In this document: positions 1 to 42,381 of the stretch, piece by piece
How positions within the stretch are numbered: position 1 is the first letter of the stretch
How the letters are laid out: each line of letters starts with the position of its first letter
Origin: Alcaligenaceae bacterium 429
GTDB taxonomy: Bacteria > Pseudomonadota > Gammaproteobacteria > Burkholderiales > Burkholderiaceae_B
Reading direction: 5' to 3'
Assembly: GCA_004791645.1 (NCBI GenBank)
Contig: SRSN01000004.1
Span: forward strand, 1 to 42,381
DNA length: 42,381 bases
Notes under the pieces: generated by a model
Databases searched by the model: none
Told to the model about the DNA's origin: nothing
What the model saw: only the letters and a program-made list of their open reading frames with translations
Program-made: the position numbers and the translations under genes

Positions 1-55
1 CTCTTATACTTAGCCACATCAAATAAATCGCTGTGACCAACATCGAAGAGACCTT

Positions 56-865
56 ATGAGTACAACTTTGCCGGCACAACAAAACTACACAGTTCCTGGA
101 CTGGAACGCGGCCTGCGTTTGTTATTTGAATTCAACCGTCATGAGCAAACCCTGACGGCTCCAGAGCTCGCAAAAAGACTGGACCTTCCTCGCACCACCA
201 CCTTCAGGCTGTTAGCCACATTGGAAAGCATGGGGTTTGTGCAACGCGTAGAAGGCGGCCATGCCTACAAATTGGGCATGGCGATTTTGCGTTTGGGTTT
301 TGAGTATTTGGCGTCGCTAGAACTCACCGAACTGGGTACACCCATTCTGGAACGCGTACGCGACGAAACAGGCTTATCGTGCAACTTGGCCATCCAAGAT
401 GAGCACAGCGTAGTGGTGATTAGCAAAGTTGCTGCCCCCACGCCTTTTGTTAGCACCGTACACGTGGGCACGCGCCTGCCCTTACACGCCACGCTACTGG
501 GGCGCGTACTCTTAAGTGACATGAAACCGGCAGATTTGTTGGCACTGTATCCCGACGATACGCTACCCAAATTCTCGGAACGCACGCCCTCTAACACCGC
601 CATGCTCTACGAGCTGATACGCCAAGACGCCGAGCGTGGTTATGGTTACGACGAAGGCTATTTTGAGCCTGAAGTGGGCAGCGCCGCGGTAGCCGTACGC
701 AACAAGCACGGCCACATTGTCGCCGTGTTGGGGGTGACGATTCCGGTCAGCTATTTACGCTCTGGCAAACTGGACACACCGCAGTTGGTAGACACGGTAC
801 GTAGCGCTGCGACCGAACTGTCGCAGTTGTTGGGCTATAACAGCAACGCACCGTCTGCGATGTAA
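56..865 (+). CDS. IclR-family transcriptional regulator
   Basis: This is a predicted DNA-binding regulator of 269 residues, the usual IclR length. Residues about 14-75 form the N-terminal winged helix-turn-helix (GLERGLRLLFEF, then LTAPELAKRLDLPRTTTFRLL). Residues about 80-260 form the GAF-like effector-binding domain, with the family-typical stretch LPLHATLLGRVLL near 144-156. IclR proteins usually control aromatic or organic-acid catabolism by binding a small ligand. No target operon is visible because the window begins just upstream, so the ligand cannot be named. The ATG at 56 has GAAGAG a few bases upstream as a modest ribosome binding site. The gene ends about 70 bp before a bidirectional terminator shared with the convergent envelope operon. 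The family call is firm and the specific role is unknown. Confidence 0.9.
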   Translation: MSTTLPAQQNYTVPGLERGLRLLFEFNRHEQTLTAPELAKRLDLPRTTTFRLLATLESMGFVQRVEGGHAYKLGMAILRLGFEYLASLELTELGTPILERVRDETGLSCNLAIQDEHSVVVISKVAAPTPFVSTVHVGTRLPLHATLLGRVLLSDMKPADLLALYPDDTLPKFSERTPSNTAMLYELIRQDAERGYGYDEGYFEPEVGSAAVAVRNKHGHIVAVLGVTIPVSYLRSGKLDTPQLVDTVRSAATELSQLLGYNSNAPSAM

Positions 866-935
866 TGCATACGCACCAACGCTCACACCACAACCTAGAT
901 GCAATGACTACACGGTCTGTTATTTCAGACAAACA

Positions 936-963
936 AAAAAGGGGATCCTATGATCCCCTTTTT
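936..963. terminator. Bidirectional rho-independent terminator
   Basis: AAAAAGGGGATC and GATCCCCTTTTT form a perfect 12-bp inverted repeat around the 4-nt loop CTAT. It has an A-tract on one side and a T-tract on the other, so it can work in both directions. It lies between the convergent IclR gene and the last gene of the envelope operon. Confidence 0.9.
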
Positions 964-978
964 ATTGCTGCCTATGCC

Positions 979-1944
979 TTATGACCTGATTTCTGCATTT
1001 AATGCAGCGGTCACTGAAGGGTTAGGACGGCCCATAAACGCACTAGCTATACGCTCAATGGACACCGGTGTTTTAGGGTCCATCGTGATACGCAAGGTGC
1101 TTTTATCGCCTGTGACAAAACGCACTACCGCTTTACATGCCGCTTCGGGATCTTGTGTCATCAACGCAAAACCCTCACTGCGACACTCAACCATCATCTC
1201 TTCAGCCTCTTGTTCAAAGGCTTTTTCACGCTGCGATTTTGCACTGCCCTCGCCTACCTGTACAGGCAAGTTATAGCGTTTGTGCAAAGCAATGCCACGT
1301 TCCATCATGCCTCTGTCTTTGACCTTGATGTCCAGCTCTTTAATGCTGATACGTGACAGCATTTGCAACGGCCCCATAATGCCAAAACCCATCATGGCAT
1401 CTGCGGGTAACTGCCCATTCGCTAAGCTTTGCAGTGCGCCAATTTCCGTCATGCTCACCTTGAAATCCAGATCAGCCATGTCTTTTTGCTCTACCAACAG
1501 CGCGATGTCTGCCTGGTTATCATCAAAACGTACATCGGCTTTCAGCACCACATCCATAGGCGGCAGCTCGGCCCGACCAGAGGCCAAACCCAAGCTGTTA
1601 CCCAGCATGGAGTGCGACTTACCATCAGGCAGTACCAAGCCTTTGACCGACAAGGCAATACGCTGACGTTTAGCGTCTTCAATCACATCACTGATTTGCA
1701 CTTCTTTGGCTTGTACTTGATCGCGTGGCGACATAGTGACCGTCACATCTTTCAATGTCACTGTACCAAACGGCGAAGCACTGAGATCTGCCCAATGCAC
1801 TTGATCTTGCATGCCCATCGCTGTCAGTTTTTTACGTAAAGACTCTTCTGCATTACTGCTGGCATAGCTAGACGCACCCCACCACACCACTGCTACCCCT
1901 GCAACGGCGGCAGGGATAATCCACTTCATTTTTTGCTTATCCAT
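979..1944 (-). CDS. Membrane-anchored periplasmic protein of unknown function
   Basis: About 321 residues. The N-terminus carries one hydrophobic anchor (WIIPAAVAGVAVVWWGASSY). The rest is predicted periplasmic and made of short beta-type segments (GTVTLKDVTVTM, RIALSVKGLVLPDG, DVVLKADVRFDDNQADIALL), reminiscent of AsmA or YdgA/DUF945-type proteins, though that resemblance is weak. A Lys/Glu-rich helix near residues 235-255 is followed by two cysteines (CRSEGF and EAACKAVV). The ATG at 1944 was chosen because AAGGG sits 6 nt upstream; the ATG at 1950 abuts that site and would leave no spacing. It starts 9 nt after the stop of the large upstream gene and is the last gene of a three-gene operon. 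I do not recognise the function. Confidence 0.75.
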   Translation of the reverse strand: MDKQKMKWIIPAAVAGVAVVWWGASSYASSNAEESLRKKLTAMGMQDQVHWADLSASPFGTVTLKDVTVTMSPRDQVQAKEVQISDVIEDAKRQRIALSVKGLVLPDGKSHSMLGNSLGLASGRAELPPMDVVLKADVRFDDNQADIALLVEQKDMADLDFKVSMTEIGALQSLANGQLPADAMMGFGIMGPLQMLSRISIKELDIKVKDRGMMERGIALHKRYNLPVQVGEGSAKSQREKAFEQEAEEMMVECRSEGFALMTQDPEAACKAVVRFVTGDKSTLRITMDPKTPVSIERIASAFMGRPNPSVTAALNAEIRS

Positions 1945-1953
1945 TTTCATCCC

Positions 1954-4128
1954 TTACCAAAAAAGGCCGCCACCTTCGGGCGCGCTATCTATCACGGCTT
2001 GTGCTGCTTCCGGCGTCCAGTCTGGATCACCCAACTGCATACGCATCACCGCTAATGGTTCTAACAACTCGGCACAACCCTCTTTCTCACACTGTTGAGC
2101 CGCCGTAGCACCCAGCTGCACCATTGTCATCGGTAAGTCTTCATCATCCAAAATACTGGAATCCAACGAACGTGTACCCTTAACCCAGTACCAGCCTTTC
2201 TTCAAATCAGACTGCCCAACTAGGCGCATGGGGTACGGCCAATCTACGGTCGCATCATCTTTCTTAGAGCCATCTACACGCACAATGCGCGCGAAATCAT
2301 CCGCTTGCCCTGCTACCAAACGTGCATAGGCATTTGCACCTGACGCTGCTCGGTACTGTATGTCTTCTTCCAGCATAGGCAGCAATGCGTCCTTACCGCC
2401 AGCCTCTACACGTTCTTGCAGGCGCTGGTAATTGCTCAGGTTATTGCGCTCTACACGAGCTTGCTGACGCAGCTGATTCTGACGCTCACGCTCTAAACGC
2501 TCTTCCTCGTAACGCTTCTGCTCAGCAGCGCGCGCCTCACGTTGGAACAGGTAGTTTTGCGCATGCTGCAGGTTGTACTGCCAATCGCCTTGAGGTTGAC
2601 CAGTACGGTAGTTATAGCGACGCGATGCACTCACGCTGTACAACAGCTCTGATGCGTTGTTATTCCAAATACCTTGCGGCATATCGCTAAACACCAAACG
2701 TACATCTGTCGCATTAGGCATAATCAACGCCAAACGATCTAACGCTTTGTCTACTTCTTGGCGAATTTGAGCGGCCTGACGGAAGGACTCCGTTTTGGGC
2801 GTTAACACCGCCACTTCTGGCCCAACCTGCCATGCACCAATACCGCCGCGGAACTGACCTAACGTCGCTTTCAACAAGTAATGACTACCGTTGTCTGCAT
2901 CGCTAGCAAAACCAAACCAACCCGCGTTGTTACCGTTGAATGCCACTAAATCTGCTGGCTTCAGCCCTTGTACTGGCTTATTGAAAATCAAACCGTTGCT
3001 AAACCACAGGTCGCCCGTACGCATAATCTGTGCGCCGTCGGAACGCTCCAGCGTTAGCCTGCCTTTGCCTTGTGCATAGCCCTCGGCATTGCAGCTCACA
3101 CCTTCAGTCACCAGATTCAAATACGCCGCATCAGCACCCAAATCAAACTGGGACACTACCTTGCAACCATTCTGGTCTTTCAAAGTACTCAAGAAAGCAG
3201 ACAGCTCAGCACGTTGCGTAGCATTAGGTGCTGCCCAATCGCCCACAGCAAACTCAGCTAACCCCACTGTTGGGGTGACTACCGCTTCTGTTGCTACGGT
3301 GGTGTCTGCCGTTGTCTCAGGCTCTGTTGTTTCAACCGTAGCCGCTGTAGCGGGTACCTCGGGCTTGGCTTCTGTAGCCTTAGCGGGTGTGGCGGCGACT
3401 TTGTCTTTATTGATTTCTACAGGCTCAGACTCAACAATCGCGGGCCTAACCTCGGGTTGAATCTCAGGTGCAGCTACGGGTGCTGTCGCCTCTGGTGTAG
3501 GCTCTGTCGCTCTAGCCGCTGTTGGCGCAGCCTGTGCAGGCTCAGGTGTAGATTCAGCAGCTGTGGATCCCGTTTTAGGCTTAGCCTCATCTGAGGCGGC
3601 TTTTGGCTCTGCCGCTGTAGGAGCAGGAGGCGCATCCACCGACGCTGTGTTAGCCGGTGCCGGTGCAACGTTTTCTACCACTTCTGTAGGTGTAGCCGTA
3701 GTCGAAGCGGGAGCTTCCGCGACCTCAGGTGCAGCTGCCTGCACCGCTTGTGCAACAGACGCTTCTGGCGTTTGCACCAACAACGCCCAACCCGTCGCAC
3801 CTTGGCTAATCCCATCTGCCACTTGTGTGCCTTGGCTATTGACTGCACGCCACGTCGCGCTTTGTGCTTGCGGACATTGCTGGGCAAACAGAGCCCCTAG
3901 CTTAGGCAACAAGCGCCCCAAGGCAACAGTATCACCCGATGCACCGTACACAGCCCGCAATGCCAGTTCTGGTTTGCACCAGTTATCGGCCGACGCATTC
4001 TCTACAAAGATCTCAATGTCTTCAGCTTTAGAGTACGCCAAACGGAAATCTTCGGCTGCTGCACTAGACGCATACAGCCCCGCCCCCACTGCCACGATAG
4101 CAGCGCTCATCAATCGTTGTTTGAACAT
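1954..4128 (-). CDS. Large exported protein with Ala/Pro/Thr/Glu-rich linker, unknown function
   Basis: About 724 residues. The N-terminus (MFKQRLMSAAIVAVGAGLYA, then SSAAA) is a clear signal peptide. A small N-terminal domain follows to about residue 125, with Cys in DNWCKPEL and AQQCPQA. A long low-complexity linker rich in Ala, Pro, Thr, Glu and Val spans about 130-295. A central folded domain (about 300-450) contains NGCKVV and GVSCNAEGYAQGKG. A charged coiled-coil-like helix (EKQ/R-rich, about 540-600) leads to a C-terminal part with QQCEKEGCAELLE. The ATG at 4128 has AGGA 5 nt upstream; the ATG at 4146 would overlap the upstream gene and spoil the signal peptide. The gap to the preceding stop is 2 nt, suggesting translational coupling. 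The protein is presumably periplasmic and no known family was recognised. Confidence 0.8.
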   Translation of the reverse strand: MFKQRLMSAAIVAVGAGLYASSAAAEDFRLAYSKAEDIEIFVENASADNWCKPELALRAVYGASGDTVALGRLLPKLGALFAQQCPQAQSATWRAVNSQGTQVADGISQGATGWALLVQTPEASVAQAVQAAAPEVAEAPASTTATPTEVVENVAPAPANTASVDAPPAPTAAEPKAASDEAKPKTGSTAAESTPEPAQAAPTAARATEPTPEATAPVAAPEIQPEVRPAIVESEPVEINKDKVAATPAKATEAKPEVPATAATVETTEPETTADTTVATEAVVTPTVGLAEFAVGDWAAPNATQRAELSAFLSTLKDQNGCKVVSQFDLGADAAYLNLVTEGVSCNAEGYAQGKGRLTLERSDGAQIMRTGDLWFSNGLIFNKPVQGLKPADLVAFNGNNAGWFGFASDADNGSHYLLKATLGQFRGGIGAWQVGPEVAVLTPKTESFRQAAQIRQEVDKALDRLALIMPNATDVRLVFSDMPQGIWNNNASELLYSVSASRRYNYRTGQPQGDWQYNLQHAQNYLFQREARAAEQKRYEEERLERERQNQLRQQARVERNNLSNYQRLQERVEAGGKDALLPMLEEDIQYRAASGANAYARLVAGQADDFARIVRVDGSKKDDATVDWPYPMRLVGQSDLKKGWYWVKGTRSLDSSILDDEDLPMTMVQLGATAAQQCEKEGCAELLEPLAVMRMQLGDPDWTPEAAQAVIDSAPEGGGLFW

Positions 4129-4130
4129 GA

Positions 4131-4973
4131 TTATCCTATCTGCCACGCGCCATCAACGGACTGGCATGCATCTACGGTTTTGCTTTCAGTGCCCTTCTCT
4201 GTTTTCAGTTCGTAGTTCATGGTGCGGCATGTGGTTTGTACCGCAACTGTTTCCGTAACAGGGCTAGCTGGCTCAAACGTATCCAAATCAAAACCCTGCT
4301 GACCGGCTTGTGCCACTGTGATGCTATCCAGATCAGTAGCTTGATCAGCCTTGGCTACCGTTACGGGTGCTGTCAGCGGTGCATGTACATAGCCCACCAA
4401 CACACCTTTACGACCTACTGCAATCCAGTTGTTCGGCGTTTTACCCAACGCCGTAAAGGTTTGGCCAGCTTGGAAACCACCCACTTTGTCTGCATTGGTA
4501 TCTGGCGCTGCGCGCAAGTTCACCGAGCGCAAAGCGTGGTAAGACTGGTTCAACACCGTCAGGTTCTCGGCTTTAGCAATCACTGGTGCGCGTTTCACCT
4601 GTGCTTCTTGCGTAACGGTTGTACTCGCTACAGGACGAATCACCGCCGATGCACCGCTGTGATCGGATTCCCAATTTACGGCTCTACCCGTTTCTAACGA
4701 TTGCTGCGTGCTGGCAGCTAAGGCCTCGCGATCGCGCTCATCTAAATTATCGCCAATCCAGTTACCAAGTGCGCCGCCAGCCAACGCACCCAAAATAATA
4801 GCGATGGTGCGCCCGCTACCACCGCCTATCTGACTGCCCAACAATGCACCGCCCACCGTACCAATCACTGTGCCCCATGTTTGCTTGCTACCCCACTCGC
4901 CCATGTTGGCACAACCGGATACGCCCAACGCACCAATTAGCGTTGCGACGACCAGCTTTTTGGATAAAGCCAT
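4131..4973 (-). CDS. SH3-domain lipoprotein, 17-kDa surface antigen/glycine-zipper type
   Basis: 280 residues. A lipoprotein signal peptide ends in the lipobox GVSGC, so Cys21 would be lipidated. Residues about 33-75 form a glycine-zipper segment (GTVIGTVGGALLGSQIGGG, then ALAGGALGNWIGDNLDERD) typical of Rickettsia 17-kDa-antigen/OmpA-like lipoproteins. An SH3b-like domain spans about 140-205 (LRSVNLRAAPDTNADKVGGF, NNWIAVGRKGVLVGYVHA). The tail (CRTMNYELKTEKG, ACQSVDGAWQIG) resembles the C-terminal strand pair of the 17-kDa family, so the SH3 domain looks inserted between the two halves. GGAAGAG precedes the ATG. It is the first gene of the three-gene envelope operon and probably sits in the outer membrane facing peptidoglycan. 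The exact function is unknown. Confidence 0.85.
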   Translation of the reverse strand: MALSKKLVVATLIGALGVSGCANMGEWGSKQTWGTVIGTVGGALLGSQIGGGSGRTIAIILGALAGGALGNWIGDNLDERDREALAASTQQSLETGRAVNWESDHSGASAVIRPVASTTVTQEAQVKRAPVIAKAENLTVLNQSYHALRSVNLRAAPDTNADKVGGFQAGQTFTALGKTPNNWIAVGRKGVLVGYVHAPLTAPVTVAKADQATDLDSITVAQAGQQGFDLDTFEPASPVTETVAVQTTCRTMNYELKTEKGTESKTVDACQSVDGAWQIG

Positions 4974-5047
4974 GATTCTCTTCCGCCCTGAATAATCGTT
5001 TTTTTAGCCACTAAAGAGCAAAATTCTACCATGCGCAGAATGATGGT

Positions 5048-5746
5048 TCATTTCCCAATGAACCTAAGCCCCACACCAGGTTCCGTCATAATGTAGCGAG
5101 GATTAGCGGCATCATCGCCCAATTTGTGCCTGAGCTTTCCCACTAAGATGCGCAAATAGTGGGCATCTTCTTCATGGCTAGGCCCCCAAAGTTCTTTGAG
5201 AATTTGCGGTTGAGCAACCAACCTACCCGCCTGCTCAACCAATAACACCAGCAACGCAAATTCTTTACGTGTGAGTGGAACGCTATCCCCCTGAATGCGC
5301 ACATCTCGCTGGCTCACATCAATATGTAAGTTGCCATCGTCATAAATCGGCCCTGTAGGACTGCGTATCTCTGCCACTCGCAGAAATGCACGTATACGTG
5401 CCATGAGTTCTTCAATACCAAAGGGCTTAGTCACATAATCATTGGCACCGGCATCCAATAGCGCGACCTTTTCTGTTTCATCAGAACGGACGGTCAAAAT
5501 AATTACCGGAACACGTGACCATTGCCGTAACTCTCGCAGCACCTCTTGCCCATCTTTATCAGGAAGCCCTAAATCTAGCACTACGATGTCGGCACCCTTA
5601 CCGGCTAATAGACTTAAGCCTTCATGACCATTTTCAGCCAGTAGCGTTGCATAGCCCTGTGAGCGCAAGCTGATATCAATGAGTTTGCGTATATGCGGTT
5701 CGTCATCAATAATCAGCACGCGTGCAGCAGGTGCAGAATCCAACAT
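5048..5746 (-). CDS. kdpE: KdpE, response regulator of K+ transport operon
   Basis: This is an OmpR-class response regulator that activates kdp transcription when phosphorylated by KdpD. The receiver domain (about residues 8-120) shows the acidic pair in VLIIDDE, the phospho-acceptor Asp58 in VVLDLGLP, the Thr in ILTVRSD and the Lys in YVTKPFG. The winged-helix DNA-binding domain (about 135-230) contains PLTRKEFALLVLL and LRILVGKLRHKLGDD. Three ATGs are possible: 5767, 5755 and 5746. I chose 5746 because GAGG lies 9 nt upstream and the resulting 232 residues match the usual size; it also begins immediately after the kdpD stop, implying coupled translation. No terminator hairpin was seen in the 74 bp between this gene and the lipoprotein gene, so read-through into the envelope operon is possible. 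Confidence 0.93.
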   Translation of the reverse strand: MLDSAPAARVLIIDDEPHIRKLIDISLRSQGYATLLAENGHEGLSLLAGKGADIVVLDLGLPDKDGQEVLRELRQWSRVPVIILTVRSDETEKVALLDAGANDYVTKPFGIEELMARIRAFLRVAEIRSPTGPIYDDGNLHIDVSQRDVRIQGDSVPLTRKEFALLVLLVEQAGRLVAQPQILKELWGPSHEEDAHYLRILVGKLRHKLGDDAANPRYIMTEPGVGLRFIGK

Positions 5747-5747
5747 A

Positions 5748-8462
5748 TTAGTCATCCTCAAATTCATTGCTGGGTGGTCGCTCCCCGACGGGCAGACTTA
5801 AACGTATGCATGTGCCTCGCTCATTTGGGCCTAACAACGCTTCCACTTTACCCATGTGTGCGCCCACTATGCCCTGCACAATGGTTAGCCCAAGCCCTGT
5901 ACCGTGTTGACCCCGGTCACCGCGCTCTACGCTATAAAACATATCAAAAATGCGACTACGTTCGTCATCTGGAATACCAGGACCTTGATCCGACACATCA
6001 ATCTGTACGGTCTTGTCATCTACCAAGGCAACACTCACAGTAATGGCCACACCTTCTGGTGAGAACTTTGCGGCATTCTCCATCACATTAAAGATGGCCT
6101 GCTCAATTAATGCAGGGTGTACGTGAATGAAGCCCACACTGGCATCAATGTTCGTATTCACGAGTACCTTGGGTTCGTAACGCTGCAGCCTATGCACCGC
6201 AGAACCCACCAACTCATCAACACCTATCCAATCTCGAGTTAGCGACAAACCATGTTGCCCCAATCGCGTCATATCCAACAAATTCTGAATATAACGATCT
6301 AAGCGCTCACCTTCTACACTAATGGTTTCCAACAAACTGCTACGGTCTTCTGCACTCATGTCTTTGCCATAGCGGGTCAAGCTATCCGCTGCACCAATCA
6401 TAGAAGATAGCGGTGAGCGTAGATCATGAGAAACGCTGGACAGTAAGGCTGAACGCAAACGCTCCGTTTCGCCGGTGACTTTCGCCATCTCTAACTCTGA
6501 CACCAACCGCGTACGAAGTGCTGCCTGCGCAATGTCGTCCGCCATACTTTCAGCTAGGCGTCGCTGTTCAAACGATAGGCGTTCCATCTCGGCAGGAAAC
6601 TTCAGCGCGATCACGCCCAAACTACGTTCACTGGAACGTATAGGCAGAAACCACCATGCGGATTGCGTCAGGGTATCGGTGTACCGTCCACTGGCTTGGC
6701 CATGTTGTTGCGTCCAGTCTGCCGCCATCATGTCTTTCTCTGATAACTGCGCCACTGGCGTTTTAGGGCCATACTCTGTCTGAATACGCATCCACGCTTG
6801 CACATGTAGTGAGGTCTGCAACACAGATGTGCCTGCCGCAATTACCTGCCCAAGATCAGCCGCTTTAGCGAGCTTTCGCCCTAAGCTTTGCATTGCCGTT
6901 GCATGTGCATTCGCTGCGCGCAGCGCCATAACCTGCATACGTAATCTAGAGGCCAACCTCCCTGCGATCAACGCCGCGGCTAAAAACAGCAATACCGATA
7001 CCAGCCCACGATGCGCACTGATCAACAGGGTGTAACGCGGCTCAATAAAGAAAAAGTTATACGCCAGAAAACACAATACGGCAGTAATCACCGATGAGGT
7101 CATACGCGCACGCGACGCAACCAGCATCACCGCCACCAAAAAGACCATGGATAAGTCTTGCAAGCCCAATACCCGTTCTGCCACAGCAGCAGTGGCAATC
7201 GCCCCCACGCTGGCTAACAGAATTAGCCCTAACTCTTGCTTGGGAAACTCCGCTTGGCTCAAATCTGACCACTGCGATTCCCGTTGACGTACCAATGGCG
7301 TACTCACGATGGTCAGCTCGTAATGCGCCCCACGCAGCAACAATTGCTGCGTTAACGTGCGATTAAACATACGTGCAATAGGCCGCTCGCGGGTACGCCC
7401 AATCACTATAGATTTCACACCACGTGTAGCAGCCATATCCAACAATGCCTGTGTCACATCGGTGTTGTGCAGTACCTCAGCTTCACCACCCAAACTACGC
7501 GCTAAGGCAAAGGCTTTATCGATTTCTAGTAACCGCTGCCGCTCTATGTGCATACGTTTACTAAACATAGACGCCAGACGCGCGTGAGTTGTAGACGCAT
7601 CAGCAGAACGACCGGTTTCCACTGTCACCACTGCCCACGACACCCCGCGACGCTCAGCAATTCGTGCTCCGGCCCTAACCAAATATTCCGATTGCCCACG
7701 GCCATCAATAGCGATCAACACTTGGCATTGGATAGAGACACCCTCTAAGCCGCGGGCTGCCCTTTTTTCACGCAGGTCAGCATCCACATACTCAGCAACG
7801 GTTTGCATCGCCAACTCGCGCAATGCTGTCAGGTTGGCTGGTGAGAAAAAGGCTTGTAATGCCTGTGCCGCTTGCTCAGGCAAATACACTTTGCCCTGAT
7901 TCAGCCGTTCAATCAGTTCTTGCGCAGGCAAGTCGATGAGCCGTATGTCACGCAGCCTATCAAATACGGCATCGGGCACGGTTTCACTCACACGTATACC
8001 GGTGATTTGATGCACCACATCATTCACACTTTCTAAGTGCTGAATATTCACCGTGGTGTATACATCAATGCCCGCATCCAGCAACTCCACCACATCCTGC
8101 CACCGTCTTTCGTGACGACTACCGGGTACGTTTCGATGGGCCAGTTCATCCACCAGAACAATGGCGGGCTTACGGCTGAGAATCCCGTCTAGGTCCATCT
8201 CTTCTAGCTGTCGCCCTTGGTATTCCACTGTCTTACGTGGCAATAAAGGCAGCCCTTCGATCATCGCTTGAGTCTCGCTACGCCCATGTGTCTCGACGAT
8301 GCCTATGGTCACATCCACACCTTGGCGATGCAGCTCGTGCGCACGCATTAACATGGCATAGGTTTTACCCACACCAGGCGCCGCCCCCAAAAAGACGGTT
8401 AAGCGCCCGGCATGCTGCCGTTGAAGCTCCCCTAGAATGGCATCGGCCTGTTCTGTTCCCAT
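5748..8462 (-). CDS. kdpD: KdpD, membrane sensor histidine kinase for K+ limitation
   Basis: About 904 residues, matching full-length KdpD. The cytoplasmic N-terminus has the KdpD domain with Walker A GAAPGVGKT and the conserved block ELAHRNVPGSRHERRWQDV. A universal-stress-like domain follows (about 240-365), then a DUF4118 membrane region with four hydrophobic segments (about 400-500) and a GAF-like segment. The HisKA domain has its phospho-acceptor His679 in SVSHDLRSPL. The ATPase domain shows NVMENAAKFSP, DQGPGIPDDE and GTGLGLTIVQ. The ATG at 8462 is preferred: an upstream GTG at 8480 lacks a ribosome binding site, while GAGG lies 12 nt before the ATG. KdpD phosphorylates KdpE under low K+ or ionic stress. 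The gene follows kdpC after 57 bp. Confidence 0.96.
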   Translation of the reverse strand: MGTEQADAILGELQRQHAGRLTVFLGAAPGVGKTYAMLMRAHELHRQGVDVTIGIVETHGRSETQAMIEGLPLLPRKTVEYQGRQLEEMDLDGILSRKPAIVLVDELAHRNVPGSRHERRWQDVVELLDAGIDVYTTVNIQHLESVNDVVHQITGIRVSETVPDAVFDRLRDIRLIDLPAQELIERLNQGKVYLPEQAAQALQAFFSPANLTALRELAMQTVAEYVDADLREKRAARGLEGVSIQCQVLIAIDGRGQSEYLVRAGARIAERRGVSWAVVTVETGRSADASTTHARLASMFSKRMHIERQRLLEIDKAFALARSLGGEAEVLHNTDVTQALLDMAATRGVKSIVIGRTRERPIARMFNRTLTQQLLLRGAHYELTIVSTPLVRQRESQWSDLSQAEFPKQELGLILLASVGAIATAAVAERVLGLQDLSMVFLVAVMLVASRARMTSSVITAVLCFLAYNFFFIEPRYTLLISAHRGLVSVLLFLAAALIAGRLASRLRMQVMALRAANAHATAMQSLGRKLAKAADLGQVIAAGTSVLQTSLHVQAWMRIQTEYGPKTPVAQLSEKDMMAADWTQQHGQASGRYTDTLTQSAWWFLPIRSSERSLGVIALKFPAEMERLSFEQRRLAESMADDIAQAALRTRLVSELEMAKVTGETERLRSALLSSVSHDLRSPLSSMIGAADSLTRYGKDMSAEDRSSLLETISVEGERLDRYIQNLLDMTRLGQHGLSLTRDWIGVDELVGSAVHRLQRYEPKVLVNTNIDASVGFIHVHPALIEQAIFNVMENAAKFSPEGVAITVSVALVDDKTVQIDVSDQGPGIPDDERSRIFDMFYSVERGDRGQHGTGLGLTIVQGIVGAHMGKVEALLGPNERGTCIRLSLPVGERPPSNEFEDD

Positions 8463-8519
8463 AACAAGGCTAGTCCTCACAATACGACGTTTGAAATACG
8501 GGCTTTTAGGTTGTCAGCA

Positions 8520-9143
8520 CTAGTGCGACAGCGCATCCAAGGCCACATTCAGTTCCAACACATTAACGCGCGGTTGCCCCAACACACCCAATTGCTTACC
8601 AGCGGTATGCTGTGCAACCAACGCCTCAACCACACTAGGTTCAACACCACGCGCTTGCGCCACACGCTTGACCTGTATTGCGGCCGACAACGGACTAATG
8701 TGCGGATCAATACCTCCACCGGATTGCGTCACCATATCACTGGGTATCAAGGCTGGATCCACACCCTCCCGCTGTGCAACTGCTGTGGTTGTCTCAGCAA
8801 TGCGTTGTCTTAACTCTGGGTTTGTACGAGCTAGATTACTCCCAGACAGCGCCATCGTGTCATATTCTGCGGCCGATGCCCGGGACTGGAAATAACGCGC
8901 ATCTGCAAAGGGCTGCGCCACTAGCGATGAGCCCACTATCTTCCCGCCTTGCCTCACCAAACTGCCGTTTGCCGTGTCAGGAAATGCGAGTTGCCCCACA
9001 CCCACAGCAGCCAGTGGATAGATCAAACCAACGCCTACCAACGCAATGGCAGCTAAACCGAGTGCACCACGTACTACCCCTTTATCAGAGGGCGGCAGCG
9101 ACTGCTGTGTATCTGCTACGACTGATGTGTTTTTACTCAACAT
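8520..9143 (-). CDS. kdpC: KdpC, K+-transporting ATPase subunit C
   Basis: 207 residues, slightly longer than E. coli KdpC. It has one N-terminal membrane helix (about 25-52, GALGLAAIALVGVGLIYPLA) followed by a periplasmic domain with family-typical stretches: GSLVRQGGKIVGSSLVAQPF, YFQSRASAAEYD, SGSNLARTNPEL, GGGIDPHISPLSA and RVNVLELNVALD. KdpC stabilises the KdpAB complex and raises its affinity for ATP and K+. AAGGGG sits just upstream of the ATG. The gene begins 10 bp after the kdpB stop, as expected for a co-translated subunit. Confidence 0.97.
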   Translation of the reverse strand: MLSKNTSVVADTQQSLPPSDKGVVRGALGLAAIALVGVGLIYPLAAVGVGQLAFPDTANGSLVRQGGKIVGSSLVAQPFADARYFQSRASAAEYDTMALSGSNLARTNPELRQRIAETTTAVAQREGVDPALIPSDMVTQSGGGIDPHISPLSAAIQVKRVAQARGVEPSVVEALVAQHTAGKQLGVLGQPRVNVLELNVALDALSH

Positions 9144-9153
9144 ACTCTACCCC

Positions 9154-11196
9154 TTACACCGCAAACAAATACGTAATCGCCACGTCAATTGCCTTAATCG
9201 CAATAAACGGCAACACCACACCACCCACGCCATACACCAGCATATTGTTGCGCAACAGTTGCGTCGCACTGGATGGTTTAAAGCGCACCCCTCGTAAGGC
9301 CAACGGAATCAACAACGGAATGATCAGCGCATTAAAAATCAGTGCCGACAATATGGCACTGGTTGGGCTAGCCAAATTCATGACATTCAGTACGGCCATT
9401 TGCGGAATGGCGGCAGCAAATAACGCTGGCAAAATCGCAAAATACTTGGAGATATCATTCGCCAACGAAAAGGTGGTCAAAGCACCCCGTGTAATGAGCT
9501 GCTGCTTACCAATTTCCACTACTGACAACAACTTTGTAGGGTCACTGTCTAAATCCACCATATTGCCGGCCTCTTTTGCCGCCTGAGTACCCGAATTCAT
9601 GGCTAGCCCTATATCGGCTTGCGCCAAGGCAGGAGCATCATTGGTGCCATCGCCCACCATCGCCACTAAACGCCCACCCGCTTGCTCGGCTCGTATACGT
9701 GCCAACTTGTCTTCTGGTCTGGCCTCGGCAATGTAATCATCCACCCCTGCTTCTGCAGCGATACTGGCCGCCGTCAGTGGGTTATCTCCGGTGATCATCA
9801 CCGTTTTAATCCCCATCTCACGCAAGCGAGCGAATCGTTCCTTAATACCGTGTTTGATCACGTCCGATAGCTCAATAACGCCCAGTACAAACTTACCGTC
9901 ACACACTACTAATGGGGTTGCCCCTTTACGTGCCACTTTAGTGACTTTTTCTTCCAGCTCAGACGTAATAGCACCACCCAATTGCCGCACGTGTTGAGTA
10001 ATGGCATCTATAGCCCCCTTGCGGATGATGTGACCATTAGGCAGGTCTACACCCGACATTCGAGACTGCGCCGAAAAAGGGACGCAAGTCGCACCTACGG
10101 GTTTCATCTGCTCGCCGTTTTCGCCTTGTGCTAACTGAACGATGGACTTCCCTTCTGGGGTGGGGTCAGCCAAAGAAGCCATTAACGCCGCATGGCTCAA
10201 CTGCGAAATACCCACGCCCGATAACGGATGAAAGGCCGTGGCTTGCCTATCGCCATAGGTGATAGTGCCGGTTTTATCCAATAGCAGTACGTCCACATCG
10301 CCTGCAACCTCTACCGCTTTACCGGATTTCGCCAATACATTGGCTTGTAGGGCACGATTCATCCCTGCAATACCAATAGCAGGCAACAAGCCGCCGATGG
10401 TAGTAGGAATCAAACACACCAGCAGCGCGACCAACAACACAATATTGATCTCTATGCCTACGAACGCACCAATAAACGGTAAGGTAGTCACGACAATCAA
10501 GAAGGTGATGGTCATTACCCCCAACAGCAAACCCAACGCCACCTCGTTAGGCGTTTTTTGTCTGTTGGCACCTTCAACCAACGCAATCATCCGGTCTAAG
10601 AAACTATGGCCAGGTTCAGCTGTGATACGCACAACAATACGATCCGACAGCACTTTGGTACCACCTATCACCCCTGACCGATCCGTACCGGCTTCGCGCA
10701 ATACCGGTGCCGACTCACCTGTCACCGCCGCTTCATTCACCGTTGCCAAACCCTCGATCACCTCACCATCAGCGGGGATCTGCTGCCCGGCTTCCACGAC
10801 AACAAAATCACCGGCATGCAATTCAGAGGCAGGAATGAGCTGCTCGTTGCCTGCTGCATCGACTTTTCTTGCCATCAAGTTCTGACGAGTACGACGCAAT
10901 GAGGCTGCCTGCCCCCGCCCCCTAGACTCGGCGACGGCTTCGGCATAATTACCGCATAGCACCGTCACCAGTAAAATCAGTGTTACCGACCATCCAAAAC
11001 CAGGTTGCGCCCAGCCTGCCATGGTGGCAACGGCCGTTAGTACTGTGCCCAGCCATACCACCGCCATCACCGGATTTTGAATAATGTGATGCGGGGCCAA
11101 CTTAATAAACGCTGCCACTAAGGTAGAGAAAAAGCCCTGCAATGTGTGCGTTGACGACGCAGTGCTAGCGTGTTGTTGGGATGTTGTATTGCTCAT
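9154..11196 (-). CDS. kdpB: KdpB, P-type ATPase catalytic subunit of K+ pump
   Basis: 680 residues, close to the 682 of E. coli KdpB. It carries the actuator motif TGES at 159-162, the phosphorylation motif DKTGT with Asp307, and the hinge motif [11 protein letters not shown]. Membrane helices lie near 40-85, 215-275 and in the C-terminal third. Ser162 of TGES matches the numbering of the serine reported to be phosphorylated for inhibition in E. coli, so that control could be conserved; this is inference. KdpB hydrolyses ATP to drive K+ entry through KdpA. It lies 10 bp after kdpA and 10 bp before kdpC. Confidence 0.98.
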
Positions 11197-11206
11197 GATG
11201 TAATCC

Positions 11207-12916
11207 TCAGCGAGCGATCAGAGTCAAATGGTCGGCCACAGGGCCAAGCACTAACACGGGCATAAATTGCAGCAATGTCAGCACCACAATCACGGCCACC
11301 AAAGTCAACGAGAACGTAGGTGTTTCGATTTGCAGACTGCCGCTACTTTCTGGCGACTGACGTTTACGTGCCAACATCGCAGCAATGGCCAAAGGAATAA
11401 TAAAAGCCGGATAACGCCCTGCCGCCAGCATGAAACTGCAGGTTGTGTTCCACCACACTGAGCCATCGCTTAAGCCTTCAAACCCAGAACCGTTATTGGC
11501 AAAGGCAGACACATACTCGTAAAACACTTGGCTAATGGCGTGAAAGCCGGGGTTGGTCGTACCCGCCAAACTGGGGAACGACAGTGTCACGGCGGTCAGT
11601 GTTAATAGCACCAAGGGATGCCACAGCAGCAACACACCTAGCAACTTAATTTCCGATGCCTCAATCTTGCGCCCAAAGAGTTCCGGAGTACGGCCCGTCA
11701 TCAGCCCCGCCAGAAACACGCCTAGCATCAAATACACGAGGAACTGCTGTAGACCGCTGCCAATGCCACCCCAAATCGAGTTAATCAGCATGTCACTCAA
11801 AGCAACTAAGCCGGTCAGCGGCGCCACCGAGTCATGCATAGAATTCACTGAGCCGTTTGAGGTCTGTGTGGTCAATGCCGTCCACAACGCTGAAGGCTCT
11901 GCACCCAACCGCACCTCCTTACCTTCCATCAACGCTATATCGGTGCTGGTGGATGAATAGCCCTCGGACCACAGTGCCGCACCCGCCGACACAAGCGACA
12001 TCAACAACATCGTCCCAAACACAAAGGCTGCAAACTTTCTACGTCCAGTAAAGGGGCCAATCATGAACACCACCGATACCGGCACCAAAATTAATGCCAG
12101 TGTTTCGAGGAAGTTAGAAAGTGGTGTGGGGTTCTCTAGCGGCACCGTGCTGTTTGGGCCATACCACCCACCACCGTTAGTACCCAACTGTTTGATGGCC
12201 ACCATAGGCGCCACCGGGCCCAATGGGATCTTCTGCTCTGTCATTTCTACGGTGCTATCTACCGGCGCAACTACAGGCCCACCATCAAAAGTCGCTGGCA
12301 CGCCCTGACTGGTCAGCAACACAGACCACACCAAACACAGCGGCAACATGAAACGTAAGGTAGGGCGAATCACGTCAGCCCAATAATTACCCATATCTAC
12401 GGACTCGTGGCTATGCTCTTCCGCTTTACGTGCTTCTGCATTACGCCCTCCAAACAGCCCACGCAACGTTGCCGCCACTAAGGCCAGCCCCATCATGGGC
12501 GTGATCACCTGCAACGCAATAATGCCCATCATGTGGCTCAAGTACGAAAGCTGTGCCTGACCCGCATAGTGCTGTTGGTTGGTATTGGTTAAGAAGGAAA
12601 CCATGGTGTGCAATGCCAAATCCCAGCTCATATTGGGCGCATCATTGGGATTCAACGGTAACCACGCTTGCGTCATCAACATGACCCACACAATGATGGC
12701 TAGCACCACATTACTGAACAAAAACGCACCGGCGTAACCACGCCAGCTCATTCCTTGTTTGGGATTCGTACCTATCAACGCGTATAAGGGGCGTTCTAAC
12801 CAACTAAACAGCGCATCGCTACGCATTGGTTCCCCACGCATCACCGCCGCTAAATACCGGCCTAGCGGCCAACCCAATAAAATGGCTAAGGCAAATACCA
12901 GAAGAAATTCAGTCAT
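11207..12916 (-). CDS. kdpA: KdpA, K+-binding channel-like subunit
   Basis: 569 residues with about ten hydrophobic segments, the KdpA topology. The four selectivity-filter-like loops can be recognised: [38 protein letters not shown] and [11 protein letters not shown]. KdpA is the K+-selecting inner-membrane subunit, from which ions pass to KdpB. It is the first recognised gene of kdpABCDE; the short KdpF peptide that usually precedes it was not found. The ATG overlaps the TGA of a weak 46-codon reading frame (12913-13053), which may or may not be translated. Confidence 0.98.
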
Positions 12917-13264
12917 GATCTGCCCCCACTACGTAGCATTAGTGATGGGCATTGAGTCGCCTGTGCATGCCTGTTAACCGGTAGCACAACGACCAAGGCA
13001 CCACCGCAATCTGCGATGATGCCTACGAGGTTTTTAGAAAATGTAAGGCGCATGTTCTTTTCGCTTCAGAATGGCGAAATTGCCATGCACAAATAGTAAT
13101 CAGCCCCCTTTTTTCTGATCGTAACTTCTGCGTAAATTTTGAGTGCTCGCTACTGCGAGCGCAGAGGTAGCCCGCACCCTCTCGTCATGCGTCTGCCCCA
13201 ACACTGACTCGGTGGACACACAACTCTGACCACACTCGGCTAAAAGAGCACAGGTTGTGTCCAT
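12917..13264. other. Leader/intergenic region upstream of kdpA
   Basis: This gene-poor stretch separates kdpA from the ssb terminator and should hold the kdp promoter and KdpE sites. What can be seen: a 46-codon minus-strand frame (13053 to 12913) whose TGA overlaps the kdpA ATG; a perfect 6-bp hairpin GCTCGC-TACT-GCGAGC at 13145-13160; minus-strand pentamers TTACG starting at 13135 and 13124, 11 bp apart (one helical turn), a possible OmpR-type site; and a 7-bp inverted repeat GGACACA/TGTGTCC at 13214-13220 and 13256-13262. No convincing -35/-10 pair was identified and no KdpF-like hydrophobic peptide is encoded. Confidence 0.5.
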
Positions 13265-13302
13265 AAGAAAAAAGCCCAGCGCGACAGAGTCGGCTGGGCT
13301 TT
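13265..13302 (-). terminator. Rho-independent terminator of ssb
   Basis: AAAGCCCAGC (13271-13280) pairs with GCTGGGCTTT (13293-13302). An inner CGAC/GTCG stem closes an AGA loop, with one bulged base. On the minus strand the stem is followed by a run of six T residues. It lies 27 bp beyond the ssb stop codon. Confidence 0.92.
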
Positions 13303-13328
13303 GGGTACTGAGTGATGGCGACTAAACC

Positions 13329-13835
13329 TTAGAACGGAATATCGTCATCCATATCGGCCAAGTTATCCACAGGAGCTTGGTATGGGTTTGCAGCTTGCTG
13401 CTGACGTGGGGCTTGTTGAGGAGCCGCTGCACGTTGCTGTTGTTGTGGTGCACGGGGAGCGCTGTAATCGCCACCGCCGAAATCGGCATCGCCACCACCA
13501 TCACGGCCACCCAACATTTGCATTTGGTCAGCGATGATTTCAGTGGTGTAGTTGTCTTTACCGTCTTGGCCTTGCCATTTGCGTGTGCGCAGGCGGCCTT
13601 CTACGTAAACCGAACGGCCTTTTTTCAGGTACTCGCCAGCGATTTCAGCCAGACGGTTGTAGAACACCACACGGTGCCATTCGGTTTCCTCACGACGTTC
13701 GCCGCTGTTGCGATCTTTCCAGTTGGAGGTAGTGGCAATAGAGATGTTGCAAATGGCATTGCCTTCTGCGCCATAACGTACTTCGGGATCACGACCCAAG
13801 TTGCCCACCAAAATTACCTTGTTTACCGATGCCAT
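13329..13835 (-). CDS. ssb: Single-stranded DNA-binding protein SSB
   Basis: 168 residues. The N-terminal OB-fold (about 1-112) begins with [21 protein letters not shown] and includes [21 protein letters not shown] and [14 protein letters not shown] Gly/Gln/Ala/Pro-rich flexible linker follows. The protein ends in MDDDIPF, the conserved acidic tip that docks repair and replication partners. SSB coats single-stranded DNA as a tetramer. The ATG at 13835 has AGGA 8 nt upstream and gives the canonical N-terminus; the frame is open 18 codons further upstream but that extension is not part of the family. The MFS gene lies upstream on the same strand. No LexA-type box was seen in the 116-bp gap. Confidence 0.98.
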
Positions 13836-13892
13836 GACTGTATCCTGTTCAAAAAATCTATAACCCGTATTATCTACGATCGTCCCCACTTA

Positions 13893-13930
13893 GACTATGC
13901 CACTCCACATATTTACGGATGGCCATAGTC
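13893..13930. repeat. Imperfect inverted repeat between MFS gene and ssb
   Basis: GACTATG and CATAGTC form a perfect 7-bp outer stem, extended inward imperfectly (GCCACTCC against GGATGGCC). It could end MFS transcription or belong to the ssb promoter region. No T-run follows on the minus strand, so a simple rho-independent terminator is doubtful. Confidence 0.45.
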
Positions 13931-13951
13931 GTGCGGCCTGCTATCTGTTAT

Positions 13952-15160
13952 TTAGTCTGGTGTTTGCAGACCACGCCCCAGCACCAACCACGAGATGGCC
14001 AATGCGGCGCCTAACCACAATACGATTTGGGGGCCTTGTTGAGCAGCCAATATACCGCCCATTACACCACCACCAAATACGCCTAACGATTGCGACATGT
14101 TGTAAAAGCCTAGTGCTAAACCTTTGTATTCAGCCGGTGCCTGACGCGACACCAACGAAGGTTGCAGTGCTTCCAACACGTTAAATGCGACAAAAAACAG
14201 CACCAGTAATGCCATCAGCCCCCAGAAGTTGTGGATTACCACGGGCATGACTAACAATACCAATGCCAGTAACAGCACCATCTTCATCAGAATGGCTTGA
14301 TGGCACTTACGCGTTTCAGTGTAAAACACCACCGGCACCATAAACAGGAAAGATACCAGAATCACCGGTAAATACACTTTCCACAACGTTGCTGTCTGTA
14401 AGCCGCCAGTTTGTTCCAGCAAACCTGGCACCACCATAAACATCATCATCAAGATGGCGTGTAAGACAAACACACCATAATTCAGGCGCAGCAGGTTGCG
14501 GTCTGACAGCACATCGCTGGCTTTGGCGGATTGCAGTACTGGAATAACTTGCTCGGCCGCTGGCACCACAAAGGCTGCCAGCAACATACAGATAAAGCCC
14601 AAGATACTGATCGCCCAGAACAAGCCTGATAGCCCGAACTGCCCTACCAACACCGGCGACAACACCAGCGACAGGGCAAAAGACAACCCAATAGACGCCC
14701 CCACCATCGCCATGGCTCGAGTACGTACCTCGGGGCGTGTCGCATCGGCTACCCAGGCTGTAATCGCAGCAGACACCGCGCCCAGACCTTGCAACACCCT
14801 ACCCACGATGATGCCGTCTACGCTGTCGGACAGCGCACAGACTATGCCCCCCACGATAAACAGCAACATACCTGCCACAATCACAGGCCGGCGACCAAAG
14901 CGATCCGACGCCATACCTAGCGGGATTTGCATAATGGCTTGTGTCAGCCCATACGCCCCCAAGGCCATCCCCACTTTCATGGCATCGTGCCCGCCCACCA
15001 AACTGCTTGCCGCCACGGCAAACACAGGGGTTAGCAAGAACAAACCCAACATACGTGTCGCAAACAACCATGCCAACATGGTGCTGGTACGACGTTCCTG
15101 TGGGGTCAAACTCAAGCGCTCAGGACGACTACTCATTTTTTTATTTTCTGTATGACTCAT
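13952..15160 (-). CDS. MFS transporter (drug/metabolite exporter-like)
   Basis: 402 residues with about 12 hydrophobic segments. The MFS signature between helices 2 and 3 is clear (GMASDRFGRRPVIVAGML), as is the helix-4 stretch GRVLQGLGAVSAAITAWVAD and the helix-5 motif-C-like stretch GASIGLSFALSLVLSPVLVG, which point to the proton-driven exporter (DHA1/YajR-like) branch. The substrate cannot be read from the sequence. The ATG at 15160 was chosen because the frame upstream of it (to 15214) adds a non-family extension. The gene is divergent from uvrA across 114 bp and upstream of ssb; this uvrA-MFS-ssb arrangement is common in Burkholderiales. Confidence 0.88.
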   Translation of the reverse strand: MSHTENKKMSSRPERLSLTPQERRTSTMLAWLFATRMLGLFLLTPVFAVAASSLVGGHDAMKVGMALGAYGLTQAIMQIPLGMASDRFGRRPVIVAGMLLFIVGGIVCALSDSVDGIIVGRVLQGLGAVSAAITAWVADATRPEVRTRAMAMVGASIGLSFALSLVLSPVLVGQFGLSGLFWAISILGFICMLLAAFVVPAAEQVIPVLQSAKASDVLSDRNLLRLNYGVFVLHAILMMMFMVVPGLLEQTGGLQTATLWKVYLPVILVSFLFMVPVVFYTETRKCHQAILMKMVLLLALVLLVMPVVIHNFWGLMALLVLFFVAFNVLEALQPSLVSRQAPAEYKGLALGFYNMSQSLGVFGGGVMGGILAAQQGPQIVLWLGAALAISWLVLGRGLQTPD

Positions 15161-15274
15161 GCAACACTCTATTCTTACACTTCTTTGTGCAGTGCTATGC
15201 CAGACTTTTGGCACAAAAATGGCCTAACAGGCTATAGTAACAAGTTACCCTTTTAAAGCCCTATACCCACGACG

Positions 15275-18109
15275 ATGGACGCAATACGTATACGGGGTGC
15301 GCGCACGCATAACCTCAAAAACCTGTCAGTAGATTTGCCCCGCCATGAACTGGTGGTGATTACCGGTTTGTCCGGTTCAGGCAAGTCTTCCTTGGCATTT
15401 GATACGTTGTATGCGGAGGGCCAGCGACGCTACGTAGAAAGTTTGTCGGCCTACGCCAGACAATTTCTACAACTGATGGACAAGCCTGATGTTGATTTGA
15501 TTGAAGGCTTATCCCCCGCTATTTCCATCGAGCAAAAAGCAGCAGGACACAATCCACGTTCTACGGTTGGTACCACCACCGAAATACACGATTATTTGCG
15601 CCTATTGTACGCTCGTACTGGCACTCCTCACTGTCCTGAACACCACTTGCCGCTGCAAATGCAAAATGTCAGCCAAATGGTGGACCAAACTCTGGCGTTG
15701 CCTGAAGAAACGCGTATTGCGATTTTGGCACCGGTATTGCGAGCTACGCATGACGAATTCGAACAACAACGTCGTGCTCTGCAAGCCCAAGGTTTTGTGC
15801 GTTTGCGTGTAAACGGTGAAATGGGTGCGATTGAAGACATTCAAGCGCCCGCCCCCGATAATTCTGCACTGGTCGAAGTGGTGGTAGACCGCTTGCGCGT
15901 CAAACCCGACAGTGCACAGCGTTTGGCTGAAAGCTTTGATACTGCGTTAGAGCTATCCCAAGGCCGCGTTACTGTACTGAATCTGGATACATCAGAAGAA
16001 CTACAGTTCAGCAACCACTACGCTTGCCCATTGTGCGATTACCAGCTGAACGAGTTAGAGCCGCGTCTATTCAGCTTCAACAACCCTGCAGGCGCTTGCC
16101 CTGATTGCAGCGGTTTAGGTTTGGTGGACTTTTTTGACCCCCAACGCGTGGTCGCGTTTCCTGACCTAAGCTTGGCAAGCGGTGCCATCAGCGGCTGGGA
16201 TAAACGTAATGCCTTTACCCACACATTACTGACTAGCCTAGCGGCTCACTATGACTTCGATCTAGACACACCGTTCGAAGAACTGCCTGAAGCCATACGC
16301 CAGTGCATTTTGTACGGGTCGAATAACGAAGAAATCGCCTTCTTGTACTTAAACGAGAAAGGCAAAACCACCGTAAAACGCCACGCGTTTGAAGGTGTAA
16401 TCCCGAATTTGGAACGCCGCTGGCGCGAAACCGACTCGCCTGCCGTGCGTGAAGAGCTGTCTAAGCTACGTCGCACTCAACAGTGCCCCTCTTGCCATGG
16501 TTCTCGTTTACGCACCGAAGCACGTAACGTGTTGCTAGGTGAAAATGACCCGCGCGCTATCTACGAAGTAGAAGCTATGTCGCTGGCCGACTGCCAACAC
16601 TGGTTCGGCGCGTTGCAATTGAGTGGTGCGAAAAAAGAAATCGCTGAACGCATTGTGCAAGAAATTCTGGCGCGACTGCAGTTCCTGAATAACGTAGGGC
16701 TGAATTACCTGTCGCTAGACCGCAGTGCCGACACCATTTCCGGTGGTGAGTCACAACGTATTCGTCTTGCCAGCCAAATCGGTTCTGGTCTGACTGGTGT
16801 GATGTATGTGCTGGATGAGCCCTCTATAGGCTTGCACCAACGCGACAACGACCGCTTGATTGATACCCTCAAACGTTTACGTGACCTAGGTAATAGCGTG
16901 ATTGTGGTGGAGCATGATGAAGACATGATCCGCCAAGCTGACTTCATTGTGGATATGGGCCCTGGTGCCGGTGAGCACGGTGGCCATATCGTCGCAGCTG
17001 GCACGCCAGACGTTATTTTGCAGTCGCCCAAGTCCCTGACCGGACAATACCTGAGCGGCCAAAAACGCATTGCTATCCCTGCGCGCCGTCCGGTCACACC
17101 CGATATGCCTGAGTTGGTGTTGCGCGGTGCCAGTGGCAACAACCTGAAATCAGTAGACCTGCATATTCCTGCAGGCCGTTTTGTGTGCATCAGCGGCGTG
17201 TCTGGGTCGGGTAAATCTACCTTGATCAACGACACGTTGGCGACAGCACTGTCACAGCATTATCACCGCGCACAAACAGAACCAGCCCCTTACCTAGGTT
17301 TGGAAGGGCTGGAGCACTTTGACAAAGTGATTAACGTAGACCAAAGCCCTATAGGTCGTACGCCACGTAGTAACCCCGCCACCTACACTGGTCTATTCAC
17401 CACTATCCGTGAACTGTTTGCGGGCGTGCCTGAAGCGCGTGCCCGTGGCTACGACCCAGGCCGTTTCTCGTTTAACGTCAAAGGCGGTCGCTGTGAAGCG
17501 TGTCAGGGAGACGGCGTGATGAAGGTAGAAATGCACTTTCTGCCCGATATCTACGTGCCTTGCGATATTTGTCACGGCAAACGCTACAACCGCGAAACCT
17601 TGGATATCCACTACCGCGGCAAAAACATCAGCGAAGTGCTAGACCTAACTGTTGATCAAGCGCTGACTTTCTTTGGTGCTGTGCCTGCTATTGCGCGCAA
17701 GCTAGAAACCTTGATGGACGTGGGTTTGTCATACCTGCGATTAGGTCAAAGCGCGACCACCCTATCTGGCGGTGAAGCTCAGCGGGTAAAACTGGCGCTG
17801 GAATTATCCCGACGCAGCACAGGCCGTACCTTCTACATCTTGGATGAGCCCACAACTGGTCTGCACTTCCAAGACATCGCGCTGCTGTTGGATGTCTTGA
17901 ATAAGCTAGTGGATGCAGGCAACACAGTGGTGATTATTGAGCACAATCTGGACGTCATCAAAACGGCTGATTGGGTTATTGATATGGGGCCAGAAGGCGG
18001 TGCTGCAGGCGGTCAAATCGTCGCACAAGGCACGCCTGAAGTGATTGCTTCTACCCCAGAAAGCCATACCGGACGCTATTTGCAGGCACTACTCACAGTG
18101 CCTGCCTAA
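15275..18109 (+). CDS. uvrA: UvrA, excinuclease ABC subunit A
   Basis: 944 residues, near the 940 of E. coli UvrA. It holds two ABC ATPase modules: Walker [10 protein letters not shown] with signature SGGESQR, and Walker [10 protein letters not shown] with signature SGGEAQR. Zinc-finger cysteines appear in [13 protein letters not shown] and CPDCSGLG, and in CEACQGDG and [10 protein letters not shown]. The N-terminus [14 protein letters not shown] matches the family start. UvrA scans DNA for bulky lesions and loads UvrB in nucleotide excision repair. It stands alone on the plus strand and ends 7 bp before the convergent dgt gene, with no hairpin between them. Confidence 0.99.
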
Positions 18110-18116
18110 CTACCCA

Positions 18117-19241
18117 TTACATGTGGAACAGTTGCTGGTGTTCACGGATCGCATAGCGGTCTGTCATGCCAGCAATGTAGTCTGCAATGGCACGCGCTTG
18201 CGCTTGTGGGCTTTCGCGTCGGTGCTCTGCTGTCAGCAAGCGTGGATCTTCCATGTACGCCACAAACAACTCGCGAATAATGCGACGCGCTTTGCTCATC
18301 ATGCGTAACACTTGCGGATGGCGGTAGAGGTTCTCGCGCAAAAATTTCTTCAAATGATCCGCTTCTACCCGCATTTCCATAGAAAACGCTGCCATTTTCC
18401 CAGCTTGGCGTAGTTCGTCTACGCTACCCGGTCTGGCCATATCTAAATTTTGCTGAGTAGTCAGCGTCAAATCTTGCACAAAGGTATTAATCATCGTGCG
18501 TATGGTCTCAGCCACCAACCGCTTTTGCGACACAGCGGGGTACATTTGACGCGCGGCCACATAGTGCTGGAAGAAAATAGGCACTTCGCACAGCTGTTCT
18601 AACGTAATCAGTTTTGAACGCAGGCCATCATCAATATCGTGATTGTTGTAGGCAATTTCATCAGCCAAATTGGTCAACTGTGCCTCTAAGGAAGGCTGTC
18701 TGCGCAGCAAGAAGCGTTCGCCTACGTCACCCAATAAATGGGCATGGCGCAAATTACAGTGCTTCAAAATACCTTCACGGGTTTCAAAACACAGATTTAG
18801 GCCATCAAAGGCGGCATAGCGTTCTTCTAAGGTGTCGACAATACGCAGACTTTGCAGGTTGTGCTCAAAACCACCTGCTTGCGGTACTAGCTCGCGCATG
18901 CAGGCGTTAAGCTCTTCTTGGCCTGCATGCCCGAAAGGGGTGTGCCCCAGATCGTGCGCCAGTGAAATCGCCTCTACTAGGTCTTCATGCACCTGTAGAT
19001 TTCTTGCCAACGAACGGGCAATTTGTGCGACTTCAATACTGTGCGTCAGGCGGGTACGAAACAGGTCGCCTTCATGATTAATGAAAACCTGCGTTTTGTA
19101 CTCCAGCCGCCTAAACGCTTGGCAATGGATGATACGGTCTCGGTCTCGTTGAAACTCATTACGCCGCTCCGGAGCTTCTTCTGGGTGGCGTCTACCTCGG
19201 CTATGTTCTGGAAAACATGAATAAACGGCCAGTGACACCAT
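18117..19241 (-). CDS. dgt: Deoxyguanosinetriphosphate triphosphohydrolase-like protein
   Basis: 374 residues of the HD-superfamily dNTPase group. The metal-binding set is visible as RLTHSIEVAQIAR (first His), AHDLGHTPFGHAGQEELN (HD pair and following His) and ANLADEIAYNNHDIDDG-type sequence (NLADEIAYNNHDIDDGL, the last Asp). The N-terminus contains RRNEFQRDRDRIIHCQAFRRL, typical of the family. These enzymes hydrolyse dNTPs to nucleosides and tripolyphosphate, affecting nucleotide pools; substrate preference cannot be read. AGGGG lies 6 nt before the ATG. It is the third gene of aroK-aroB-dgt, 21 bp after aroB. Confidence 0.95.
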   Translation of the reverse strand: MVSLAVYSCFPEHSRGRRHPEEAPERRNEFQRDRDRIIHCQAFRRLEYKTQVFINHEGDLFRTRLTHSIEVAQIARSLARNLQVHEDLVEAISLAHDLGHTPFGHAGQEELNACMRELVPQAGGFEHNLQSLRIVDTLEERYAAFDGLNLCFETREGILKHCNLRHAHLLGDVGERFLLRRQPSLEAQLTNLADEIAYNNHDIDDGLRSKLITLEQLCEVPIFFQHYVAARQMYPAVSQKRLVAETIRTMINTFVQDLTLTTQQNLDMARPGSVDELRQAGKMAAFSMEMRVEADHLKKFLRENLYRHPQVLRMMSKARRIIRELFVAYMEDPRLLTAEHRRESPQAQARAIADYIAGMTDRYAIREHQQLFHM

Positions 19242-19262
19242 AACGATCCCCTTATTTATCGG

Positions 19263-20336
19263 TTATTTGAAACCTTCCAAGACCGCTGCCACTTTCTCTG
19301 GCACGACGGCCTGTACATGACTCTTACCAATGTCGGACATCAACACAAAGCGCAGTTGCCCGCCTTCGGCTTTTTTATCAATACCCATCAACTCAATCCA
19401 GCGCTCAGCAGGCCAAGATGGAGGCACGGTTGGGCAACCAATGTTCTTCACCAGCTCACGCACTCGCTGCACTTTTTCTGCGGGGAAGCCGCAACATGCC
19501 ACCGACAACTCGGCAGCCATAATCATGCCGCAACCTACAGCTTCGCCGTGCAGCCACTTACCGTAGCCCAAACCGGACTCAATCGCATGCCCAAAGGTAT
19601 GACCCAGATTTAGCAACGCACGTAGCCCTGATTCACGTTCATCAGCAGAGACCACTTCGGCCTTCACTTCGCAAGAACGCTGCACCGCATACGCCAGTGC
19701 TTCCGGGTCACGCTTCACCAGCGCTTCTACATTTTGCTCGCACCACTGGAAAAAGCCTTCATCTACAATTAGGCCATACTTGATCACCTCTGCCAATCCC
19801 GCTGCAATTTCACGGTCTGGCAGGCTTTGCAGCACATTGATGTCTACTTCAACCGCAATAGGCTGATAGAACGCACCAATCATATTTTTACCCAAGGGGT
19901 GATTCACCGCAGTTTTACCACCCACTGAAGAATCCACCTGAGCCAGCAAAGTGGTTGGCACTTGGATAAAGCGGATGCCACGCATAAAGCATGCGGCAGC
20001 AAAACCAGCAATATCACCCACCACTCCTCCGCCTAATGCCACGATTAGCGCTTTGCGATCCAATCGTTCACCCAGCAAGCGATCAAAAATACTATTTAGC
20101 GTATTCCAGTCTTTGTACGCTTCGCCGTCAGGAATAGACACTTCCAGCACCGGTTTTCCGGTTTGGCTCAACGCTTCCAACACTTGCTCGCCGTACAACC
20201 CCATCACCGTAGGGTTGCTGATCAACGCAATACGGGTCACATCCGCAGGAATGCTGTCTGCCAACTTAGCTAAACGCCCCGCCGCAATATGTATGGGGTA
20301 AGAGCCGCCAGGCGTCTGCACCGATACTACTCTCAT
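19263..20336 (-). CDS. aroB: 3-dehydroquinate synthase AroB
   Basis: 357 residues, the normal length. NAD-binding and active-site stretches are present: ALGGGVVGDIAGFAAACFMRG, QVPTTLLAQVDSSVGGKTAVN, HPLGKNMIGAFYQP, LAEVIKYGLI, NLGHTFGHAIE and WLHGEAVGCGM, which include the zinc-ligand glutamate and histidines. AroB converts DAHP to 3-dehydroquinate, the second step of the shikimate pathway. Its ATG overlaps the aroK TGA by 4 bp (ATGA), indicating translational coupling. Confidence 0.98.
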   Translation of the reverse strand: MRVVSVQTPGGSYPIHIAAGRLAKLADSIPADVTRIALISNPTVMGLYGEQVLEALSQTGKPVLEVSIPDGEAYKDWNTLNSIFDRLLGERLDRKALIVALGGGVVGDIAGFAAACFMRGIRFIQVPTTLLAQVDSSVGGKTAVNHPLGKNMIGAFYQPIAVEVDINVLQSLPDREIAAGLAEVIKYGLIVDEGFFQWCEQNVEALVKRDPEALAYAVQRSCEVKAEVVSADERESGLRALLNLGHTFGHAIESGLGYGKWLHGEAVGCGMIMAAELSVACCGFPAEKVQRVRELVKNIGCPTVPPSWPAERWIELMGIDKKAEGGQLRFVLMSDIGKSHVQAVVPEKVAAVLEGFK

Positions 20337-20947
20337 TGTTTGACCTCACATTTATTCAGTAATTCAGCCGCCAAATCACGCACAGCGGTAGAGATGGGCG
20401 CACTTCCAGTGTCGAACACAATGTCTGCCACTTCTGCGTACATAGGCTCTCGTTTAGCCAATAGCTCGGCCAAACGTTGACGTGGATTCGCAGTTTGCAA
20501 CAAGGGACGGCTTTTATCTTTGGCGACGCGTTTGAATAGTTCTTCTGCGCTCGCTCGCAAATACACAACCAAGCCTCGTTGTTTCAGAAAATTGCGGTTT
20601 TCAGGCAACAAAATGGCGCCCCCGCCCGTTGCCAACACAATACCTGGTAACCGAGTGCAAGCATCTAAGGCCGCTGCTTCACGTCTGCGGAACCCTTCTT
20701 CGCCTTCTATGTCAAAGATATCTGCGATGCGTACTCCGCAGCGTGCTTCCAGTTCGTGATCTAAATCTGTGAAACTGCGATTCAGGCTGCGTGCCAGTTG
20801 TTTGCCTATAGTTGTTTTACCAGCACCCATCATGCCGACCAGAAAAATGGGGCGTTGATCGGGTTGCCGTAAATGTTGCAGTTCTCTTTCCCCCAACGGG
20901 GGTAAAGGGTCAATTTGCATGAGTTCTGTGGGTAAAGAGTCTGTCAT
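20333..20947 (-). CDS. aroK: Shikimate kinase AroK
   Basis: 204 residues, with an N-terminal extension of about 30 residues before the kinase core. Walker A GMMGAGKTT is at 38-46, the shikimate-binding stretch is DLDHELEARCG and FRRREAAAL, then LATGGGAIL (Gly-rich substrate loop) and DKSRPLLQ (lid region). AroK phosphorylates shikimate to shikimate 3-phosphate. It heads the aroK-aroB-dgt operon and is divergent from mrcA across 126 bp. In many betaproteobacteria pilMNOPQ precedes aroK; here it does not. Confidence 0.97.
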   Translation of the reverse strand: MTDSLPTELMQIDPLPPLGERELQHLRQPDQRPIFLVGMMGAGKTTIGKQLARSLNRSFTDLDHELEARCGVRIADIFDIEGEEGFRRREAAALDACTRLPGIVLATGGGAILLPENRNFLKQRGLVVYLRASAEELFKRVAKDKSRPLLQTANPRQRLAELLAKREPMYAEVADIVFDTGSAPISTAVRDLAAELLNKCEVKQ

Positions 20948-21073
20948 TTGTGTATTATCCCATTAGCGCACCCAAAAAAAAGTACACTATCCGAGTTTTA
21001 TGGCGTCTGTTAACACAGTAAACTGGTACACACGCTCTACATTCTGTTCCTAGGGCCTAAAAAATCACCCGCA

Positions 21074-23500
21074 ATGAGTTCTTCCGCCCAAACTTCTACT
21101 AAACGTTCCGGATCCTGGCTACGCCGGTTCATCGTGAAATCTATCGTGGTACTGACTGGCTTGGCCGTCAGTGGCGTGCTGCTGGTTGTGCTAGCGCTCG
21201 CCTTGGCATGGCCTAACCTGCCTGACCTCACAGCCATGACAGATTATCGTCCTCGTATCCCCTTGCGCATTTATACCGCAGACAAGGTGTTGATTGGTGA
21301 GTTCGGTGAAGAACGGCGCAATGTTATGCCGTTCAACGAAATCCCCGACGTCATGAAATCAGCCTTGCTGGCTGCTGAAGACGATCGTTTCTATCAGCAC
21401 GGTGGTATTGATCTGCGCGGGGTTGCTCGTGCTGCGATCATGAACATGGTCAACATGCGCAAGTCACAGGGCGCAAGTACCATCACCATGCAGTTGGCGC
21501 GTAACTTCTATCTGTCTTCCGAGAAAACGTACACACGTAAGTTCTACGAGCTGCTGCTGACGTTCAAGATTGAAGCCACGCTGACCAAAGACCAGATTCT
21601 GGATCTGTACATGAACCAGATTTATCTGGGTCATCGCTCTTACGGTTTTCCTGCTGCATCGCGTACCTACTTCGGTAAAAGCCTGACAGAAGTCACACTG
21701 GCTGAAGCTGCCATGTTGGCTGGTATTCAGCGTGCGCCTTCTCGCTATAACCCCATCACCAACTTCGCAGAATCTACCCGTCAACAACAGGGTGTGCTGC
21801 GTCGTATGCTGGACTTGGGTTACATCACGCAAGACGAATACGAAACTGCTCGTGCACAGAAAATTGAAATCCGTTCTGCTCTAGGCACACCAGCGGGTGG
21901 CTACGCGATTCACGGTGAATACGCTGCTGAATTGGCACGCCAACTGCTGTACAACGTGTACCAAGACAACATCTACAGCCGTGGCTTCAACATCTACACC
22001 ACCATCAATTCCAAAGACCAAGAAGCCGCTTACCTCAGCGTACGTGACGGCATTCTGAACTACACCCGCAGAAAGCCGTTCCCAGGCCCTGAAGGTCAAG
22101 TCAGCTTGGCAGAAGGTATTGAGCAAGATGCTGATGCGCTGAACGACATTCTGGACGACGTACAACGCAACTACCCAGACACCGGCGATTTGCTAACTGG
22201 CGTGGTGTTGTCGGCTAGCCCAACCAAACTGACTGTTGCCCGTAGTGCCGATACCATCATCGACATTACCGACAAACGTGCATTGGGTATCGTGGCACGC
22301 GCCTTGACACCTAATGCCAGCGAAGGCCAACGCCTAAGCCGTGGTTCTGTGGTGTATCTGTTCAAGAACCCTGAGTCTTGGGAAGTCGTGAATATGCCTG
22401 CTGTACAAGCAGCGCTGGTTGCTATTCGCCCTCAAGACGGTGCAATTCAAGCCATGGTGGGTGGTTTCCACTTTGCTGATGGTAAGTTCAACCGTGTTAC
22501 CCAAGCGTGGCGTCAGCCTGGCTCCGCATTTAAGCCCTTTATCTATGCTTCATCGCTGGAAAAAGGCTTAACTCCTGCCACCCAAATTGCTGATACCCCG
22601 TTCCAATTGACGCGTGAACAAACGGGCTCCAGAGCATGGAATCCTAAGAACTATGGTGGCCGTTACGAACCTATGCTGACCATGCGTCAAGGTTTGTACA
22701 AATCCAAAAACATGGTTTCCATCCGCATTATGCAAGCGGTAGGCCCACAATATGTTCAGGATTACATTACCCGCTTTGGTTTCGATCGTGAACGTAACCC
22801 TGCCGTATTGCCGTTGGCATTGGGTGCAGGTAGCGTGACACCATTGCAATTAGCGGGTGCTTACTCGGTATTTGCGAACGGAGGCTACAAAGTACAGCCA
22901 TACCTGATTGATTACGTAACTGACAGCAATGACCAAGTCGTCATGCGCGCCAAACCGGTAGTCGCTGGTGATTCCAAAGCTCAGGTTATAGATCCACGTA
23001 CTGCGTATGTCATGAACGACATGCTGCGTGGCGTAGCCACATCGGGTACAGGTGCTCGTGCTTCAGCAACGCTGAAACGTAATGACATTGGCGGTAAAAC
23101 CGGTACGACCAACAACTCGTTGGATGCGTGGGTTGCTGGCTATACACCAGACCTAGTCAGCATTGCATGGATGGGCTTTGACCGTCCGCAATCACTGGGT
23201 TCAGGCGAAACAGGTGGCGGCATTTCCATGCCTATCTGGATTAACTTCATGCGTGAAGCGCTGGCTGGTAAACCTAACAAACCATTAGGCCCAATGCCTA
23301 GCGGTCTGACTAAAACTAATGGGGATTACTATTACAGCGAATTCCCACCTGGGGTAGCCATTGAACGCGTGGGCTTGCCTAGCGCCATGGACAATTTCGT
23401 TTCCGATGTTCCTGACGATGGCATCAATTCATTGCTACAAGGCCTGCAAAACGATGACAACGTCTATGACGACAGTCCACAAACATTTGCTAGACCGTAA
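21074..23500 (+). CDS. mrcA: Penicillin-binding protein 1A (bifunctional glycosyltransferase/transpeptidase)
   Basis: 808 residues. A short cytoplasmic tail and one membrane helix (about 19-45) are followed by the GT51 transglycosylase domain, with catalytic Glu in AAEDDRFYQHGG (Glu102) and the block QGASTITMQLARNFYL. An OB-like insert typical of PBP1A lies around 300-420. The transpeptidase domain has Ser484 in SAFKPF (SxxK), SKNMVS (SxN) and GGKTGTT (KTG). It polymerises and cross-links peptidoglycan at the inner-membrane periplasmic face. The gene is divergent from aroK and followed by a strong hairpin. Confidence 0.98.
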   Translation: MSSSAQTSTKRSGSWLRRFIVKSIVVLTGLAVSGVLLVVLALALAWPNLPDLTAMTDYRPRIPLRIYTADKVLIGEFGEERRNVMPFNEIPDVMKSALLAAEDDRFYQHGGIDLRGVARAAIMNMVNMRKSQGASTITMQLARNFYLSSEKTYTRKFYELLLTFKIEATLTKDQILDLYMNQIYLGHRSYGFPAASRTYFGKSLTEVTLAEAAMLAGIQRAPSRYNPITNFAESTRQQQGVLRRMLDLGYITQDEYETARAQKIEIRSALGTPAGGYAIHGEYAAELARQLLYNVYQDNIYSRGFNIYTTINSKDQEAAYLSVRDGILNYTRRKPFPGPEGQVSLAEGIEQDADALNDILDDVQRNYPDTGDLLTGVVLSASPTKLTVARSADTIIDITDKRALGIVARALTPNASEGQRLSRGSVVYLFKNPESWEVVNMPAVQAALVAIRPQDGAIQAMVGGFHFADGKFNRVTQAWRQPGSAFKPFIYASSLEKGLTPATQIADTPFQLTREQTGSRAWNPKNYGGRYEPMLTMRQGLYKSKNMVSIRIMQAVGPQYVQDYITRFGFDRERNPAVLPLALGAGSVTPLQLAGAYSVFANGGYKVQPYLIDYVTDSNDQVVMRAKPVVAGDSKAQVIDPRTAYVMNDMLRGVATSGTGARASATLKRNDIGGKTGTTNNSLDAWVAGYTPDLVSIAWMGFDRPQSLGSGETGGGISMPIWINFMREALAGKPNKPLGPMPSGLTKTNGDYYYSEFPPGVAIERVGLPSAMDNFVSDVPDDGINSLLQGLQNDDNVYDDSPQTFARP

Positions 23501-23510
23501 TTAACAACAC

Positions 23511-23536
23511 ACAATGGTGCCTTATGGCACCATTGT
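23511..23536 (+). terminator. Hairpin after mrcA, possible terminator
   Basis: ACAATGGTGCC and GGCACCATTGT form a perfect 11-bp stem with a TTAT loop, 10 bp after the mrcA stop. The 3' side reads TGTCTGG rather than a true T-run, so termination is likely but may be partial. Confidence 0.65.
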
Positions 23537-23604
23537 TGTCTGGAGGTTTGACGTCTACACATAGGCTGTCATACTTCAAATTTAAAACAGCTCATAACAC
23601 CACC

Positions 23605-23757
23605 ATGCAGCCAAAATTTTCACCTAAACGTGCGGCGCTTATCCTTGTAGTAGGAGCAAGTGTCATACTTGGAGGATGTGGCTATAAAGGCCCCCTCGTT
23701 TTACCCGAACAAGCTGCAGCGTCTAGCGTCAACACTGACACTGCACCTACTGCCTGA
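23605..23757 (+). CDS. lptM: LptM-like small lipoprotein
   Basis: 50 residues. A short positively charged N-terminus and hydrophobic stretch (RAALILVVGASVI) run into the lipobox LGGC, then CGYKGPLVLP, the hallmark of the LptM/YifL/LppL family (CGxKGPLxxP). LptM is known in E. coli as a small lipoprotein that helps the LPS translocon LptD mature. The ATG at 23605 gives a normal signal peptide; the frame is open further upstream to 23524, but that would run through the mrcA hairpin. The gene lies 52 bp before lysA, its usual partner. Confidence 0.85.
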   Translation: MQPKFSPKRAALILVVGASVILGGCGYKGPLVLPEQAAASSVNTDTAPTA

Positions 23758-23809
23758 CCCGGTGATCGGATCAGTCCCCTGCTTTTTTTCATGACCTCTA
23801 TTTACCATC

Positions 23810-25078
23810 ATGACCGTAGCTCCGAATTTTCAATTTCATAATGGCGTACTGCATGCCGAACAATGCTCTCTGGAAGACTTAGCCAAAGAGCACGGCACCC
23901 CTTTATATGTCTATTCGCGACAAGCGTTGAAAGACGCTTGGGACAGCTATGAAAAGGCTAAACAAGGTCGTGATGTATTGGTGTGCTATGGCATGAAAGC
24001 CAACTCCAACTTGGCCATTCTGCGCGAACTGGCCAACCACGGTGCAGGCTTTGATATTGTGTCTGGCGGTGAATTGGCACGCGTGATCGCTGCCGGTGGT
24101 GATCCACGCAAAGTGGTGTTTTCTGGCGTAGGCAAACAGCGCTGGGAAATTGAAGCCGCTCTGGATGCACAGATCAAATGCTTCAACGTGGAATCCAAAA
24201 ATGAGTTACTGCACATTGCGCAAATCGCTGCAGATAGAAATTGTGTAGCGCCCATCTCGCTGCGCGTGAACCCTGATGTAGACGCCCACACCCACCCATA
24301 CATTTCCACTGGCCTGAAAGACAACAAATTCGGTATTGCTATCGAAGATGCGCCTGAAGTCTACGCACTAGCAAAACAACACCCACAACTGAACATCGTT
24401 GGTGTGGACTGCCACATCGGCTCTCAAATCACCGAGATCAGCCCCTACTTGGATGCGCTGGATAAACTGCTGAACCTGATTGACACCCTGTCACAACAAG
24501 ACGTGCAGTTGTCTCACCTTGATTTGGGCGGCGGCTTGGGCATTCGTTACACCGACGAAACGCCTGCTACCCCAACCATGCTGCTGACAGAAGTCTTCAA
24601 AGCATTGGATGCTCGTGGCTTGTCTCACTTACAGTTGGTGTTGGAGCCTGGCCGCTCTATGGTAGGTAACGCCGGTGTGTTGCTGACCAAAGTGGAATAC
24701 CTGAAACCCTCAGAAGCCAAAAACTTCGCCATCGTTGATGCGGCCATGAATGATCTTATTCGCCCCACACTCTACGATGCGTGGCACGATGTAGAAGCTG
24801 TACGCCCTCGCCAAGACGGTACTACAGCCTTGGAGTACGACATTGTTGGCCCTATCTGCGAAAGCGGTGACTGGTTAGCCCGTGGCCGCAAACTGGCTTT
24901 AGAACAACACGATCTATTGGCAATTATGTCAGCAGGTGCGTACGGGTTCACCATGGCCAGCAACTACAACACCAGACCACGTGCAGCCGAAATTATTGTG
25001 GATGGCAAGACTGCACATGTAGTACGCCCCCGTGAAGAACTACACAGCCTCTTTGCTTCAGAAAGCCTACTACCTTAA
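23810..25078 (+). CDS. lysA: Diaminopimelate decarboxylase LysA
   Basis: 422 residues, fold-type III PLP enzyme. The PLP-binding lysine is Lys63 in YGMKANSN. Other family blocks are GFDIVSGGEL, HIGSQITE, DLGGGLGIRY, EPGRSMVGNAG, the catalytic cysteine in GPICESGDWLA, and YNTRPRAAEI. LysA decarboxylates meso-diaminopimelate to lysine, the last step of lysine synthesis. It follows lptM in the same direction and is closed by a strong terminator. Confidence 0.98.
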   Translation: MTVAPNFQFHNGVLHAEQCSLEDLAKEHGTPLYVYSRQALKDAWDSYEKAKQGRDVLVCYGMKANSNLAILRELANHGAGFDIVSGGELARVIAAGGDPRKVVFSGVGKQRWEIEAALDAQIKCFNVESKNELLHIAQIAADRNCVAPISLRVNPDVDAHTHPYISTGLKDNKFGIAIEDAPEVYALAKQHPQLNIVGVDCHIGSQITEISPYLDALDKLLNLIDTLSQQDVQLSHLDLGGGLGIRYTDETPATPTMLLTEVFKALDARGLSHLQLVLEPGRSMVGNAGVLLTKVEYLKPSEAKNFAIVDAAMNDLIRPTLYDAWHDVEAVRPRQDGTTALEYDIVGPICESGDWLARGRKLALEQHDLLAIMSAGAYGFTMASNYNTRPRAAEIIVDGKTAHVVRPREELHSLFASESLLP

Positions 25079-25087
25079 GTATCACCA

Positions 25088-25117
25088 CTAAGCCCTGATT
25101 TTCAGGGCTTAGTTTTT
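25088..25117 (+). terminator. Rho-independent terminator of lysA
   Basis: CTAAGCCCTGA (25088-25098) pairs with TCAGGGCTTAG (25102-25112) around a 3-nt T loop, followed by five T residues. It lies 10 bp after the lysA stop. Confidence 0.93.
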
Positions 25118-25210
25118 AAAGAACGCAGACGCCTCACCGTTAACAAACTATAACAATTTGCCACGACAGCTGATCCGTGTCTGCCGTGGTGATCAAGGCT
25201 GTCTAAATTC

Positions 25211-28114
25211 ATGATGGATTCCACTATCACACTCAATGATCGTACACGGTCTGGCGCAAGCCAACGTATCACCGAAGTACTCAGCATCTATGTGCTGCCG
25301 CTGTTTATTTGCCTGCTTTCGCTGGTGGCATTGTTGCAACTACCCGCACACTACCCCAGTGCTGCGGGTTTTTCGTTAAGCCTGCAAACCCTGCCGGCTC
25401 CCTACGCGCAAACACCTCCATCATCAACAATACAAACAGCGCTGGCAAAACAGCCCTCTGAATTACGCCTTTCTACACACGATCCTTTTTGGCTGCAGTT
25501 TTCTCTACCCGAAGACTTTGACAGCACTGCCCACGACATACGCTTTGCCACCAGCCCCCTACTCGGGCTGCACTGCTACGGCACACAACCCGAGCAAGAA
25601 GAACTCAGCCAACTGCCTACCTCAGCCTTAGGCTCTAGTCATGGTTATGATTTACAAACTAATGGCCTTGCCCCGCTAGGTACGGTGTACTGCAATGTAT
25701 TGCCTAGCGTTTCCGGACCCTTCAGCATCCAGAACTGGACCAGCTCCGACTGGGTACAAGCCAGCCAGCGCTACACGCGTTATATCGCGCTACTAGAAGG
25801 CGGTTTACTCACCTTGGCGGCATTGCTGTTGGTGATCGCCTTATTGAATAAACAAAGCCTGTACCTGCTGGTTGCTGTCTGGTTGGTTGGCAACCTACGT
25901 TTAGGCGCCATGGCCATGGGTTGGGATAACCTCTGGTTAGGACATGAACTACCCGCCACCTGGCTACCTACTATTCGCCAAGCCACTCTCGCCGCCTATT
26001 TCTTGGTGAGCTACACCCTCTTTACCCAACTGCTGCGCACCGTCGTGCAGCCACTACCTTTTTCACTGTTATTACGCGCCCTACAGTGGGGCGGACTCGC
26101 CCTACTGCCAGCAGCCTTCCTGCTAGAGCGCTCCCTCTTTATGCCTGCCATGCTGCTATTAAGCGCCATAGGCTTACTCAGCTGCGTTGTGATCGTGTGC
26201 TATGGCATGATGCACGCCGAACAACAACCCGCCCCCTTATCGCTTTGGCACATCATGCTGCTCAGCGCATCGCTTTGTGTGTTGGTCTTGATGTTGCTGA
26301 TGCTGCTGGGACTATCCAGCAACTTCCTAGACACCTTCCAAAGCGTACTGGCGCTACCCCTATCAAGTCTAATGGTGGCGATCTTGCTGGGCGAACGCTT
26401 ACGCGAAGAACGCTACAGTCGCACCGTAGCGGAGCAAACCCTAATCGCCAATCACTGCATCAGCCCATTTGGAATTTTCACACTGGATGAGAATGGCCAG
26501 TTCGTCTATGCGAACAGTGTGTTCTATGCCTTTTTAGGTCTCTCTGAGCACGAGGAAATCGAAGACTACCAATGGGAACAATTCTTTGGCACGACCGACT
26601 GGGAAGCTATCATACAAACCAGCTTAAGCGGTGAAGACACAGACATCAGCCGTTTATCAGCAGCCTCTCACCCCGGTTTGCCACAACAGTTTGGGTTACG
26701 CGCCTTACGTACTGCGGGAGTGATTGAGGGCTCGCTACAAGACATCAGCAAACGATCAGAAACCATCCGTAAGCTCAAACAGATGGCCAACCATGATCCC
26801 ATCACCGATGTACTGAACAAACGGGGCATAGAGAAGGCCTTATCGTTCTCGTTGGATAAGGTACGCGAGGGTAATAACTGCATCTTGGCCTACTTGGATT
26901 TGAATTACGTTAAACACGTGAATGATGCGTATGGCCACGCCGCAGGTGACGCTCTGCTTAAAGAGGTAAGCCATCGCATTGAAACTACGCTGCACCCAGG
27001 CCAAGAGCTAGGTAGGCTGGGTAACGATGAATTCTTAATCCTGTTTAACGACACCACGCCAGAGCAAGCTCAAGCCACCGCCGAGAAGATCATTAAGTCC
27101 CTAAACCAAGGCAGCATCTACGCAGGCAACCGTAGCTTTAACCTGCAAAGCGCTATTGGTTTGGTAGAGCTGTCTTCCGATACCCGTGCAGAGGATGCTT
27201 TAGCGGCAGCAAACCGGGCTTGCCGCGACGCTCGCCGCACCCAACTGCCATCTGTACTATATAAACAAGGGTCTACCGAACTGTACCAACACGCCGAAGA
27301 ACTACGCTTGTTCAAAGAGCTGGAAAACGGTGCCTCGGGCGGTTTGTATCTGGAAATGCAGCCATTAATGGCCCTGCAGAACCCCTTGAACTCACTGAAT
27401 GTAGAGGTACTGCTACGGGTACGTGACTCACGAAATAATCTGATGCCATCCGGCAAAATCATCGCAGCAGCCGAAGAAAGTGGCACAGTATCTATCATCG
27501 ACAAGTGGGTGTTTGCAGCAACCTTAGAGTGGCTAGACAAACACCACACACAACTGCCACGTACCCAGCAAATCAATATCAACCTTAGCGGCGTGTCCCT
27601 AAATGATGACAAGTTCATTGATGAGCTATTCACCATTTTGGAAAACTTCGATCACCTCGCCAACAGGCTGTGTGTAGAAATCACCGAAGGGGTGGCACTG
27701 CAAGATTTAGAACGCACCCGCTTGTTCATGCAACGCTTGCAGCACAAAGGCGTACGCATTGCACTGGACGACTTTGGTGCAGGCTATACCTCATTCTCGT
27801 ACCTACAAGAGCTACCTACTGACGCGATTAAGATAGACGGCTCACTCATACACAACATGCTGTTAAAGAACACCAATGTGGCCATCGTACGCACCATCGT
27901 AGAGCTGGCACGCAACTTGGGCATGGTGAGCATTGCAGAATGGGTGGAAGACGTAGAGACGCTGCATATACTGCGCGACATAGGCGTAGATTACGTGCAG
28001 GGCTTTGTGGTGTCTGGGGCTAGATCGCCAACTGAGATATTAGCTGCCCGCGATATACGAGACTTAGTGAAATCACCGGAAGTGCTGTCCTTCATCGACA
28101 AACACTCCCGGTAA
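25211..28114 (+). CDS. Membrane GGDEF/EAL protein, probable c-di-GMP phosphodiesterase
   Basis: 967 residues. After one N-terminal helix there is a periplasmic segment (about 55-185) and a seven-helix region (about 190-395), resembling a 7TMR-DISM-type sensor. A PAS-like domain follows (about 405-515, FGIFTLDENGQFVYANSVFYAF), then GGDEF (about 535-680) and EAL (about 710-955) domains. The GGDEF motif is GNDEF at 604-608, and no RxxD inhibitory site precedes it, so cyclase activity is doubtful. The EAL domain keeps ExLxR (EVLLR, 732-736), NINLSG, EITEG, LDDFGAGY, the Lys in DAIKIDG, a Glu in EWVED and VQGF, consistent with an active phosphodiesterase. It stands alone, convergent with ccsB. The signal sensed is unknown. 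Confidence 0.93.
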   Translation: MMDSTITLNDRTRSGASQRITEVLSIYVLPLFICLLSLVALLQLPAHYPSAAGFSLSLQTLPAPYAQTPPSSTIQTALAKQPSELRLSTHDPFWLQFSLPEDFDSTAHDIRFATSPLLGLHCYGTQPEQEELSQLPTSALGSSHGYDLQTNGLAPLGTVYCNVLPSVSGPFSIQNWTSSDWVQASQRYTRYIALLEGGLLTLAALLLVIALLNKQSLYLLVAVWLVGNLRLGAMAMGWDNLWLGHELPATWLPTIRQATLAAYFLVSYTLFTQLLRTVVQPLPFSLLLRALQWGGLALLPAAFLLERSLFMPAMLLLSAIGLLSCVVIVCYGMMHAEQQPAPLSLWHIMLLSASLCVLVLMLLMLLGLSSNFLDTFQSVLALPLSSLMVAILLGERLREERYSRTVAEQTLIANHCISPFGIFTLDENGQFVYANSVFYAFLGLSEHEEIEDYQWEQFFGTTDWEAIIQTSLSGEDTDISRLSAASHPGLPQQFGLRALRTAGVIEGSLQDISKRSETIRKLKQMANHDPITDVLNKRGIEKALSFSLDKVREGNNCILAYLDLNYVKHVNDAYGHAAGDALLKEVSHRIETTLHPGQELGRLGNDEFLILFNDTTPEQAQATAEKIIKSLNQGSIYAGNRSFNLQSAIGLVELSSDTRAEDALAAANRACRDARRTQLPSVLYKQGSTELYQHAEELRLFKELENGASGGLYLEMQPLMALQNPLNSLNVEVLLRVRDSRNNLMPSGKIIAAAEESGTVSIIDKWVFAATLEWLDKHHTQLPRTQQININLSGVSLNDDKFIDELFTILENFDHLANRLCVEITEGVALQDLERTRLFMQRLQHKGVRIALDDFGAGYTSFSYLQELPTDAIKIDGSLIHNMLLKNTNVAIVRTIVELARNLGMVSIAEWVEDVETLHILRDIGVDYVQGFVVSGARSPTEILAARDIRDLVKSPEVLSFIDKHSR

Positions 28115-28143
28115 GTACTGACTAACTACAGTGTTCTAGGTGC

Positions 28144-29505
28144 TTACAGCTCACCGTATGAGTGCAAACCGGACAAGAACATGTTCACACCTAGGAATGC
28201 AAAACTGGTGATCAGTAAGCCGCCCAGTGCCCAGTAAGCACCAATAGTGCCTCGCATGCCTTTCATCAAACGCATGTGCAACCATGCCGCGTAGTTCAGC
28301 CACACGATCAAGGCCCATGTTTCTTTAGGGTCCCACTGCCAGTATGTACCCCATGCATCCGCCGCCCACAACGCACCCAAAATAGTGGCAATAGTGAAGA
28401 ACGCAAAGCCGATGGCAATCGCGCGGTACATGATGTCATCTAGTACTTCCAGATCAGGCAACTGACGGGAAATTGGGCCACGTAGCGCCAAAATGGCCCC
28501 TACGATTAGCGCACTAATACCGAAGAACAACATCCATGTAACGGAGAATTCACTGCGTGAACCAAAAATCATGGGCTCCGCACAGAGCAACATGCCCAGC
28601 ACAAACACTGGCCATAGCTTGCTCCACGAGCGTGTTTGACCGTTTTCTTTGATCAGGTAGGCAAAGCCCACCATCGCCGCTAAGGCGAAGGTACCGTAAC
28701 CAATAAAGTTGGCGGGCACGTGAATCTTCATCCACCAGCTTTTCAGTGCAGGAACCAATGGCTGGATCTGGTGCGCATCGCGAGCAAACGAGTACCACAG
28801 CAAGAAGATCACCGAAGCATTAATCACCATCAGCACAAAACCACCCAAGCTACGGGTCGCATAACGACGCTCGTAATACAGGTAGAACAGAGCTGTGATC
28901 AACGCAAACATCACAAACACTTCATACAAGTTACTGACAGGGATATGGCCTAAACCAGGGCCTAACAAGTGGCCTTCGCGCCAACGCACGAACATACCCA
29001 CAGTACCTGCATAGACACCACCCCACGTCAGCGCTGTACCCAACCATGCGGCTGTTTTGCTGACATAGCCAATCCAGTAGCACACCATCGCAATCATGAA
29101 CAACGCACACATCCACAGGATGGCGGATTGTGACGAGAACAAATAGCGCAGCAAAAACACACTGTCTGCACGGGTAAGGTCGCCGCTAAGCAAACTACCA
29201 TCGTTGCTGTACAGCCAAATAGCCAAAATCGCTGTTAAACCACTTAGTACGGTTAATGTACGCAGTGGACGCCACAACCAGCCCATCCAGACTAACAGTG
29301 GCACGGCACCACAGAGAATGACTTTTTCGTAGCCATCCATAAAGTCGGTATAGGCGGTCAAACAGTATGCCACGCCAAGCGACAACACAATAAAGTACAA
29401 ATAATCACTTAGCTGCGGCCTACCACGCACACCACGGGAATCCCCGCTTGCTGCCATGGAAGCCTGCCACTGTTGTGACTGGGAAAGCATTGCTGACTCA
29501 GACAT
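28144..29505 (-). CDS. ccsB: CcsB/CcsA-type cytochrome c synthetase subunit (System II)
   Basis: 453 residues with multiple membrane helices. The heme-handling WWD signature is present as WGTYWQWDPKETW, preceded and followed by conserved His-containing segments (for example WWMKIHVPANFIGYG and NYAAWLHMRL). In System II, the CcsA-type protein and ResB export heme and attach it to CXXCH motifs in the periplasm. AGGAG is 8 nt before the ATG. It starts 15 bp after the resB stop. It is named ccsB following common bacterial annotation; ccsA would be an equivalent label. Confidence 0.95.
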   Translation of the reverse strand: MSESAMLSQSQQWQASMAASGDSRGVRGRPQLSDYLYFIVLSLGVAYCLTAYTDFMDGYEKVILCGAVPLLVWMGWLWRPLRTLTVLSGLTAILAIWLYSNDGSLLSGDLTRADSVFLLRYLFSSQSAILWMCALFMIAMVCYWIGYVSKTAAWLGTALTWGGVYAGTVGMFVRWREGHLLGPGLGHIPVSNLYEVFVMFALITALFYLYYERRYATRSLGGFVLMVINASVIFLLWYSFARDAHQIQPLVPALKSWWMKIHVPANFIGYGTFALAAMVGFAYLIKENGQTRSWSKLWPVFVLGMLLCAEPMIFGSRSEFSVTWMLFFGISALIVGAILALRGPISRQLPDLEVLDDIMYRAIAIGFAFFTIATILGALWAADAWGTYWQWDPKETWALIVWLNYAAWLHMRLMKGMRGTIGAYWALGGLLITSFAFLGVNMFLSGLHSYGEL

Positions 29506-29520
29506 TTTTTAGACTCCTCT

Positions 29521-31551
29521 CTATGCGGACAAGCGCTGGAAACTCTGTTTGAACTCGTCAAACTCGCGGTTGAAATCCAAATTGCGCCGTTGTGAGGTCA
29601 TTGCAGCCTGCATAGAGCTGCCACCCTCTTGTGGTCGTATCCACACCCAAATGCGTCGATCACGAACATAGAACATCGTAAAGACGCCAATCACCAAGAA
29701 CAACGAGCCGGTATACACAATGTACATACCTGGGCTACGCGCCACTTGGAACACACTGGCCTGTACGTGATCAAACGAACGCAGACCCAGCATTACCGGA
29801 GCTGGGTATTCTGGCAAATTGGCCAAAGCTAGTACGGCAAGCTGTGTCCACTGCTGGGCACGCACACCCTCATCGCCTTCATACACAATTTCTTTTTCGC
29901 CAGCACGTTCTCGCAGAATATCACGTAACTCAATCAACGAAAGCTGAATCATGGGCACCGTGAAGCCAAGAATTTTCTCGCGCTCAGCTTCTGGCACACG
30001 ACCGATCAAACCGTTAAAGCCTTCACGAGCAAAACTGGTCAGCGCATTCTGTGCCGCAGTATGCAGTAAGGAATTCGGTGCAGCATCACCGTTACGCTCT
30101 GCGAAGCGCAATGCCGCTTGTCGTACTAACGAAGGGTCTTCCAATGCGGCACGTAAACGCATGAACTCTTGCATGGATAACTGATCATCCGCAGGAATAC
30201 GCACATAACGGAAACCCACTTGCGGCGATACATTCATCCCCGCCAAGAACACAGGGAAACCATCCAACACCACTGGAGCCATGTAATGCGTGTACTCACG
30301 TGCCTGACCACTACTATCCGTCAGTTTGTAATGCACACTAGGGCCTACGTTCACCAAATTCTCGTTACGCTTACCTGCGGCACTGCCCGCTACAGCCGCC
30401 ACATGCTCAGCCAATGCTTTAGGCTGAGGATCACCGTCGCGCATATCTTCCACGTTGATGGTGCGCAGTTCTGTAAAGTTCACACTGACTTCCGTACCTG
30501 CGTCATCCACTACAAAACGCGTGCTCTCGCCAATTTTGCCTGACACAGGGAATGGACGACTTTGCGTACCATGCAATGGGTACGCCAACAGTTCTACCGT
30601 AGAGCCACCATCATCAAAACCAGACTGATACACCGTGACGCCTTTGTAGCGCAGAGGTTCATTCACCTCTATCACTCTGTCAAAACTGTCGCCCGTATCG
30701 GGATCGGTAATGCGCACTTCACTCTTGAAGCTGCTAGGCATACCCGTGGAGTAATACTCGATCAGAAAACGTTTGAGTTCCAACACGAAAGGCATAGGTT
30801 GCACCAATACGCCTTCGTCCACGTTCACTACCGCAGTGGCAGTACGCACCCCTTCTGGCACCAAGAGGTTAGCTCTAAAGCTAGGGTTAGCCGCTGGCAA
30901 ACGCCCTTCTGGTGGAACCTCAGAAATCAGAATATTTTCAGTAATAGGTTTCTTGCCACCTAACCATACCTGTAATCGCGTGGGTAACTCGCTGTCCATC
31001 AACCCGCCAATACAGATCACCACAATAGCTACGTGCGCAAAAATATAGCCTAGGCGATTAGAACTACCTTTTTTAGCCGCCAACATCAGGCTGCCATCAG
31101 CATCTTTACGTACTTTGTACTGGTAGCCTTTTACCTTCAACCACGCTTGTACATCGTCAGCATTTTTTTCTGGGCTGTTGTGATTGCTGACTTCTACTTT
31201 ATGGGGAAACGCACGCAAGCTATTGCCGCGCACATATTCTTTGAAGTTGCGTGCATCTTTCAGCATCTTGGGCGCATGACGGATCACACAGACGGTGGTG
31301 GACACCACCAAGAAACCCATGATGACCAAGAACCACCATGTATTGTAAATAGTCCAGATTGAGAATCTATCGAACACATCTACCCAAAATGGCCCGAACT
31401 GGTCCACATAGATGTTCATAGGCTGGTTTTGCGCCAGCACAGTACCGATGATACTGGCCACACAGATGAACATGAGCAGGCTCACAGCGAAACGCATGGA
31501 GCTCAACAACTCGAACAGTTCAGCAGCGCCAAATTGACGTTTGGTAGTCAC
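29521..31551 (-). CDS. resB: ResB/Ccs1 cytochrome c biogenesis protein
   Basis: 676 residues. N-terminal membrane helices (ELLSSMRFAVSLLMFICVAS, and WWFLVIMGFLVVSTTVCVIR), a third near 165-185 (LGYIFAHVAIVVICIGGLMD), a large periplasmic domain, and a last helix near 608-630 (MYIVYTGSLFLVIGVFTMFY) match ResB. Family stretches GTVLAQNQP, DRFSIWTIYNTWWF and YKGVTVYQSGFDDGG are visible. It works with CcsB in System II holocytochrome c assembly. A terminator separates it from the upstream cytochrome c4 gene, so resB-ccsB is probably its own transcript. Confidence 0.95.
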   Translation of the reverse strand: MTTKRQFGAAELFELLSSMRFAVSLLMFICVASIIGTVLAQNQPMNIYVDQFGPFWVDVFDRFSIWTIYNTWWFLVIMGFLVVSTTVCVIRHAPKMLKDARNFKEYVRGNSLRAFPHKVEVSNHNSPEKNADDVQAWLKVKGYQYKVRKDADGSLMLAAKKGSSNRLGYIFAHVAIVVICIGGLMDSELPTRLQVWLGGKKPITENILISEVPPEGRLPAANPSFRANLLVPEGVRTATAVVNVDEGVLVQPMPFVLELKRFLIEYYSTGMPSSFKSEVRITDPDTGDSFDRVIEVNEPLRYKGVTVYQSGFDDGGSTVELLAYPLHGTQSRPFPVSGKIGESTRFVVDDAGTEVSVNFTELRTINVEDMRDGDPQPKALAEHVAAVAGSAAGKRNENLVNVGPSVHYKLTDSSGQAREYTHYMAPVVLDGFPVFLAGMNVSPQVGFRYVRIPADDQLSMQEFMRLRAALEDPSLVRQAALRFAERNGDAAPNSLLHTAAQNALTSFAREGFNGLIGRVPEAEREKILGFTVPMIQLSLIELRDILRERAGEKEIVYEGDEGVRAQQWTQLAVLALANLPEYPAPVMLGLRSFDHVQASVFQVARSPGMYIVYTGSLFLVIGVFTMFYVRDRRIWVWIRPQEGGSSMQAAMTSQRRNLDFNREFDEFKQSFQRLSA

Positions 31552-31649
31552 AACAATCTCAGGTAGAAACTAAACAGAAAATTCAGGGTCTTATAAGTCT
31601 GAGCTATTAGAGTCTCTTTTAAGACTAAAGTTTCCTGCCCAGACAACAA

Positions 31650-31671
31650 AAGCTCCCCAAGAGGGGAGCTT
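31650..31671 (-). terminator. Rho-independent terminator of cytochrome c4 gene
   Basis: AAGCTCCCC (31650-31658) pairs with GGGGAGCTT (31663-31671) around a 4-nt loop. On the minus strand the stem runs into TTTTGTTGT. It lies about 80 bp after the cytochrome stop and before resB. Confidence 0.85.
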
Positions 31672-31749
31672 AGGTATCAACACTGCAGCCCGTAAAGGTT
31701 ACAGGTTGCAACACTGAATATAGCAGTCGCTAAAAACAAGAGCTTTGCT

Positions 31750-32454
31750 CTAGCGCAAGCCGGCGGCGTAATCCGCAACAGCAGACAAATCGGCATCATT
31801 CATGCGATCAGCCAACTCGTGCATCGCTGCTTCGTTGTTACGGTCACCGCTACGGAACAATTTCAGCTGTTCCAGCAAGTAAGGTACGTGTTGACCAGCC
31901 AAACGTGGGTATTTACCTGGCAAACCTGCGCCGTTAGGCGAGTGACAGGCCGCACAAGCCGCTACGTTACGGTCAGGCAAACCACCGCGCCAAATTTGTT
32001 GGCCACGCTCAAACGTTTCTTCGTTGGTGGCGCGAGCAGCCAATTCCCAATCCACTTTTTGTTGAGACACGTAAAACGCTACATCACGCATTTCTTGCTC
32101 AGTCATGCCAGTCACAATGCTGGTCATTACGGCAGGGTTGCCATTGGCAGCACGGCGCAATGGAGGGGTATTGTCTGCACCAGGGCGGAAATCATGCAGC
32201 TGTTTAACCACATATTCAAACGGTTGGGCTGCAATGCTAGGGTACATTTCAATGACACTATTCCCTGCAGCACCGTGACAGGTCACACAGGCTAATACGC
32301 CACGGGACAGTTCACCGTTCAAGTAGAGTTGCTCGCCCTTAGCTGCATCAGGTTTTGCAGCGGTATCTGCAGCATGCGCCAAAGAGAAGGTGGAACAGGC
32401 TGCCACAAGGCCGCTGGCAATAACGATTCTGGAAAGCACGCGCTTCAGCTTCAT
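31750..32454 (-). CDS. Diheme cytochrome c4-like protein
   Basis: 234 residues. A signal peptide (ending about AHAAD, residue 29) is followed by two cytochrome c domains with heme motifs CVTCH (56-60) and CAACH (167-171). Likely axial methionines lie in PAVMTSIVTGMTEQEM and EAAMHELADRMND. The two similar domains of about 100 residues match cytochrome c4, which carries electrons to terminal oxidases in the periplasm. GAGG lies 5 nt before the ATG. The gene is upstream of resB-ccsB, the machinery that would mature it, and divergent from engB. Confidence 0.93.
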   Translation of the reverse strand: MKLKRVLSRIVIASGLVAACSTFSLAHAADTAAKPDAAKGEQLYLNGELSRGVLACVTCHGAAGNSVIEMYPSIAAQPFEYVVKQLHDFRPGADNTPPLRRAANGNPAVMTSIVTGMTEQEMRDVAFYVSQQKVDWELAARATNEETFERGQQIWRGGLPDRNVAACAACHSPNGAGLPGKYPRLAGQHVPYLLEQLKLFRSGDRNNEAAMHELADRMNDADLSAVADYAAGLR

Positions 32455-32481
32455 GTAGTCCTCGACGATCGCGATTTAGAC

Positions 32482-32501
32482 ACAAATACCGCAGTATTTG
32501 T
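32482..32501. repeat. Perfect 20-bp inverted repeat in cytochrome c4 leader
   Basis: ACAAATAC, CGCA, GTATTTGT form an 8-bp dyad with a 4-bp centre, 28 bp upstream of the cytochrome ATG. It may be an RNA hairpin in the 5' leader or a dimeric regulator site. It does not match the FNR consensus TTGAT-N4-ATCAA. Confidence 0.6.
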
Positions 32502-32584
32502 AAGTCACTGGTCGTCGTATACCGTATTATTTCTGCTGTAAGGGATCTGCACGGAACACGACGGTTACTGTTTCAAATCCCAAG

Positions 32585-32594
32585 ATTATACAAT
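32585..32594. promoter_or_regulatory. Candidate overlapping divergent -10 elements (cytochrome c4 / engB)
   Basis: On the minus strand 32590-32585 reads TATAAT, a perfect -10 hexamer facing the cytochrome c4 gene. On the plus strand TACAAT (32589-32594) faces engB, about 35 bp before its ATG. No good -35 partner was found for either, so this is a weak call. Confidence 0.3.
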
Positions 32595-32628
32595 AGAGCT
32601 TGGATTTAAACGGGAAATTGCCTTAATC

Positions 32629-34268
<1,640 letters not shown>

Positions 34269-34283
34269 GCAGTATCTGTAGTG

Positions 34284-34305
34284 GCCCCCTATCCCGTTAG
34301 GGGGC
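34284..34305. terminator. Hairpin between hemB and the convergent rhodanese gene
   Basis: GCCCCCTA and TAGGGGGC form a perfect 8-bp stem with a 6-nt loop, 15 bp after the hemB stop. The right arm overlaps the last codons of the convergent rhodanese gene. There is no clear T-run, so it may act as a weak terminator for hemB. Confidence 0.6.
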
Positions 34306-35907
34306 TACATACACCTTAAAATACTGTAGTTCCAACTCATCAACCTGCTGTAGCAGGTTTGTCTCCCACGCCAGATATTGCAGCGCTGCCTGTCGGTTAC
34401 CCTCATGCCGATCATGCGCAAAGAACACATAATCAATGCAATCGTCATCGGCGGGCTGGTCAGGACTATTCTCAAGCACTAACCCTGCCGCTAACCACTG
34501 AGCGGTAGTGCCATGATGCCAACACACCTGCTGCACACCTAAACTCTGCAACTCTTTGGCGGCTAATGCTGCGCTGTAAGGGTCTGAAGCGATCACTACC
34601 ACCAATTGGTTGGTCTTAAGCGTGGCATACCGTAAGTGTGGCCGTATAGACCACTGCGCACCTCGTAAATGTGCGGCACGATACTGTTGGCTAGGGCGTA
34701 TATCGATCAGTTGCGCCGCGTTATGACGCACGCTGGCTGCCAATTGCTCCACTGTCATGTGCGGCAATTCAAACCCCACAAGATCATCTGTTGCCACGCC
34801 CGGCACGCACCCTAATAGTGCACCCGCATCGCGTTCCAGCACCGTCACGTCCCAACCCATTTGCAACAACCAGCTCGCTGTCACCCATGAGCGCACATGT
34901 AGGTCATCCCATAGAACAATTCTGGCACCCCGTGTACCTATGTAATGATCCGTGGCCTGTACCAACTGGCCTCCCGGCGTATGTTTTGCCACACGCAAGG
35001 TATTACGCGTATATTCTGCAGTCGTGCGCACATCGCACACATACGTAGTGCGATGTGATTCAGCTAACCACTGCTGTAACTGTGCTGCAGTAACCAGCTT
35101 TACTCCCACCTCTTGCGCCATACGTTGAGCCTGCTGCTGCAACACCCCTACGTCTACGTTATCGGGCTGCACAGCCTCCCCATCGCGCATAGCCCCCTGC
35201 TCTAACACGAGCCCTTCCAGAAACCAGCCTTGCGTGCCATTTTCTAGCGCTACTACCTCATACGGAACGCCTAAATTAATTAAGGTTTGAGCACCAATAA
35301 TGCTGCGAGTACGACCAGCGCAATTCACCACAATACGTGCAGCGTTTGCGGTTCTCATCAACGTAGTGGCGCGTAACGCTAACTCGCCATTCGGGCAACA
35401 TATAGCACCCGGAATGGTTTTCTTTTGGTATTCCTCAAACGGACGACCATCTAGCAGCAATAACGATTCTGCCGCCGCTTGGCTAGCGGCAAGATCCTCA
35501 GCCTTAATGTGGGGTGTATGGCAGTGCTGTTCTACTAACTCACCAAAGGTTTTGCTGGGTACGTTTACTCCAGCAAAGACGTTATGCCCCGCTTGCTGCC
35601 ACGCTTTTACACCACCTGCCAGCACATATACCTGCGTATAGCCTATATCCTGCAAAAGCTGTTGTGCTTGACGTGCAATATCGCCCCCTTGCGCATATAA
35701 CACGATGCGCACAGTACGCCTCGGCACCAAGTACGGTACACGATGCTCCAATACGCTATAGGGCGCGTTTACGGCATAAAACAAATGACCGCTACCATAC
35801 TGCCCATGTTCTCGCACATCCAGTAAAGCAATCTCAGAGCCGTCGGCCAACCACTGCCGCAAGACCGCTACCGATACTTCTGCATTCATCTGTGTTGGCT
35901 GCGTCAT
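34297..35907 (-). CDS. Four-domain rhodanese (sulfurtransferase) protein
   Basis: 536 residues with four tandem rhodanese-like domains: about 8-112, 130-238, 270-375 and 385-480. Each shows the domain-start pattern (LLDVREHGQY, LLDGRPFEEY, VCDVRTTAEY, LIDIRPSQQY). Only domain 2 has an active-site cysteine, Cys196 in NCAGRTRS. The matching loops in domains 1, 3 and 4 read LYAQGG, LWDDLHVR and IASDPYS. Rhodaneses move sulfane sulfur through a cysteine persulfide. There is no signal peptide, so it is presumably cytoplasmic. It starts 7 bp after the thiol dioxygenase stop, so the two form an operon. The sulfur donor and acceptor are unknown. Confidence 0.92.
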   Translation of the reverse strand: MTQPTQMNAEVSVAVLRQWLADGSEIALLDVREHGQYGSGHLFYAVNAPYSVLEHRVPYLVPRRTVRIVLYAQGGDIARQAQQLLQDIGYTQVYVLAGGVKAWQQAGHNVFAGVNVPSKTFGELVEQHCHTPHIKAEDLAASQAAAESLLLLDGRPFEEYQKKTIPGAICCPNGELALRATTLMRTANAARIVVNCAGRTRSIIGAQTLINLGVPYEVVALENGTQGWFLEGLVLEQGAMRDGEAVQPDNVDVGVLQQQAQRMAQEVGVKLVTAAQLQQWLAESHRTTYVCDVRTTAEYTRNTLRVAKHTPGGQLVQATDHYIGTRGARIVLWDDLHVRSWVTASWLLQMGWDVTVLERDAGALLGCVPGVATDDLVGFELPHMTVEQLAASVRHNAAQLIDIRPSQQYRAAHLRGAQWSIRPHLRYATLKTNQLVVVIASDPYSAALAAKELQSLGVQQVCWHHGTTAQWLAAGLVLENSPDQPADDDCIDYVFFAHDRHEGNRQAALQYLAWETNLLQQVDELELQYFKVYVAP

Positions 35908-35914
35908 ATCGGTC

Positions 35915-36502
35915 TTAACGCCTGGTTTGAACGCCCACAGGCATCACAGCGCAGGTGCCCTGCTCTACATCAAACGCCAATCGCTGATCCAAGGTTTCTA
36001 ACGCCAAACCGTACATATGCAAATGGCGAATCACGTTATTACCCTCGATTTCTACGGCATGGATATCATCTGGCATTAACGCAATACCTGCACCTGGCTC
36101 AACCACGACTTTCGCCGTGCGCTCTACAATCCCCACCCCCGGCACTTGCGCATCATCGGTTCGGGTATACACATAGTTGTATTCCACCCCTTCTACCGCC
36201 GCGATACACGCCCACGTCGTGTGATTATGTGGCACGATTTTCTTACCTGGGCGCATCACATTTAAGTACAACGCGTACGAGCGATCAGCCTCTTCAGAGA
36301 TCAAATAGCGCGCTTGCAACTCTCCCTCTTCAGGCGCTGGAAAATGCGCATCAGACCACCACTCTTTATGCTCAGCTAATGCCAGTACCTGCTGCAATAT
36401 CTGTGCTAACGAAGCTGTAGATAGACCTTCTTTTTCTACAATATTTCTTATGTTTTCTATACGCTGACTTACAGCTGTGGCACGAATTTCGGATACATCC
36501 AT
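35915..36502 (-). CDS. Cysteine dioxygenase-family thiol dioxygenase (cupin)
   Basis: 195 residues, CDO type I/mercaptopropionate dioxygenase family. The iron ligands are His92 and His94 in PHNHTTWAC and His148 in DIHAVE. By eye against mammalian CDO, Arg65 (QARYLI) falls at the Arg60 position, Cys99 at Cys93, and His162/Tyr164 (HMYG) at His155/Tyr157. Family enzymes oxidise cysteine or 3-mercaptopropionate to the sulfinate with O2. The ATG at 36502 has AGGGG 6 nt upstream; the ATG at 36517 would lie ahead of that site. It is the first gene of an operon with the rhodanese gene, divergent from a LysR gene. The substrate cannot be fixed by reading alone. Confidence 0.9.
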
Positions 36503-36611
36503 TCTTATCCCCTGCATTATTATTTGTTTCCAACGAAATCAATGCTACTTTACGCACAGATACGTCCCGCAACAATACAGAGTTTTATGCAAATACATTA
36601 GCGAAACTAAT
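36503..36611. promoter_or_regulatory. Divergent control region with LysR-type T-N11-A dyad
   Basis: This 109-bp region separates the thiol dioxygenase operon (-) from the LysR gene (+). At 36597-36611 it holds the perfect dyad ATTAG, CGAAA, CTAAT, which contains the LysR-class T-N11-A core and ends directly at the LysR ATG (36612). Such sites usually bind the divergent LysR protein for autoregulation and control of the neighbouring operon. Confidence 0.6.
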
Positions 36612-37484
36612 ATGATCAATTTGGATATAGAACTCTTGCGCACCTTGGTCGCCATTGCCAAACACGGTACATTTGCCAACGCAGCAGAAGCTGTGTGCCG
36701 TACCCAATCGGCTATTACGCAGCAAATGCAGCGGCTAGAAAACCTGACGCATAAAGCCATTTTTAGCAAAGAAGGTCGCAATAAAACACTGACGGAACAT
36801 GGCGAACTGCTGCTACGTTATGCACAACAGATTCTGGCCTTACATGATGAGTGTGTACGCACATTACACAGCACAGACCCCGCAGGTATAGTGCGTATAG
36901 GCGCGCCGCACGACGTGGCAGACTCCATTTTCCCTACCGTTCTGGCTCACGTAGTACGCAACTTGCCTCGTATCAAGTTAGAAATACAGGTGGATCGCAG
37001 CCCTGTATTGATGGAAGCCCTGCACAGAGGCGAACTAGACCTCACCATCTCTAGCCGCTTTGACTCAGAGCTAGAGGGATTTGTCATACGACGCTCCCCC
37101 ACTGTCTGGCTAGCCTCTGCACGCTATGTACACGACCCTAGCAAGGTTATACCTTTGATACTGGCAGATGAGCCTAGCCTATACCGAAAAATCGCTCTGA
37201 CGGCACTAGAGCAGGCCCACGCCACATGGCAAATCAATTATGTAGCGCCTAATCTATCAGGCATCAAAGCTGCCCTACATGCAGGTTTAGGCATCACAGC
37301 GCGTAACATCGAACTCATTAGCACTGATTTCCGTGTGTTGGGCACCAGCGAACAACTACCGCCACTCCCCGACGTAAGCTACTTCCTATGGATGCGGCGC
37401 ACCCCACTGCACAACCACACCCGTCATGTTTACGATTTACTCAGCCAACACATGGCGCTACATGCCGCCACATCCACGCTATAG
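36612..37484 (+). CDS. LysR-family transcriptional regulator
   Basis: 290 residues. The N-terminal helix-turn-helix (about 1-60) reads LDIELLRTLVAIAKHGTFAN then AAEAVCRTQSAITQQMQRLE, the LysR signature. The periplasmic-binding-like effector domain spans about 85-285 (VRIGAPHDVADSIFPTVLA). The ATG at 36612 gives the canonical start; the frame is open 45 codons further upstream, but that part would overlap the divergent dioxygenase and is not LysR-like. By position it probably controls the thiol dioxygenase/rhodanese operon, itself, and perhaps the downstream TRAP binding protein. The inducer is unknown. Confidence 0.93.
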   Translation: MINLDIELLRTLVAIAKHGTFANAAEAVCRTQSAITQQMQRLENLTHKAIFSKEGRNKTLTEHGELLLRYAQQILALHDECVRTLHSTDPAGIVRIGAPHDVADSIFPTVLAHVVRNLPRIKLEIQVDRSPVLMEALHRGELDLTISSRFDSELEGFVIRRSPTVWLASARYVHDPSKVIPLILADEPSLYRKIALTALEQAHATWQINYVAPNLSGIKAALHAGLGITARNIELISTDFRVLGTSEQLPPLPDVSYFLWMRRTPLHNHTRHVYDLLSQHMALHAATSTL

Positions 37485-37613
37485 CCCCATTCCACTCACC
37501 GGTTCACAGCTGATTAAGTATTGATTCGTCAAATAAAAATTCATTCTGCGCTAGGCATTCAGTACAGTTAACCAGAGGCTTATTCCAATCATAACTATTC
37601 CTGGAGACAACAA

Positions 37614-38606
37614 ATGCCTATGAAAAAAGTACTGGCCGCTGCCGTGATAGCCGCCACCTGTTTCAGCCTGCCTGCACTGGCTAACCCACTGATTATCAAA
37701 TTCAGCCACGTCGTCTCACCGGACACGCCTAAAGGCAAAGGGGCTGACAAATTCAAAGAACTGGCTGAGCAATATACCGATGGCAAAGTGTTGGTAGAGG
37801 TATATCCGAACTCCCAACTGTACAAAGACAAAGAAGAACTTGAGGCCTTGCAGCTAGGTGCCGTCCAGATGTTGGCGCCATCCCTAGCAAAGTTTGGCCC
37901 CTTAGGTGTGCGTGCCTTCGAGGTATTTGACCTACCATTTATCTTTCAAAGCAAAGACGACCTGAACAAAGTTACCCAAGGCCAAGTAGGCCAAGACCTG
38001 ATGGCCATGCTAGAGCCCAAAGGCATTAAAGGCTTAGCCTACTGGGATAACGGCTTCAAAATCATGAGCGCTAACTCGCCCCTGCATACGCCAGATGACT
38101 TTCTGGGTTTGAAGATGCGTATACAGTCCTCCAAAGTGCTAGAAGCTCAAATGCAGGCCTTAGAAGCCATTCCACAAGTGATGGCGTTTTCTGAGTCCTA
38201 TCAAGCACTGCAAACTGGCGTGGTAGACGGCACAGAGAACACACCGTCCAACCTCTATACCCAGAAAATGCACGAAGTGCAAAAGCATGCCACCTTATCC
38301 AACCACGGTTACATTGGCTATGCCGTCATCGTGAACAAGAAATTTTGGGATGAGCTAGACCCCACATTGCGCGAACAATTAGAACGCGCCATGGCAGATG
38401 CCACAACATACGCGAACGAAATCTCGCAAGTGGAAAATGATGAGGCGCTGGCTGCCATTCGCGCCGCTGGACACACCACCATTTACGAACTCACCCCTGA
38501 AGAACGCAGCGAATGGGTAACAGCACTGCGTCCTGTGCATGAACAAATGGCCTCACGCATTGGGCCAGAAGTCATAGAGTCCATTTACCAAACACTGCAA
38601 AACTAA
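37614..38606 (+). CDS. dctP: TRAP transporter substrate-binding protein, DctP family
   Basis: 330 residues. A signal peptide (MPMKKVLAAAVIAATCFSLP, ending ALA) leads to a periplasmic binding protein with DctP features: KFSHVVSPDTPKGKGADKF, VEVYPNSQLYKDKEELEALQ, the ligand-binding Arg in GLKMRIQSS, and VVDGTENTPSNLY. The ligand is probably a small organic acid, since the conserved Arg usually binds a carboxylate. GGAG lies 7 nt before the ATG. No DctQ or DctM membrane subunits follow: the next gene is dsbD on the other strand, past a strong terminator. The partner permease must therefore be encoded elsewhere. Confidence 0.93.
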   Translation: MPMKKVLAAAVIAATCFSLPALANPLIIKFSHVVSPDTPKGKGADKFKELAEQYTDGKVLVEVYPNSQLYKDKEELEALQLGAVQMLAPSLAKFGPLGVRAFEVFDLPFIFQSKDDLNKVTQGQVGQDLMAMLEPKGIKGLAYWDNGFKIMSANSPLHTPDDFLGLKMRIQSSKVLEAQMQALEAIPQVMAFSESYQALQTGVVDGTENTPSNLYTQKMHEVQKHATLSNHGYIGYAVIVNKKFWDELDPTLREQLERAMADATTYANEISQVENDEALAAIRAAGHTTIYELTPEERSEWVTALRPVHEQMASRIGPEVIESIYQTLQN

Positions 38607-38622
38607 CTCGTAGCACCAAAAC

Positions 38623-38652
38623 AAACAGGCCATGCAAAAGCATGGCCTGTTT
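38623..38652. terminator. Bidirectional terminator between dctP and dsbD
   Basis: AAACAGGCCATGC (38623-38635) pairs with GCATGGCCTGTTT (38640-38652) around an AAAA loop. A T-run follows on the plus strand (TTTTG) and a T-rich tail on the minus strand, so it serves both convergent genes. Confidence 0.92.
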
Positions 38653-38669
38653 TGTCATCACGATGAGTA

Positions 38670-40580
38670 TTAACGTGCTGAATTCAATACCTGCAAGAAA
38701 CGCTCTGCCGGCATAAACCCTACAACGCGTGCATCGGTTAACTCGCGGCCTTGCTCATCAAACAGAATAATTCCGGGCGGCCCAAACAAGTTAAAACGTT
38801 TAAGCAATGCACGGTGTTCAGGCGTATTGGCTGTCACGTCTGCCTGCAGCAGCAACATGGTGTTCATTTTCTGAGCCACGGCTGGATCACTGAAGGTAAA
38901 TTTCTCCATCTCTATGCACGACACACACCAATCCGCATAGAAATCCAACATAACAGTTCTGCCACCACTATTCGCCAGTTTTTCTTCCAGCTCTGCAAGG
39001 TTTTCTACTTTCTGAAAAGCAGGTGCTGTGACTGCGCTACCTACGCCTACACCGCCACCTTGCCAATGCGCTAATGGCTCTAACACGCTGCGCCCGCCGC
39101 TTGCCACACTCACCAGAATCAGTGCAGCCCAACACAGTGACAACCAACCCAAGGCTTTCAGGAACAGCTTACCGGCCGATGCCGCTGCGTCATGCGCTCG
39201 CCCTACACCCAACAATAAACCTAGCCATGCTGCCAACACAGCCCAGCCCAACATGAACCAGACAGTAGGTAACACCGACGTCAACATCCACAGCGCCGTG
39301 GCAATTAACAACCAACCAAAGATCTGCTTTACGGTGTTCATCCATGCGCCAGCTTTAGGCATCAGCACACCTGAGGTTGCCCCCACCAATAGCAACAACA
39401 CACCGGAACCCCATGCCATGGCAAACAGCGCCATCGCACCAATCAGTACATTACCGGTTTGCGAGATAAACAGCAGCACCCCTGCAAGTGGTGCTGCCAC
39501 ACATGGGCCAACGATCAAGGCTGACAACATGCCCATCAAGAACACGCCGCTGTAACGCCCACCCGGGATACGGCTCAGCACACCCTGCAAGCGTGATTGC
39601 ATGCCCGAAGGCACTTGCAACTGGTACACATCAAACATAGACAGCGCCAAGATAAATAGCAGCACGGCAAATGTACTGAGTATCCATGGATTCTGCAGCC
39701 ATACGGCCAAGCTAGCACCCAGCAGCCCCGCCACTACACCTAGCGCGGTATAAACCAATGACACACCTAATACATAGATAGCAGCCAGGCCTAGACCACG
39801 TTTACGCGATACGCTTTTCACCGGAGTACCCTGACCCGCAATAATCCCCAGCAAAATAGGCACCATTGGTAGCACACACGGCGTAAAGGAAAGCAGCATA
39901 CCCAAACCAAACGCCAGCAGCATAATCTGCCACCATGATGCATCCAGCAGGTAGGCCGCCAAGCCTGTATCGCTTAGATCCAAAAAGCTAGTTGTGGATG
40001 TATTCGCAGCAGCTTTTTTGGGTGCCACTTCATCCGTCACTACCTCAGTTAGCGGCGCTGGCACGCTTTGCACCACACCTTCACCGCTTACCTTATAGCC
40101 ACCCTCTGTGGGTGACAGGGTTAGTTCGTGTGTGCTGGGTGAATAACACAGCCCAGCATCCGCACAGCCTTGGCTAGTAATCTCTAGCTGCAAAGGCAGC
40201 ATAGAGCCCTCCTTTACAGGCAGGCGAATAGTGACTTCACGGCGGTAAATCGCCATGTCTTTTTCAAAGGTAGGGTCATACACAATGGCAGCGGGAGGAT
40301 ACGCGGCCTCACCCAGCCAATCGCTGCTAGGCATCGCTTCAAACACAAAGCGATCCCTGTACATGTAGTATTCAGGAGCAATAACAAAGTGTATATCCAG
40401 CTCGGTGGGGCTATGCATTGCCGCGCTGAACTGAAAAGCGTCTTCAGGATCGAGGTAGTCTTCTTCGGCTCGTGCGGGCTGCATCAGCATTGCCCAACCC
40501 ACGATCAGCAGCATCAACCACGCGACTACCGCGCTTAGTTTATTTTTATCTCTACCCGTCTTTGCCGCTACACACTGCAT
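38670..40580 (-). CDS. dsbD: DsbD, thiol:disulfide interchange protein
   Basis: 636 residues in three parts. After a signal peptide (ending QPARAEE) the periplasmic alpha domain (about 38-170) has the pair Cys-x5-Cys in GCADAGLCYSP. The membrane beta domain (about 205-490, eight helices) has its cysteines in FTPCVLPMVP and VGPCVAAPLA. The C-terminal thioredoxin-like gamma domain has FYADWCVSCIEME. DsbD carries electrons from cytoplasmic thioredoxin to periplasmic partners, including those that keep apocytochrome c heme-binding cysteines reduced. It lies 13 bp after cutA, the usual cutA-dsbD order of betaproteobacteria. Confidence 0.97.
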   Translation of the reverse strand: MQCVAAKTGRDKNKLSAVVAWLMLLIVGWAMLMQPARAEEDYLDPEDAFQFSAAMHSPTELDIHFVIAPEYYMYRDRFVFEAMPSSDWLGEAAYPPAAIVYDPTFEKDMAIYRREVTIRLPVKEGSMLPLQLEITSQGCADAGLCYSPSTHELTLSPTEGGYKVSGEGVVQSVPAPLTEVVTDEVAPKKAAANTSTTSFLDLSDTGLAAYLLDASWWQIMLLAFGLGMLLSFTPCVLPMVPILLGIIAGQGTPVKSVSRKRGLGLAAIYVLGVSLVYTALGVVAGLLGASLAVWLQNPWILSTFAVLLFILALSMFDVYQLQVPSGMQSRLQGVLSRIPGGRYSGVFLMGMLSALIVGPCVAAPLAGVLLFISQTGNVLIGAMALFAMAWGSGVLLLLVGATSGVLMPKAGAWMNTVKQIFGWLLIATALWMLTSVLPTVWFMLGWAVLAAWLGLLLGVGRAHDAAASAGKLFLKALGWLSLCWAALILVSVASGGRSVLEPLAHWQGGGVGVGSAVTAPAFQKVENLAELEEKLANSGGRTVMLDFYADWCVSCIEMEKFTFSDPAVAQKMNTMLLLQADVTANTPEHRALLKRFNLFGPPGIILFDEQGRELTDARVVGFMPAERFLQVLNSAR

Positions 40581-40593
40581 GTGTCACTCTCAG

Positions 40594-41001
40594 TTATGAT
40601 TTTTTCAACACAGGAGGGGCTGCAGTTTCATCCTGAACCCACTTGATGTAACTACCCAACCCCGCCACGACTGGCACCACAAGCACCTCTGGTACTTCGT
40701 ACGGGTGTAAAGAAGTAATACGCTGAATCAACGCTTCTACTCGGCGCACCGTCGTTTTAAACTGCAACGGCACCTCTGTCGCCCCTTCTAATTCACCCTG
40801 CCACATGTACATAGACAACGAAGATGCGCCAAGGTTCGCGCAAGCGACTAAACCTTCTTCAACCACGTAGTGGGCAATGCGTTTTGCCAACAACTCATCG
40901 GGGGCATTGCTCAGCACTAACACCACCGCATCTGGGCTAAACGACGACAAAGCATCTTGCGTTAAGGGCATCATACGCTTCCCTATATCCTCTTCACTCA
41001 T
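40594..41001 (-). CDS. cutA: CutA1 divalent-ion tolerance protein
   Basis: 135 residues. CutA blocks visible: VLVLSNAPDELLAKRIAHYV, GLVACANLGASSLSMYMWQG, EVPLQFKTT, and HPYEVPEVLVVPV. The protein normally forms a trimer with a ferredoxin-like fold and is linked to copper/divalent-metal tolerance, though its biochemical role is uncertain. The start may be 41001 or the internal ATGs at 40974/40971; the first has an AGG-containing stretch upstream. It is co-directional with dsbD and upstream of it. Confidence 0.94.
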   Translation of the reverse strand: MSEEDIGKRMMPLTQDALSSFSPDAVVLVLSNAPDELLAKRIAHYVVEEGLVACANLGASSLSMYMWQGELEGATEVPLQFKTTVRRVEALIQRITSLHPYEVPEVLVVPVVAGLGSYIKWVQDETAAPPVLKKS

Positions 41002-41106
41002 AGAATCTGCCTATAGTAACTCAGGCATGAAGCACTGGCTTTAGATGCCATTGCAGTGTTGTCAGGCGTACAGCTTCTTAGCTACTTGCATAACGAGTAG
41101 GCATAA

Positions 41107-41134
41107 AAAAACGGACCTGATTAGGTCCGTTTTT
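41107..41134. terminator. Terminator at the end of the rpoA-rplQ operon
   Basis: AAAAACGGACCT (41107-41118) pairs with AGGTCCGTTTTT (41123-41134) around GATT. T-runs occur in both directions. It lies about 20 bp after the rplQ stop. Confidence 0.93.
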
Positions 41135-41152
41135 CTTATTCTGTGTGCCGTA

Positions 41153-41542
41153 TTACTCAGCAGCTGCTTCGTCAGCAACAGCGTCAGGACGGTCTACCAA
41201 TTCCATGAAAGCCATGGGAGCGTTATCGCCTTGGCGGAAGCCCATTTTCAGAATACGTGTGTAACCACCGTTACGTACTTGGAAACGAGGGCCCAAGTCG
41301 TTGAACAGTTTGGTCACAGCGTCGCGATCGCGCAGACGTGCAAAAGCCAAACGACGGTTTGCAACTGTGTCATCTTTAGCCAAAGTGATCAGAGGCTCGA
41401 TTACACGACGCAGCTCTTTAGCTTTAGGCAAAGTTGTTTTGATTGCTTCGTGAGTAATCAAAGATACGGACATGTTGCGGAACATAGCCAAACGATGGCT
41501 GCTGGTACGATTCAGCTTACGTAAACCATGACGATGACGCAT
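41153..41542 (-). CDS. rplQ: 50S ribosomal protein L17
   Basis: 129 residues. It begins [20 protein letters not shown] and continues with [36 protein letters not shown] and [20 protein letters not shown], the typical L17 sequence, ending in an acidic Ala/Asp/Glu tail. It is a large-subunit protein near the exit tunnel. It follows rpoA as the last gene of the ribosomal alpha operon, with AGGAAG before the ATG. Confidence 0.99.
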
Positions 41543-41574
41543 GATATTTTCTTCCTAAAAAATAAATCTTGAAT

Positions 41575-41594
41575 CAGATGAAGGATTTCATCTG
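41575..41594. repeat. Perfect hairpin in the rpoA-rplQ intergenic region
   Basis: CAGATGAA, GGAT, TTCATCTG form an 8-bp stem with a 4-nt loop, in the 144-bp gap between rpoA and rplQ and 32 bp before the rplQ ATG. There is no T-run beside it. It could be an mRNA processing or stabilising element; the role is unknown. Confidence 0.5.
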
Positions 41595-41686
41595 CGTTGG
41601 CTCTTCTATCAGTATTGCTGCGGGCCAACTAAGACATGGGACTTTAGCACGTTTTTATACGCCGCTAAAGCCCCAGTTACAACTAT

Positions 41687-42381
41687 TTATGGACGCTCTA
41701 GCCCTAGAGGAGGCCAGTTTTCCAGTTTCATACCCAAGGTCAAACCACGGGAAGCCAACACTTCTTTGATTTCGTTCAAAGATTTGCGGCCCAGGTTTGG
41801 TGTCTTGAGCAGTTCGTTTTCCGTACGCTGGATCAGATCGCCGATGTAGTAAATATTTTCGGCTTTCAGGCAGTTTGCGGAACGAACAGTCAATTCCAGA
41901 TCGTCCACAGGACGCAACAATACTGGATCGATTGGAGGTGTAGCGCGCTCTGGAGTTTCTTGGGCTTCTTCAGCACCTTCCAAAGCTGCAAACACAGAGA
42001 TCTGATCCATCAGGATGCGAGCAGCCTGACGTACAGCTTCTTCTGGGTTCAATACGCCGTTGGTTTCGATGTCCAGAACCAATTTGTCCAAGTCAGTACG
42101 CTGTTCCACACGTGCGCTTTCAACTGCATAGCTAACACGGCGAACTGGGCTGTAAGATGCATCCAAAACAATACGACCAATCGTATGTTGACGATCATCA
42201 GACAACGCACGCACGTTACCTGGAACGTAGCCACGACCTTCTTCCACGCGAATAGTCATTTCCAACTTACCGTCGTCGGTCAGGTTGGCAATAACGTGAT
42301 CGGGGTTCAGGATTTCCACATCGTGTGGCAAATCAATGTCGCTAGCCAAAACTTGGCCCAGACCGGATTTGCTCAGAGTCA
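41687..42381 (-). CDS. rpoA: RNA polymerase alpha subunit RpoA (partial, C-terminal ~230 residues)
   Basis: The frame stays open to the window edge, so the 5' end is missing. The visible part covers the end of the N-terminal assembly domain ([40 protein letters not shown]), the linker, and the C-terminal domain ([40 protein letters not shown]). The C-terminal domain contacts UP elements and activators. The residues just inside the edge ([20 protein letters not shown]) confirm that the TTG near 42349 is not a start. Confidence 0.99.

Follow-up and report, generated by a model that had tools for sequence, protein, structure and literature searches.

Do three closely spaced genes for envelope proteins of three kinds form a unit of their own, and to which known system would such a unit be related? 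The question is raised by a locus in the window studied here, i.e. the whole stretch of 42,381 nucleotides, which is part of a genome of 3,539,013 bases (89% complete) that shares its genus with genome G008. The locus is a real, conserved operon that carries no name but has kin, namely envelope inputs of the type of TagV and RtkS, accessory proteins in some type VI secretion systems (T6SS); the inputs occur here partly without a T6SS.

Layout of the operon

The genes, designated ORF1, ORF2 and ORF3, are co-directional and all lie on the minus strand. Their features are listed below with amino acid (aa) positions in brackets.

4131-4973, minus strand: ORF1, 280 aa, a TagV-like lipoprotein of predicted outer-membrane type
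4734-4877, minus strand: ORF1 glycine zipper (aa 33-80), Pfam PF05433/PF13488, in 10/10 ORF1 proteins
4380-4526, minus strand: ORF1 SH3b domain (aa 150-198), Pfam SH3_3 6e-11, the part that matches TagV
4137-4265, minus strand: ORF1 C-terminal two-cysteine domain (aa 237-279, C249/C270), 17kDa_Anti_2 0.0063, below cut-off
1954-4128, minus strand: ORF2, 724 aa from the ATG at 4128, a putative exported RtkS-like adaptor
3775-4053, minus strand: ORF2 domain A (aa 26-118), related to the RtkS N-terminal domain
3262-3774, minus strand: ORF2 linker rich in A/P/T/E (about aa 119-289), from composition and a pLDDT <50 over most of it
2569-3261, minus strand: ORF2 domain B (aa 290-520), modelled with the fold of the RtkS crystal structures
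2365-2553, minus strand: ORF2 long helix/coiled coil (aa 526-588), from the model
1984-2337, minus strand: ORF2 domain C (aa 598-715), from the model; goes with ORF3
979-1950, minus strand: ORF3, 323 aa (321 from the ATG at 1944), a putative inner-membrane-anchored periplasmic protein, half-barrel-like
1867-1920, minus strand: ORF3 membrane anchor (aa 11-28), from sequence; helix 11-25 in the model, pLDDT <50 there
936-963, minus strand: terminator-like hairpin 3' of ORF3, towards the convergent IclR-type gene

ORF1 and ORF2 are separated by 2 bp, as had been reported. The 9 bp given previously for the distance between ORF2 and ORF3 applies to the second ATG of ORF3 (1944), for which an AAGGG is better spaced by eye; from the first ATG (1950) it is 3 bp. 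A GTG at 4146 lies in the same frame as ORF2. The number of terminator-like sites around 936-963 was not above that in shuffled sequences (2 found against 4.3 expected). Comparison with Paenalcaligenes suwonensis yielded dN/dS ratios of 0.022 for ORF1, 0.096 for ORF2 and 0.061 for ORF3; all three genes are under purifying selection and the reading frames are real. The operon has a G+C content of 0.530, near the value of 0.515 for the whole window.

The operon is flanked by an IclR-type gene (56-865, plus strand) and by kdpE/kdpD (5048-8480, minus strand). Between 5048 and 12916, upstream of ORF1 and in the same direction, the window holds kdpE, kdpD and then, by eye, kdpC-, kdpB- and kdpA-like genes. 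This run ends 74 bp from ORF1, and in P. suwonensis the kdp genes do not adjoin the operon.

Relationship of ORF1 and ORF2 to TagV and RtkS

The lipobox of ORF1, VSG-C21, has Ala at +2 and is of the outer-membrane type. In Pfam both SH3_3 and Rick_17kDa_Anti (1.6e-8) were matched above cut-off. The accessible part of PMC7614798 describes TagV as an outer-membrane SH3b lipoprotein that is proposed to bind peptidoglycan and whose gene lies directly upstream of tssJ. The NCBIfam TagV model NF041850 matched 10/10 ORF1 proteins (best 3e-8), at a score for ORF1 of 27.6 bits that does not reach the equivalog cut-off of 300. Like TagV, ORF1 has a lipobox without Asp at +2, an SH3b domain and, by eye, a small C-terminal stretch with two cysteines (each kept in 15/18) and a closing TW/AW motif. 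It differs from TagV in its length (280 aa against about 165), in having a glycine zipper, which neither of the two TagV proteins examined showed, and in the position of its gene, which is not upstream of tssJ.

In ORF2 a signal peptide was recognised by eye, and no match was found in Pfam or NCBIfam. The structure model (pLDDT 71.5, 13 sequences) consists of domain A, a low-confidence linker (108-296 by composition, about 119-286 by pLDDT <50), domain B, a long helix that spans 526-577 and domain C. Two cysteines per domain are kept in 17-18 of the 18 proteins. When the model was compared with crystal structures of RtkS from the Serratia marcescens T6SS (PDB 9k0l, 9k1p and 9k1u), domain B gave a VIA Z of 12.7 over 174 aligned residues (rmsd 4.3 A, 18% identity), as against a Z of 7.1 for the best unrelated entry. 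By sequence, the ORF2 profile matched RtkS chain 9k0l with an E-value of 3e-4, the next match being at 0.14.

Two T6SS clusters, in Escherichia albertii and Pantoea piersonii, were reached through the plasmid search described below. In both, an unannotated gene directly follows fha (tagH) and a PP2C gene, and an SH3/lipoprotein gene lies directly upstream of tssJ. According to the accessible part of PMC6082577, the RtkS gene of Serratia is positioned after fha (tagH) and a PP2C gene. Because their positions match those of Serratia RtkS and of the TagV gene before tssJ, we read the cluster genes as RtkS and TagV. With the two RtkS proteins the ORF2 HMM gave E-values of 1.5e-24 and 6.9e-15, and with the two TagV proteins the ORF1 HMM gave 1.5e-11 and 1.6e-8 (Z=1000). 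The HMM of domain A matched both RtkS proteins (8.9e-20 and 4.3e-13; Z=10000), domain B was weak by sequence in both (0.21 and 5.2; Z=10000), and the profile of domain C had no match in them (304 and 327 aa). Judged by these profiles, most of the sequence signal between ORF2 and RtkS is from domain A. TssJ and TagJ did not match the operon profiles.

Single-domain profiles were further run against 2590 distinct ORFs (at least 100 aa) from 216 loci and the window, a set that serves as a noise control and not as a census, because most of the loci had been chosen for holding the operon. Up to an E-value of 0.01 there were 32 matches for domain A, 31 for domain B, 38 for domain C and 29 for the SH3/C-terminal part, every one of them an operon gene, RtkS, TagV or an additional domain-C stretch in genome G618. 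The latter (L121:14138-14704; L089) lies about 5 kb from the operon of that genome.

As judged from profiles, the SH3 half of ORF1 is related to TagV, and sequence and fold model together indicate that the first domains of ORF2 are related to RtkS. The first-pass annotation had left two of the three proteins without a recognised family; this is wrong in view of these relationships and of the modelled fold of ORF3, which resembles that of JlpA (see below). With RtkS, ORF2 has in common that it is exported, that it contains domains A and B with paired cysteines in each (by eye), and that it co-occurs with a TagV-type lipoprotein. It differs by its longer linker, coiled coil and domain C, and its gene does not follow fha/pppA in a T6SS cluster, the neighbours being kdpE and the IclR-type gene.

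Other candidates for ORF2 were rejected. VasI/TagO (PF11319) gave 0 matches in the own genome at E 1e-3 and in 0/14 ORF2 proteins in Pfam at 0.5. AspS pilotin-type entries for domain A (Z 5.2) and OB-fold-like entries for domain C (Z 5-7) were tied with unrelated ones, and entries of the lysozyme inhibitor PliI (E 0.24-0.29) were too weak. PpkA was dismissed as a relative, the ORF2 profile reaching it with E 3.5, in the linker, and the domain C and ORF3 profiles having no hit up to 10. A search of phages with ORF2 gave no match.

Conservation of the trio and the relatives of ORF3

ORF2 was found in 20 of the 260 family genomes, and the next gene was ORF3 in all 20 (places compared by hand). 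ORF1 lay directly upstream of ORF2 in 12 of these carriers; in G544 the two pieces of ORF2 lie on separate contigs, and the first of them is adjoined by ORF1. ORF1 was absent beside the pair in the other eight (six genomes of genus g4, G497 and G020) and is reduced in three carriers, hence it is not indispensable. A divergent lipoprotein gene occupies its place in the g4 genomes and G497, i.e. in seven of the eight (e.g. L016:8687-9538). Among 369 genomes of the class, three including the own genome contained ORF2, each with ORF3 and ORF1 adjoining. A scan of named genomes, which overlaps these sets (five named loci are apparently common), yielded 12 loci. ORF3 followed ORF2 in 12/12, and ORF1 preceded it in nine of the 11 that could be assessed (P. 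suwonensis, Corticimicrobacter, three Denitromonas, Ca. P. intestinipullorum and three other MAGs) and was not upstream in two Achromobacter loci. Denitromonas belongs to the Rhodocyclales and Corticimicrobacter to the Alcaligenaceae, and the trio was also present in MAGs of Gammaproteobacteria. Together with the dN/dS ratios, this gene order, shared by Burkholderiales, Rhodocyclales and the MAGs of Gammaproteobacteria, speaks against chance and confirms the three-gene envelope operon that had been proposed. Because the flanking genes vary between carriers, the three genes are the unit. Occurrence of each gene alone in related genomes had been named as a sign against such a unit: ORF2 was never seen without ORF3 in the 260 family genomes, whereas relatives of ORF3 do occur alone.

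Correlations of evolutionary distances were 0.81 for ORF1 with ORF2 domain A, and 0.80, 0.82 and 0.77 for ORF3 with domains A, B and C, respectively. These values agree with co-inheritance and identify no contacts; the pair of domain C and ORF3 is not singled out.

ORF3 has a single N-terminal hydrophobic stretch and no lipobox Cys. Its structure model (pLDDT 75.1, 13 sequences) matched best with JlpA, a surface lipoprotein of Campylobacter jejuni (PDB 3uau; Foldseek E 1.7e-7; Z 11.1 over 243 residues, 5.3 A, against 8.7 for the next entry). The likeness would concern the overall fold of the periplasmic part, which we take to be a half-barrel as in JlpA. ORF3 differs from JlpA, with which it shares 8% identity, in that its anchor is an N-terminal helix without a lipobox cysteine. 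With DUF945/YdgA (PF06097) it has an N-terminal inner-membrane anchor and a short stretch thereafter in common. In Pfam, PF06097 was not matched by ORF3 and weakly by 7/17 relatives (best 22.8 against 26.8 bits, residues 5-53), and profile comparison with hhalign gave 51% over 36 columns at the anchor. Membership was rejected, the similarity being confined to the membrane anchor, and so was GspN, for which the NCBIfam value of 0.015 was too weak.

Matches of ORF3 were obtained in 50 of the 260 family genomes, 20 of them with ORF2, 19 strong without ORF2 and 11 short and weak. Where ORF2 is absent, an acnB-like gene adjoins ORF3 in 10 of 16 stretches by eye (L135-L139, L142, L144-L146 and L149); it is also found in L020 and L021 of the same family. 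In genus g23 the ORF3 relatives are present in tandem copies (L021, L144 and L149). Another paralogue (L019, L140, L141 and L148) has a nuclease-like lipoprotein gene upstream and ends a T6SS-type gene run that comprises, by eye, tssB, tssC, tagJ and a tssF-like gene and is partial in L141 and L148. A link of ORF3 to the T6SS through this paralogue was set aside, because other paralogues in those genomes adjoin the acnB-like gene.

Relatives of ORF2 were also found on 121 plasmids, 119 of which are of Pseudomonas; among the matches listed, most cover domain A alone. A plasmid ORF2 as query retrieved 126 plasmids. In 11/11 plasmid stretches read, ORF2 has a gene for an SH3 lipoprotein on its upstream side and a further gene downstream. 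In the P. cerasi pair the following gene is ORF3 by profile. On the megaplasmids the ORF3 profile did not detect it, and in profile comparison the first 68 columns alone were alike (85% probability); domain B was detected in four of eight distinct megaplasmid copies. In the stretches read, the trio is annotated as 'SH3 domain-containing protein, hypothetical, hypothetical'. The operon-bearing plasmids include pTTS12 of P. putida S12. The accessible text of PMC9537497 places pTTS12 among the IncP-2 plasmids and ascribes tellurite resistance to it, and the term 'SH3' is absent from it. On the P. cerasi plasmids (L199 and L200, the latter with ORF2 split into two frames) the operon adjoins annotated AAA ATPase/endonuclease and helicase genes, which we take to be Gabija-like.

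A possible trans-envelope module

We propose, with a probability of about 0.5, that the operon codes for an autonomous module spanning the envelope: an adaptor of the RtkS type would connect a lipoprotein of the TagV type with a half-barrel at the inner membrane. ORF1 would reside in the outer membrane and hold peptidoglycan through its SH3b domain, the glycine zipper being an addition to the TagV type. ORF2 would be a periplasmic adaptor, of which the first half (domain A, flexible linker and domain B) would face the outer membrane and peptidoglycan, while the second half (coiled coil and domain C) would dock on the half-barrel of ORF3, anchored in the inner membrane. A two-headed ORF2 is suggested because the A-B half and a TagV-type lipoprotein are common to the T6SS clusters, whereas the C half goes with ORF3, as seen in G020, where ORF2 is reduced to its C-terminal part adjoining ORF3. 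Such a placement of a lipoprotein, an exported and an anchored protein is consistent with the earlier suggestion that the three could join outer membrane and peptidoglycan to the inner membrane. ORF3 would stand in for PpkA, the inner-membrane client of RtkS in the T6SS, and the state of the outer membrane or cell wall would be coupled to it without T6SS or PpkA. Since ORF3 is almost without a cytoplasmic part, the output is likely to be periplasmic, either tethering or a hydrophobic ligand bound in the half-barrel, and would not be a classical cytoplasmic signal.

Inputs of comparable build to the T6SS phosphorylation pathway are TagQRST, of which TagQ is a lipoprotein, and RtkS-PpkA. They share with the proposed module an outer-membrane-side component, a periplasmic activator and an inner-membrane client; RtkS is periplasmic, binds the periplasmic domain of PpkA and activates this kinase (PMC6082577, accessible part). 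The operon differs in that its inner-membrane client would be ORF3, which is no kinase, and no fha- or pppA-like gene was recognised beside it. Pkinase (Ser/Thr kinase) was not matched above cut-off in eight of 14 carriers tested. Some match at E 1e-3 or better was present in 13 of the 14, below cut-off in seven; in the own genome it is partial (25.4 bits against a cut-off of 31.7). Both tssK and an above-cut-off Pkinase were missing in 7/14, so that a PpkA route is unlikely in these carriers; the sub-cut-off matches make a divergent kinase partner possible.

Could the trio merely keep the outer membrane, the wall and the inner membrane a fixed distance apart and sense nothing? A lipoprotein with an SH3b domain of the peptidoglycan type, an inner-membrane anchor and the low-complexity linker found in 25 of the 26 ORF2 proteins scanned would suit such a purely structural tether. 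However, the length of this linker varies more than two-fold (80-206 residues), which is odd for a ruler, ORF1 is missing beside the pair in the eight family carriers named above, and the relative RtkS regulates a kinase (PMC6082577, accessible part), which makes this reading unlikely. Quite unlikely is the handling of a hydrophobic ligand, in which ORF3 would carry a lipid or acyl chain from the inner membrane to ORF1 with ORF2 as the bridge: the resemblance to JlpA and a weak LptA entry in Foldseek (E 0.11) speak for it, but ORF3 lacks the long repeated groove that presumably characterises AsmA/TamB, and no lipid genes were noticed among the neighbours of the operon in those stretches that were read.

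Protection against envelope attack (phage, bacteriocin or tellurite-type stress), spread as plasmid cargo, was considered in view of the more than 100 plasmids of Pseudomonas that carry a relative of ORF2, the Ter genes near the operon in 7/11 stretches and the AAA ATPase/helicase genes beside it in P. cerasi. As the plasmids with Ter genes are themselves relatives, their association may reflect one event; moreover, the PADLOC models gave 0 matches at E 0.1 for all three proteins, and the chromosomal copies lie among other, varied genes, so that this explanation is improbable. It is very improbable that the trio is a disguised set of accessory proteins for a T6SS whose genes lie elsewhere. The homology to TagV and RtkS and the presence of tssK in 11 of 22 operon carriers would fit this, yet tssK, the sole T6SS gene searched, was not found in the other 11, including the own genome (89% complete) and P. 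suwonensis (99% complete), and the closest tssK-operon pair on one contig is about 90 kb apart (G474).

The trio thus occurs where tssK was not found and on large plasmids, therefore regulators of the TagV and RtkS type may be parts of an envelope device with a wider role. A literature search that covered few subscription journals turned up no publication about relatives of TagV or RtkS beyond the T6SS. Which signal RtkS senses and which partner TagV binds are described as open in PMC6082577 and PMC7614798 (accessible parts); an operon with relatives of both, in genomes where tssK was not found, offers a simpler system for finding ligand and partner. The proposed module also provides a first reading for the trio annotated as SH3 and hypothetical proteins on Pseudomonas plasmids, pTTS12 included. 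More tentatively, TagV and RtkS themselves may not have been invented by the T6SS but recruited from an autonomous module for envelope sensing that is partly mobile, in which case the T6SS lineage would have swapped the half-barrel client for a kinase.

This module may sometimes comprise a fourth protein. By eye, a gene for a multi-pass protein lies upstream of the SH3 gene in seven of the 11 plasmid stretches, the same seven that have Ter genes near, and a relative of it (E 3e-13) is located two genes downstream of ORF3 in G544, which suggests that the multi-pass protein is a further partner. It is thus seen beside the operon in two contexts (L202:6846-8114 and L131:2779-3900), without a Pfam match. 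Relatives are present on plasmids of Salmonella, Acetobacter and Pseudoalteromonas, some of them annotated as PEGA-domain proteins.
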